Positions 1 through 64,000 of a DNA stretch of 64,000 nt are shown in pieces. The notes below the pieces were generated by a model. The model searched no databases. It was not told where the DNA came from and worked only from the letters and a program-made list of their open reading frames with translations. Position numbers and translations under genes: made by a program. Location: contig OY783217.1 in NCBI GenBank assembly GCA_963678705.1, positions 9,176,001 through 9,240,000 of the forward strand. The letters run 5' to 3'. The DNA is from Panorpa germanica. Lineage: Eukaryota; Arthropoda; Insecta; Mecoptera; Panorpidae. Every line of letters begins with the position of its first letter. Position 1 is the stretch's first letter.

Positions 1-3000
1 TGATCCTGTCCATTGTACGCGGTTTTTGCGGCCAACTTTGTTTACAATAAGGATATAATAGTTTTGGTCACTACAGATATCCAACCACCATCCTTCCATT
101 CTTCCTTCCATCCATTCACTTATGGTTCACATATTTCGAGCAAGGATCAGTTTTATGGAATCTCTGTTTGAGCAGATTTTTTTTCTAAGTTGAAGGGTTA
201 TGTCTTGACGATCATCCACTAGCTCCTTGCGGTTGATATGGTCAGAATCTCTGGAATACAACATCCGCATCCGCAACCATATCCAGTAGATTTAGGTATG
301 TATGATAGGAGGTTGTATAGCCAGGCCGTTTGACGTTCAGCTAGTTTGATAGTATACCCGTAGCGGAGGAATGATGGGCTAAACCCTCGTCCCACTGTTC
401 CACTCCCACTAGGTGGAGGGACTGAGTTCTAACGTCATGTTTGACCCCTTTGCCTTGGGCCATGTGAATTCTTTATGACCCCTGAATGCCCATTGGGGGA
501 AGATCGGAATCGCATACGATACACTCATCACAATAAACATTTCGCAACTGTTGAAGAAATATATTGCATTTTTATGAGAGGAGTAAAGTTGAATTAGATT
601 TCAATTTATTTCAATAATTATTTGGTATAACTTCGGTTTAATACAGTCATAAGATTGTTACATGTGAAAGTCTAAATTTTTGAAAATGTTTGGTTTTAAT
701 ATATCTGTAACGTAAATGTTATTTTAATGCTTACCAAATAAGTAAGATTGACGAAATAGGTATGTAAGGTTTTGCTGTTGCTGGTTTCTAATATTTTTAA
801 TTTTCGTAGCTTATCACCAGATTAGCATATTATTTTTTAATAAATTAGGATTAAAAATTAACATAATTTGTTAGTGGATATAATATGTTTATATACTATA
901 ATGAATTTAAGATACCTGTTTTGAATCATTACTAATTGTCATTTACTAAGTGAAGTGCTCTATTTTATAAATGTGTAGCTCAGTATCTATTAGATATATG
1001 AAATAATTTAGTATAGTCAAAATCACGATGACTTATACATAAAAGAGGTTATAAGAGCGGTATAAATCTGTAATACGATAATGAAGTTTGTCTTATTCGT
1101 TTCTATATACATTATAGAAAAATAAGTGAGTCAGTGCTTTTTAGTTATATCGGCAGTTTATACTTCACAACTTGTTTTAAGTATAAGTCGCCACCGAACT
1201 CTCGTAATTTGAATTATATTTACAAATTGTATAAAATTTTCCCTCTATCAAATAGCAACTCACGATTTTTATTAAAACGAAGTTATTAAAAGGAAACATT
1301 TTAGTAGCCATTTTTTAAGATGGCGTCGCGAGCGTTTGTTTATTCTAATTATGACCCTAACCTATAAAGCATATCTGAAAACACAATGTAAGCAAAAGTA
1401 CACTGTTCCTTATTTGGAATATTCTACCTGACATATAATATCTAAAAGTACACTATATTTAAATGTTACTGACTGTATACCAAAATATTTCCCGCATATA
1501 TTTGGACGATTATTTATTTTGTCACTGACTATCCCTTGCTATGAGTATCAAAGGTTCTACTTTTTTTTAAATACATGGAGATTTATAGAACATTTGGATC
1601 AGCATTATGTACGTACAAATATGTCAAGAAAAGTATTTAAATATTTAACATCCATAATTTTTTACATAACCTTTCAACTTTGTAATTTTGTGATAAACAT
1701 CGTGATGCTGTACTCCTATGTCATACACATGGTACATCATTTAACTGTATTTTATATAATAAAAAAATGTGGAATTTATAAAGGAGGATTTTTATTATTG
1801 AGACATGATACACACGACAGTTAAGGCACGGTACTATTTAGTAATGAAATGTGCTATCGCCGACATTGCTTAACGAGTATTGCAAAAAAAGTAACTCTAG
1901 CCGATATCACTTGTTGTCACAAAAGACTTGTCCTTCCCCTTCCGTTCTCTTCGCCGTTTTATTAAATAATTCGAGATTCGAGCAGAGTGTTTTTCCATTT
2001 TCTACTACCACCAACATCTGCACCGATGGCGTGTCCAGGTAATTATTTACAATAACATAATAAGCCATAATCTTCCTTTCTTATGGCGGCCGCATTTTGA
2101 AGTCTTAATACAAATTTGCCTTTGTTATAGAAAGTTGACAAAACACCATATGAATGCATTAGGTAAACCGAACTATCCTAAAAGAATCATATCTGCATTC
2201 TGTAATAGCTCTCAATACAATGTTTCATGGCAATCTAGAAAATTGTGTACATAACTTACTAATAATCTATAAAGTTGGTGTATTTAAATACACTTGTCAA
2301 AAACTAATTCCAAGGTGTATTTTCTACTTGCCTTCATTTTCCATGTTGTTTACAATAAAGTAACACCGTACAAATGTTAAGTTTTAAATCTGTGAAAATA
2401 ATTCTTTGATTTTATTTTTTTATTTTAGAATATGAACCGATTTTAACGTCAAGGTCACGTTCGCCTGAAGTTACCCTGGGATTTAAATGAACCTACGGGC
2501 TTCCAACAAATAAGTGATGATAACTATCCTGCCACTACCTTAGGAAGTGTTATTTGTTAGTGGACCTTCATGTCATTACAAGTGATATCACGATTGAAGA
2601 GGGTGTGACCCATTTCCAACTAAGTTATTATTCCGCATCAGCTTTTAGTTAAAGAGTAATGATAAATACTTCAAGAAATAGTGAATGATATGTGGTCATG
2701 ATGAGGTGAAGAGGGATGGGGATAGAACGGGGGTATGGAGCGGTTACCAATCACCAATCGTTGATGTCTTGATGTGGATCATCCTTCATATCATTCCTAT
2801 CAACCTTCCCTTGATTTCGCTAGTTCTTCTTCTTATTATTACTGTACATATCTCCCATCGGAATGGGCAACAGTTATGGATATATGTTGTGGTATCGTAC
2901 AGGGTCAGGGTTTGACGATGGAGGATGCATTGGCGCACCTGTACTGTCATTCTTTATTGCTGATAGGTGCAATGAACATAGTTGGTATACTTGACTTAAA

Positions 3001-3700
3001 ATTAGGCTTAATGATCACTTGCAATAAGGATCGCTCGGTAAGAAAAGCAGCAAAGAGTAGTGGTAAGTGGTGTGAAAAGTATCTGAAGTTTCCATTTTTC
3101 TGTACTAGTTGCCTGGGAATTAAATAATAATGTCTTTTAGTGGCAATAAGAAGACTTAGAGCAAATTTATAAGTCCGTATAGTGAGCACTGTCTTTACTT
3201 TTGACGTAAGAAGTTAACAGTACAAGTAAAACCATATAAATCTCAGCAAAATAAATCAAAGTTGCTAATTCAATTGGCCCCTTCGATAGTCTCCTCGTTT
3301 ATCCTGGACGTCACTGCATGATGGTTGACCAAGCCATAGTAAACTAACTTTGTATGAAGTTCATGCGATGAGATAGAGTAACATCACCACCACCGTCATA
3401 AATGTGGAACGTCTAAGGGTTAAAAAATAGTTTGAAGGATAAAGGACAAGGGATGTCTATAGACTTTAGCTGATCTTGATTTTATCTCTTATAAAGGTCG
3501 TCTATATTGCATGGTTATCCGGTCATGATAGCCACACAAAGATACACTGACTTTTTTATTGCTTTTGTGAAAAATATTCGTTTTGTGTTATATTTTATAA
3601 AATATGCATTGAAAATTAGTTGTCTGTTAACAATGTAACAAACAGTATTGCAGTCTACACCTATAGAGTGTAATGTTTTGAATTATTTGGCGCATGATGT
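1..3700. other. AT-rich DNA, no gene recognised
   Basis: No supported gene. Frames of up to about 117 codons occur on both strands but show no known motif and overlap freely. A GC-richer patch at about 360-520 and another at about 2450-2930 stand out from the AT-rich background, but I cannot assign either to a repeat family. Confidence 0.4.
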
Positions 3701-3719
3701 TGTATTTTATTTTAAGCCT

Positions 3720-4195
3720 CATTCCCACTCACTGTTTTGATATTTCATTTACTGTTTCTATCAAATATTTTAATCTAGATTTCAGGTTCCTAGTCACATT
3801 CCTGTTTTAATTTGAGTTTAGTTAATTTAGTTGGTGCGCATGCGTCTTTCGTAATATAAATTTTGACAGTTCGATAGTTGAACAAAATTGAAGGTAAAGT
3901 AATAGAAATTGTTTTTATTTCTTTATGTCTCACAAACTGACATTAACCTTCTTTTAAAAGTAAATTCTACTGCATTTTGACAAATTGTCACATTTTGGAG
4001 GTTATAATATAATATAGTTTTTCTTAATTTAATATTTTTAATTTAAAACATTGGACCTTGTAAGGTCTAAAAAAACTAAGACAACTTAAAAAATAAATTA
4101 AATTAAATATGGTACTGTGAATGACTACGCGTATTGCCATATGCTAAACAATTTAAATTAAATACAAAATTAAATTAAAGCAGTGAGTGGGAATG
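3720..4195. mobile_element. Short inverted-repeat element (MITE-like)
   Basis: CATTCCCACTCACTG at 3720-3734 is matched by its exact reverse complement at 4181-4195. The roughly 445-bp interior is AT-rich with no coding potential, as expected of a non-autonomous DNA transposon. The boundary just outside the 15-bp repeats is unclear and I could not fix a target duplication. A related pair of ends occurs at 57,746-57,946, so this appears to be a family. Superfamily not determined. Confidence 0.55.
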
Positions 4196-4299
4196 ATACT
4201 TTACGTTATATCAAATTATTGTTTTATTTTACGAGTATATCAAATATTTTATGTCTATCTAAATTACTGGCGTATAGTAAGATTCAGGATAGAAAATCA

Positions 4300-4535
4300 A
4301 GAGAAGGAAATAGGTATTGAGAAGAAAAGGAGCGAGGGATCTGCAGAATGTACGAGCACAAAATTGAAATGTTGAAGCATGCAAGGGGCAAGTTTGATTT
4401 TAAGAATGAAAGTGAAAAGTAAATACAGGATTTGTTGAATGGAGACAGAGAGGAGAGAAAGTGGATTGTGGAGGTAAAGAGCAGAAGGAAGAAGAAAGAT
4501 GGAAGTGTGATAAACAAGGAGGAGGAGTAGCAAGA
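4300..4535 (+). other. Purine-rich segment, possible LINE-coding relic
   Basis: A run rich in AGA, GAA and AAG triplets that would encode a Lys/Glu/Arg-rich coil. Similar purine-rich (or, on the other strand, pyrimidine-rich) runs lie at about 8030-8440, 12150-12480, 21290-21570, 55655-55774 and 59360-59880. They look like decayed copies of a charged coiled-coil region of a non-LTR retrotransposon, but none keeps a diagnostic domain. Confidence 0.25.
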
Positions 4536-4539
4536 GTAT

Positions 4540-5990
4540 ACGAATGAGTAAATGTTTTTTGAAGTATTATAATGCTATAATTGAGTAAGTTTATTTTGGT
4601 AATGTGTGATATTAGTGAAATTATAAAATACAATACAAATACAACTCTAGAAGAAGTGTCAACTTCTATGACAAGAAAAAGAATGTAGATCTAAGAAGCC
4701 ACACAATATCTGAAATAAGTTTTTCTAAATTTTCTATGCAGCTCAAACACTGTGACGTTTAAGGCAGATCTCATAAGTACAAGTAAAATACAAGTTCGTA
4801 GACAATGACCGTGCTCTCTTTGTGCTTTCTACTTCATTCACAACAGCTCGTTGAAAAGAGAAAACGATACAGATATATCACTCAGCCAGTTAATTAGGCA
4901 GACATCTCCGAAAAGTTAAAATTGTATACTTATATAAAAGATACACAGATAATTTCTAAATATACCACACAAAATTATAAAGCAGTTACGAGTAAACTTG
5001 TCGAATACAACTCAAATTTTGTTTTTGTCGTTATCACGAACCGCGTGTGTTACTGCGAAAAAACTCGGCGTCGCAAATAGTCGATTGCAGTGTGAGTACA
5101 CCCTGTTTCCAATTACATTCACGGGATTCACAGACCACCTGCGTTCTTTTTCATTCAAAGTAAAAATCGTAAATAATATTTTGAAATTAATTCATACCCG
5201 TTAAACTAGACAGCGCTTTTTTACAATTTTGATGATCCATAAAACAGGAAACTTTTCAGTGATTTGATCCATAAATCCAGAATCCCTGTAGTAAATTATG
5301 CCAATATACTACATACATACATACATGCATACATACATACATAAAAAAAACTAGTATTAGCTGGTGTACAAATTGGACGATTCTAAAGTCAGAACACATA
5401 TTCGTTCGTTTATTGGTCCTACTGTAATATGTCTGTCTCTTTTCTACTCAGTTAATATATACCAATAAGATATATATTTGACTCTGTTTTCTCACTCATT
5501 CCTATGCTAAAGCTGACTTCTTTCAAATAGATCTTTAGTCTCATCCCCATGTCAGCAAAATATTTGTTGTAGTTAGGGTTGCCACACGTCCTACTTTCGA
5601 TAGAAACTCCCAAAAACCTAAGAATGTGTGGAATTATAAATTTAAAGTTTAAAAATACATTTGTTATAATTTAATAAAAGATGTAAAACTTACTAATTAT
5701 TTTTTATTTTAAATAAATATAGTTGTAGCTTCTAAAGATTACAATTGTAGTCACTTGTCATTCACGTTATATTCTATGATAGCTAGAGAAATTTCGTCAA
5801 CCGAGGTAGCTCACCAGAACAGCATTGGCGTACTAAAGTAGACGTACTAACTACCTTAAACATAAGACACCTGTTTTGTTCATAATGTTCTCATTATTAA
5901 TAGTGATTAAATCATTTCGTCCATACCATTTACCCCTACAAAATTATATTTTTGTAACGAGACATTATCTCAAGTTCAAAAAGAAAGAAT
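4540..5990. other. Intergenic, AT-rich; short microsatellite
   Basis: Contains an imperfect (CATA)n run at about 5311-5342. A phrase at about 5577-5595 (AGGGTTGCCACACGTCC) looks like the start of an unidentified dispersed repeat. No gene seen. Confidence 0.35.
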
Positions 5991-6059
5991 CAGAGAATGC
6001 AATTAGTGTCTTCATAGTGGAGGCGATGTATCAGATCGTGATACAGTTATACTTGAAAT

Positions 6060-6240
6060 AGAAAAAGATGGATAATGGAAAGAAGCAAAGAATTTCAAAT
6101 AGAATGGTGAAATAAGCTAAAAAATAGATATTATAAATTGTATAGATTATGTCCTAAGAAATGTTGATAAATATAATATATATTAGTTTAAGTGCTAATA
6201 ACTATCAATAGTTGATCCACTATAAATAAATATTTTAAAA
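6060..6240 (+). repeat. LINE 3'-end relic
   Basis: A segment containing AATAGAATGG and continuing through GCTAATAACTATCAATAGTTGA into AT-rich sequence ending near AAATAAATATT. The same order of words recurs at 32,690-32,875 and its 3' part at 61,115-61,220. The 32.6-kb copy is preceded by a LINE endonuclease-like SDH motif, which suggests these are 3' ends of one LINE family or of a SINE sharing its tail. Confidence 0.4.
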
Positions 6241-6989
6241 AAATATCATAAGTTGCTAGCATTATTTGAAATGCTATTTTAAAAGTCTTGTTTTTCACAT
6301 GGCAGCCCTGCTAGTAGTTCTAACGCCTTCCAGTCTTGGATTTTAGACCAGACCAGACTAACCACGTATTGAATTGAGTCAAAGAAGATACAGTGTCGGC
6401 AACCTCCACGAATAGTAGGAAGAGAAATGAAAATCTCATGCTTTATTTTTGTGCTAGTATTTTTTTTTATAAGTTGGTAATATAAAGTTGATTTGTTTGT
6501 CTGATACAGAAAAAGATTATATTTTATTTTTATGAAATAAATAAACAATACAGGATTTTTAGGAAAGATGAACCTGAAATAGAATAAATATACTGAAAAA
6601 ATCTGTCATGGTTAATAGTGAAAACAGAGATTGTTTCATCTTGAAAAAAGTATAAAGAAAACTTACTGTATTTATGAAAAATATTTATTTCTTTATATTT
6701 ATTGATTAGTCAAAGCTTTAGATTAGTTTAAGTGTTATTTTCGATAGCGTGTTCACTTATGTAATTGGTTGGTTACGACATGAATTATGTGTGTAGGTGT
6801 TTCAATCAGTTTCAGTTTCGATTTCAGTTTCATTTTATTACGTTTCAGATTACCGTAATCTACCGGTTTGCACGATCCGATATAATAGCTTGTAAGAATA
6901 GCTTGTAAGTTGTACTTGTACACTAAAGTGGACTTTCAAGAGAACTGAAGGTGAGGGGTTGAAAGTTTACACAGCATATATTTTTTTAT

Positions 6990-7215
6990 TTATTTAATTT
7001 ATTTAACGTCAGCCTATTTCCGACTGGTGAGTCTTCGGGTTCTATCCTTGGACCAGAATTATATTTTTTGGATTAGGTTGTTTTCAAGTTAAATTAATTA
7101 TGTACATAATTAAAAACTTATTAAGCAACGGTGTAGCAAACATATACGACACCGAAAAAACTGATATCATAATGGAAAGTTATCAGTAATAAGACTCACC
7201 ATGGGAAATAGGCCG
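6990..7215 (+). repeat. tRNA-derived SINE copy
   Basis: The segment carries a tRNA B-box-like word (GGGTTCTATCC at about 7037) followed by GGACCAG and a body with AAACTTATTAAGCAACGGTG, AACATATACGACACC and AATAGGCCGAT. The body aligns with 20,990-21,205, and the B-box/GGACCA junction recurs near 14,100, 51,605 and 56,510. B-box plus a shared unrelated body is the architecture of a Pol III-transcribed SINE. Confidence 0.5.
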
Positions 7216-7299
7216 ATGTTAAATGAATTAACTTTAAAAATAAAAGAAAAATGTATATGTTTAAAAAGTAAATTATTTCTTGGTCAAAAATCCACCACT

Positions 7300-7350
7300 G
7301 ACTGCCGTTTTCTACCTGCGTTACGTTACATTACGTTACGTAGCGTTACA
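7300..7350 (+). repeat. Short CGTTA-type tandem repeat
   Basis: Imperfect repetition of a TTACG/CGTTA word through about 7320-7350. A simple-sequence patch. Confidence 0.45.
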
Positions 7351-7949
7351 ATACAAATAAATCCATTCGTTGATATAAAAATAAAAGAAAACCAATAAAA
7401 AAAATATAAAAATGGCTGTCGCTTGTGTTTTCACATCAGATGAATATAAAATGGTAAAGGCTTGGGACTGTTTTGTTTTTTATGTGGTCACTGAATACAA
7501 CAATAACATATCCTAAAACTCATTCTCTTTTACCAGTAGAGACAAGGTGGCCACCTTGCGCCACCTTTTTTGTCTAACCAACTCTCTGAGCTTCAACGTT
7601 GCGCCACTCTTGTTTTATGGCTTATTGCTCTATGAAAAATGTGTGACATTTGTTCAGCTAGTGTTTTAGCATTGAATTTGTATGTAAACATATTCGTATT
7701 CACCAATACATTGTATTGTTGGGGATTGTTTGAAACATGAGGTTACTACACTATACTATTTCGCCACGTCGAACTCTGGCGGTAAAAAATGTAACTGTAC
7801 TTCATAATATCCCTCGATACGAGACTGAATATTTCTTTCGTAGTAGTTACATTGTTCAACAATTTATGTTTCAGATTTAGACTTCCATATTAATAATAAA
7901 ACTTACATTTTATGAGTGCGTTTATACTAATACTGACAGCCGATAAACT

Positions 7950-8010
7950 ACGATGACCCAGGGTTTGATTCTCAGGGACGGCAATAGTTTATTGATTAGT
8001 TTTTTAAAAC
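7950..8010 (+). repeat. Possible SINE fragment
   Basis: GGGTTTGATTCTC at about 7961-7973 fits a Pol III B-box, followed by AGGGACGGC and TTTATTGATTAG. No body shared with the other SINE copies could be followed, so this is a weak assignment. Confidence 0.25.
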
Positions 8011-8029
8011 ATAAAACTCAAACATATGG

Positions 8030-8440
8030 TTGAAGAGGAGAAGATATTGCGAAGGAAGAGGAATAGCGGTGGAAGAGATAGACAGATTTAGGAAGGAAAG
8101 CTTATATAATACCTGATATGGTCAATTATGGTCGAGAAATATGCCGCAATACCTAGAAAAATAGAGAGATAAAGAAAAGAAAATTTGGGGTTTAGACTAG
8201 TGAAAAAAGAAGAAGTATTAGAGGGCAGATGAGAAAAAACTAAGTAGGATGTGTGAAAATGAAGTAGAAAAATTAAGAATTGAGAGAATTTGAAAAGTGA
8301 ATTAAACCATATAAAGATTTTACAAGGGAAGAAGATGGAATTACATGGATAACAGAAGGAGTAAACGAAGGGAAAAGATGAGGGAGATGAGGCTTGATAT
8401 GTAGTCTCAAAAATGTAAAATAGTTTATGTAACAAAAAGA
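8030..8440. other. Purine-rich segment, possible LINE-coding relic
   Basis: Dense GA-rich sequence on the plus strand. Downstream lies a tail with GTATGCCTAACGGCA (about 8469-8485) that resembles ATGCCTAACAGCA after the purine-rich run at 21.3-21.6 kb. The shared order suggests two copies of one decayed retroelement. No domain is preserved. Confidence 0.3.
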
Positions 8441-8519
8441 AATGTAGTCAGTGAAGTTAAGACGAAAAATGTATGCCTAACGGCACATATGTTAAATTAA
8501 TAAATACATATTTCCAAAT

Positions 8520-10040
8520 AGTAAATCGAAACTTCTGTAGGCACAAAGACAAGAAACGAAGAAACATACGTTTTATTTTTCGTTCTGTTTTGTGCGTTAA
8601 TAGTGAACAAAAATAATTTTTCTTTAGGATCATTAAACAAGTGACGATTTTCTTTAAGCTATTATAATTTTTACATAAAACTAGTATATACCTATATTAA
8701 ACATTTCACTTTTGTTTGTTTCTTTCATAATAAATTAAAGACGGGAGGTATTAGTACTATAATAAATTAAAAAAGGGAGTAACTAGAAAGACTTATATTT
8801 GTGCTATTATGGGCAATCTGTAGCGGAAGACCGATTATCTCTAAGAAAAGGAATGTGATCAGTCTTTACTTGAGGCTACAGTCTTAAAATGGGAAACACC
8901 CATTTTTAGGTAAATGTCATAATTGTAGTTTAACTGAATAATAAAAAATGGGCACGAATAGAAGTAGCAAGTAGAAATCAATGGTCCATTCGCTGAATAC
9001 ATGCCCCTACATTTCACATTTTAATTCTTTACGCTACATCTCAAAAACGTTGTTACCTAGTTTCTTATTTATTATGTTCCTAAGGGTAAATTTATTAGAT
9101 AACCTTCTTCACTGCGTTTCCCATAATGGTCTTTTCCTGAACACTGAGGGGTGCAGAAGTGGTGCAGGGGGTTGTAGGATTATTCGTAGTAGCAACATGT
9201 GCTACGTTAGTGCGTTAACTCCCGCTTGACACGGTAACCAGACTAGCTAACCCTGATACGAGTCTAAGGACAAAAGGTTTATGGGTACATGTGTAGTGTG
9301 TACAAGACTGGACGTCGTGTAGGACGTCCTTGTCCCAGTCCTAGTCATAGTCCTGCAGGCAACCATTCATGTCACAAAAACATAAGATACAAGAATCCAT
9401 TTATCATTTAGGGACTTCCCAGATAATATAATAGTGATTATTTAATAATTCTATAGCAAGTTTGGTCCGTGTTTGTGATATGACACATGTATATTGTATC
9501 TTGTTCGTTATATGGTATAGTACAGTGGGGGAGAACCTTTTATATGCGTGTGTTAAAAGTTTACAAACAATTTTTTTTAGAATTGCTGATGATTCTAGTT
9601 AAACAGCTTGGTAGGTAAACAAAAACTAGCTATCCAACTAGAATGTGATTATAAACTTATTCCTTTGAACATAGTTTATAAACTTATTGCTTTTATATTC
9701 TGATGTATCTATATTATATATATGTATATTAATATATAAATATATGTATCTGATGTTTTCTATATTAAATCACAAGCGTCATTACACGATAGTCAATCCG
9801 TAATATAAACCGTAAACTTTTAACACAGACTAATAAAAATACAAATAGATTGCCTTATTTTCTATAGTTGCCTTTAACGGAAATATATTTTCTGCTTTGG
9901 ATAGAAAGTTCTTTGATTCGCTCATGGATAGAAGAAGATAACTGCACCAATAGTCAATTGCACACGTACAATTCGATAGTAAAATCTTCAAAAGCGTTCA
10001 AATCTTTCTCATCCTAATATCACCTTTAGAACATATGTCA
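8520..10040. other. Intergenic, AT-rich
   Basis: No gene recognised. A GC-richer patch at about 9120-9370 contains small inverted repeats such as GGACGTC/GACGTCC near 9310-9330. No known repeat identified. Confidence 0.35.
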
Positions 10041-10049
10041 GAAAACGTA

Positions 10050-10425
10050 AGTCTGAACTCTAAGGAGGATGTTCAAAGGTTGCCAGTGTAATTTAGTGAG
10101 TTATACCACAAGTTAGAGCTGCTGTATGTGGCTGCGCGTTGTCATGCAGAAGGAGGACATCGCGATTCACTGCGGTTGGCGTCATTTATTGTGATAAGTA
10201 GTTTTCAACTCATTCAGCTTTTGGCAGTAACAAACCGCCTTTAGTATCTGACTTTATGTAGAAATCAACACCTGTTGTGTCTCAAAAGACAGTAGCCAAA
10301 ACTTTTTTGGTTGACACCTGAATCATGACTTTTAAACCCTATCAAACACTTGGGTTTTAGTCACATTAGCATTGCGGAATCGTACTTGGAGTCTCTTCAA
10401 AACTGCACTCGATTTCACATCCTCG
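10050..10425 (-). pseudogene. Decayed mariner-type transposase
   Basis: Read on the minus strand, about 10,425-10,345 gives a helix-turn-helix-like stretch (VKSSAVLKRLQ ... TKTQVFDRV). About 10,320-10,250 gives KKVLATVF followed by DTTGV. About 10,160-10,124 gives LLLHDNAQPHTA, the second catalytic Asp region of mariner DDD transposases, and an EHPP word follows at about 10,075. Stop codons and frame changes interrupt it. The DNA-binding part is joined almost directly to the catalytic part, so the linker and much of the N-terminal half of the catalytic domain are deleted. Terminal inverted repeats were not located. A non-functional remnant. Confidence 0.65.
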
Positions 10426-10499
10426 TTCAAGAGTAAACTAATAATAACGCGTTTAACAACATACCCTGATACTTTCCGTTCACTCACTATTAACAGTCA

Positions 10500-12150
10500 G
10501 TCATTTTTAAAATCTTTGTATAGTTTGTTCGACCAAATCAATTCAAGTACTCGTGCTATAGGTTCACCGTTCATGCAGGAGGAAATTGTTCGGTCAAGTC
10601 AAGATTCTCTGTCATGTCCTCGTCCTGAGTTATTGAGGATAATTAGGATAAGGTCGTCCTTTCGTGTTTTATAATTTACAACAAGTTCTCTAACGTCGTT
10701 GAATTCGTGAAGAATGATTAAATATTTAATGGAGATGGAAAATGTGAGCACTTACCAGTAAACATCAGTCAGTTGCTCCAGGAAAACTGTTACTCAAATG
10801 CTATGTGATGGAAACAATGATGAACATCTCCTAAGGAAAATAAGGTATATTTCTATTACTTTATCAATAGTTTAGATACATGTGTGGGTGATATTAATGA
10901 AGAACAAAGAGTAGTAGATTAACGTAATAGGTGATTCATTGCATTTTGCAACTGAAAATAAATGAATATTCTACCTTGGAAAATTCAGTGAATCTAATTG
11001 TAAAATATTCCAAAAACATTCCAGTATAAATAATTGTAGATCCTATAAAATGTTGAAATATGCGTGAAATAGCTATAAATCAAGTGCACTTTGAAGTAAA
11101 TTTATCTCCAGGCATTCTCCAGTGCTAGTTCTATGTTGGGGCTAGTTCCACTCGTATAATTCGTAATGGAGTTAAGTGTAGTGGACAGGATACAGCACAG
11201 AAAAGTAGATCAACACAATAACTAAACCCTGGATCCTGGATTCTCGTTATTCATGTGCATGGATCAGAAAATATGTTTTCAAATAAATTCCAGTAAACTT
11301 TTTATTTATGTTTGTAATTACGTAGCTGGTCGTAGCTTTGTGACACATTTAGAAATGTTAGTTTGTAAAACAAATATTATAATCCATCCTATAAAACAAA
11401 ACGAATAAATTTGTCTGTTGCTCATCCGAAGCATCAAAGAGATCACCAAAGGCGTAAAATGCCTCAAATTTTAAATCTACAAGCCTTATTTCAAGTCTAA
11501 TATTGTGTAGTTTAAGACATATTACTACATTTATATAATAAATAAAATGAAAATAAATTAAATTAAATTAAAAAATAATAATAAAATGTATTAATTTGTA
11601 CTATAAAAGTGTACTATTTTAATTTGATGATCTACATATATTATCTTAATAAAAGAGAGAGTCCGTTTCACACTCCGTAGAACATATAGGCCATTAAAAA
11701 CTTTGTTTCAAGTTAATTATAAATAGATATAATTGATTTCGCGTGGATTTATATATGTGGTAGATCTCAAGTACTCTACCACTCTTGATGCGCGACTGCA
11801 CGAGCCTTGAGAAAAGTATTAATTGTGACTGGAAATAATTTTATTTGGCGGCACTGATGATCCTTAAGCCTTAAAACTTTTGCAAAGATCTGTCAAATTA
11901 TGAATATTTTATTTGTACTAGTTCTCGGAAATAACAATTCATGTATTTTAAAATATCAGTTTATCATGTGATGCGATATAAGAGATGAGAACTAAGGAGG
12001 CCTCACCGTTCTAGTACTCCTATATGTTAATCTAGCAATATATATTAGTTAAGTATGTATATTAATTTAAATGCATGCCTCTAAACTTTAAACTCTTCCA
12101 TATAATTATTATTTACAATTCATGAATTCTAATTAAACTTAAAAACTAAT
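10500..12150. other. Intergenic, AT-rich
   Basis: No gene or well-defined repeat seen. Confidence 0.35.
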
Positions 12151-12480
12151 CATATCTGTTTCTTTTTCTCGCCTTCTTCTTTCTCTTGCCTCTCTCATCA
12201 GCTCCTCTATTCTCTTTTCCTTAACAAACTAAACATTCTCCATATCTGCTTTGCCGTCCATCTCCTTTCTTCCTTGTCTCTTTTCAGCAGTTATAGCCTG
12301 GCGTACTTACTTTCTTTTTTATTCCCCCTACTGCTACTCTTCTTTTTCCTTTACTTCCTTGCGACTTCACTGTACTTCCTCCATCCACCTTTTCTCTTCG
12401 TTGCCTCTTCTCTTTAGCTCTCCATCTTCTTTCACTCTTTATTTTGCAATCGCATGTATCTTTAATGTGCTCCAACTTTT
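12150..12480 (-). other. Pyrimidine-rich segment, possible LINE-coding relic
   Basis: Long CT-rich run. The minus strand would encode a Lys/Arg/Glu-rich peptide (for example ERRWRAKEKRQRREK), similar in composition to the other charged segments in the window. No retroelement domain remains to prove the origin. Confidence 0.25.
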
Positions 12481-13240
12481 CTATCTAGCAATTCTAATAT
12501 ATAATTTTTGGTTTAAAATTTTGAGATACTAGTTTGAGATACCAGTTTTATTTATTTATTATACAATAAATGTTTTTACTTAGTCAAAACTATGTAAGCT
12601 TCCGAAGAGGTCCGAAGAGTTTTATCCACGATCGGTTTATACATCTTATATAATGTATGTGTTATGTATACATATGAATGTATGCAATTAAATTTATGTA
12701 AATCAAATGTAGGGGAAACTTAATCACAATTTCCATTATTTAATTGCAATAACAAGAAAATACTTAGCTAACTTCCAAGACAATTATATTATTGCATTAA
12801 AGTTCTTGCTAAGATACACACACACACATACTCCTATACAATTTATACATATATTAACTATTTATATATGTATATGGTTTCTATACTGTTTTAGTTTAAA
12901 TGTTAATTCTCGCAATCTTGAATTACAATTTCAAATTAATTAAGAAGTCTACGTTAGATGTATTAAGATTGGTACGAATATATGCTGCTCTGTATTTATA
13001 TGTATGGTATAGATAGAAAGTCTGTACGAGGAGAAATTGTCAATGCTAAAGTAAAGTCAGTAACGGAAACGATGTCCTGCGGGGTTTCAGATGTGTCGTA
13101 GACATACAAGGAAAAATCGGTCTTTTTTTTTAAATTTAAACTATTGTCTTTAAGAAGTTGTCTTTTTTAATTTTAAAGTGAAATTTATTCAGGTACGTTA
13201 TGAAAATATTCTTTGAAAAAATTTACAATTAAAAAATATT
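12480..13240. other. Intergenic, AT-rich
   Basis: Contains a short (CA)n run near 12,817-12,830. No gene seen. Confidence 0.35.
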
Positions 13241-13244
13241 TGGA

Positions 13245-13345
13245 AGACGCAGTGGCTCAAGACTGATGCTTGACACTGACTGCTGTGATTTCAGGTTCAG
13301 ATCGATAGGTATAGACGTTAAATAAATTAAATTAAAACAGAATGT
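13245..13345 (+). repeat. tRNA-like SINE head
   Basis: CAGTGGCTCAAGACTGATGC fits a Pol III A-box and AGGTTCAGATC, about 45 bases later, fits a degenerate B-box. The unit runs into ATAGACGTTAAATAAATTAAA, a tail that also occurs at about 53,480-53,505. This is a tRNA-derived SINE head, possibly a different family from the GGACCAG type. Confidence 0.4.
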
Positions 13346-15145
13346 TTTTATTGGTACTTAAGTATAATTAATTTTTTATATTTTCTTTCAACGTCTCTTA
13401 AAATACTTAATTTAAATATATTAAATTATTATTATCACTCAAAATTACACTATGAAATATTCATCAATTAATAAGATAACGATCTCGGCTACGACGACGC
13501 CAAGCTTGTCTTTAATACTAAAAACCTATAAAATATATATTTCATATTAAAATTAATTATTTCCGTGAAATAAATTAGAGAAAGAAAATATAAAACTACT
13601 GTATACAGATAGATGTATTTCTATGTATATAGCTGTGTTCTGTACCCACCGATGTTTCTGGATTACCTAGAATACAGTAAGACACCCACATCAACAGATC
13701 TATTTCACTGCAGAATCTGTCTCTTATAAAGTATGGACTGGATTTCCTTTTCGTAATGAATGAGTTCGTCTTCCCCAGAGCATTGCAGGCCCGTTAATTA
13801 AATACTGGATCATTTGGAACAATGGCCATCCCGGCACCTGTGCGCATCCGTCTCATTTACACGAACATCCTTACTGAACTATATACAATCTTTACCATTT
13901 ATATTTAAGATATGGGTTGGCAACCTGTTCTACACGTGCTTAACGCATTACTTGATATATTGGTCAAATTCTAAGTATTCGTTTGAATTGAACACAAATA
14001 TATTTTATAAATTTCGTAGACTAACTGTATTTACTCATTGTATTGTTTTTAGTTCTTATGATACTACATAGAAGAATTGAAGCAGTCTTCGTATTTGATC
14101 CCCGGACCAGCGCTTTATTTTATAAATTTTGTTGTTATCCATTTTATTTGATTATCTGCTAACATTCAGGTAGAAAACTATGTTGTAATCGAAGAATTAC
14201 GTTTGGTACTTTAATTTTTTACTTCTCACATAAACACTGTCTTACAATGCAGTTTACCACTTGGTATACCTTACTACAAGCTAATTCAAGTATTACATCG
14301 AAATATAAGCCTGCCATTAATTATTATTATCCATTTTTAGTCATTTCTAGAAAGCCAATGTCCGCGAGTTAGGTCTCTCTGAGTCATTTGCTGCACCATC
14401 GACATTTCTGCACGAAGGCTTTGCTAACACTTACTAGTAGTGATACCATTTGTAGAAGGATATGCTTCTCCCTAATTCAAGTGGTTTATTACATTACCTG
14501 TTCTTTCTGGGCATAAACTTAAACATATTAGACAACGGAGTAATTCACATATGAGACGTCTACTCCACAAAAATTGACATAGTCGGAAATAGACATCACA
14601 TTCAAAAATAGGTCTTAGTTAAATAAACAAAAAACTACTTGAAATTTCATTGCTAAAAATTGGACCAAGTTTATTTTACTTACAACTTTGTTATATATTG
14701 TTAAATGAATCGGTATAATGCTTACTTTATTTTTTAAATAACTCAGATTTTAAATCTTGCAATCTATGCCTCTTCCTGGAATCTTTATTATACAGTTGCA
14801 GCCAAATGTTAAGCCACGTATTTATAAAAAATGCTTAGAAATATTTGCGATAGAGTTACAGACAATGTTTAATACCCTTTTCCAGTATTTAATGAAAATT
14901 CTTTGTTGGTGAATACGTGGTTATTATATAATTCTATTCAATTTACTTTATTAATTAATACTTAATTAACGTCGGCTTATTTCTGGTGCCTTCTACTTTT
15001 CCTGGCTGTTGATATATTGTTGATATGTGAAACACTTCACTGCCTAAATCTTTATGATTATACAACGTGGGCTTAGTACTAGTTTTACTAAACCTATTTA
15101 CTGTGTGTGCTCTGTTGCAATTACCACACAAGGTGTTTTCAGTTT
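13345..15145. other. Intergenic, AT-rich, with SINE scraps
   Basis: A B-box/GGACCAG junction at about 14,096-14,110 and a body fragment at about 14,510-14,620 match parts of the SINE family at 6990-7215. TTAACGTCGGCTTATTTC at about 14,967 resembles the 5' part of the 7.0-kb copy. No gene recognised. Confidence 0.35.
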
Positions 15146-15150
15146 AAAAC
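15146..15150. repeat. Copia target-site duplication, left copy
   Basis: AAAAC immediately before the 5' LTR equals AAAAC at 19,452-19,456 immediately after the 3' LTR. Five bases is the usual duplication for Copia integrases. Confidence 0.85.
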
Positions 15151-15273
15151 TATTGTAATAGGTATCAAAATATCACTACTTAGTAACTAGTAACGCCATC
15201 TGTAATCTGTTGTGTAAAAACTTTTTTTTTATGTCAAATATAGTCTGTTGCGAACTGCTAACGTGTCTTTATA
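15151..15273 (+). repeat. Copia 5' LTR
   Basis: 123 bp, beginning TATTGTAATAGG and ending GTGTCTTTATA, identical to 19,329-19,451. The edges are set by the AAAAC duplication on one side and the primer site on the other. This is short for a Copia LTR, and the ends are TA...TA rather than TG...CA, although a TGTAATA word starts three bases in. Confidence 0.92.
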
Positions 15274-15283
15274 GGTTATGGGC
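15274..15283 (+). promoter_or_regulatory. Primer-binding site (initiator tRNA-Met anticodon arm)
   Basis: GGTTATGGGC directly abuts the 5' LTR. Its reverse complement, GCCCATAACC, is the anticodon stem-loop of eukaryotic initiator tRNA-Met (CAU anticodon), not the tRNA 3' end. Drosophila copia and yeast Ty5 are known to prime from this internal site with a half-tRNA. The match is ten bases; position 11 departs from it. Confidence 0.8.
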
Positions 15284-15355
15284 AAATTTACCGGTTTATC
15301 AGTTTTTTTTATAGTATAAAATAGATAAATTGTTACGTTTTTTTTTCGCGGAAAC

Positions 15356-18300
15356 ATGACTATGAACTATATTGCGAGTGTGCCAAAGCTAAAAGGCAGA
15401 GAGAATTACGATGAGTGGTGTTTCGCGGCCGAAAACTTGTTGGTACTAGAAGGGATGGAAAAGTACATCAAACCTAGTGCAGACTTCGAAGTTAAGCCAG
15501 TGGACGACTCCAAAACGAAGGCAAAGCTAATTTTGACCATCGATCCAGCATTGTACGTGCATATAAGGAATACCAGGAGCTCGGCAGAATTATGGACAAA
15601 ATTGAAAGCCATGTTCGATGACTCCGGTTTCTCAAGAAAAATAACCTTACTTCGACATTTGATTTCGATAAGACTTGAAAACTGTGATTCGATGACTACC
15701 TATGTCACACAAATGATCGAAACGGCTCAAAAGTTAAATGGCACTGGATTTACAATAACAGATGAATGGGTCGGATCATTATTATTAGCAGGTTTGACTG
15801 ATCGCTATTCTCCAATGATAATGGCAATAGAACATTCTGGCATTTCGATAAGTGCGGATACTATAAAGTCGAAGTTACTCGACATGGAAGTAACCAGTGA
15901 TTTTGAAGGTGCAGCTGGCGGTACGGCGGCATTTGCAGTGAGAAATAAATATAATTCTGGCAGCAGCGGTAAACCAAAGAAATATGGCGGCAACCCAATG
16001 TCGAACAAAAAGACCGCGGCAGATACAACAGCAAAAACAATCACTTGTTTCAAATGTAAAGAGGATGGACATTATCGAAATCAGTGCCCAATGTTGAAGA
16101 AAAACACAAATAAATGCGTGTTTAACGTTGTTTTCCTAAACGGAAAGTATAACAAAAACGAATGGTACATTGACTCCGGCGCAAGTGCACACATAACAGC
16201 AAATAAAGATTGGGTAAAGAACATGAACACAACTCCATGTATACCAGAAATTGTTGTAGCAAATGAATCAAAAGTGCCAGTTGTTTGTTCCGGAGAAGTT
16301 GACATTATTTCTGAACTTGGATGCAATATAACAGTGAAAGATGTGTTGTGTGTGCCTAGCCTGACAACCAACCTATTGTCGGTTAGTGAGCTCATTCAGA
16401 ATGGCAATCATGTGATATTTACAAAGAAAAACTGTTATATTAGAGACAAGAACAATGTTTTGGTGGCGACAGCTGATTTATCTGATGGTGTTTATAAGTT
16501 GAGATTACAATCACAAAGTTGTATGTTGGCTACTACAGCTAGTGCAAAGTTATGGCACAGAAGACTGGCACATATAAACAGCCAAGACATGCACAGAATG
16601 AGAAATGGTATTGTTGATGGTTTGTCTTATGATAACTCACTTGACATAACCAAATCACAATGTACTACTTGTTGTGAGGGAAAACAAATGAGATTACCAT
16701 TTTCTCATGTGGGTGAGCGGAGTACAGAAACTTTACACAGAATCCACACAGATATTTGCGGCCCAATGGAAACAAGTTCTTTGAGTGGTGCTCGCTATTT
16801 CCTGTTATTTGTTGATGATTATAGTCGCATGACTTTTATTTATTTTCTGAAGCAAAAGAATGAAGCTTTGAACAGATTTAAAGAGTTCAAATCATTGGTT
16901 GAGAATCAACAGAGTAAGAAAATAAAGGTGATCAGGTCAGACAATGGACTAGAATTTTGTAACAAGGAATTTGAAGGCTATTTGAAGCAAGCTGGAATTA
17001 TACACCAGAAAACAAATTGTTATACACCTGAGCAAAATGGACTTTGTGAAAGGAGTAATCGTACAGTTGTTGAGAAAGCCAAATGTTTACTATATGATGC
17101 AAATTTAGATAAGAAATTTTGGGCGGAAGCAGCCAATACTGCTGTGTACTTGAAAAATAGATCGATTGCATCAGGATTGGATAAAACACCTTATGAGTTA
17201 TGGTATGGATCAAAACCAGACTTAAGTCACCTACGTTTGTTTGGAAGCAAAATTATGGTGCATGTACCCAAACAGAAACGTTTGAAATGGGACAAGAAAG
17301 CTACACAACATATTCTAGTTGGATATGGTGATGGTGTTAAAGGTTATCGTGTGTACAATCCTTCTAAGAACACTGTAATGATCAGTAGAGATATAATAGT
17401 GATGGAAGATGTAACACCTATCAAGGAAGTCAGTGAAGAGTCAGCTATTTGGATATCCAATGAAGAAAATCCTACCGACAATTTAGTGGAGGAAAGTAAA
17501 GATAAAGTGGGGGAGAGCAGAGATTCAGTGGGGGATCTGTCTAATAATGTTTCAGAAACAGATTTTTTAGATTGCTCTTCAGGTTCCTCATTACATACTG
17601 ATGACAATGAAACACTGACTGAAATAAACACTGAAGATGTTCCAGAACAAGCAGTATCAATACCTGAGCAAGTGCCAGATGTGCCAAGTAAGCGTCAGAG
17701 AAAGAAGCCTGAGCGCTATGGTATTAGCAACATATGTGTTTCCAGTACTGTTCCAGCATCGGAGGAGATTGTATTCTCAGAGGCTCTTGAAGGGCCTGAT
17801 CGGGAGCAGTGGAAGCAGGCAATGGCTGATGAATTACAGTCATTTGAGGACAGTGATGCGTGGCAGCTTGTGGACCATCCAGGTGATGTGACAATAGTGA
17901 AGTGTAGGTGGGTGCTAAATAAAAAGTATGATTTTGAAAACAATGTAAGGTATAGGGCTCGATTAGTGGCAAAAGGTTTCTCGCAGAAACCAGGTGTTGA
18001 TTATACAGATACTTTTTCACCGGTAGTGCGGCATTCTACTCTAAGATTGTTGTTTGCACTTAGTGTTCAAATGAAAATGAGTATAACACATCTAGATGTA
18101 ACCACTGCTTTCCTTAATGGTTTTTTGAAAGAAAATATTTATATGTCATTACCTGAAGGTTTTGTAAACAAAAGTGGGGGAAAGGTCTTAAAATTAAATA
18201 AAGCCATTTATGGGTTAAAACAGTCTTCCCTGGCATGGTATGAAAGAGTTAAAGAAGTTTTGAGTAGATTAGATTTCAAAAATAGTCAATATGAACCATG

Positions 18301-19294
18301 TTTGTTTACAAAAATAACTGGTAAAATTAAAGTGATAGTGGCCCTGTATGTGGATGATTTTTTGATTTTTTCAAACAATGATTTTGAAACAAATAAATTA
18401 AAAAGTGTATTAGGTTCAGAATTTAAGTTAAAAGACTTGGGACCTGTAAGACAATATTTAGGCATGAGAATAAATTTAGATAAAAATAAAAATGTTATTA
18501 CTGTAGATCAACAACAATATATTGAACAGTTAGTTTCTAAATTTCAAATGTCTGATTGTAAGACACAAAGTACTCCGATTGAGCCTAAATTGAATTTAGA
18601 TAAGTCATCTGATAAATGTTTACCTGATGTTCCTTATCAAAAACTTATTGGAAGTCTGATGTATCTGGCAGTATTAACAAGACCAGATATTGCTTACTGT
18701 GTTAGCTATCTCAGTCAATTTAATAGTTGTTATAGTCACATACATTGGAATTATTGTAAACGTGTATTAAGATATTTACTGCATACTAAAAGTTATTGTT
18801 TAAAATATACCAATAATAACAATAGTAATTTACAAGGTTTTGTAGACAGTGATTGGGCAAGTGATGCTCTAGATAGAAAATCCTATACTGGATTTTGCTT
18901 TATGTTGTCAGGGTCTGCCATTTCCTGGCAAAGTAGGAAGCAGAAAACGGTTTCATTATCCAGTACTGAGGCGGAATACACTGCTCTTTCTGAAGCTTCA
19001 AGAGAAGCTATTTATCTAAGAAATTTAATGCATGAAATTACTGATGTATTTAATGTAATTGATTTGTATTGTGATAACCAAAGTGCATTGAAGTTAGCCT
19101 CGAGTAGTCAGAGTCATAATAGATCCAAGCATATAGATGTGCGTTGTCATTTTATTAGAGATGTTGTAAAGAACAACTTTGTAAAAGTTAAGTACATTCC
19201 TACTGAAGAAATGCCTGCAGATATTTTAACAAAAGGTCTTTGTCATCTGAAACATTATAAGTTTATGAATTTACTTGGCATTGTTTCTGTGTAA
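15356..19294 (+). CDS. Copia gag-pol polyprotein
   Basis: 1312 codons in one frame. Gag N-terminus of the UBN2/Copia type occupies about residues 1-200. A CCHC zinc knuckle (C231-x2-C-x4-H-x4-C244) follows. The aspartic protease has WYIDSGASAH with Asp273. Next is the pre-integrase HHCC region around LWHRRLAH (about 398-440). The integrase core shows Asp466, Asp529 and Glu565, a correct D-D-35-E spacing. Reverse transcriptase has YVDD at 998-1001. RNase H carries Asp1164 (VDSDWAS), Glu1205 (STEAEY) and the CDN and KHIDVRCH motifs near the C-terminus (EMPADILTKG). All catalytic residues I looked for are present. The start is the first ATG after the primer site, 82 bases beyond the LTR; a second Met is at residue 3. 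There is no frameshift between gag and pol, so their ratio must be set some other way, such as the splicing used by copia. Confidence 0.96.
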   Translation: MTMNYIASVPKLKGRENYDEWCFAAENLLVLEGMEKYIKPSADFEVKPVDDSKTKAKLILTIDPALYVHIRNTRSSAELWTKLKAMFDDSGFSRKITLLRHLISIRLENCDSMTTYVTQMIETAQKLNGTGFTITDEWVGSLLLAGLTDRYSPMIMAIEHSGISISADTIKSKLLDMEVTSDFEGAAGGTAAFAVRNKYNSGSSGKPKKYGGNPMSNKKTAADTTAKTITCFKCKEDGHYRNQCPMLKKNTNKCVFNVVFLNGKYNKNEWYIDSGASAHITANKDWVKNMNTTPCIPEIVVANESKVPVVCSGEVDIISELGCNITVKDVLCVPSLTTNLLSVSELIQNGNHVIFTKKNCYIRDKNNVLVATADLSDGVYKLRLQSQSCMLATTASAKLWHRRLAHINSQDMHRMRNGIVDGLSYDNSLDITKSQCTTCCEGKQMRLPFSHVGERSTETLHRIHTDICGPMETSSLSGARYFLLFVDDYSRMTFIYFLKQKNEALNRFKEFKSLVENQQSKKIKVIRSDNGLEFCNKEFEGYLKQAGIIHQKTNCYTPEQNGLCERSNRTVVEKAKCLLYDANLDKKFWAEAANTAVYLKNRSIASGLDKTPYELWYGSKPDLSHLRLFGSKIMVHVPKQKRLKWDKKATQHILVGYGDGVKGYRVYNPSKNTVMISRDIIVMEDVTPIKEVSEESAIWISNEENPTDNLVEESKDKVGESRDSVGDLSNNVSETDFLDCSSGSSLHTDDNETLTEINTEDVPEQAVSIPEQVPDVPSKRQRKKPERYGISNICVSSTVPASEEIVFSEALEGPDREQWKQAMADELQSFEDSDAWQLVDHPGDVTIVKCRWVLNKKYDFENNVRYRARLVAKGFSQKPGVDYTDTFSPVVRHSTLRLLFALSVQMKMSITHLDVTTAFLNGFLKENIYMSLPEGFVNKSGGKVLKLNKAIYGLKQSSLAWYERVKEVLSRLDFKNSQYEPCLFTKITGKIKVIVALYVDDFLIFSNNDFETNKLKSVLGSEFKLKDLGPVRQYLGMRINLDKNKNVITVDQQQYIEQLVSKFQMSDCKTQSTPIEPKLNLDKSSDKCLPDVPYQKLIGSLMYLAVLTRPDIAYCVSYLSQFNSCYSHIHWNYCKRVLRYLLHTKSYCLKYTNNNNSNLQGFVDSDWASDALDRKSYTGFCFMLSGSAISWQSRKQKTVSLSSTEAEYTALSEASREAIYLRNLMHEITDVFNVIDLYCDNQSALKLASSSQSHNRSKHIDVRCHFIRDVVKNNFVKVKYIPTEEMPADILTKGLCHLKHYKFMNLLGIVSV

Positions 19295-19319
19295 TCATGT
19301 GTACTTAGATTATTTTGAT

Positions 19320-19328
19320 AAGTGGGGG
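19320..19328 (+). promoter_or_regulatory. Polypurine tract
   Basis: AAGTGGGGG ends one base before the 3' LTR starts. A G-rich purine run in this position primes plus-strand DNA synthesis in LTR elements. One T interrupts the run. Confidence 0.75.
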
Positions 19329-19451
19329 TATTGTAATAGGTATCAAAATATCACTACTTAGTAACTAGTAACGCCATCTGTAATCTGTTGTGTAAAAACT
19401 TTTTTTTTATGTCAAATATAGTCTGTTGCGAACTGCTAACGTGTCTTTATA
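19329..19451 (+). repeat. Copia 3' LTR
   Basis: Identical to the 5' LTR, including the T9 run. The right edge is confirmed by AAAAC at 19,452-19,456. Confidence 0.92.
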
Positions 19452-19456
19452 AAAAC
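19452..19456. repeat. Copia target-site duplication, right copy
   Basis: AAAAC, matching 15,146-15,150. Confidence 0.85.
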
Positions 19457-20940
19457 ATTTTACACACAAAGTTACAAACCCCTGTATCTGCACCAGTACA
19501 TCTATATAACTAAGTACATCACTGTCTCACAAATCAACTCATTGAATTCTCAGTGTTAATTTAGGTTAGTTTAGGTTCAGATTAGTGTGGCTGGAATATA
19601 CCCAATCTTACTTCATAGCTTTCTAGCATCCTGTTCTTGCTAACTTCTTCTGACTGACGCCTTGTAATATACTATCCTGTACACAGCGCCCCCGCCCCAT
19701 CCATATCGCTCAGTATATAGTACCATGTACCCGTCCTCCTTCAAGTAATAGTTGAGGCGTTGAAATGGATTGGAATAATGTTATGAATAAGGTTTACTGC
19801 TTTCAACGGAGTTTACTTGTGCTACTCTTAACGACTTGGAACTCCTTCTGCTTCTTACGGTTTCGCTTTAGTTTCTCCACGTGTTTGTGTTTGACCAGAA
19901 TGTGTTGAATATGTTTACGATGATGTAATAATTTATGACGTTACACACAATGAAGTTGAAGGCCATTGAGTGACATTACCACATTCACTGAGTCAAATCA
20001 AATGAAGAATTACTTCTTGCAAGCAATTTAATGTGTTATATACCGAAGAGTGTTGCAAATATATTAAAACTAATTGTATGGAATATTATTCTGTTTAATT
20101 CAATAAATGTAACTCATGAAAAGGTGATATTTAAATTACTTGTGCTTTAAATTACTCGGTCGTATTCTGTGACTAATACGTTAATTAATTTTAAAGACTT
20201 AGATTGGAAAATATGATGTATAAAGCCGTAAGGTCTAAAGACGAAATATAAAAAGTAAGTACCACTTTTACTGTCTTATATGGCTATTAAAAACTGCTAG
20301 GTTTTCTGGGTTTATTTAAAATCTATAAATGTAAGCACTGTTTATAGCATACGAAAACTTCTATGCCCACGTGTGCATACACGTGTCTATAAAGATTTCA
20401 AAATATTGCATATAACAAAAAATGGTGCACTTAGTAAAAAGTATTACCTGATTTATAACACCTAGTGTATCAATTCTAGTCCCTTATCATCTTTCATAAT
20501 TTTAAATTTATTCTCTTACTAAATCTGTAAAGTTTTCACAAGTAGTTGACATGTCGTAGCATGAACTTACAAATCTTTCTAAATCTCTTGTGCCCGTTGA
20601 TATTTTTTACTGTTAAATATCCTGCAGATGTCTGCATTCCGCATAATAGAGTGATGTGAAATGGACCGCAAAGTTGAAAGTTCATTCATCACATCACCAC
20701 GTGGAATTGTCTTTAGACGGCGTCGGATGCAACACCGACGCTTGACTTAACAGAACGCGGTTTGAACCATGAAGGGTGATGAGAGCTGTAGGTAGCGCAG
20801 GAAACGAGGAGGGGTTACTCAGGGAGGTAATTATAGCCTCTAATTAACTCTTGGACAATTATACCATGTCCACATCATTACTTCAAGCAAAGACCGAGCA
20901 CAGAATAAGCTTTGAACCATGATCTAATTTGAACAGGTAC
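19457..20940. other. Intergenic, AT-rich
   Basis: No gene recognised. A GC-richer unit at about 20,700-20,880 contains a GCGTCGG/CCGACGC hairpin (20,718-20,740) and a B-box-like GCGGTTTGAACC at about 20,757. It may be a SINE-like repeat not otherwise represented here. Confidence 0.35.
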
Positions 20941-20989
20941 GAATTAGTATCACGGTGAATGTTTTGTATTGAAAATTATTTTATATTTA

Positions 20990-21205
20990 CTACATGTAAA
21001 ACAGGATGGGCGACAGCATTGATACTTTATGATGATTGCTCTGTCTTCAATCCCCAAACAGGAGTTATATTTTCTTGTTATCATGTTAAATTATGTACGT
21101 ACATAACCATAAACTTATCAGGCCGTGGTGTAATAAACATATTTGAATCCAAGACAACACAAAAACTACTAGCAAAGATAGGCCGATATTTCAAAAAATA
21201 AATTT
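20990..21205 (+). repeat. tRNA-derived SINE copy
   Basis: Aligns with 6990-7215 through the body: AATCCCC near the B-box position, GTTATATTTTCTTG, TTAAATTATGTACGTACAT, AAACTTATCAGGCCGTGGTG, AACATATTTGAATCC and GATAGGCCGATATT. Diverged from the first copy by many substitutions and small gaps, so the family is old. Confidence 0.45.
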
Positions 21206-21289
21206 CATACTTCGAGACGCAAATTATGTTTCTTTTTTAATTTTAATTTATATAACGTCAAGTTATAATTTTTATGCATCTCTTTTAAA

Positions 21290-21570
21290 CTCTGTTGTAT
21301 GAAAGAGATGAAAATTCATAGAAAGGAAAAGGAAAAAGATCAGACGTGACGTCGAGGAATTACAAAGTGAAAAGAAGATAGAGGAGCTAATGAGAAGATG
21401 CAACGAAGGGAGAGGTGGATGACGGAAGTACAATGAAGAAGGAAGGAAGCAGTGCAACAATAAATAAATTAGGAATGTCAGGAAAATAACTGCTAACAAG
21501 AAGCAAGGAATGAAGGAGATGGAAGGAGAAAAAGGAAAAGAGGAAAAAAAACACGAAGTTTATTTCTTTC
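21290..21570. other. Purine-rich segment, possible LINE-coding relic
   Basis: GA-rich plus strand, followed by ATGCCTAACAGCA (about 21,606) as in the 8.4-kb relic. Same probable family of decayed charged coiled-coil coding sequence. No domain is preserved. Confidence 0.3.
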
Positions 21571-21609
21571 ATTATATAGTGTAGAATTTATATAAAAGAA
21601 TGTAATGCC

Positions 21610-22279
21610 TAACAGCAAAATACATTAAAATAAACAATACAAAACAATTAAAGAATATTTGAGGTTATGATGCCCACTTTATCAATATCACTGGTGACAA
21701 CGTAGCGAGTGTGGTATACTCGCAGTATAGTTTTACAAGTTTCAAGACGTGGTTCACAAGCCCATTGAAACAGCTTATCGTCATTTTGAAGTATTGACTT
21801 TCATAGACTGTTACTTTGTGTTAACAATCCCATCTACATTACCTGCGTATTTAAATTTACTTAGCATTAAGTAATACATCCTAAAACCTACCTCCAAATA
21901 CATGGAACGATTTCCCTTTTGAGCAAGTCTAGATAACAGCAATAAACTTCAACGGTATAAGTAATGACCGAGATTTATTTTCTATTGATGACGACATTTA
22001 TATTATTTTTTTGTAAATAAAAGATTAACTACCCTAAACTTACTGCCATTAAATAAATGTCATTTCAGTGATAAACTGCACGGCATTCGTCCGACATTCT
22101 ACTACCCTTATTTTTATGTTACTCATATGTTTTTTTTATGTTTTGTTTTTACAAATGTATGTTACTTTTAATAAAAATAATAATAAAAATGGTTTTAATG
22201 TTCTTAGATTATATTTTATTTATTTTTAACTTGTATACCAATTAGTGCTCTTGTTCTTTGGTTATCGTTGACTTATTTC
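21610..22279. other. Intergenic, AT-rich
   Basis: No gene seen. Confidence 0.3.
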
Positions 22280-22290
22280 TTGTTCTTTTA

Positions 22291-22295
<5 letters not shown>
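22280..22295. repeat. LINE target-site duplication, left copy
   Basis: TTGTTCTTTTATATAT, the same 16 bases as 23,149-23,164. It brackets the LINE insertion on its poly(A) side. Confidence 0.85.
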
Positions 22296-22321
<26 letters not shown>

Positions 22322-23148
22322 GTGGTGAGGAGGAGAAATCTTCTATAAGACTGTCGCCTGACAGCCCGTCGGGACGTGTTGGATTCACCCTCGCTGGAAG
22401 AGCGCCTACCAACTAAAACTCCCCCTCTCTTCATCTAGACCACAATCTGGTACCGCAATTGCATTCCTTCAGACTGGATCTTGATACCCGAGTTCCGGTT
22501 ACGATGTTGTGTTGACGTCCAGTTCCTTGGTTTTGAGAATTTTCGTGACGAAGACTCGAACCGCACTCCAATACTCTTCCTTCTCCACCATAATATTAAC
22601 AATATTATCTACGGTCAGTGTGGTTCCCGTTATCGTCCGTACTTCTTCCCTTTCCATCGTCCATCGGCCACAATAGAAGAACGTATGTTCTGGTGTATCG
22701 ACATGTTCACAGTACCAACATTTGTCGGACTCTCTCTTTTTGAATCTCTTCAAGTAACTCCCAAAGCATCCATGTCCTCCGAGAAATTGTGTTATAAAAT
22801 AATCAATTTCCCCGTATTTTCGATTTTTCCAAGTACTGATCTTCCGTATTAGCCTTTTAGTCCACACCGCTTTACCGGTCTCTTTCTCCCACTCGCATTG
22901 CCACTTTTTTAAAACTTCTTTCCTTACTTCCTGGTGTTTTTCTTCTTTTTCCATATAGACCCTTTTCCGCTCTTCCACCAGTAGTGCCAGAGGTACTATT
23001 CCGCTTATCACCTGGACAGCTTCTGCCGAGATTGTGCGATAAGCACTACTCACTCGTATTGCCATTCTACGTTGCACACTCAATAACATATTTCTATATT
23101 TTTTGAGTTTTACAGCTTCTTCCCATATCGGTGCAGCATACAGCATTA
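22296..23148 (-). mobile_element. 5'-truncated R1-clade LINE
   Basis: An 853-bp insertion on the minus strand. It starts (5' truncation) at 23,148 and ends in a poly(A) tail, seen as about 25 T on the plus strand from 22,296. It is flanked by a perfect 16-bp duplication. The content is the C-terminal end of ORF2 plus about 180 bp of 3' UTR. Perfect duplications, a clean tail and an open frame show recent retrotransposition with the usual 5' truncation. Confidence 0.9.
22499..23146 (-). pseudogene. C-terminal fragment of R1-clade LINE ORF2
   Basis: 215 open codons, from the truncation to a natural stop. It begins YAAPIWEEA, the segment just after the reverse-transcriptase domain in R1/TRAS-type ORF2. 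It continues through the GHGCFGSYLKRF block into a CCHC motif, C-x2-C-x7-H-x4-C (CWYCEHVDTPEHTFFYC), followed by GRWTMEREE. This block order is characteristic of the ORF2 C-terminus in the R1 clade. Endonuclease and polymerase domains are missing, so it cannot act alone. The apparent Met at the start is only the first ATG after the break. Confidence 0.85.
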
Positions 23149-23817
<669 letters not shown>

Positions 23818-24676
23818 ATATGGACGCTGTTATGCATTCATGTGTCAAGCGCCAGATACTGGGATTTGAGAAAATTAACATTCTAGTTTTTCTAATTTAA
23901 ATTGTTCAAATAAGAATAATTAGAATTATTTTTATCATATAAGCAAGTAAATATTAGAACTATTACAGATATTCATGAATTATTCATTGGAATATGATGA
24001 ATTTAAAGAATAACTGATAAAATATAAAAAAATATTATTGCAAAATTCAATATGCTTAATTAAATTTGTAAAAATGTTTCAAAGTCTCTTGACACATAAA
24101 AGCAAATTAACTTATGGACTATTTATATTAATAAAATAATTTAAGGTTTATACTTCACAAATTAGAATTGAATTTTTATTGGAATTATTCTATTATTAAA
24201 TTTATCAACAGTGACATACGAACTTTTTATCAAAATTACATCAATAGTTTTTAGGTGATATTAATATATTCTAACATTGAAACGGAAGTTATAACAAATT
24301 TTTCATCAATAAATTTCTAAATAATAATATGAAAATCGTGAATAAAAATTATTATTTTTTATTTATTTAAGGTAATATTATTTTTTAGTGCTCTTTTTGA
24401 TTTATTATTACTGATTCTCATCTTCATCATCAGGATCAATGGCGAAGTCTAATGTGTTTCCTAATGCTTTAGGCGGATGAACCATTTTTGCAAAACGAGA
24501 ATTCTGCATTGAGATATTGTAATAATAAGTTTAAGCTTTTACATCGAATGCAAATTTTTTTATGACATAGTTCATAAAAAATATTTTTATTTATTGTATT
24601 AGAAACAACATTTCGTGCTTAACTCAATTTTTAATATTTTGGCGCTTGACACATGAATGCATAACAGCGTCCATAT
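23818..24676. mobile_element. Inverted-repeat element, perfect 37-bp arms
   Basis: The 37 bases at 23,818-23,854 (ATATGGACGCTGTTATGCAT and on to AAGCGCCA) are the exact reverse complement of 24,640-24,676. The arms are 785 bp apart. Perfect arms of this length in AT-rich DNA are not expected by chance and fit a DNA transposon end pair or an internal fold-back. The outer flanks also show weak inverted similarity, so the true termini may lie further out. No target duplication identified. The interior is AT-rich except for an exon-like frame at 24,408-24,509. Confidence 0.6.
24408..24509 (-). other. Exon-like frame inside the inverted-repeat element
   Basis: Minus-strand frame from ATG (24,507-24,509) to TAA (24,408-24,410), 33 codons, with normal-looking composition in a surrounding sea of AT. 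It begins MQNSRFAKMVHPPK and ends in an acidic tail, FAIDPDDEDENQ. ATGCAG at its start could equally be an intron end (CAG) ahead of a terminal exon. I do not recognise the family. It may be the last exon of a transposase left in a non-autonomous copy. Confidence 0.3.
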
Positions 24677-27140
24677 ATGGTATATTAAATACTGCTATAC
24701 ATCATTTATTTTATGACTTATATTGTTTATAACTTTCTTATTATAAAAGTTAGAAAAAAACAAATTAGTAAAAGTTATAGATAATAACTTTTTCTGTAAA
24801 AAGCTTTTTACAAAATATTTGTGGGAATTATAATTTTCAAGATATCCAAAATAATATGATTACAATCCAATTTCAACCCCGAAAATTCAAATATAAAGCT
24901 ATGTTTATTCATTTAGATAAAGAAAGAAAAGTACATGGTTCGACGAACGAATTTTCCCGATAATATTATATATATTACATAATATTACAAATATTTAATA
25001 ATTCGTATGACAATTTTCAATAATGAAAAATTTAAAATGATTTAACAACAATGAATCTATTTACAAACAATTTGAGATTTTGTTTCAATGTTCATTGTTT
25101 CAGAATAATTTCCATTTAGACAACATATCAATACTCATATTTTAATATTTATCAAATTGCATTACAAATGCTGGTAAATTTTATCAATGCAAATGTTTTA
25201 TATGTACTGTATTTATCTACAACGGATATCCGGTTTTTAAATTATTTCACTCATCAAATAGTTTCACAATAACATTTCAACAAAGTATCGTATCATAATC
25301 GCATATTTTGTTAACAATAAAATGCAGTATCAATAGCTATAAAATACTCGTAATTTATTTCCCTGTGAACGAGATGCATTTTCCAACTGCACAAGTGCAA
25401 TGCACGGTGGCACAGCACAGCACGTACGACACGCAGCGGCACAAGTTGGAAGTTGTAATGATATAGTCTCTAACAAGAATTACTTTGTAGAAGTTGTGCG
25501 CTAAATTAATTTAAATAATTATAATAATATTACCCTCATGTTTTTATTATAACGTTAACGTTATAGCAGAAATTTATCAAAAATCTGAACGTAATGATGA
25601 CATCTTTAACTTTCCTTATTTATATTAGATATTAAGGAAATTGTCGGGTACACTATGTGTCAAAAGTAAAGTGCCTATACGCTAAGAACGATTTATAGCT
25701 AAGAAAGCAAAAACTTTTGTCCAAGTCTGTACAAGCACGTTTCAAATATAATGTATATATATATGTACAAAATACTACCAACGTTCAATTTGTTCAAAGT
25801 ACAAAAACGCACACCTATATAAATAAAAATGAAATGCTGCTCTTTTATGTGGGGCTCTTGCTACTATGTGCGCAAATGTCGTTTGACTGCTAAGACTGTC
25901 AAATTAACAGTTTTTTGTTTCCAGTTGAATTGTAAAGCAATGTATTGAAATTTGGACCAGATAACATCTGCCAGGTCAGCCAGTTTTATTAAAATATTGA
26001 GCTTTACTTCTTATATAAGCAACGGTGAATCATTTTCGTTTTTTTCGATAAATACGCAAGAACTAATCTATTCTCAGATATTTTTATTAGAAAATATATT
26101 TATTCACTCTTATAGCTCCACATGCAAATGATTCAAAGTTTTGATTAAATTTGTTTCGGATCCGAAACTGTCCATCAATTTTAAATTTTAGGTTTATAAG
26201 ATCCTGCTAAACACATTTAACATATTGGATTCTATAAAACTATCTAACATAGCAAAAGTTACATGTTACATTAATGATTTTATCTTATATACAATGTTTT
26301 ACTGATTTTAAACAATAAATAAACAATTTTTCATATTAGCTTACTCATAAATCTTCTTAAGAACACCTTTTTAAAGTTTAAAAAGTCTTAAGAAATATAT
26401 TTAAGGATTAAAGATTTTGAGAACAGCTATCTTTCATATAAAACATCTATGTTTTGTGTTTTGCGGGATAATGATAATCTTTACAATTATATCAAAATGT
26501 ATAACAGTCTATCGATAAGGTTTATAGCACGACAACTACCTTAAATCAGACCAAACATCTTTCTGTTCAACATACACTCCTATCTTAACTTTGATAAGTA
26601 TAAGTATATAGTTGACCCTTTCAAATACTTAATATGCAATTTATCTAATTAACGAAACATGTAGTAACTTTGAAGAACCCTCAGATCGTTGGTCGAGTAG
26701 TACACTTAAAATATTTTAACGGTAGCTTTCATATATTGAGAAGACCTTTCTAAACATTCTCAAGTGAAGTTTCCTTTGAATTTCAATCATCGTTTTACTT
26801 TAGACAACTCTGTAACAGGTTTCCGCGGAAGTTGCTGATCGTACTCGTAAACATTCAATATTCTAATAACCAACCAACGATAACTACGACTACGTTACGT
26901 TATATAAGAAGATCCCAGCAGGTGCAACTTTTATGTATACTATATTTTATGTCTCTTTCGCACTCAGTTCTTTGCAATGGGAGTGAGTGAAACATAAAAC
27001 TGTGAGTAAGAATAATAAAGTAGAAATAGAATTGATTATGAATATTAAATATTGATGATTTTATTTAGAACAATAATGTGTGATAGCGTGTTCATAGTGT
27101 CTACTACTTCCAAGACACAAGATATCTTATTTAAACTTTA
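24677..27140. other. Intergenic, AT-rich
   Basis: No gene recognised. A GC-rich patch at about 25,380-25,450 has repeated GCAC words. Nothing else stands out. Confidence 0.35.
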
Positions 27141-27149
27141 AGATAGTAA

Positions 27150-27300
27150 AACCACTACAATGGTTGCCTAAAGGCACCATATGGTGTTGTGAAACCTCTC
27201 ATTGAAGTATCCAAGAAAGAAACCAGTGAGGAGATAAATACTAAGATCGTTGATTGTGAAGTTGGTTTCGATAATAACCAAAGACGTATCAGAAACCAAG
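27150..27300 (+). other. Possible orphan coding exon
   Basis: An open frame of about 50 codons (in phase with GGT at 27,183) with balanced codon use unlike its surroundings. It reads LKAPYGVVKPLIEVSKKE, then SEEINTKIVDCEV and GFDNNQRRIRNQ, followed at once by a consensus splice donor (G|GTAAGG at 27,300-27,306). The only upstream AG that leaves the frame open is near 27,173; an earlier one would admit an in-frame TAA at 27,147. No ATG and no family recognised. It could be an exon of a host gene or a transposon relic. Confidence 0.3.
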
Positions 27301-27314
27301 GTAAGGAATTTTAA

Positions 27315-29330
27315 CTACAATACTAAGTTTATTAAATATGAATTTAACCCGATTTCATTTATAATATGCTTATAGTATAACGCACCACTGATTACTATAC
27401 GCTGGAACTATAAAAAGCTGCTATATTGATCGAGAAATAAGTTAGAATTTTGAAAAACATATAGTCATCATTTTCTTCGAAAGAGAAAAAAATATAGTTA
27501 GTTATTTACAAAATATAAGCAAAAGGCATTCAAGCGTAACATGATTTACCTAATATTAACTCAGCTAGGATGTCCACATGTCAGAGACAAGCGCTGGACT
27601 TTGTCCAATATTCTAACCAACCAATGAAGAACGAGAATGCCTGGCCCGGCCTACTGTCTCATATCAAGAAATATTGACATAATATATATTGTCAATTCCA
27701 CACATATTATTTAAGGGGTTTAGTTAATATTGTTCCGTTACGGATAATCATTTCCGCTTCCGTTAAAATGACAATTATTTCCGTAAACAACTCAGGTCCT
27801 TAGATTCTGAGTATCCAGGCGCAGCGTCTACTACAAGGACGATTTATAAGTAACACGAGCGACTCTTAACAGGGTGTCATATAATTCAACAACATTTATC
27901 TAATAGTGGTAAATAACAATGAACAAAATTTCACAAAATATAATATGATCTTTATTCGAACTTTTAATTGCAGCGCTTTTGCATACACCTGTCAAAAGAT
28001 TTCTAAGTTGCATCATTAATCAACTATGTGTGTTTATCTACACACCTTGTTATATATGGAGTCGGTTGCTATACTCATAGTTATTGCTATAGTTAGTCAA
28101 CTATAGTTAAAGATAAATAACAGTAAACAATTTTTCTTTATTTTTCTTTAACTCTTCAAATACATTTTTAAATAGACAATGTAAAGAGCATGATATACTA
28201 GGAACATAATAAATCTACAGCTTTTACATTTCTTAAAACATATAAACTGAAATTTTCTTCAATTCAATTGACTTTGAATGTCCAGGTAGAAAATTGTCTT
28301 CCAATGCAAGTTTCTAGCTTGCTACAAATTAATTTCAATGTTGATTTTCCACCTTATATATAGAAATAGTAATGCAGTTAGAGCTAGTCTGAGAGAATTT
28401 TATAGCAGATGTGAGATAATGATTCAGCGCACTCCTTCTACTTTATAATAGTGAAATTAAATTACAACTGACACCCCTTATTTACAGTTTAGCGCTCCCT
28501 TTAACTTGGCGCTCTATGCGATCGCATCTCTTGCATGCTGTTAGGACCGTCAGTGACACAGCGTGCAAAATTTAAATTGTTAGCGTACTACAAGCTAATT
28601 CAAGGGTTACATTTTTATCACGACTGTGGAGGTAGTTTACTACTAAAACCACTTCTACAGAATTTGATAAAATTGAAATATGATGTTTTGCGAGACCTTT
28701 ATTTGAAACGGCAGTGGCCATGGATAGATCATTCTTTTTTTGGAATATAAAGTTTAAAATAGAAGCAGAACATTATTGGGGGTCATAAAAAGCTTCGTGC
28801 GTAGGAAACCCGAGAAACCATCAACAAAATTAAAAAAAAAACATGACGTCCTTAATTATAACTATAAGTGTTCTTAATTTAATTACAAATTTCACATATT
28901 TTGACCAACTGTAAATCAAAGTGCGTATGTTTAACCTGGAGAAGGCCTAAGATTTAGAAGTTTTATTCAATTGTTAATAACTAAAAGAATTTTTTTAAAA
29001 AGTACATTTAATATATAAAAACTATTGTCATTGCTTTATTGTCTGCTAACTGCAGTAATCCCTATTATTAGAGAAAGTGTCAAGTAACGTTTATTTAAAA
29101 AACCTTGACACTTTTAATAATAGTTGCCAATATAAGGCGACAAAAGTCCTACACACTAAAAAACTTTAACGCACTTGCAGTATTTAACATTTCCGATGAT
29201 TTGTTATTATTCTGATGGTTACTCATCAAGGGTAGATACAGATCGATTAATGCAACCTTCCAAGTAAATGCATTTATATAAAGGGATGCGCATCTCTCTT
29301 TAATGGCACTTAACGACAACAATACGGCAA
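27315..29330. other. Intergenic, AT-rich
   Basis: No gene or clear repeat. A frame of 71 codons at 28,535-28,750 has no recognisable motif. Confidence 0.3.
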
Positions 29331-29660
29331 CACCCTGTTCTTTTTATAATTCACAGTACACAATAAGAGCACAATGTCGCGCGTTATTAACACCGGTAGC
29401 AAAAATAGGCTCTAGAATCAACTAATATATTACCAACCCCCCTTAATGTGAAACAAGGGGTTGGTTCGGCTCCGGAGAAGTCCTGCGTGACCCTACTCCC
29501 TCCGTACAGGGGTTTATCTAACAACAATTAAGAGAAAACCTACCCTTAGTACTGATACTGTAACAGTGATCATTCGTCAACCCCCTCTCTAGTCCCCCAC
29601 CACCTGATCCACCACTCAGGGGTTGTGAAGTATACTTCAGAGGGAGAACTATGTTTTTTT
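29330..29660. repeat. GC-richer unit with a hairpin, unidentified
   Basis: Differs from its surroundings in base composition. It contains a perfect 9-bp inverted repeat, ACCAACCCC ... GGGGTTGGT (about 29,431-29,466), around a 16-18-base loop, followed by CTCCGGAGAAGTCCTGCG and C-rich runs. It looks like a repeat unit but I cannot name it. Confidence 0.3.
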
Positions 29661-29789
29661 ATTATTATTAGACCTGGTAACATACCCTTAATTCTTAATA
29701 TCTGTAAATGTGTTTAGAGATTTATTTTATTGATTAAAAAAGTATTTTGAGGAGGAAAAAGTTTTTAGTTGAATTGGGTAGGTATCTCG

Positions 29790-29850
29790 ATATATAGTCC
29801 TAGTGGTGAGGGTGCTGGACTTTGCTGCTGTAGTAATTAATGGACCCATA
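29790..29850 (+). repeat. Possible SINE A-box fragment
   Basis: TAGTGGTGAGGGTGCTGG fits a tRNA-like A-box head. No B-box follows at the usual distance, so only a fragment can be claimed. Confidence 0.25.
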
Positions 29851-31200
29851 TGTTGGGAAATTAATTAAGTTCTACAAAGGTAAAATAATGTTACTGAAAT
29901 TAAATGGATTATATTCGTACCGTGTAGCTTTTTTGTTTGTACATATTGAAATTCATGTGGATTTGTACACTGCTATTACCTTGTTTGATTTGTTACTTTG
30001 CCGTTACGGCAAGCGCCGAAAAATTCGTTGGCAAACCAATATTAAACTAACTAATTATCAAAATATTTGTTTTGTTGCATGTGGAGTAGATTTTGATTAA
30101 ACAGGTCTAATTTGTATTACCGAAATTAAACTAAAAACACAACTTCATTTAATTAAAGTCCGAGTCGAAATTTTAGACCTATCCTGATCCTAAAATGGAT
30201 CTTGGCCCCTCTTTTCATCCTGAAAACAATAAAGTGAACCTCATGTGGTAAAAAATTAGATGACAGGTCTATTGTTTTAGATTTTAGTTGATCAAGATCA
30301 GCGTTGTACAATTCTGCTTATAGTTCGAAATACTCTTTTTCTAAAACAAATTTTTCTCTCACTCCCTCTAGCTAAAAATGCTCAAAGATGAATCGCAGCT
30401 ATCAATGCTGAATTAGAAGTGACGCAGATGCACTTGAGATGATTCAACTGATTTTGTGGATTGGAAATTGCGACTGGATGTTGTTGATTTCTCGTTGGAG
30501 GGTTACGAAAGTGGGCATCGATTTAAAAAAATAATAATTAGAATGTACGAGTATATTACTGATTTTGGCGTAAGTAATTGTAATTAGATACAATTGATTT
30601 CGTTGCATGCAATGTTAATTTGACACAGCAGCTAATTTTATCTATTTAGTAAATATCAATAACAATTTACAATCTTTTATGACATTTGCACACAACATTT
30701 AACTAAATAGATCAAATCTGTTTTGCATGATTACGAAGTCGTCAGCATTGTCTAATAGGTGGGATACGTCACCGCGAGAAAGAACTGTAAATGAATAAAT
30801 TTAATAATGAATAGTTTAATATGAATTGTTACTATTTTAGAGATATCGGAGTTTATTAAAGCGTAATAAGAGTTTTATTAAAATAAACAATTTTTATGTA
30901 AACGATCCTTTTACGCAAGCCTTTTCTGAAAAAATTATTTGTCTATGATTTTAATAATTAAATTGTTTCCAATTTATTTAATGAAAACAAAACAAATATT
31001 AGACAACACTAGTTTGTACTCATGTATACAAAGCGAATCTCCTAGCTAAGCAAAAAGTAAAAAAAACTGTGTGAAAGCAAACAGATTTGCTAAAGCATTT
31101 AACTCAGCGCCAATTTAAAAAAATATATTCAGCCATATGTAAATAACAGTCAATTTTTATTAAGTACACATTGATTTTCTCTTCATATCACATCACATCT
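29850..31200. other. Intergenic, AT-rich
   Basis: No gene recognised. Confidence 0.3.
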
Positions 31201-31700
31201 AAAATATGAATCCATCATCCTCCCAGTTTCGCCATCGTCATCGAAGTAAGATTTTGAAGAAAAATCATATCTCGACACTCTTTTGCATCTACCCCATCGG
31301 TACTTCCTGCATCCTCATTTGAGACCCACCCTCACCTTCTTCCCTCCCCACCTACAACTCGGTCATGGTACGGTGACAGAGCGTGAAGCGTACTCGGTGG
31401 TGGCACAAGTGTGGTATTCTGCATGCCATTGAGGGAGAACCAATGGCATGGGGAAGGGGAGCGAGCCAAGTTGGGGGAGATACGATATAAAGAGAGTGTG
31501 TGATGAGCAAAAAGGGTTTTCAAAAAGAGGGGAAGGGAACAACATCTGTTTTTAACAGCATAAACCCATACTATTTTAGATACACTGTCATAAAGGCTCG
31601 ATTTAAAATGATACGGGTACAGGTTAAACGTTTTGTAACGTCGCGACGCTCCACGACGGCCACGACGGTCACGACGCCTCATGATATAAGATTTTGTTGA
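31200..31700. other. GC-richer patch with a CACGACGG minisatellite
   Basis: Less AT-rich than its surroundings. A short tandem run of CACGACGGC/CACGACGGT/CACGACGCC lies at about 31,650-31,680. Overlapping frames on both strands (up to 116 codons) show no known domain, so I do not call a gene. Confidence 0.3.
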
Positions 31701-31920
31701 TGTTATTCTATTCTATTCTCTATTGTATTGTATTGTATTGATGTCATTGATTTTAAATATATGTTATTATTATTTGGTGCAATACGAATAATAATAACGA
31801 AGCAAGTCATGAAAACTTGATTTCTTGCCATGGCAGATTGCGACAATGTGAAAAAAAATATTGAATTTAATATCGAAATATTATAGTAGGGCAGTCTAGT
31901 TTCTACACAAGCGACGACTG

Positions 31921-32040
31921 TTATTTGTATATGAATTTAAATTTCATTTCAAATTTTAATATCATTTTTAAATTGAAATATTAAACTCTTACCATATTTA
32001 TTTTACATATAACAAATAATTTTTCATAGAAACTGAAAAA
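31921..32040 (+). repeat. Diverged copy of the foldback element's inner-arm LINE sequence
   Basis: TTTCATTTCAAATTTTAAT, CATTTTTAAATTGAAATATT, TTACATATAACAAATAAT and TTTTCATAGAAACTGAA follow the same order as 45,299-45,405 in the right arm (and its mirror in the left arm). Probably an independent old copy of the LINE fragment embedded in the arms. Confidence 0.45.
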
Positions 32041-32640
32041 AATTTTTTTTATCCATTTGTTCATTATTTTCCAAAATTTGGGATTTTTTTTTCGATCTGT
32101 AAATTAGGTACCAAAGTTAGCCCATATATAAAATTTCAACTTTCTAGCCCTATTTTTAACCTCGACAAAAACCGCCGCCGTGCCTCCAAATAAAATTTTT
32201 TAATTTTGAATTATTTTTTCTTAATAACATATTTCATTATTATGTAAACCAAAATTTTAGTTTTCTATAAAGTTTCCTACCACGCCCCCTAATTTTTTCA
32301 ACGCCCCCTTTTCCAATTTTTCAGTTTCTAATTTTAAAAAATTTTTAGCATTAAACACCGTAATACACATACTAAATTTCAACTTTCTATCTTTTATGAA
32401 TTAATAGTTATAGAGCAAAAAATAAAAAAAAAATATATTAGCTTTTCAAAATTTCGGGTTTCCAGGAAATTCAAGGAAAAATCCGAAAACGCCAATAATC
32501 TTAGAATTTTTTTGCGAAATAGACTATTTTCAATAAGATGCATGGAACAATTTTTGAGTCACTATACGAATCGCGTAAACATATAAACAAAAAAATATAT
32601 ACTTCGAACATTATAATAGACATCGCAATGGAGGGGATTT
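32040..32640. other. AT-rich DNA with C-rich words, unidentified
   Basis: AAATTTCAACTTTCTA occurs twice (about 32,127 and 32,374) and CGCCCCCT twice (about 32,283 and 32,301), which hints at an old repeated sequence. No coding motif found. Confidence 0.25.
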
Positions 32641-32875
32641 TCTAAGTCAGATCATAATGCCGTTGTTGTTAAAATAAAAATAAATGAACCCTTAAAGATA
32701 CAAGGAAAGAAATATTAGAACGGTAGAAGAATTTAAAATAGAATGGGAAAAGCTGAGAAATAGCAAAACATTCATATATATAAATTAAGGTTATGTATTG
32801 CAAATATTTCTAAATGTGTTTTAACTGCTAGTAACTATCGAAACTTAATACACTCTAAATAAAAATAAAAAGAAA
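32640..32875 (+). pseudogene. LINE relic: endonuclease end plus 3' tail
   Basis: From 32,647 one frame reads SDHNAVVVKIKIN. S-D-H is the terminal catalytic motif of APE-type LINE endonucleases. A shifted frame then gives EEFKIEWEKL. The following 100 bases match the 3' tails at 6125-6240 and 61,115-61,220. Everything between the endonuclease and the tail is missing. A short internally deleted copy, or a SINE-like derivative of a LINE. Confidence 0.4.
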
Positions 32876-33263
32876 AGTAGTACTTCGATAAAAAGCTTCT
32901 CTGAATTTGGATTTCTTCTAGAGATTACGCAATGAAACAGCTCTGGATTTTATTTTAACTCACATATATTACACACACAATTAAGTAATAGTACAAAATA
33001 TAGTTATTCTTAATTTTATTTAGTTTGCCTTATTTTGTTGCTTTGACTGTTGATGGTTTGCGAGCTGCATTAAGAGTGATGGCTTGAACTGGCAACAGAA
33101 CGTATAAAACCTCGTGATTATGAAACAACAAAGAACAATTCGAACTAAGTATTTAATAACAATAGATAAAGGATGAAATAAATAATAAATTAAACATAAC
33201 ATTTAAAACAAACAAAACAACATAACAAAATATATTAAATTAAAGTGGGATTTTGTTTTACAA

Positions 33264-33827
33264 TAGTAGACCGGGCGCTATGGGTAAGTGAGTTTGCAAA
33301 ATGTGAGGACCGAATTCCACCAATGGATTTAAGTTAAGAAAAGGTCAAAAATTAATAATGCGGATCTTGCCGGTCAAATATTTGGTCCATTTTCTTTTAC
33401 CCCACTTACCCCATTTACCCCACTTTTTTTTACCTCACTTCGATAGCAAATAAATCTTCCGGCCGTTGACAAGTACTAAGTTGAGTAAAAACATGGTCTT
33501 GTTTACTGTGTGCAGTATTTAAAATTTGTTCCGCTGCTGAATTTTCGGAACACAAATACAGCTGCTTGTCTTTGTTCCTCGTTAATTTTCGACAAATTAA
33601 GCATTTCGATTTATTTGCTTCTGCAGGTGAATACCTAACACACTGAATACCTAAGCGCGCTATGCTTACAGTTAGCTCGGAGAGGGATGTGAAGGGAGCG
33701 GGAAGGGACCGTCACAGCTGCTGGCAAGATGTGTTTTGTTATTATTTGGGGTCTCAGGTATAAGAATCTGACCATAGTTGCCGGTCCTCACATTTTGCAT
33801 ACTCAACTACCTATAGCGCCTGCACTA
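33264..33827. mobile_element. Inverted-repeat element (MITE-like), about 560 bp
   Basis: Left arm 33,264-33,312 and right arm 33,782-33,827 are imperfect reverse complements over about 46-49 bases, sharing GGCGCTATRGGTA and GCAAAATGTGAGGACCG. The interior carries a C-rich run (ACCCCACTTACCCCATTTAC, about 33,400) and no coding frame. TA flanks both ends, so a TA duplication is possible but the outermost bases are diverged. Confidence 0.6.
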
Positions 33828-33839
33828 TAGGTAATTTAT

Positions 33840-36800
33840 TGAGATATGAATAATAGAAACATTATTATGATAACGAATTGTTTAAAAGTTTGTAATAAAT
33901 TTAATTTCAATGAACATAAATCAATCAATTTTTACTAATTTCAAAATGGTCTTGAATAATTTGGCTTTAATTATGTCTTTTATAATATAATGGTCTTAAA
34001 TAATTTGTTTAATTGGTTTTAAAATAATATTACAGTGTAAACACATAGATCTGCATTCTGTTATATAGATATACCAGACATTTAGTTGAGTTGAAATGAC
34101 AGTGTACTACTCAAGGGAGTGGCAGCACCATCTAACGAGACCTTTACCTACCAGAACGCAAATAGGGATATGTGACAGATCCCCCATAGATTTCGTAACA
34201 TTTACATGTTGCCAGTGCTGCACTGTACATACTCCAAGCCACCCACACACCCTGCTCCCCTTTCAACCTCCTCCCCTCACGCCAACACTTCCAACTGACT
34301 TGTGCAGCAAACGGTTTAGGTCGGCAAGGCTTGAACTCCGTGAATCTCATAGTACCACTCTGCCCAAATACCAATTAAACTTTCTACGGAACTGAATTCA
34401 AATTGGTTGATTTTAATCAATTTTAATTGTGATTGATGACCTAGATGCTGTATTATATCATTTGTTCTATATGTATTTGATTGATGTTGATTTATACAAA
34501 AAAAAAAGATTTATTTTTTTTATTGTTACCACCTGTCAGAATGTTTAAAGGTAAGGGGGGATGAAGGGTTACAAATAAAAACGTTTATTTTGTAATTACT
34601 GATGCTATTTAATCTAGTTTAATTTGTCATCATATAAAAATAACATTTTTGTGCAACATATGTGAGATTGTAATTTAAATACAACTGAAAAGGGTAACAA
34701 TGAAGGGTAGAGGGTGAGGATGGGGGATGGGAGATGGACAATGAACCATTTGATGTGATAGGAATGTCGGGTATCAAATGTGGCATATTGTGCACAGCTA
34801 GAATTAATTTATCTCTAATAAACTCAGTTTATATCACAATTTTTTGTAATTTTTTAATGATATTAAATCAGAATGTTTCACAAATATCAAAGAACAAGAG
34901 TTATGTGGACAGACAAAATGATTGTATGATGTCATTTCATTTAATGAAGTGTTCGTGGTAGCTTTATCTACGTTTACCATAAATAACACATTTATTTTAT
35001 TTATCAAGCGTTCACAGGTCTGTATAACTCGCAAGGAACACATTGGATTTATCATATCAAATATAATAATAAGGGAATTAAAGCAGAGGTGGAGGGTGAA
35101 AATATACCCATGATCTCAACGAGAACACGAGTGCAACAACTAACATCGACTTCTTATCTATCTAGCTATCTTAGATTAAGCTGCCTTTCCATTATTATTA
35201 TTCAAATATTATTTATTCCATAATAAAGTTTGACAAATATAAGAAAACACTTAACAAATTACTTGAATTGATAAAGGTATAACTATGGTGCGTAGTATTG
35301 TGTGTAGGTTAAGAGTATTGTAAGGTTTGACAGATGCAATTGTTAATGAGACTACTTCAGGGGTGGCCTTAGCCATTGCAGCAGATCTTTGACAGGCCCC
35401 GGGGTGGTAGATCTTTACGAGGCACTTGTTCTTTGTATAATTTATGTAAATTGTAAGTAACTATTTTTGATGATAATTGACGAGAAATAAAATTTTATAT
35501 TGGCAGTTTTATAAAAGTTAACAAGCACAAAGACAACAAATATTAATGATGATAAACTAAGGTACATGAATGCCTTAAAAGATATACGCAGTGATTCTAG
35601 TAGGATTTCTAAAGAGCGAGGCGCGAGATTCAAATTGATATATAGTAATGAATTTTTATACTTGGGTTGTTGCGCGAGAATGCGAGGTCCTTACAAGAGC
35701 GAGGCCCGGGTGGTTGCCCTGCTTTCCACCCCAAAGGTCGCTTCTGGACTACTTAGAGTAAGATTCCAGAGCCCTTAGACCTAGGTCCTTTTAACAAAAG
35801 TAAAATTTTAAGAATAAATTGTGTAACATGTACATAAGAACGTATTGCTTACTTGATAATAAGGGTCTGGTAATAGTGAATGTAATTTAACAATATTCTG
35901 TAAAACATATTAAAACCAGCCATCATACTTTCATTTAGGTAAGTGAGGTTCTTTATGCATTTCTCACCTGTAAAAAGGCCCCGCTTTCAAGGTAAGAAGT
36001 ACGCCTACGTATAGGACTATTTATTCTTAAAATTTTAGATTTGCTAATACGATGTAGGTCTGCGGGATCTTTGATTTTAGTCTGTAATATAATGCTTAAG
36101 AAATGTAATTTTAAGGACGACTTATCGTATTGTAAAGGAAAACTGAATGCATAGATTCAAACAAGGAATTAGGTAGGCCGAGTTAATGGCATTATAGTTT
36201 ACGCGTTTGTATATCTAAACTCGTTTAGACGTAAGATGATGATGCTGATGGAAAGGTGGACATAAATAAATTTGTAACGAAACTATAAATAACTAACAAA
36301 CAATGGAGAAACACTTGTAAAAATTATAAATAAAACAAATAAAACTGTGACAATATTTTACTACAAATATAGCAAAATGTGTTCCCCAAGCTTTAGCAAG
36401 TGTATTGAAGTTTCTGTTCCATAACATTTCCAGAAACATAAGACACTCTTGTTTCCATTATTCCGTCATTTCACCATTCGTCGTTATGTCGTTCTGATAT
36501 TCCGTTGTCATAGTCGCCACGCTATGCCGTTCTATTTCGTTTCGTTACCATCTCGAACCCGTGTCTAGATTCCTCCCTAATATTCTTCGCGGTGATTAGG
36601 TGTTTGAATTGCTGCTGTGTCGGGGCGTGCATTTTAAATTGTCCATTAATATTACTTACACTTGCGCTGCCTACTTGTATAGGTGAATTCAATATCTAGC
36701 GAAAAACAGCTTCACTCTTAGGCTTTATATATGTTGTACATACATACATATATATCTCAATACACATGCAAATGTAATAACACTCAACTTTATGGTAATT

Positions 36801-37475
36801 TTAGTTCACAATTTTAAATTGTTTAAATTATTCTTAAAGTTGTAATGATGAAACATACGGGAAATAAAATTAGAAGTGGTGGAGTTGATTTATTGTGAAA
36901 GAGAGTAAAATAGGTTACAAAACATTTTAAATTAAGTAAATTCGTTTACGTAACAGCTAACTGTTACTATGTTAGATAAAACCTTAGTTGCTTAGCGGTT
37001 ATATACATTTTTACTTGTTTCTACATTCAGAAAACAAAAATTTTAATTTATTAGCAGTTCATTGAAACGAAATTCTATTTACAAATCAGAGCGCAGTTTA
37101 AATAAATCACGAATCTAATAATGCATTTGCGGTGTACTTGCGCGTATATTTGTGGACGAGTACGTTTGTTTGATATCATTTATTTACCTTCATTTGGATC
37201 ATTTTGAACTCATTTCATATTTCTGCAATATACAAGCTATATGTTTATACAAATATACTCAATTTACAATTCTATAAACATTATTTTTCCAACAATTTTC
37301 AATTTACTATTTTATTATAACCTCGGCTCTATGTCGTAGCATATACAACATCAGGAATGATTGAATATTGAAAATATCAAACGTCACAGCATTTGTCAAT
37401 TTGGATTTAGAATTACATTACGCCCTTCATCGTTGATCGTTCATCGTTTATCGTTTGGTTTTCATACCTACGGAT
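33840..37475. other. Intergenic, AT-rich, with GC patches
   Basis: No gene recognised. Patches at about 34,150-34,340 and 35,340-35,780 are less AT-rich; the latter contains GGCCCCGGGG and GCGAGGCCCGGGTGG. Frames of up to 99 codons are present without motifs. Confidence 0.35.
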
Positions 37476-37484
37476 AGATGTCAG
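37476..37484. repeat. Foldback target-site duplication, left copy
   Basis: AGATGTCAG abuts the outer end of the left arm and is repeated exactly at 50,662-50,670. Confidence 0.85.
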
Positions 37485-37590
37485 ACGTCGGTGAAGTTCG
37501 CAGCGCCGTCTAGCAGCGCGATGGAAACTAGTGGTGTCAATAACATAGCTGTCTACAGTCTCATAGAGAATATTCGAAATTGCTATTATA
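37485..37590 (+). repeat. Terminal inverted repeat, left end
   Basis: Starts ACGTCGGTGAAGTTCGCAGC. It contains two close copies of an AGCGC word (GCAGCGCCG and TAGCAGCGCGA), then ATGGAAACTAGTGGTGT. Matched in reverse at about 50,556-50,661 with a few substitutions. The TAGCAGCGCGA word also occurs inside the 33-bp insert found in some array units. Confidence 0.8.
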
Positions 37591-37867
37591 CAGTTCAAAT
37601 GCAAACTTAACCGTCATTATTGTTACTATTGACATAAATACAAAATGTAATAATAGAAAATAAACATTTGCAATCATATATTAGCACTAAGGAATAATAA
37701 ACGCCTATACAAAAATAGAATTATTTTAACGAATATGCAAACATTAGAATAAGTAACTTCTCATCTTTATTTTTATAAAATACTTAACACGTTAAGAGTG
37801 TTTACTTTAAATAACTATATTTTAAATTCAAAACAATATAATATTCGGAATTAGAGGAATTTGAATA

Positions 37868-40800
37868 GTGTTGTATTTCATACACTCAGGTAAATATGCT
37901 GATATAAAAACTGAAAAAAAACGAATTATACATTTTTATTTTTTAATAAAATTAAACGTGTGTATAGTATACACTATACATAACAATAATTTAAATTCAA
38001 AACCATGGGAAAATAAGTTAGATTCGGAGATACAGGTCTTTGAAAAGTGTTATATTTCATACGCACAGGTATACATGGTGATATAAAAACTCAAAAAAAA
38101 GGAATTATACATATTTATTTTTTAATAAAATTAAACGTGTGTATAGTATACACTATACATAACAATAATTTAAATTCAAAACCAGGAGAAAATAAATTAG
38201 ATTCGGAGGTACAGGTCTTTGAAAAGTGTTATATTTCATACGCACAGGTATACATGGTGATATAAAAACTCAAAAAAAAGGAATTATACATATTTATTTT
38301 TTAATAAAATTAAACGTGTGTATAGTATACACTATACATAACAATAATTTAAATTCAAAACCAGGAGAAAATAAATTAGATTCGGAGGTACAGGTCTTTG
38401 AAAAGTGTTATATTTCATACGCACAGATATACATGGTGATATAAAGCGCAAGTAATCAAAGATAGCAGCGCGAAGATAAACTCAAAAAAAAGGAATTATA
38501 CATCTTTATTTTTTAATAAAATTAAACGTGTGTATAGTATACACTATACATAACAATAATTTAAATTCAAAACCATGAAAAAATAAATTAGATTCGGAGA
38601 TACAGGTCTTTGAAAAGTGTTATATTTTATACGCACAGATATACATGGTGATATAAAAACTCAAAAAAAAGGAATTATACATATTTATTTTTTAATAAAA
38701 TTTAACATGTGTATAGTATACACTATACATAACAATAATTTAAATTCAAAACCAGGAGAAAATAAATTAGATTCGGAGGTACAGGTCTTTGAAAAGTGTT
38801 ATATTTTATACGCACAGATATACATGGTGATATAAAAACTCAAAAAAAAGGAATTATACATATTTATTTTTTAATAAAATTAAACGTGTGTATAGTATAC
38901 ACTATACATAACAATAATTTAAATTCAAAACCATGGGAAAATAAGTTAGATTCGGAGATACAGGTCTTTGAAAAGTGTTATATTTCATACGCACAGATAT
39001 ACATGGTGATATAAAGCGCAAGTAATCAAAGATAGCAGCGCGAAGATAAACTCAAAAAAAAGAATTATACATATTTATTTTTTAATAAAATTAAACATGT
39101 GTATAGTATACACTATACATAACAATAATTTAAATTCAAAACCAGGAGAAAATAAATTAGATTCGGAGGTACAGGTCTTTGAAAAGTGTTATATTTTATA
39201 CGCACAGATATACATGGTAATATAAAAACTCAAAAAAAAGGAATTATACATATTTATTTTTTAATAAAATTAAACGTGTGTATAGTATACACTATACATA
39301 ACAATAATTTAAATTCAAAACCAGGAGAAAATAAATTAGATTCGGAGGTACAGGTCTTTGAAAAGTGTTATATTTTATACGCACAGATATACATGGTAAT
39401 ATAAAAACTCAAAAAAAAGAAATTATACATATTTATTTTTTAATAAAATTAAACATGTGTATAGTATACACTATACATAACAATAATTTAAATTCAAAAC
39501 CAGGAGAAAATAAATTAGATTCGGAGGTACAGGTCTTTGAAAAGTGTTATATTTTATACGCACAGATATACATGGTAATATAAAAACTCAAAAAAAAGGA
39601 ATTATACATATTTATTTTTTAATAAAATTTAACATGTGTATAGTATACACTATACATAACAATAATTAAAATTCAAAACCAGGAGAAAATAAATTAGATT
39701 CGGAGGTACAGGTCTTGGAAAAGTGTTATATTTTATACGCACAGATATACATGGTAATATAAAAACTCAAAAAAAAGGAATTATACATATTTATTTTTTA
39801 ATAAAATTAAACGTGTGTATAGTATACACTATACATAACAATAATTTAAATTCAAAACCAGGAGAAAATAAATTAGATTCGGAGGTACAGGTCTTTGAAA
39901 AGTGTTATATTTCATACGCACAGGTATACATGGTGATATAAAAACTCAAAAAAAAGGAATTATACATATTTATTTTTTAATAAAATTAAACGTGTGTATA
40001 GTATACACTATACATAACAATAATTTAAATTTAAAACCAGGAGAAAATAAATTAGATTCGGAGGTACAGGTCTTTGAAAAGTGTTATATTTTATACGCAC
40101 AGATATACATGGTGATATAAAAACTCAAAAAAAAGGAATTATACATATTTATTTTTTAATAAAATTAAACGTGTGTATAGTATACACTATACATAACAAT
40201 AATTTAAATTCAAAACCATGGGAAAATAAGTTAGATTCAGAGATACAGGTCTTTGAAAAGTGTTATATTTCATACGCACAGATATACATGGTGATATAAA
40301 AACTCAAAAAAAAGGAATTATACATATTTATTTTTTAATAAAATTGAACATGTGTATAGTATACACTATACATAACAATAATTTAAATTTAAAACCAGGA
40401 GAAAATAAATTAGATTCGGAGGTACAGGTCTTTGAAAAGTGTTATATTTTATACGCACAGATATACATGGTGATATAAAAACTCAAAAAAAAGGAATTAT
40501 ACATATTTATTTTTTAATAAAATTAAACGTGTGTATAGTATACACTATACATAACAATAATTTAAATTCAAAACCATGGGAAAATAAGTTAGATTCGGAG
40601 ATACAGGTCTTTGAAAAGTGTTATATTTCATACGCACAGATATACATGGTGATATAAAGCGCAAGTAATCAAAGATAGCAGCGCGAAGATAAACTCAAAA
40701 AAAAGGAATTATACATATTTATTTTTTAATAAAATTAAACGTGTGTATAGTATACACTATACATAACAATAATTTAAATTCAAAACCAGGAGAAAATAAA

Positions 40801-42155
40801 TTAGATTCGGAGGTACAGGTCTTTAAAAAGTGTTATATTTTATACGCACAGATATACATGGTAATATAAAAACTCAAAAAAAAGGAATTATACATATTTA
40901 TTTTTTAATAAAATTAAACATGTGTATAGTATACACTATACATAACAATAATTTAAATTCAAAACCAGGAGAAAATAAATTAGATTCGGAGGTACAGGTC
41001 TTTGAAAAGTGTTATATTTTATACGCACAGATATACATGGTAATATAAAAACTCAAAAAAAAGGAATTATACATATTTATTTTTTAATAAAATTTAACAT
41101 GTGTATAGTATACACTATACATAACAATAATTTAAATTCAAAACCAGGAGAAAATAAATTAGATTCGGAGGTACAGGTCTTGGAAAAGTGTTATATTTTA
41201 TACGCACAGATATACATGGTAATATAAAAACTCAAAAAAAAGGAATTATACATATTTATTTTTTAATAAAATTAAACGTGTGTATAGTATACACTATACA
41301 TAACAATAATTTAAATTCAAAACCATGGGAAAATAAGTTAGATTCAGAGATACAGGTCTTTGAAAAGTGTTATATTTCATACGCACAGATATACATGGTG
41401 ATATAAAAACTCAAAAAAAAGGAATTATACATATTTATTTTTTAATAAAATTGAACATGTGTATAGTATACACTATACATAACAATAATTTAAATTTAAA
41501 ACCAGGAGAAAATAAATTAGATTCGGAGGTACAGGTCTTTGAAAAGTGTTATATTTTATACGCACAGATATACATGGTGATATAAAAACTCAAAAAAAAG
41601 GAATTATACATATTTATTTTTTAATAAAATTAAACGTGTGTATAGTATACACTATACATAACAATAATTTAAATTCAAAACCATGGGAAAATAAGTTAGA
41701 TTCGGAGATACAGGTCTTTGAAAAGTGTTATATTTCATACGCACAGATATACATGGTGATATAAAGCGCAAGTAATCAAAGATAGCAGCGCGAAGATAAA
41801 CTCAAAAAAAAGGAATTATACATATTTATTTTTTAATAAAATTAAACATGTGTATAGTATACACTATACATAACAATAATTTAAATTCAAAACCAGGAGA
41901 AAATAAATTAGATTCGGAGGTACAGGTCTTTGAAAAGTGTTATATTTTATACGCACAGATATACATGGTAATATAAAAACTCAAAAAAAAGGAATTATAC
42001 ATATTTATTTTTTAATAAAATTAAACGTGTGTATAGTATACACTATACATAACAATAATTTAAATTCAAAACCAGGAGAAAATAAATTAGATTCGGAGGT
42101 ACAGGTCTTTGAAAAGTGTTATATTTCATACGCACAGATAAAGATGCTGATATAA
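37868..42155 (+). repeat. Tandem array, 23 units of 179 bp (left arm)
   Basis: Unit starts fall every 179 bases (37,868; 38,047; 38,226; ...), except four steps of 211-212 caused by a 33-bp insert at 38,446, 39,016, 40,659 and 41,766. Every full unit has TGTATAGT-ATAC-ACTATACA, an 8-bp stem with a 4-base loop. Edge units are the most diverged and middle units nearly identical, the pattern made by unequal exchange. The 72-codon frame in each unit shifts phase between units and is not taken as coding. Confidence 0.95.
38446..38478 (+). repeat. 33-bp insert with terminal-repeat motif (first of six)
   Basis: The insert starts GCGCAAGTAATC and contains TAGCAGCGCGA (38,463-38,473), the same 11-mer as in the terminal inverted repeat. 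Other copies: 39,016-39,048, 40,659-40,691, 41,766-41,798, and reversed at 48,917-48,949 and 49,666-49,698. Confidence 0.8.
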
Positions 42156-42169
42156 AAACTCAAAAAAAA

Positions 42170-42951
42170 AAAAGAAATTATACATCTTTATTTTTCAATA
42201 ATATTTAACATGTGTATTATACATTACTATATTTTAAATTCAAAACAATTTAAAAATATTATAGGTTCGGTAGTACAGGTTAATGTAAAAAGAAATAGTT
42301 TATTTTATTGTGAATAATTTTTAAATATGCTGGTAACATCTAGTATTTTAAATTATGTCGCAATAACGCTCACAGATGACACTGTTATAAAAAATATTTT
42401 TCTGTATAATAAGCGAAATACGTTCAGGAATTTGGGGATTCCCTGTTCATTTTGCCGCCAAGCTGTCTGTCATAATTTGTCATTAACGCTTAATATTACT
42501 GTGTAAATAAATTATTGGGTGATTTGTGCTGAAACACTTTAAAACTGTAAGTACCTTTATTTCGTTATACTAACTGTTGTTATATGCATACATATATATA
42601 TAGTATTTTATTTTTATTAACATCATATCGAAATAATCTTTTTTTTTAATTACTTCTAATAATATTATATTCTATAACAGTAAAATTCTATTATTACATC
42701 TACTTATTAAAGAACAATGATTAAACAACAACATAATGGATCAAGAAATTACTAACATCAATCCATTAACTATTGCCAATTTTTGGGCTGCGCTGATTAT
42801 TACTAAAGAAATTGAAATATTGTTTATTATTACTTATTACTATGTTTATTATTACACTACTGTTATAATATAATACATACATTTCTTGAGAAGACGTTTT
42901 CAAATAGATTTTCTAAGGAGTAAACTACAACTATGATATTATTTATTTCAG
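42170..42951 (+). promoter_or_regulatory. Upstream region and leader intron of the left SGNH gene
   Basis: A consensus splice donor (ACT|GTAAGTACC, intron from 42,547) and an acceptor (TTATTTCAG ending 42,951) define a likely 5' UTR exon ending at 42,546 and a second one starting at 42,952 that carries the start codon. The promoter would lie in about 42,300-42,500; no clear TATA box. A 45-codon frame in the intron (42,736-42,873, MDQEITNINPLTIANFW, then a hydrophobic tail) may be chance. Mirror copy at 47,048-47,829. Confidence 0.45.
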
Positions 42952-43031
42952 TCACTTCAATTAGATTAGCAATAAGTTGGTTATCAAGAACAACTTTGAA
43001 ATTGTTGAAGCGTAGCAGAACACAATAAAAT

Positions 43032-43888
43032 ATGGTAAGATTAAAAATGGATTACTATTACATATAATAGAACAAATAATAGTCTGAAGTAATTGACTAA
43101 CTTAATATTCTAGGACCGTGAATACTACTTATTTGGTAGCAGCTCTTTAGTGCGCTATGGAAAATGTGTTTTTAACATTCCACGAAAAGTGAAAAAGGTA
43201 GACAGAGCTGTAAGTGGAAGAACTGCTCGACAGTTGGAATGCAGCCTTCGTCACGTAAAAGAGAGCGACGCAAAAATAAAAAAAGGTTTGGTGATGATTG
43301 GAATAAACGATGTTATAAATGTAAGTAAAATATAACTATTCACAATGAAATCAAAATATCTGAATATTTATAATACTATATATAATAAAATATTTTCAGA
43401 ACTGTTCACCAAGGAAGTTCAAGCAAATAATTCAATCAATTGCAAAGAAGCTAAAAGGCATACGCGTGATTTGGCTAACACTTCCAACACCTCCAAGATT
43501 TATGATGGACAAGAAAAAATTAATGCTGTTGGATATATACAACAACCATATTGTTAAATTAGAAAAACGTAATACAACTTACAATACAAGTAATACAAGT
43601 AAATCAAATAAACAATGCATAGTATTGAAAATATTTTATTTAATTATAGAAGACCATATAACAGTATTAGACATACGTAACGAATTTAAAGAAAACAGTG
43701 GAGAAGTAAAGGAAACATTCTTTGAAAGGTAAATATTATAAAGTTATATCTTACTGAAACCTAACTGAAATTTTAATAATATTTTTATTCTAAATTGAAG
43801 GTATTACCATGATGGCAGGACGGATCTGCTACATTGGAACTTAAGAGGGATTAATGCAGCAGAAGCATTAGTTAAAAAATATCTATAA
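43032..43888 (+). CDS. SGNH (GDSL-like) hydrolase, left-arm copy
   Basis: Five coding exons: 43,032-43,034 (ATG), 43,114-43,320, 43,400-43,568, 43,650-43,728 and 43,801-43,888. All junctions are GT-AG and the sum is 181 codons. The third intron (81 bp) is in frame and could be retained. SGNH blocks in order: FGSSSL around Ser11 (nucleophile candidate; GSS replaces GDS), AVSGRTA with Gly36, IGINDV with Gly64-Ile-Asn66-Asp67, and DLLHWNLRG with Asp161-x-x-His164. TLPTPPR at 97-103 fits the strand after block III. No signal peptide or membrane segment, so probably cytosolic. The family hydrolyses esters, thioesters and acyl groups; substrate unknown. Size fits a minimal single-domain member. The second copy at 46,111-46,967 is inverted and identical at every point compared. 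Confidence 0.75.
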
Positions 43889-44098
43889 TCCTTAATAATC
43901 CTTTCTTTTTGGCTGACTTTTGTTAATGAAATCTTTGTTTTTATTATATATTAATTGTGTGTGCCTTTCGGCTTTACAATCTACAGTATTATATTTCTAA
44001 TACATTTCATTCCTATATACATTCAAACTTAAAACTAAACTTAAAATATTCTAGACTTTTACTACTTCCAAAAGTGCTTTCTGCTTCTTCTTCTTTTG

Positions 44099-44599
44099 AC
44101 CCTCTCTATTATTCTCCACCAGCTTATTTGAAATCTTTGTTTATCATATTAAAGTTTGGTTTTTTCTTTATACTAAAAATTTCATATTTAGGTAATTTCA
44201 CTTTCATTTTAATTTCCAAATTTATAAATTCCTTTGCTAATTTATCTGCAATTTAGTTTCCTCTTATTGTGTATCTTAATACACAATGTCTTTATATCCA
44301 CATTTATTTTATGGTATTAGTTTTGTAAATTAAATTGAAATAAAGCTTCTTAATTCAGCATGTCAATATATTATTATTTCATTTGTGGTCATTTGAATAT
44401 TTTGTAAAACACATAAAGAATCTGATATTATTTATTATAATTTCATTTGTATTTAATTATCTTTCCAATGCATTTAATATTGCTAATTTTTTACCAGTAT
44501 AGGAACATACCTTGTTATTTAATTTAAATTTAGCATACAAATAATTAGTTTTTTTCTAAATCAATGGCAAAAAAGTACAGCTTGAGATTTTTCTACTGA
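44099..44599 (-). pseudogene. LINE RT/RNase H relic in the left arm
   Basis: Mirror image of 45,400-45,900. Read on the minus strand it gives CSYTGKKLAILNALER, then, 80 codons on in the same frame, IRGN*IADKLAKEF, where the stop replaces the conserved Glu of the LINE RNase H motif GNEIADKLAKE. Several stops interrupt it. It lies just downstream of the SGNH gene, on the opposite strand. Confidence 0.6.
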
Positions 44600-44718
44600 A
44601 ATTGAACTTTATATGAAAAATTATTAGTTATTATATGTAATATTAATATACGAGTTAAATATTTTAATTTAAAAATGGAATTAAAATTTGAAATGAAATT
44701 CATTTTATACAAAAAAGA

Positions 44719-45280
44719 CTGTGGTCGTTTGCGACGGAGGTCAGTGCTAGTACTATTTAAAACAATACAGATATCAGTACAGATAACAATAAGAGATATC
44801 ACAATCGACAGCTTGATTTTGATCTTCTCTTCCCTTTTGCTTCTGGTGATACTGATTCATGCAGTGGATCTGTGTAGAAAAGGTTCCAGCAACTGGTACT
44901 GTAAAGCAGTAAAGTTATAATAGTAATAGTAATCATAATAATAATAATAATAATAGTAATTTACTCGTTAGTTAATCTATTTGTAAACGTCTTTTCAAGA
45001 AATGTATGTATTATATTATAACAGTAGTGTAATAAATAATAAACAATATTTCATGATACATAAACAAATAAATGTAGCAGCTATACCAAGCGAGCAGGTG
45101 AGTATCATAGCCAGGAGGGGAAGGATAGGTATGGAAATGGAATTAGAATAAGAAGGACAATAACAAAACTGAAAAGAGTAATACATAAAAATAAGGTACA
45201 ATAAGAAAATAATTTTGTTACACTAGTAATACTCGTATGTGAATATAACTTTATTAATATATGTATATACTATGAAAAAC
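44719..45280. other. Central spacer (loop) of the foldback element
   Basis: 562 bp not shared inversely between the arms. It holds an (ATA)n-like run at about 44,931-44,965, a third, diverged copy of arm sequence (44,957-45,056, related to 47,062-47,190) and a 5' GC-richer part. A frame from 44,675 to 44,920 (81 codons, one hydrophobic stretch SLILIFSSLLLLVILI) starts in the arm and is not recognised. No transposase motif. Confidence 0.7.
44957..45056 (-). repeat. Third, diverged copy of leader-intron sequence in the spacer
   Basis: CAAGAAATGTATGTATTATA and AACAGTAGTGTAATAA, preceded by a CTATTTG..AACGTCTT word, follow right-arm 47,091-47,150. TTTACTCGTTAG at the left edge corresponds to TTTACTCCTTAG at 47,078. 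Differences include the loss of a short stretch near 47,157-47,175. Same orientation as the right arm. Confidence 0.7.
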
Positions 45281-45399
45281 TCTTTTTTGTATAAAATGAA
45301 TTTCATTTCAAATTTTAATTCCATTTTTAAATTAAAATATTTAACTCGTATATTAATATTACATATAATAACTAATAATTTTTCATATAAAGTTCAATT

Positions 45400-45900
45400 T
45401 CAGTAGAAAAATCTCAAGCTGTACTTTTTTGCCATTGATTTAGAAAAAAACTAATTATTTGTATGCTAAATTTAAATTAAATAACAAGGTATGTTCCTAT
45501 ACTGGTAAAAAATTAGCAATATTAAATGCATTGGAAAGATAATTAAATACAAATGAAATTATAATAAATAATATCAGATTCTTTATGTGTTTTACAAAAT
45601 ATTCAAATGACCACAAATGAAATAATAATATATTGACATGCTGAATTAAGAAGCTTTATTTCAATTTAATTTACAAAACTAATACCATAAAATAAATGTG
45701 GATATAAAGACATTGTGTATTAAGATACACAATAAGAGGAAACTAAATTGCAGATAAATTAGCAAAGGAATTTATAAATTTGGAAATTAAAATGAAAGTG
45801 AAATTACCTAAATATGAAATTTTTAGTATAAAGAAAAAACCAAACTTTAATATGATAAACAAAGATTTCAAATAAGCTGGTGGAGAATAATAGAGAGGGT
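45400..45900 (+). pseudogene. LINE RT/RNase H relic in the right arm
   Basis: The frame from 45,489 reads VCSYTGKKLAILNALER, resembling the first helix region of LINE RNase H domains. In the same frame at 45,735-45,770 it reads RGN*IADKLAKE, the conserved RNase H end with one stop. Upstream, SVEKSQAVLF (about 45,403-45,432, other frame) fits the end of a reverse transcriptase. About seven in-frame stops. Related sequence outside the element: 31,921-32,040. Confidence 0.6.
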
Positions 45901-46110
45901 CAAAAGAAGAAGAAGCAGAAAGCACTTTTGGAAGTAGTAAAAGTCTAGAATATTTTAAGTTTAGTTTTAAGTTTGAATGTATATAGGAATGAAATGTATT
46001 AGAAATATAATACTGTAGATTGTAAAGCCGAAAGGCACACACAATTAATATATAATAAAAACAAAGATTTCATTAACAAAAGTCAGCCAAAAAGAAAGGA
46101 TTATTAAGGA

Positions 46111-46967
46111 TTATAGATATTTTTTAACTAATGCTTCTGCTGCATTAATCCCTCTTAAGTTCCAATGTAGCAGATCCGTCCTGCCATCATGGTAATACCT
46201 TCAATTTAGAATAAAAATATTATTAAAATTTCAGTTAGGTTTCAGTAAGATATAACTTTATAATATTTACCTTTCAAAGAATGTTTCCTTTACTTCTCCA
46301 CTGTTTTCTTTAAATTCGTTACGTATGTCTAATACTGTTATATGGTCTTCTATAATTAAATAAAATATTTTCAATACTATGCATTGTTTATTTGATTTAC
46401 TTGTATTACTTGTATTGTAAGTTGTATTACGTTTTTCTAATTTAACAATATGGTTGTTGTATATATCCAACAGCATTAATTTTTTCTTGTCCATCATAAA
46501 TCTTGGAGGTGTTGGAAGTGTTAGCCAAATCACGCGTATGCCTTTTAGCTTCTTTGCAATTGATTGAATTATTTGCTTGAACTTCCTTGGTGAACAGTTC
46601 TGAAAATATTTTATTATATATAGTATTATAAATATTCAGATATTTTGATTTCATTGTGAATAGTTATATTTTACTTACATTTATAACATCGTTTATTCCA
46701 ATCATCACCAAACCTTTTTTTATTTTTGCGTCGCTCTCTTTTACGTGACGAAGGCTGCATTCCAACTGTCGAGCAGTTCTTCCACTTACAGCTCTGTCTA
46801 CCTTTTTCACTTTTCGTGGAATGTTAAAAACACATTTTCCATAGCGCACTAAAGAGCTGCTACCAAATAAGTAGTATTCACGGTCCTAGAATATTAAGTT
46901 AGTCAATTACTTCAGACTATTATTTGTTCTATTATATGTAATAGTAATCCATTTTTAATCTTACCAT
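46111..46967 (-). CDS. SGNH (GDSL-like) hydrolase, right-arm copy
   Basis: Exact inverted counterpart of the left-arm gene. Coding exons: 46,965-46,967, 46,679-46,885, 46,431-46,599, 46,271-46,349 and 46,111-46,198. Same splice signals, 181 codons, and the same Ser11, Gly36, Asn66, Asp161 and His164 candidates. No difference seen between the two copies across the exons. The two genes converge on the spacer, so read-through from both would make complementary RNA. An introduced difference would be expected to be erased by conversion between the arms. Confidence 0.75.
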
Positions 46968-47047
46968 ATTTTATTGTGTTCTGCTACGCTTCAACAATTT
47001 CAAAGTTGTTCTTGATAACCAACTTATTGCTAATCTAATTGAAGTGA

Positions 47048-47829
47048 CTGAAATAAATAATATCATAGTTGTAGTTTACTCCTTAGAAAATCTATTTGAA
47101 AACGTCTTCTCAAGAAATGTATGTATTATATTATAACAGTAGTGTAATAATAAACATAGTAATAAGTAATAATAAACAATATTTCAATTTCTTTAGTAAT
47201 AATCAGCGCAGCCCAAAAATTGGCAATAGTTAATGGATTGATGTTAGTAATTTCTTGATCCATTATGTTGTTGTTTAATCATTGTTCTTTAATAAGTAGA
47301 TGTAATAATAGAATTTTACTGTTATAGAATATAATATTATTAGAAGTAATTAAAAAAAAAGATTATTTCGATATGATGTTAATAAAAATAAAATACTATA
47401 TATATATGTATGCATATAACAACAGTTAGTATAACGAAATAAAGGTACTTACAGTTTTAAAGTGTTTCAGCACAAATCACCCAATAATTTATTTACACAG
47501 TAATATTAAGCGTTAATGACAAATTATGACAGACAGCTTGGCGGCAAAATGAACAGGGAATCCCCAAATTCCTGAACGTATTTCGCTTATTATACAGAAA
47601 AATATTTTTTATAACAGTGTCATCTGTGAGCGTTATTGCGACATAATTTAAAATACTAGATGTTACCAGCATATTTAAAAATTATTCACAATAAAATAAA
47701 CTATTTCTTTTTACATTAACCTGTACTACCGAACCTATAATATTTTTAAATTGTTTTGAATTTAAAATATAGTAATGTATAATACACATGTTAAATATTA
47801 TTGAAAAATAAAGATGTATAATTTCTTTT
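47048..47829 (-). promoter_or_regulatory. Upstream region and leader intron of the right SGNH gene
   Basis: Mirror of 42,170-42,951: leader intron 47,048-47,452, with the 5' UTR exon starting at 47,453. The upstream sequence is identical as compared, so both genes should be driven alike. Confidence 0.45.
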
Positions 47830-47843
47830 TTTTTTTTGAGTTT

Positions 47844-50276
47844 TTATATCAGCATCTTTATCTGTGCGTATGAAATATAACACTTTTCAAAGACCTGTAC
47901 CTCCGAATCTAATTTATTTTCTCCTGGTTTTGAATTTAAATTATTGTTATGTATAGTGTATACTATACACACGTTTAATTTTATTAAAAAATAAATATGT
48001 ATAATTCCTTTTTTTTGAGTTTTTATATTACCATGTATATCTGTGCGTATAAAATATAACACTTTTCAAAGACCTGTACCTCCGAATCTAATTTATTTTC
48101 TCCTGGTTTTGAATTTAAATTATTGTTATGTATAGTGTATACTATACACACGTTTAATTTTATTAAAAAATAAATATGTATAATTCCTTTTTTTTGAGTT
48201 TTTATATTACCATGTATATCTGTGCGTATAAAATATAACACTTTTCCAAGACCTGTACCTCCGAATCTAATTTATTTTCTCCTGGTTTTGAATTTAAATT
48301 ATTGTTATGTATAGTGTATACTATACACATGTTAAATTTTATTAAAAAATAAATATGTATAATTCCTTTTTTTTGAGTTTTTATATTACCATGTATATCT
48401 GTGCGTATAAAATATAACACTTTTCAAAGACCTGTACCTCCGAATCTAATTTATTTTCTCCTGGTTTTGAATTTAAATTATTGTTATGTATAGTGTATAC
48501 TATACACATGTTTAATTTTATTAAAAAATAAATATGTATAATTCCTTTTTTTTGAGTTTTTATATTACCATGTATATCTGTGCGTATAAAATATAACACT
48601 TTTCAAAGACCTGTACCTCCGAATCTAATTTATTTTCTCCTGGTTTTGAATTTAAATTATTGTTATGTATAGTGTATACTATACACACGTTTAATTTTAT
48701 TAAAAAATAAATATGTATAATTCCTTTTTTTTGAGTTTTTATATCACCATGTATACCTGTGCGTATGAAATATAACACTTTTCAAAGACCTGTACCTCCG
48801 AATCTAATTTATTTTCTCCTGGTTTTGAATTTAAATTATTGTTATGTATAGTGTATACTATACACATGTTTAATTTTATTAAAAAATAAATATGTATAAT
48901 TCCTTTTTTTTGAGTTTATCTTCGCGCTGCTATCTTTGATTACTTGCGCTTTATATCACCATGTATATCTGTGCGTATAAAATATAACACTTTTCAAAGA
49001 CCTGTACCTCCGAATCTAATTTATTTTCTCCTGGTTTTAAATTTAAATTATTGTTATGTATAGTGTATACTATACACATGTTTAATTTTATTAAAAAATA
49101 AATATGTATAATTCCTTTTTTTTGAGTTTTTATATCACCATGTATATCTGTGCGTATGAAATATAACACTTTTCAAAGACCTGTATCTCTGAATCTAACT
49201 TATTTTCCCATGGTTTTGAATTTAAATTATTGTTATGTATAGTGTATACTATACACACGTTTAATTTTATTAAAAAATAAATATGTATAATTCCTTTTTT
49301 TTGAGTTTTTATATTACCATGTATATCTGTGCGTATAAAATATAACACTTTTCAAAGACCTGTACCTCCGAATCTAATTTATTTTCTCCTGGTTTTGAAT
49401 TTAAATTATTGTTATGTATAGTGTATACTATACACATGTTAAATTTTATTAAAAAATAAATATGTATAATTTCTTTTTTTTGAGTTTTTATATCACCATG
49501 TATATCTGTGCGTATAAAATATAACACTTTTCAAAGACCTGTATCTCCGAATCTAATTTATTTTCCCATGGTTTTGAATTTAAATTATTGTTATGTATAG
49601 TGTATACTATACACACGTTTAATTTTATTAAAAAATAAAGATGTATAATTCCTTTTTTTTGAGTTTATCTTCGCGCTGCTATCTTTGATTACTTGCGCTT
49701 TATATCACCATGTATATCTGTGCGTATGAAATATAACACTTTTCAAAGACCTGTACCTCCGAATCTAATTTATTTTCTCCTGGTTTTGAATTTAAATTAT
49801 TGTTATGTATAGTGTATACTATACACACGTTTAATTTTATTAAAAAATAAATATGTATAATTCCTTTTTTTTGAGTTTTTATATCACCATGTATACCTGT
49901 GCGTATGAAATATAACACTTTTCAAAGACCTGTACCTCCGAATCTAATTTATTTTCTCCTGGTTTTGAATTTAAATTATTGTTATGTATAGTGTATACTA
50001 TACACACGTTTAATTTTATTAAAAAATAAATATGTATAATTCCTTTTTTTTGAGTTTTTATATCACCATGTATACCTGTGCGTATGAAATATAACACTTT
50101 TCAAAGACCTGTATCTCCGAATCTAACTTATTTTCCCATGTTTTTGAATTTAAATTATTGTTATGTATAGTGTATACTATACACACGTTTAATTTTATTA
50201 AAAAATAAAAATGTATAATTCGTTTTTTTTCAGTTTTTATATCAGCATATTTACCTGAGTGTATGAAATACAACAC
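47844..50276 (-). repeat. Tandem array, 13 units of 179 bp (right arm)
   Basis: Same unit as the left array in reverse. Two 33-bp inserts, at 48,917-48,949 and 49,666-49,698. Ten units fewer than the left arm. Confidence 0.95.
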
Positions 50277-50555
50277 TATTCAAATACCTCTAATTCCGAA
50301 TTTATTATATTGTTTTGAATTTAAAATATAGTTATTTAAAGTAAACACTCTTAACGTGTTAAGTATTTTATAAAAATAAAGATGAGAAGTTACTTATTCT
50401 AATGTTTGCATATTCGTTAAAATAATTCTATTTTTGTATAGGCGTTTATTATTCCTTAGTGCTAATATATGATTGCAAATGTTTATTTTCTATTATTACA
50501 TTTTGTATTTATGTCAATAGTAACAATAATGACGGTTAAGTTTGCATTTGAACTG

Positions 50556-50661
50556 TATAATAGCAATTTCGAATATTCTCTATGAGACTGTAGACAGCTA
50601 TGTTATTCACACCACTAGTTTCCATCGCGCTGCTAGACCGCGCTGCTAACTTCACCGACGT
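50556..50661 (-). repeat. Terminal inverted repeat, right end
   Basis: Ends ...CTTCACCGACGT at 50,661. Contains TCGCGCTGCTA (reverse of TAGCAGCGCGA) and CGCGCTGCTAA. Three substitutions from the left end in the outer 50 bases. Confidence 0.8.
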
Positions 50662-50670
50662 AGATGTCAG
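50662..50670. repeat. Foldback target-site duplication, right copy
   Basis: AGATGTCAG, identical to 37,476-37,484. Confidence 0.85.
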
Positions 50671-51590
50671 TGCCCTACATACTGTCCTATGTACTCGATT
50701 ACACGTGGTTCATGTTCGTTCGCACACACACACACATGATACGATGAGGCAGTTATATTACCACCATAATTATTTTATATTTAAAATTAAATCAATGAAC
50801 GTCAATCATCCATAATAAATGTCATCCACAGCCATAACTTTACGTTAGCGTAATTAGTTGTCAAAATAATTAATAAGTCCCATGTTCCACAGGTCATATT
50901 TTAAATATTTTCATTAATAATTCGTTGATTTATGCATTGATGTCCTTGTAATCCATAGATATTTGAAAAACGTATGCTTTTTGTTTTAGATTTTTATTTA
51001 TTTAATGTTCAATTTTGAGCATATGAGTGAACGTGTTTAATACAGGGTATCGCAAAATAAATTGATGATTTGCGTAGTCGCAATTAAGTTCTGGAATTCA
51101 GTCGCTATAGAATGTATTTTGTGAACGGATCGTGCATTTTACGTGTGAGAATTGTATAAAGACTATGGTTCTGAGATTATTTCTGCAAGATGTACAGCAA
51201 AACACCCATAACAAAAGCGCCGGGCGGACACACTGCTACGCCAAAAGTAATAATATAGACTGCAAAATCAGCGCAAGGAATAATAAGCTGATACTTTTTA
51301 AGGCGTAGGTAAGACTATTTGGAAGGTAAGGTTATTTGGAAATCTTAAACAGACATTTTGTTTCTCGTTTAAACTAGTGCCCCAAAAGTAACAGTTTACA
51401 TTTAGATGAAAATTTGGGAAAGTAAATAAAATTATTCTAGCGCATATAGATTCACCGAGAAAACACATCATTCAATTCAATACTCCGCGCTGCGTTCTTG
51501 TGGCTATGTTGGAGATTGAAAGAAAAGGAAGAAATAAGATGTTTTTACAGAAAATATTTTTTTATTGTAAAGCTTGTTTTACTATAAAAA
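50671..51590. other. Intergenic, AT-rich
   Basis: A short (CA)n run near 50,722-50,735. ACAGGGTATCGCAAAATAAATTG at about 51,043 resembles an end of some transposons but no partner was found. No gene called. Confidence 0.3.
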
Positions 51591-51594
51591 CACG

Positions 51595-51660
51595 TCTGTG
51601 TCTTCGGGTTCGATCCCCGGACCAGATAGATATTTTCTGGGTTTGGTTATTATGAAATTA
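51595..51660 (+). repeat. SINE fragment (B-box and GGACCAG junction)
   Basis: CTTCGGGTTCGATCCCCGG is a near-perfect Pol III B-box, followed by ACCAGATAG and TTTTCTGGGTTTGGTTATTA. This is the best preserved B-box of the SINE family in the window. Confidence 0.5.
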
Positions 51661-51663
51661 ATT

Positions 51664-51750
51664 TGATAGTATTAAAACAAATGAACTAAGACTGATAGTA
51701 TTAAAACAAATGAACTGAGACTGATAGTATTAAAACAAATAAGATAAGAA
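51664..51750 (+). repeat. 29-bp tandem repeat, three copies
   Basis: GATAGTATTAAAACAAAT recurs at 51,665, 51,694 and 51,723, a 29-base period. It sits directly after the SINE fragment. Confidence 0.9.
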
Positions 51751-51759
51751 TTTGAACCG

Positions 51760-54700
51760 TATAAACACTCTGTAGATATGATGTTAAAAATACACGTTAC
51801 ATGTGAAACAAATTAGAAAGACTGATTAAAAATTAAAAGACAAATTAAAAATATGATCGGCAAGAAGGTTGAATAAGCCAAAGCCTAATTAAAAAAAAAA
51901 AAAATATATATATATAAAGACAGCTGCGTATTCGAATGCAACGTTGTGTCAAAATTTCAAGTTAATGAAGCCAACGCTAATCAATGTAAGTAGGCCTTGT
52001 TAATATGCGTATTTTATTTATTTATACCTTGCTTAAATTTTCTAATTTAATTAAGAATATTTATATTATTATCATACTTAACTTTTAACAAATTCTATAG
52101 AAAATCTGTTTTGCTATTTACTACCTTAATAACCGCCTTCTTTGGATGATTGCATCTTTGAATATCGAATAAAATTACATGATATATAAGAAATCTTGAA
52201 AAGGTACAAAAGCTACAAACACATCACTTAATAGGATGACATATATACGGCACCACTATTACCAAATCTGTATGATTTTTAGGTTGTATCAACCTTCAAA
52301 CGATATGTGTCCAAATTTTATGACATTCCGACTACTAGTTTTAGTGATGCTACTATTCTAATTTTCAAAACAATGGAAAAATCTGAATTTCTTGTATTGA
52401 AAAAAGCATGTCTTTTTATCGGAAAAAAATAGCAAGTACAAATAACACTTACCAAGTTATTTCTTTGCTTGAACGGTCTATGTGATGTCTGGAAATTCTT
52501 AAACGAGTTTTGTGTAAAACCCTTCTGATGAATGCTTGAGTTATCTCTGTAGTTTAGCCTGATAATGCCTTCACCGCCTCTTAGCTGTTAGTAATTATTG
52601 TATACTGCTTTATCTCAAAAAGGTACGAAAATAATTTTAATATCTAAGACGTTTCCATGAAATTTAATTAACCTGTACTTGTTGTGTATTGCTCATTATA
52701 ACTGGTTATAAAACAAAACTTTAAATTTTAAGGTAAATATTAAAATATGGTGAAAGTAATTAGTCTCCTTCAGCAATAATTTCCAAATACTCGCTGGTAA
52801 AATGGAGCTGGTTGGAGATGAATCTATAAAACATCAAAGGAACCGTATGTTAGCTTTAATGGTTTTCGTTAACTAGAATTGCTCATAATTTTAATGATTC
52901 GTTTACAAGTTGATGGTACCGTCACCACCTTCATGTCTGAGTGGATTGGATGAGCAGAAAGTGAGTCGAGTGGGGTTAAGCAAGAGATAGGAATGTTAAT
53001 TAATTTAGTATAATAATTAGACATTATTGAAAACACATATTTATAATTATCATTTATTATGTACTCAGAATAATTTCGTGAAATTGTTGTACAATTTTAT
53101 GCAAAAAGTTTGCACAGTTTCTAAAATTTAAATGAGTATTTTCTACAGTTACATTTAGTAAATCAGTTGAGAACAACAACTAAACAGTGAAAATATAGAA
53201 CTTGTGCAACAATTGTACCCGAAGATTTGGCGGCAAGCTTCAATCAACACTTTTTCAGGTTATTGTGCCATGTTATTAAATATATATTTAAAATTGAAAA
53301 TTAACATATTTTTAGACGAGATAGTAAGCGAAATCATTGATGCTAGACGCTATATCGTCGGATGTAATCCCCAGAAGGAGTTAAATTTTTTGGGTTTTGT
53401 TACTTATCGTATACGTCAGTAAACTATACCATAAACACTGTTAACATAAGAGAAGATCAGTGATAATATTCAGCACTGGATATAGACTTAAATAAATTAA
53501 ATTAAAAAATATATATTTATTTTATTTATGGTAATATTATATTTGTTTTTACTACATTAAGGTGCACGAAAACAATTTTCTTTTTAATGAACAACAAAAC
53601 AAATTTTAAGAAACTAATCATAATAATTTCGATATTATGTTCTTACATGCGTAAAATCTTAAACTCAGAAATAAGCTTTTGTTATGTTCTATTATGAGAT
53701 GATTATATGTATGTTCTAGTTCATAGAGAAATTTATAGTAATTGCGAGATATATGCTACTCTATTTCAAAGATTAGACAAACTGTTTCTCTCCTACTTCG
53801 AATAACTAAACTACTGTGAAAATAATTTAGAGTTAGAGATTTTATAATTGAAGAGGTGTCGCCTTTTTACGTTTGACACAATCTCTTAATCTCGTATCTT
53901 ATTAAACGTCAGTAGAAGTGAAATGTGGCAAATATTACTTATTGTTAGTGCATATAGCTAAGGGCGCTCTCATCTTAGCGGCTTATAAATGAGAAGTAAA
54001 TTTTTAAAATAACTAAATTATTAATAACGTTTTTACCTAATCTCAAATTCCATTTTACCTAGTATAAATTTAATAAAACCCAACTTAATAAAATCCTGTC
54101 TTTATTAATAAATTTTGCTCAATTACTTTAAATTAATTAGAAAACAATTTCATTCAAAATTTAAATTATACGGAACAGATTTATTAATTATTTCACATTA
54201 CGTAGGAAATATAATTTCTATAATAAGCAATTTTTTATAATAACTAGTGGAGTGTTAGATTTATAAATTACTTCTTTTACGAATGAATTTTCTTGAAGCA
54301 AAATAAAAAAATAATTAGTTTTGTTGCAACATATAATTATTAAAGTTTTGAACACTTTTAATCAACTTGTTTTTCTGATATCTAATTACGTACTACTAAT
54401 TAAATTTTTAATAAGGAAATAAATGAAAAATACTTGTCTATACATCAGCTATAGGAAGACAGACGCTTCTTTTACAGTTTACAGTGGTGGTACGCTCGAT
54501 GGAAGTACAGTACTGCATCCCAGTTAATTTCTACAGAAAGAATCTCATTTTGTAACTCATTCCACTAAAGAAATATTAAAAAAGAAGAGATCGTTAATAT
54601 AAATATTCAGCTAATTTTTATTACTTGAATAATATTCTACAATTCAAAAGCTACCCTTCGCTATTCTCATTTTATGAAAGACTTGGACCCTTCTCCAATT

Positions 54701-55650
54701 CAACAATGGGTATATTTTTCCTATAACGCAATCAAATAAATGAAAATCACAATATTATAGTCATCCTGCTATAAATTCTTTTTGAATTGCTGTACATATT
54801 TCATTCATTTTCATCTGAAGACGATGTCTAATTTTTCCAGTTGGTGTTCCTTTTTTTTCTTTTCTTTTTTCTTCAATGCTATTTCTACTCTTCGTTATTA
54901 TGCTGAAATCTTTTCTTACAGTATTACAATTCCTAGCTTCTTATAATTATTCTTTTAATTATATTTTTATAATTGCACAACTTTCAGTATGGTTTGTTTT
55001 AAATGTGTTTTTATCAAAATATACACTGTTAATAATTATTTCGAGTTATTCAATAAAATATAAGAACGTGATGAGAGAATTACCCACACTTTTTAATTCA
55101 TGTGATAGTGGTGTTGGTAATCCAACTATTAAATTACTATTAGTACTGCAATGCATCTAGATAGAATAGGCATTTGGGTATGTCCTACGACAGTCTGGTT
55201 GCTCAGAATTACCCAGAGAACAATATCAAGACCAAGTAAGACAAAGTTGATACCGTTGTCTCTTTTTGTTCAATGTGTTAATATGATTCTGTTTCTATCA
55301 TTTTTCGACTACAAAATTGTCTTAAAACAGTTATATCTCTAGTGTATGACTGTGCTAAGAGTAAAGGTCGCTACATATAGAAGATTTGAACCTCGGGATA
55401 CTTTCCTTCACAAATTTACTTGCGGCGCCTATTACTACATGAAATTTGACAGTTGCCTGACCGAGGCAGAAAATTGTGTACCAGCGCAGTGTCAACTTGA
55501 TAGCTTTGCACAACCTAATTCTAATGTTATTCTCTACTTTTCATATAGGAAATTGTCCTACTGTGCAAGTCAAGGAATGACAAGGCTCAAGCACACACTA
55601 CTCTGCTTCATATATATTTTTAGTAAAAATATCACAGGAGGCAGGTAATA
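51760..55650. other. Intergenic, AT-rich
   Basis: No gene recognised. A SINE-like tail (TAGACTTAAATAAATTAAAT, about 53,484-53,503) matches the tail of the 13.3-kb SINE. Frames of up to 100 codons have no motif. Confidence 0.3.
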
Positions 55651-55654
55651 AAGT

Positions 55655-55774
55655 AGGTGGATAGAGAAAAGTGTGAAGGAGGCAGAGAAGGAGTGGAAAC
55701 AAAACAAAGAGGGGAGAAGGCAGGAGGATATAAAGAAACTTGAGGAAGACATAAGAAACTTAGTGAAGGATTAA
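55655..55774 (+). pseudogene. Charged coiled-coil frame, probable LINE fragment
   Basis: 39 open codons to a TAA: starts RWIEKSVKEAEKEWKQNKEG and continues DIKKLEEDIRNLVKD. Strongly coiled-coil and purine-rich, like the other GA-rich segments here but better preserved. No diagnostic domain, so assignment to a LINE rests on composition and context only. Confidence 0.3.
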
Positions 55775-55789
55775 AGATCTCTAACTGCT

Positions 55790-57740
55790 GGTAATATTTT
55801 AAGTATATTTTGTATAGGTTGGTTAAGTTTATTTTGAATTACATTAGACCAATGTTTTATGAAATATAATGGATATTGTAAAAGGTAAAACAATTATAAG
55901 AAATACAATAATGTATTATACGTATGCAATATTGGTACTAACTTTTTTTAACAGTGTCGATTTACAGAGATTCCTAATAGCCCTATGTCTCGTTATACGA
56001 TACCCACAGTTATGTTCATATTCTGCATTAACACCCCCAACGCTTCCCCGCTCTTCCCAGCATTCCTCTCCCACAGAGACCGCTTGGTCACGAGTTTTCA
56101 AAACGAATACTGAATACCATTAAAATATGGAAATGTATAAGCGGACGCGCTATGAGGCTGCGAACTGAGATAAATAAGACAAATCATAACACTCTCACCC
56201 TTCTCCCACCAACCCCACATCATACAACCCTCAGACACTACTGTGTTGCAAGTTGCAGCATGCAGTACTCAGAACTAAGCGCTAAATAGACGACTGGTGG
56301 CGTGGTGGGTGGTCCATGTGGGACTAGGGGAGGTGAAGTGACAGCGGGGGGCAGTAGTACTTGTACAGGGAACTTCACATTTGTTTGTGACGTAATTAAC
56401 AGATTATTAATGAAATAAATACGACACATGATAGTAGAGTATTTTATTCTTATAAAATAATTGCATTTTAAGTTATTTTAATAATACAGTGCTTAGGATT
56501 ATTGTGTTTGATTCCCGGACCATCGCTATATTTTCTAGGTTTGGTTGTTCTTTTACTTAATGGATTATTTACATTTATATGAATAATATCTAAAAGGAAC
56601 TGAATCTATAGAAACCAATCCATCATACAACTATTTCCTATATGGTATTTAAAAATTGTTATTTAAATTGTTAAAATTTTCATATTATATGGTATTTTTC
56701 CTCTTATAAACTTATTATGTATATAAATATTTCGTACGAACAATAAATTACAATATATTTAAATTAGTATCCATAATAATATATTTTAAAAGCTCAAAAA
56801 GCAGCTTTCGTTAAAAACTTCGTTCATTTATGTAAATAATTTATCTATGCAAACATAACCTATTTAAAATTAAATTAAAAATTTAAAGAAAAATATTTAG
56901 TATCAACTGAACCTGATAAAATATCTTACGGTACAGTAACCGTATAGCACCACTTCTCCAGTCCCCCCTCCTCTACCCCTCACTCCTCATTCTCTAAACT
57001 CTTTGTGTTTATTTCACACCCACTTTATATACTCCTGTGTGCCGCCTTGGCACTTTAATGTGAGTGTTTGTGGCTGGTTGCGATAGCCCTCTGAGAATAA
57101 CTCATACGACTGTAGCGACCCAGGCGCTGCTACTGGCGTAGCACTACTACTGCCGTAGCGTAGGTCTACGGGCCGTAGAACTATAAAGCTCTCTCTTAAT
57201 AGTTACAAAGTATAGACAAAGTAGACCACGACAAATGAATTGATGCGTTGATTGGAAATGTACTTTGTAATGGATATGTGTACTAGCAGAGTCACGTACA
57301 ACGCGGGTCATGTGTTACGAATAGAATGAAATCGCGTTATAGAAAACGTAGGCACTAAAATCAAACTGGAAAATGGTCACAGGTTCCCTGATCTACACAA
57401 TAATTATAAAATACAAGTGGGTGTCATTCAGTATTTTATACAACACACTGTTCAATATTCTTTTAAATTTACTGCAAATTTAATAAGAAAAGAATTTTAA
57501 AATTAATCATATAATTTTAATAATCATAAAACCTAATACATTTTCTTTTTAAATTGTTGTAAATATTTTAACAGTGTGGTGTTGTGTGAGAAACGCTTTC
57601 AATAAAAGTAGTCGCTGTTTATATTTGTTGCATTGCATAAATTTACATTACAGGAAATAACACGCAAGTGCATATATCAATAAATTGATATTAGTTATTA
57701 AATAAGCTATTAAAATCATAGGGATTAACGAAATATAAAG
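55790..57740. other. Intergenic, AT-rich with GC patches
   Basis: A SINE B-box fragment with TTTGATTCCCGGACCA lies at about 56,508-56,523. A GC patch at about 57,035-57,185 has overlapping CTACGGGCCGTAG-type palindromes. No gene seen. Confidence 0.35.
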
Positions 57741-57745
57741 CTCCT

Positions 57746-57946
57746 ATTCCCACTCACAGTGTTTTAGTGTTCATTTAAGATTAGAACTTTAAATATAAGT
57801 CAAGCTTGGGAAATATAAAGAAATAGAAAAATTATATTAAATGATTTATGTTAAATAAAGATAGCAATTATATTACTCACCAACTGTGCGTGGTTTAACA
57901 AACTGACACATTTATAGTTAAAAACTAAAACTCAGTGAGTGCGAAT
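57746..57946. mobile_element. Short inverted-repeat element, CATTCCCACTCAC family
   Basis: ATTCCCACTCAC at 57,746-57,757 pairs with GTGAGTGCGAAT at 57,935-57,946 (one mismatch). Similarity continues inwards (AGTGTTTTAGTGTT against GAGTTTTAGTTTTT). Same terminal words as the element at 3720-4195. Confidence 0.45.
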
Positions 57947-57959
57947 AATACTTAGGTAA

Positions 57960-59350
57960 TACCAACAGTGTTTTATATAAAAGTATATTATGTAGTTCTA
58001 ATAAAAACTCTACGTAATTGAAAAATATCTATAAGAAAATTAAATTGTCATATCGTTATCGAATTACATAACAAATAATAACGGGGTTCGTGTTCGGTAA
58101 GTTATTGATAATATACAATTTAAATCGTTATTTTCCTGACTGTCTGACTAAACCACAAAATTAGAACTGTAGATGGGAATGTTACCTAAATTTCAATAAA
58201 ACATATAAGAACATATATTTTCAAGACATTTTTGTTTTTCTATGAAAAGAATTGAGCAGCTTCCTATTTAAATCATATTTTCTTAAAATATAAATCCCAC
58301 AAAAACATTTTTATTTATTATACGAGTATCTATTGGCTATTGTTATACAATTTTCTTTCATAGTTTGATAACAATACATACTTTTATTTATTTATCTAGA
58401 AAATGTTCATTCTGCTTACTCAAATAATGCGAATTTGGACGATAGAATGTGACAATAGATAGAGTAAGTGAATATTTTGTCTCCTTTTCATGTTTATCTA
58501 TAAAATGGTATACACATATCCTACTATAGCACAGTACTTTTACCACGTTTAAACTTTCTAGAAGATATTCCTTGCAGTGAATATTTCTGATGAGAATCTG
58601 TTCCTTGTGTTTATTATAAAATACGTGAGCGCGAAACTGGGGCAAATATATAATGTATCAAAACCAAAAAAAAAAGAAGAAAAAAAATGAAAATAAATAT
58701 CGGAATATATTTAGCTGCATATAACCAAGTCTATCGAGTTTTAAAACACGTTTCGAACATAAAACATTTAACCTATCTGAGTTTATAATAAATAATAAAA
58801 CACATACGTATTTTAAGTAAACATTGTTGTGAGATAACGGATAACGGTAGATCTCGTATTCGTTATAGATTATATTAAATTAGATATATTGTCAACACGA
58901 TAAAGATGAGTAAATTACCATCACAAGTTAACACCTTCAGTACTTGTTAGGGATGAAATAATAATAAGGGTTGAAAGCGAAAACCTTTTAAGGGGGCTAT
59001 CAAGAATTTTTAAGTTCACAAAGTTATAGGACTTGCTAAACAGAAAACATTACGAAACTTAGTAATATTTAATTTTTGTCTGGAATTTATAGTTTAAAGA
59101 TTAATGGATAATTTAATATAATCCTTGGTTAAAGCTTAATGTTACGTCGAACATAACTGTAGTTTGTTAACTAAGCTAAATACGTGGGTTACATTTTTCC
59201 TTAGATAACTGTATTTGTTGTATTTGTATTTTAATTTATTGTATACTCGTATGTCTCTTTGATCTTACAATCTGTTTTCATTTATTTCTCATTTTATTAT
59301 CAAAGTTAACAAATTTTAAAAATTTAATTCAATTCATTTTTTTATGTATA
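57960..59350. other. Intergenic, AT-rich
   Basis: No gene seen. GTAGATGGGAATGT at about 58,170 resembles a further end of the CATTCCC family. Confidence 0.3.
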
Positions 59351-59359
59351 CAAAACAAT

Positions 59360-59880
59360 TTACGATTGAAAACTGTCTCTCGTTTATGCTCCATCTCTCT
59401 ACTCTTTCTCCTTTCTTTCTCGATCCTTACTCTTCCTTCTTTTACTCTTACACTTTCTCCTGACCACTACTCTTAATGTACTCTAATGGTCGATAGTATA
59501 GTGTTCTTCTTTATCAAACTAATTTATACTCTACCAACATCACTCTTCATCTCTATTGTTTTGCTTTTACCAACATTCATCAGGTATACTTCACTTTTCA
59601 CCTTCTTCCGCCACCTTCCCTACTTTTACTCTTAATATGCTCTGATATTTCAGCTTCCTTGCCACACATCCTGCATTGCTTCTCTTCCTGTGGTCCCCAA
59701 AACCTACTACTCCTTTCTTAATTTTCAAGTCTAACCTCGCGATCATTTACTCTTCTTTACCTCCCTGTTTTTCTAGGTACTGCGGCATTCCTTGCCACCA
59801 TAACTCGCTTAATTTTGTACTTGCTTTATCCTTTCTTTTCATCCTATCCTGTTCGTTAATTATTCTATCGTTAGTTACCT
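59360..59880 (-). other. Pyrimidine-rich segment, possible LINE-coding relic
   Basis: A long CT-rich run whose minus strand would encode Lys/Arg/Glu-rich peptides interrupted by stops. Same class as the other purine-rich segments. No domain preserved. Confidence 0.25.
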
Positions 59881-59889
59881 ATGGTCGGA

Positions 59890-61110
59890 CTTTAAAAAAC
59901 CATAATTAAAGAACTCATTTTTTAGGTTATTGAAAAATCAACTCTTAGAAATGTAATGGTTCTATTTTTTCAAAATGCATTACTTGAAAAGCAAAAATAT
60001 TAAAAAATAAAATTTTCATTCGAAGCCAAGGAGAGGATAAACTGCAGAAGAACTATATTCCACATAGTATCGATATCGATTTATTACAATTTTATGACAT
60101 AAGTTTTGAAGTTAAATTTCTGTTCTTAACTTGTACGATATAAAAGGTTCTAAAGCACTGGAGTATTCTATTTCCATTGAAAATAATTGTGTAATTTATT
60201 AATTTAAACTATATATGTCTAACAATGAACAACCTAGTATAAATTTTTAACAATATACAAACACTGTCGACGGTCGACAGCCGGCTAATGGCGATATCAT
60301 GTTTTGCGGTGTAATAACTTTGATATCATAGTGCTTGTATGTATATGTCATGTGCTATGTTATAACTATGTAGTGCATATGTAAGTATAAGATTCGTACA
60401 TGTATGCAACATATACATGTGTGTGTGCTTGAGTAAAAGAAGTATATTTGTTTTATAAAAAAAAGCTAAAATAAAGTCAAGCGCAATTGCACTCAAACCC
60501 TTTATATTTTCTTCAAACAAACATGAGGAACTCTGTTCCGTAGGGAAGCTGCATAGTCCGTAAATTCTAGCTTTAGGTAGATATTCTCAAACTTGTATGC
60601 AAGTACACAGATGGTAAACCTAAAGTTTTATGCAGTCTAAAACGAAAAGATGTCTTTACCATATGAAAATAACAATATCTTAGTAGAATTATCGTATTCA
60701 AGATTATGGATGGGTCCTTGATCGTAATAAAAATGCGATCTTAAATATTTTGCATAGTGGTGGTGATGATTCCGTTTGATGAGGTAACAATTCGATATTT
60801 TGAATTACAATTTAATTTTCAAACGTTTCACAGTTTAGTTTTAAATTTAATTTTAGTTTTATGCATTCTGCAAACTTAAAACATGACACATGAATACAAT
60901 GTTCTTTTTTTATAATACAATATTAAACTTACAGTTTACAATCATTCTTATCGACTCTGTCAAAACCCTAAAATTTGTCATAAGTAAAATAAATATTCAG
61001 CTTATTATTCTTCGATGCTCAATAAATACAGGCAGCTATTTGAAAGCAGGGAAAGTCTGAAAAACCTTATTGATCAATCAAATTAATTTAATTTCTTTAT
61101 TTTAAATACC
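59890..61110. other. Intergenic, AT-rich
   Basis: A 17-base palindrome, CTGTCGAC-G-GTCGACAG, lies at 60,264-60,280. No gene seen. Confidence 0.3.
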
Positions 61111-61114
61111 CATA

Positions 61115-61220
61115 CTCGTGTCTATAAGTTGTAAATTACGTATTGTAAATGTTTATAAATGTATATACTGTTTTAAGTAATAATAACTTTTGAAAGTTGA
61201 TGTACTCAAATAAATATAAA
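61115..61220 (+). repeat. LINE 3'-tail relic
   Basis: ATTGTAAATGTTTATAAATG, TTTTAAGTAATAATAACTTT and GTTGATGTACTCAAATAAAT match the tails at 6125-6240 and 32,775-32,875. Confidence 0.4.
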
Positions 61221-61319
61221 CAAAAATATTCTACTTGATAACAATAAAGAAATAAAAATAATTATATGAAGGATAATAATTTAAATTAAATAAAAATAAT
61301 AATTAACATAATAATATAT

Positions 61320-61562
61320 CACTGACGCAAGAAGCATCCGCACTAAGAGGCCATCCATCAATAACGTCATAAGCAAATAGAGAAGGAAGATGGTTCCCAA
61401 AGTTTGACAAGACGTGATAAGTGGGAAGGAATCAAAAAATTCGTGATGTTACATCTAGTTTAAAATTAGAATGGACAATAAGTTCAAAAAGATCAATGTC
61501 TGACAAGCAAAACGGGGCTAACAAACTTTGATATTTGTGTGACACAATTTGAATGACCCCTA
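61320..61562 (+). repeat. Old GCCATCCAT-type dispersed repeat
   Basis: GAGGCCATCCATCAATAACG, TCAT, then purine-rich DNA, TTTGACAAGACGTGATAAG, AAAAAATTCGTGATGTTACA and finally ATGACCCC. This order (a GCCATCCAT...ACGTCA opening, G-rich blocks, a GTGATGT word) resembles a repeat seen widely in arthropod genomes. Class not assigned. Confidence 0.35.
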
Positions 61563-61569
61563 ATAAGTA

Positions 61570-62424
61570 CATTGAAAATAAAAACTAAAAATTAAAACAG
61601 TGCAAGAAACGAATACGCTATTGTGTGACTTAAATATATAGTTTAAGTTTGAAAACATAATATTAACACGAAAACTTAAAATTATAACAGTAGGTGAAAT
61701 AATTTATAATATAAAACATTTCCATTTCCATTCCACTTCCATTAAAACGATTCCATTAATATTTGGAACACGATCCGTTTATTTACCTTCACTGATATTT
61801 GTTTATAGGTCTCTAGGTGTAAAATACAATCTAGTTCTACAAATATAAAAGCAAGTGTTTTAAAAATATTTGTGAGTTGCATAAAACGAAAAATTATGAC
61901 ATCATCAAAAGTACTCACTTCTTCCTATTTCCTGTAGGGTCTTTGTTCTTAAGTTACAGAGAGTAAAGGAGTCTTATTTATGTCAGGCTTTTACAAGCAA
62001 GCATCTACAGTCACACGACAAAGTGACACGAACATGTAGCTAATTCTAAAGACTACAATTTAACGAAACTGATGAAAAATATTATTTTCTCTAATGGAAA
62101 ACTTAAAAGTAAAATGACTATATTCTACTTATTTCTGTTGTTGCAAATGCATTCTGCAACTAATACAAACAAGAAAATATGAAAACTTTGTGCGCAGCTG
62201 GGGGGCGTCAAGGAAGAGAAAGCTTTTTGTGATGTCATACATAATTATTTATTTATTTAAACTATACTTCGTATTAATTGTAATACAATAATTGTGTGTT
62301 CTGTAGATTTGTTTGTTTATCACTTGGTGAATTATTTCTTTTCCAGTCATGAAATAAAAATTAATTCTACTTACGGGAATGGAACTCGGACTCAAGGCTA
62401 CGACGTAACTGTCGGTTACCCTAT
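61570..62424. other. Intergenic, AT-rich
   Basis: No gene seen. The last 50 bases before 62,425 are GC-richer. Confidence 0.3.
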
Positions 62425-63094
62425 GGCCTGTCTCAGTATGGCACCGTATTTAAGCGAATTTCTGCCGGACGTATTCGGGCTACTACGCTTTACCTAACCG
62501 AACCATGTAAATGTAATGAGGTCGCTCTGGAGCTCTCAGACTGCACGCTACAAAGCAGTCCGAATACGGGCGGCACTACCTCGCACATTAGAACCGAATA
62601 AAGGCGAATTTTATCCAAGCGTTACCACTACTACAACGATACCCTATATGAACCTTTGTAAATGCAAAAAGCCGCGTCAGACTGGAGGGGATACCTAAGA
62701 TCGCCTTTTGTTACGCTGCAATACGGGTCAAATGAAATCTATCGGCGACATGGGTATGTTCTGCATGCAGCTTATGTTTGTATTTCAGTGAATCATGGGC
62801 ACGGATGCCCATACCAATAGGATAGAACTAAATTTAAATTCACGCCCACCAGAACTCAGATATATAATAAATGCTAAAGTCCCTTTAATACCAGTAGTGT
62901 ATCGATAAAAATTAAAGTTAAAGTTTGCTCTCATGATAAATTATATAAGTGTTAAAGAACTCCAATACACCCCCTAATACACGACTACAGACATCTGTGA
63001 CACACATAGGCGGTTTGCTTTGTAGCTCATTCAAACCGCCGATTTACGTCCGAATACGCCGTCGCTTAAATACGGTCCCATACTGAGACAGGCC
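62425..63094. mobile_element. Inverted-repeat element (MITE-like), 670 bp
   Basis: The 33 bases at 62,425-62,457 (GGCCTGTCTCAGTATGG and on) are the reverse complement of 63,062-63,094 with one mismatch. Similarity is partial further in. The interior is GC-richer at both ends and AT-rich in the middle, with no transposase frame. Flanks are CCCTAT and TAAAGA, so no clear duplication. Superfamily not determined. Confidence 0.65.
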
Positions 63095-64000
63095 TAAAGA
63101 TGATTTTACAATTGGAATTCTCTTACTTACATTCTACAGCATGATAATAAATAGTTCCTAATAACAATTTAAAGAGCAAATATAGAAGAAAGGTAATTTG
63201 ATTAATGTAATAATATGATTAACTCAGTTATGTTTTAATAACCCTTCTCAGTTAGCTAGAATAACGATCTAACGAGTGTGGATAAGTTATTGGCGCAATA
63301 AGTATACTTACAACAACTGAAATAAAACTTTTTATAGCTGAATTGATTTACCTATATTTTCACAAGCCTAGAGTGTTGAGGAGTGTTTTCTTTGATAAAA
63401 TAAAGAAATAAAATAAGTTAATTTTATAGCATCGTAAAATAAAATATCTGATAAGTTATTTCTTAATTAATATCACCATACTTAATAAACAGCACGACGC
63501 AACGCGCTGCGCCGCGACGTAGGAAACGCGACATCGACGGTCGGTTCGCGGCACTCGATACTAGGCACTGGATAGCGTTTCGTTCTGTTCTTTAAAGAGA
63601 CATTCCCACCTACGCTTTTAATATTAAGTTTTAATTTTTATTTTATGTTTTAATCTTAAAATATTACCAAGGTTTTGAATTGGCGTTTCTTGCAGTGTTT
63701 TTATTTCTAGCATTGTACTTACTTATTTATTATAAATTATTATCTTTATTTAATATAAATCTTGCAAAACACAGAACATGAGTTTTATAACAAATTGATG
63801 TAATTTTTACGTAAGTAAAACATAGTACTTAATCTGACAAGGTCTTATTTTATTATTATGTAGCTATATCCTAAAAACGACGTCTCAAAATATTAAAATC
63901 GTTAAAGAGGTGTTCTTAAGAGGCTATTTGAGTAAGCTAATGCGAAAAAGGTTATATTTATTTTTCAAAAATTAGTCACAAAACGTACTATATTAGAAAA
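63095..64000. other. Intergenic, with a CpG-rich patch
   Basis: A CpG-rich stretch at about 63,490-63,580 (ACGCGCTGCGCCGCGACG) stands out sharply. AGACATTCCCACCTACGC at about 63,599 resembles an end of the CATTCCC family. No gene seen. Confidence 0.35.

Follow-up and report, generated by a model that had tools for sequence, protein, structure and literature searches.

What is the insertion in this stretch of scorpionfly DNA, and how did the same gene come to lie in both of its mirrored arms? The locus lies in a stretch of 64,000 nucleotides from Panorpa germanica (contig OY783217.1), the whole of which was analyzed and is called the window here. The first-pass annotation had read it as a foldback transposon, flanked by a duplicated 9-bp target and with gene cargo in both arms. 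We agree that it is such a transposon, and we find that the cargo is one SGNH hydrolase gene, present twice. The best explanation as a whole, to which we give a probability of about 0.8, is a non-autonomous cut-and-paste copy served by a putative transposase in trans, mirrored by repair and carrying a hydrolase that is helpful to the element.

The insert occupies positions 37485-50661 (13,177 bp) and is bracketed by the 9-bp duplication AGATGTCAG, which occurs at 37476 and 50662 and nowhere else in the window, while its reverse complement is absent from the window. The outer ends of the left arm (37485-44718, 7,234 bp) and the right arm (45281-50661, 5,381 bp) abut this duplication exactly. 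Aligned to each other, the arms are identical in 5,357 of 5,379 columns (99.6%), with four large gaps within the tandem array (1,285, 179, 179 and 212 bp) and one gap of 2 bp. All 22 substitutions in this gapped alignment fall in the outer 2,452 columns, leaving the inner 2,927 identical (p ~3e-8 if substitutions were uniform), and an ungapped BLAST pair of the arms has one mismatch in 2,921. The centre has the 562 bp first reported and is not entirely unique, as it includes 96 bp that match the arm at 89.6%. The copy falls in the foldback-type structural class by its small centre and its long inverted arms, which consist in part of tandem units. The motif TAGCAGCGCGA was found in the array inserts and near both ends, and at no other place in the window.

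Table 1. Features of the transposon copy in the window (FD, flanking domain; Lp and S, segment labels used in the text).
Feature	Position	Strand	Remarks
Left target-site duplication AGATGTCAG	37476..37484	+	
Left FD (376 bp)	37485..37860	+	starts ACGTCGGTGAAGTTCGCAGC; same end found at other loci
Left 179-bp tandem array	37908..42279	+	24 unit starts, last one degenerate; four 32/33-bp inserts with TAGCAGCGCGA
Left S segment (2,439 bp), with SGNH hydrolase gene	42280..44718	+	
5' region of S segment, homologous to 5' region of putative transposase	42280..42779	+	ATG at 42736 aligns with start of putative transposase
SGNH hydrolase gene model (188 aa)	43032..43888	+	exons 43032-43034, 43114-43320, 43400-43589, 43650-43728, 43801-43888
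Centre (Lp, 562 bp)	44719..45280	+	in fuller copies, after S segment, toward putative transposase gene
Fold-back junction Lp / mirrored S	45280..45281	.	microhomology of ~1 bp by eye
Right S segment	45281..47719	-	identical mirror copy of left S segment
Second SGNH hydrolase gene copy	46111..46967	-	coding sequence identical to first copy
Right 179-bp tandem array	47720..50236	-	14 unit starts; two 33-bp inserts with TAGCAGCGCGA
Right FD (378 bp)	50284..50661	-	starts ACGTCGGTGAAGTTAGCAGC
Right target-site duplication AGATGTCAG	50662..50670	+	

Scans of the window with Rfam (gathering cut-offs) and for tRNAs gave no match. A decayed LINE RNase H piece read by eye in the arms was rejected, being unsupported by Pfam on three translations (part of the six frames); the same run missed the hydrolase as well, the exons of which are split over frames.

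The copy is one member of a large family of transposons in the same 464-Mb genome. A genome search for further copies of the ends, as first suggested, gave 229 and 226 sites with at most two mismatches to ACGTCGGTGAAGTTNGCAGC, compared with 1 and 0 for the control. Exact 9-bp target duplications, each different, flank 15 of the 18 mapped two-ended copies, and one copy has 8 bp; the longest match among 306 mispaired flank pairs was 4 bp, and the 9-bp duplications of family members thus exceed chance. Eleven further pairs of exact ends have 9 bp in nine cases, 8 bp in one and none in one. Of the 23 loci examined, five were not counted as pairs: C9 (one start, three ends, flanks unmatched), C11 (flanks unmatched, and a start with no more than 82.8% similarity to the family), C1d and C195 (a single end in the stretch) and C6b (second end obtained later; 9-bp duplication). 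If C9 and C11 are counted as pairs, the 9-bp duplication is present in 15 of 20. For copy C7a an empty paralogous site was identified, where the joined flanks match L031:955-1075 across the junction (91% over 122 columns). Target-site duplications together with dispersed copies also place the family in the foldback-type structural class, and family, duplications and empty site bear out this part of the original reading.

In its fullest form the family has, in order, an FD, an array, the SGNH hydrolase gene, Lp, M, the putative transposase gene in reverse, an array and an FD. In relatives with the same ends, the hydrolase gene is convergent with an ORF for a putative transposase of 1,092 aa that contains an Ulp1-type (C48) peptidase. 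The claim that there is no transposase therefore holds for the window copy and not for the family, in which this large ORF is present. Both genes were found in C8a and in C6a, the copy that we take as the full plan, which has a broken transposase frame and no target duplication. Copy C8a has an open frame of 1,111 codons with a C48 peptidase match at E=5.9e-10; among 42 scored matches of 305 candidates, no other transposase frame of the subfamily is both full-length and uninterrupted. The flanks of C8a are palindromic (312 of 313 bases) and its 9-bp repeat is inverted, not direct, so that this locus may be rearranged or misassembled. A stop-containing relative of the putative transposase (44%) lies inside a sister element (C1:25260980-25267803), which has an 8-bp duplication and shares its first 12 end bases with the family. 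We infer that the ORF with the Ulp1-type peptidase would be the transposase, acting in trans on the family ends.

Whether the family is a strict Mutator-like (MULE or Rehavkus) foldback element is a separate question, and we consider this slightly better than an even chance. Mutator and MULE target duplications are ~8-11 bp long, and those of the family are 9 bp, sometimes 8. Residues D, D, CxxH and E can be read by eye in the central region of the putative transposase, a possible match to the catalytic order of Mutator and MULE transposases. However, Pfam gave no MULE match to the 1,092-aa protein at E up to 1 or to its central 391 aa at E up to 10, and no PHD finger; the central region matches none of the transposase models of Pfam or NCBIfam, and Peptidase_C48 alone was above chance level. 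The Mutator-like assignment of the first-pass annotation thus lacks a matching Pfam transposase model; the proposed check for an autonomous MULE relative with the same ends gave relatives with a putative transposase ORF. Tetris was placed in Mutator on its duplications (PMC4079207), and the beetle family Rehavkus-1_TC (9.5 kb) likewise has satellite units, of 164 bp, in its inverted termini (PMC10218199). Rehavkus shares the 9-bp duplication with our family, but its TIRs measure 26-400 bp and it has a PHD finger (PMC6446971), whereas our arms are longer. Neither SGNH nor Ulp1 is mentioned in the excerpts on Rehavkus and Rehavkus-1_TC (PMC10218199, PMC6446971).

We return to the preferred reading and to the origin of the mirrored form. 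The transposase side is gone from the window copy and a mirror copy of the hydrolase side stands in its place. Such a form could arise if a break or gap occurred within the element and the right end then invaded the left arm at its array, which is homologous and inverted; the hydrolase segment would be copied inwards from the left arm, and end joining at Lp would link the copied right side to what remained of the left. The left and right FD of the window copy have eight differences, the maximum among the 18 copies, and inner arm identity combined with this FD divergence is what would be expected if only the inner part had been copied. Inner identity alone is no proof of local copying, because the S segments are identical also between loci (the window, C8a and C1a). 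The S segment is present on both sides in six of the 18 copies, via five different junctions, and four of the 18 are arms alone.

Another possibility is that the mirror form was made elsewhere and then jumped in as a finished foldback element, which rivals only the place of mirroring and not the transposon reading. Rearranged forms do move, as one inverted M/TI junction is common to C1a, C1b and C8a, at three loci of which two have 9-bp duplications of their own, and the target duplication in the window is perfect. However, the fold-back junction in the window is spanned by no other genome match among the 40 scored of 60 candidates, and its FD divergence also argues against arrival in finished form. 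We regard this alternative as possible, if somewhat improbable.

The hydrolase matches Pfam PF13472 (E=4e-8, 34.4 bits, cut-off 32.9). Its membership in the SGNH/GDSL group is indicated by this match and by the blocks GIND and DLLH, the block pattern of the group being GDS, GxND and DxxH; block I reads GDS in copies C6a, C10 (right) and C12b, whereas the window copy has GSS and has lost the usual triplet. We start the model at the ATG at 43032 and not at that at 42736. The 5' region of S aligns locally to that of the putative transposase with a score of 472, whereas 50 shuffles reached 49 at most. Genome matches to the second gene copy lie on C14 at 9222114-9222885, minus strand. No homologues were found in a set of 5.8 billion proteins, either with the whole protein (E up to 0.001) or with a 122-aa open stretch (E up to 10), and scans of viral contigs detected neither the hydrolase nor the transposase nor an end sequence.

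Selection was examined in 11 exon pieces from 8 loci, chosen from the divergent hydrolase matches listed. For exon 2, compared with seven divergent copies, dN/dS is 0.11-0.24, and for exon 3, compared with three, it is 0.36-0.49; dS across subfamilies is 0.59-1.57, and the aligned codons of all 11 pieces are without stops. These codon comparisons show purifying selection on the hydrolase between subfamilies. Many of the divergent hydrolase matches in the genome contain stops. Near-identical copies differ by 3 silent and 13 replacement changes, against 345:1347 possible, with no constraint visible; this check excludes the S pieces of C3, C4 and left C14b (short), C7a (LINE-split), right C1a (deleted), and C9, C11, C1d and C6b. 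Hydrolase and transposase matches adjoin at six divergent loci. Near the 42-51% transposase relatives there is no hydrolase among the matches listed, and the partnership is thus not universal.

One could instead regard the hydrolase as a passively captured host gene, in the style of Pack-MULE fragments. The lack of constraint among recent copies would fit, and DNA transposons are known to capture genes, a platyfish Helitron reportedly having taken up an SGNH hydrolase gene (PMC4021074). However, dN/dS well below 1 across subfamilies, stop-free aligned codons and the six shared loci make passive capture quite unlikely. Under the preferred reading the hydrolase, kept by selection between subfamilies, would help the element, and its doubling would be a by-product of repair; its substrate, at a guess, is an acyl or acetyl ester. 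Fold-back chimeras exist and copy C8a has palindromic flanks, but an assembly or read artefact is very improbable for the window palindrome, because it stops exactly at a direct 9-bp duplication and its arms differ in unit numbers and end sequences, besides having a one-sided centre, 22 substitutions and five other mirrored copies with four other junctions in the genome.

Elements close in form limit the claim of an undescribed form, which stands only in part: Galileo with internal sequence recruited into its inverted repeats (PMC3573991), Tetris (PMC4079207) and Rehavkus-1_TC (PMC10218199). In Drosophila mojavensis, Galileo copies with two recombinant TIRs carry long inverted repeats that are internally repetitive, and an internal region is found again, inverted, in the other end (TIR1-F1-F1-TIR2); there are also copies lacking transposase and chimeric copies whose duplications do not match (PMC3573991). 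Unlike our family with its 9 bp, Galileo belongs to the P-element superfamily with a 7-bp duplication; the longest TIR described there is ~1.26 kb, and the excerpts mention no hydrolase (PMC3573991). Tetris of Drosophila virilis combines an FD, ~220-bp tandem units, an inner domain and a middle, with duplications of 8-10 bp and units sharing a stretch with the FD, as in the window copy, but is described in the excerpts as having no conserved ORF, no known transposase and TIRs up to 1,735 bp (PMC4079207). Tm1 of root-knot nematodes is alike in its 9-bp duplications, its foldback ends that contain tandem motifs, the transcribed locus that it encloses and its transposase-coding relative; it differs in size, at 1.1 and 2.6 kb for two elements with sizes given in the excerpts, and in its 13-15-bp units and FLYWCH-MULE domains (PMC3169594). 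SGNH/GDSL hydrolases, as esterases, also accompany retroelements (PMC3905857), including those of rotifers (PMC6431247, PMC5718144), whereas here the hydrolase is a separate, intron-bearing gene in a DNA transposon. Our literature search found no account of a cut-and-paste element with an SGNH gene that is under selection and has been doubled by mirroring.

It is conceivable, if doubtful, that the family represents an unrecognised superfamily, with a transposase outside all Pfam models, a fused Ulp1-type peptidase and its own long-partnered SGNH hydrolase, multiplied by mirror copying through satellite-built arms. If so, a cut-and-paste element would join the retroelements in keeping an SGNH hydrolase as a working companion. 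With a selected SGNH hydrolase in a cut-and-paste element, the role of SGNH enzymes in mobile elements can be studied outside retrotransposons. The genome also shows foldback structure in the making. Since two-gene, hydrolase-mirrored and arms-only copies occur in this one genome, the origin of foldback elements could be tested by junction comparison.

The 13.2-kb foldback element proposed in the first-pass annotation is bounded, as claimed, by a 9-bp duplication: AGATGTCAG occurs at two sites in the window, 37476 and 50662, its reverse complement is absent, and the 13,177 bp between the duplications divide into a 7,234-bp left arm, a 562-bp centre and a 5,381-bp right arm. When the arms are aligned with long gaps allowed, 5,357 of 5,379 aligned columns are identical. 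Besides one gap of 2 bp there are four large ones (1,285, 179, 179 and 212 bp), all in a tandem array of 179-bp units with 24 starts in the left arm vs 14 in the right, unit numbers being assembly-dependent. The order is flanking domain (FD), 24 units, segment S, centre Lp, mirrored S, 14 units, FD. The annotation's two further statements, gene cargo in both arms and no transposase, also hold, as each arm carries a gene model for an SGNH/GDSL hydrolase and no transposase piece remains on the map. Some array units contain a 32/33-bp insert with TAGCAGCGCGA, and these 11 bases recur close to both element ends and nowhere else in the window. The motif may mark additional sites within the arms where a transposase binds, such as the Tetris paper describes for Galileo (PMC4079207). 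The 80% match to the innermost arm bases listed in the table indicates that the arm end contains, or belongs to, a dispersed repeat.

Features in the window (window coordinates) and elsewhere in the genome (contig and position)
Feature	Position	Strand	Observation
Window locus	G000:C14:9176001-9240000
Copia-type polyprotein ORF	15356-19294		intact, 1,312 aa; 99% identical protein in the public protein set
LINE-like reverse-transcriptase tail	22502-23146	-	by eye
TA run	23158-23264		perfect, 53.5 copies; adjoins the LINE-like tail
Match to innermost arm bases	31908-32032		about 125 bp, 80% alike
IRGN.IADKLAKEF piece	44256-44060 and mirror	-	inside both arms; by eye decayed LINE RNase H, a reading with no Pfam support
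Copy C1b	G000:C1:20186964-20213914 (L011-L013)		13.8 kb of foreign DNA between right-hand units
Copy C7a	G000:C7:6898368-6911566 (L019, L020)		one S, interrupted by a LINE (by eye) with open frames of 486 + 1,248 codons
Copy C8a	G000:C8:959843-975775 (L021, L022)		flanks mutually reverse-complementary (312/313 bases); 9-bp repeat inverted
Miniature element	G000:C1:25189964-25190077 (L069)		114 bp, related ends; printed flanks share 8 bp
Sister element	C1:25260980-25267803		contains a 44% relative of the putative transposase, with stops
Transposase relative	G000:C8:3733336-3736260		47% identical to the putative transposase, open frame of 1,170 codons; candidate sister lineage
Adjoining hydrolase and transposase	C5:7755-7760 kb	same	transposase first
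Adjoining hydrolase and transposase	C1:9108-9111 kb	same	transposase first
Adjoining hydrolase and transposase	C9:4569-4572 kb	opposite
Adjoining hydrolase and transposase	C1:5902-5904 kb	same	transposase first
Adjoining hydrolase and transposase	C1:15966-15969 kb	same	transposase first
Adjoining hydrolase and transposase	C1:2713-2715 kb	same	transposase first

The search for the terminal sequence that the annotation had called for found the same ends at many other loci of the 464-Mb genome. From the best 40 scored of 176 candidates for the left end, neighbourhoods were fetched and 18 two-ended copies mapped. Fifteen of these have an exact 9-bp target duplication, all different in sequence; C4 has 8 bp, C6a 2 bp and C8a no direct duplication. 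The longest match among 306 mispaired control flanks was 4 bp. The palindromic flanks of C8a reflect either a real inverted duplication or a misassembly. When up to two mismatches were allowed, a pattern search for the element end returned 229 + 226 sites vs 1 + 0 for the reversed control, and several additional ends of the form ACGTCGGTGAAGTACGCAGC were listed. It gave 11 further exact-end pairs, with duplications of 9 bp in nine (including one within a TA repeat), 8 bp in one and none in one, whose ends lie 19.7 kb apart. Two pairs tested from a sister subfamily with ends ACGTCGGTGAAGATAGC have duplications of 8 and 9 bp.

Empty sites were sought in the fetched DNA of the same genome, which yielded one for a family copy and none for the window copy. 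The joined flanks of C7a with one duplication copy match L031:955-1075 across the join (91% over 122 columns), and on this match L031:955-1075 is an empty site for the C7a flanks. Among 272 mispaired joins, 18 matches overlap the join by over 15 bases; in one the overlap exceeds 40, and this match includes C7a's own right flank. Join-crossing matches for C1b, which sits in a short tandem repeat, were not counted.

The fullest plan is found in C6a: FD, array, S, Lp, M, transposase, TI, array, FD, where M and TI are further inner segments. Copies C16, C12a, C15 and C19 are arms only, C3, C4, C8b and C12b hold a single partial S piece, and C1c lost the transposase through deletion. S lies on both sides in mirror orientation in six of the 18 copies (the window copy, C8a, C1a, C14b, C10 and C7b), with five junctions, one common to C8a and C1a and the other four distinct. 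With a 120-base query over the window's junction of Lp and mirrored S, only the window spans it among the best 40 of 60 candidates scored; the other 39 match one side only. All 22 arm substitutions fall within the outermost 2,452 columns of the alignment, and the inner 2,927 are free of them (ungapped BLAST gives one mismatch in 2,921). The FD ends of the window copy differ at 8 positions, the maximum among the 18 copies; mean end differences are 1.8 within vs 5.1 between copies (permutation p 1e-4).

The simplest reading is that the mirrored form arose by repair within the element. A gap would open in the element, the inverted array of the opposite arm would be invaded, S would be copied inwards and the process would finish with end joining at Lp. 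Against this, S is identical also at other loci (C8a, C1a). It is possible that the mirror form originated elsewhere and then jumped to the window locus; one inverted junction common to C1a, C1b and C8a shows that rearranged copies are mobile.

A reversed ORF, broken in C6a, lies between the arms of C6a and C8a and encodes the family's putative transposase. In C8a it stays open for 1,111 codons (1,092 if counted from the first ATG), and its single above-chance Pfam domain is Peptidase_C48 (Ulp1; E=5.9e-10), a part also matched by SENP1 and SENP2 structures. The central 391 residues had no Pfam match and, in NCBIfam, only a bacterial peptide family at chance level. By eye this region contains D (GDATG), D (TTDFS), CxxH (CCNH) and E (NALVESWF), an order that may correspond to a transposase signature. 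A tblastn search, in which the best 42 of 305 candidates were scored, recovered C8a itself and relatives 42-99% identical, mostly partial or with stops; among these scored matches the only full-length open frame of the window's subfamily is that of C8a, with its palindromic flanks. The main reason for calling the protein a transposase is that two subfamilies share it along with their end sequence and the length of their duplications. As to the autonomous relative with a MULE transposase that the annotation asked for, copies with the same ends carry a putative transposase ORF, whose central region is without a Pfam match.

The window copy has the shape of a Galileo element with two recombinant TIRs (PMC3573991), but it is larger and holds a whole gene; the annotation's view of an undescribed form holds only in part. 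Tetris resembles it in arms of FD plus satellite units and 8-10-bp duplications (PMC4079207), and Rehavkus-1_TC (9.5 kb) in inverted ends with 164-bp units (PMC10218199). Rehavkus is described as duplicating 9 bp of target and having a PHD finger (PMC6446971), and Pfam found no such finger in the putative transposase. Given this and the likeness in form, we state by analogy with their descriptions that the element works like Galileo, Tetris and Rehavkus-1_TC, and file it under none.

The hydrolase model in each window arm has five exons, 188 aa and GT-AG introns (PF13472, E=4e-8, passing the cut-off). A platyfish SGNH gene has reportedly been captured by a Helitron (PMC4021074). LINE, RTEX and Penelope elements are known to encode SGNH/GDSL enzymes (PMC3905857), as are the Terminons and LTR elements of rotifers (PMC6431247, PMC5718144); among the titles and abstracts listed, none concerned a cut-and-paste element carrying one, which does not prove absence. 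Of 15 S segments checked, 13 cover the entire coding part, and all 13 are open with splice dinucleotides retained. Block I reads GSS in the window copy vs GDS in C6a, C10 (right) and C12b. Near-identical copies show 3 silent and 13 replacement changes vs 345 and 1347 possible, so no constraint is visible on the short scale. Judging from dN/dS, the hydrolase does show constraint across subfamilies: 0.11-0.24 for exon 2 against seven divergent copies and 0.36-0.49 for exon 3 against three (dS 0.59-1.57), for copies chosen by protein similarity and sharing ancestry, a bias to allow for. An eighth exon-2 copy (C2:6380424) gives 0.86 from four changes and is too close to inform. Many other divergent hydrolase matches in the genome contain stops.

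Hydrolase and transposase matches adjoin at six loci among the scored matches (see table); in the subfamily of the window copy they run convergently. Among the matches listed, no hydrolase lies close to the transposase relatives of 42-51% identity, and the hydrolase may therefore have joined the family later. Over its initial 500 bases the hydrolase segment shows homology to the transposase 5' region (score 472 vs at most 49 in 50 shuffles), an ATG aligning with the transposase start. This homology points to a possible older mirror event, through which the hydrolase may have obtained its promoter.
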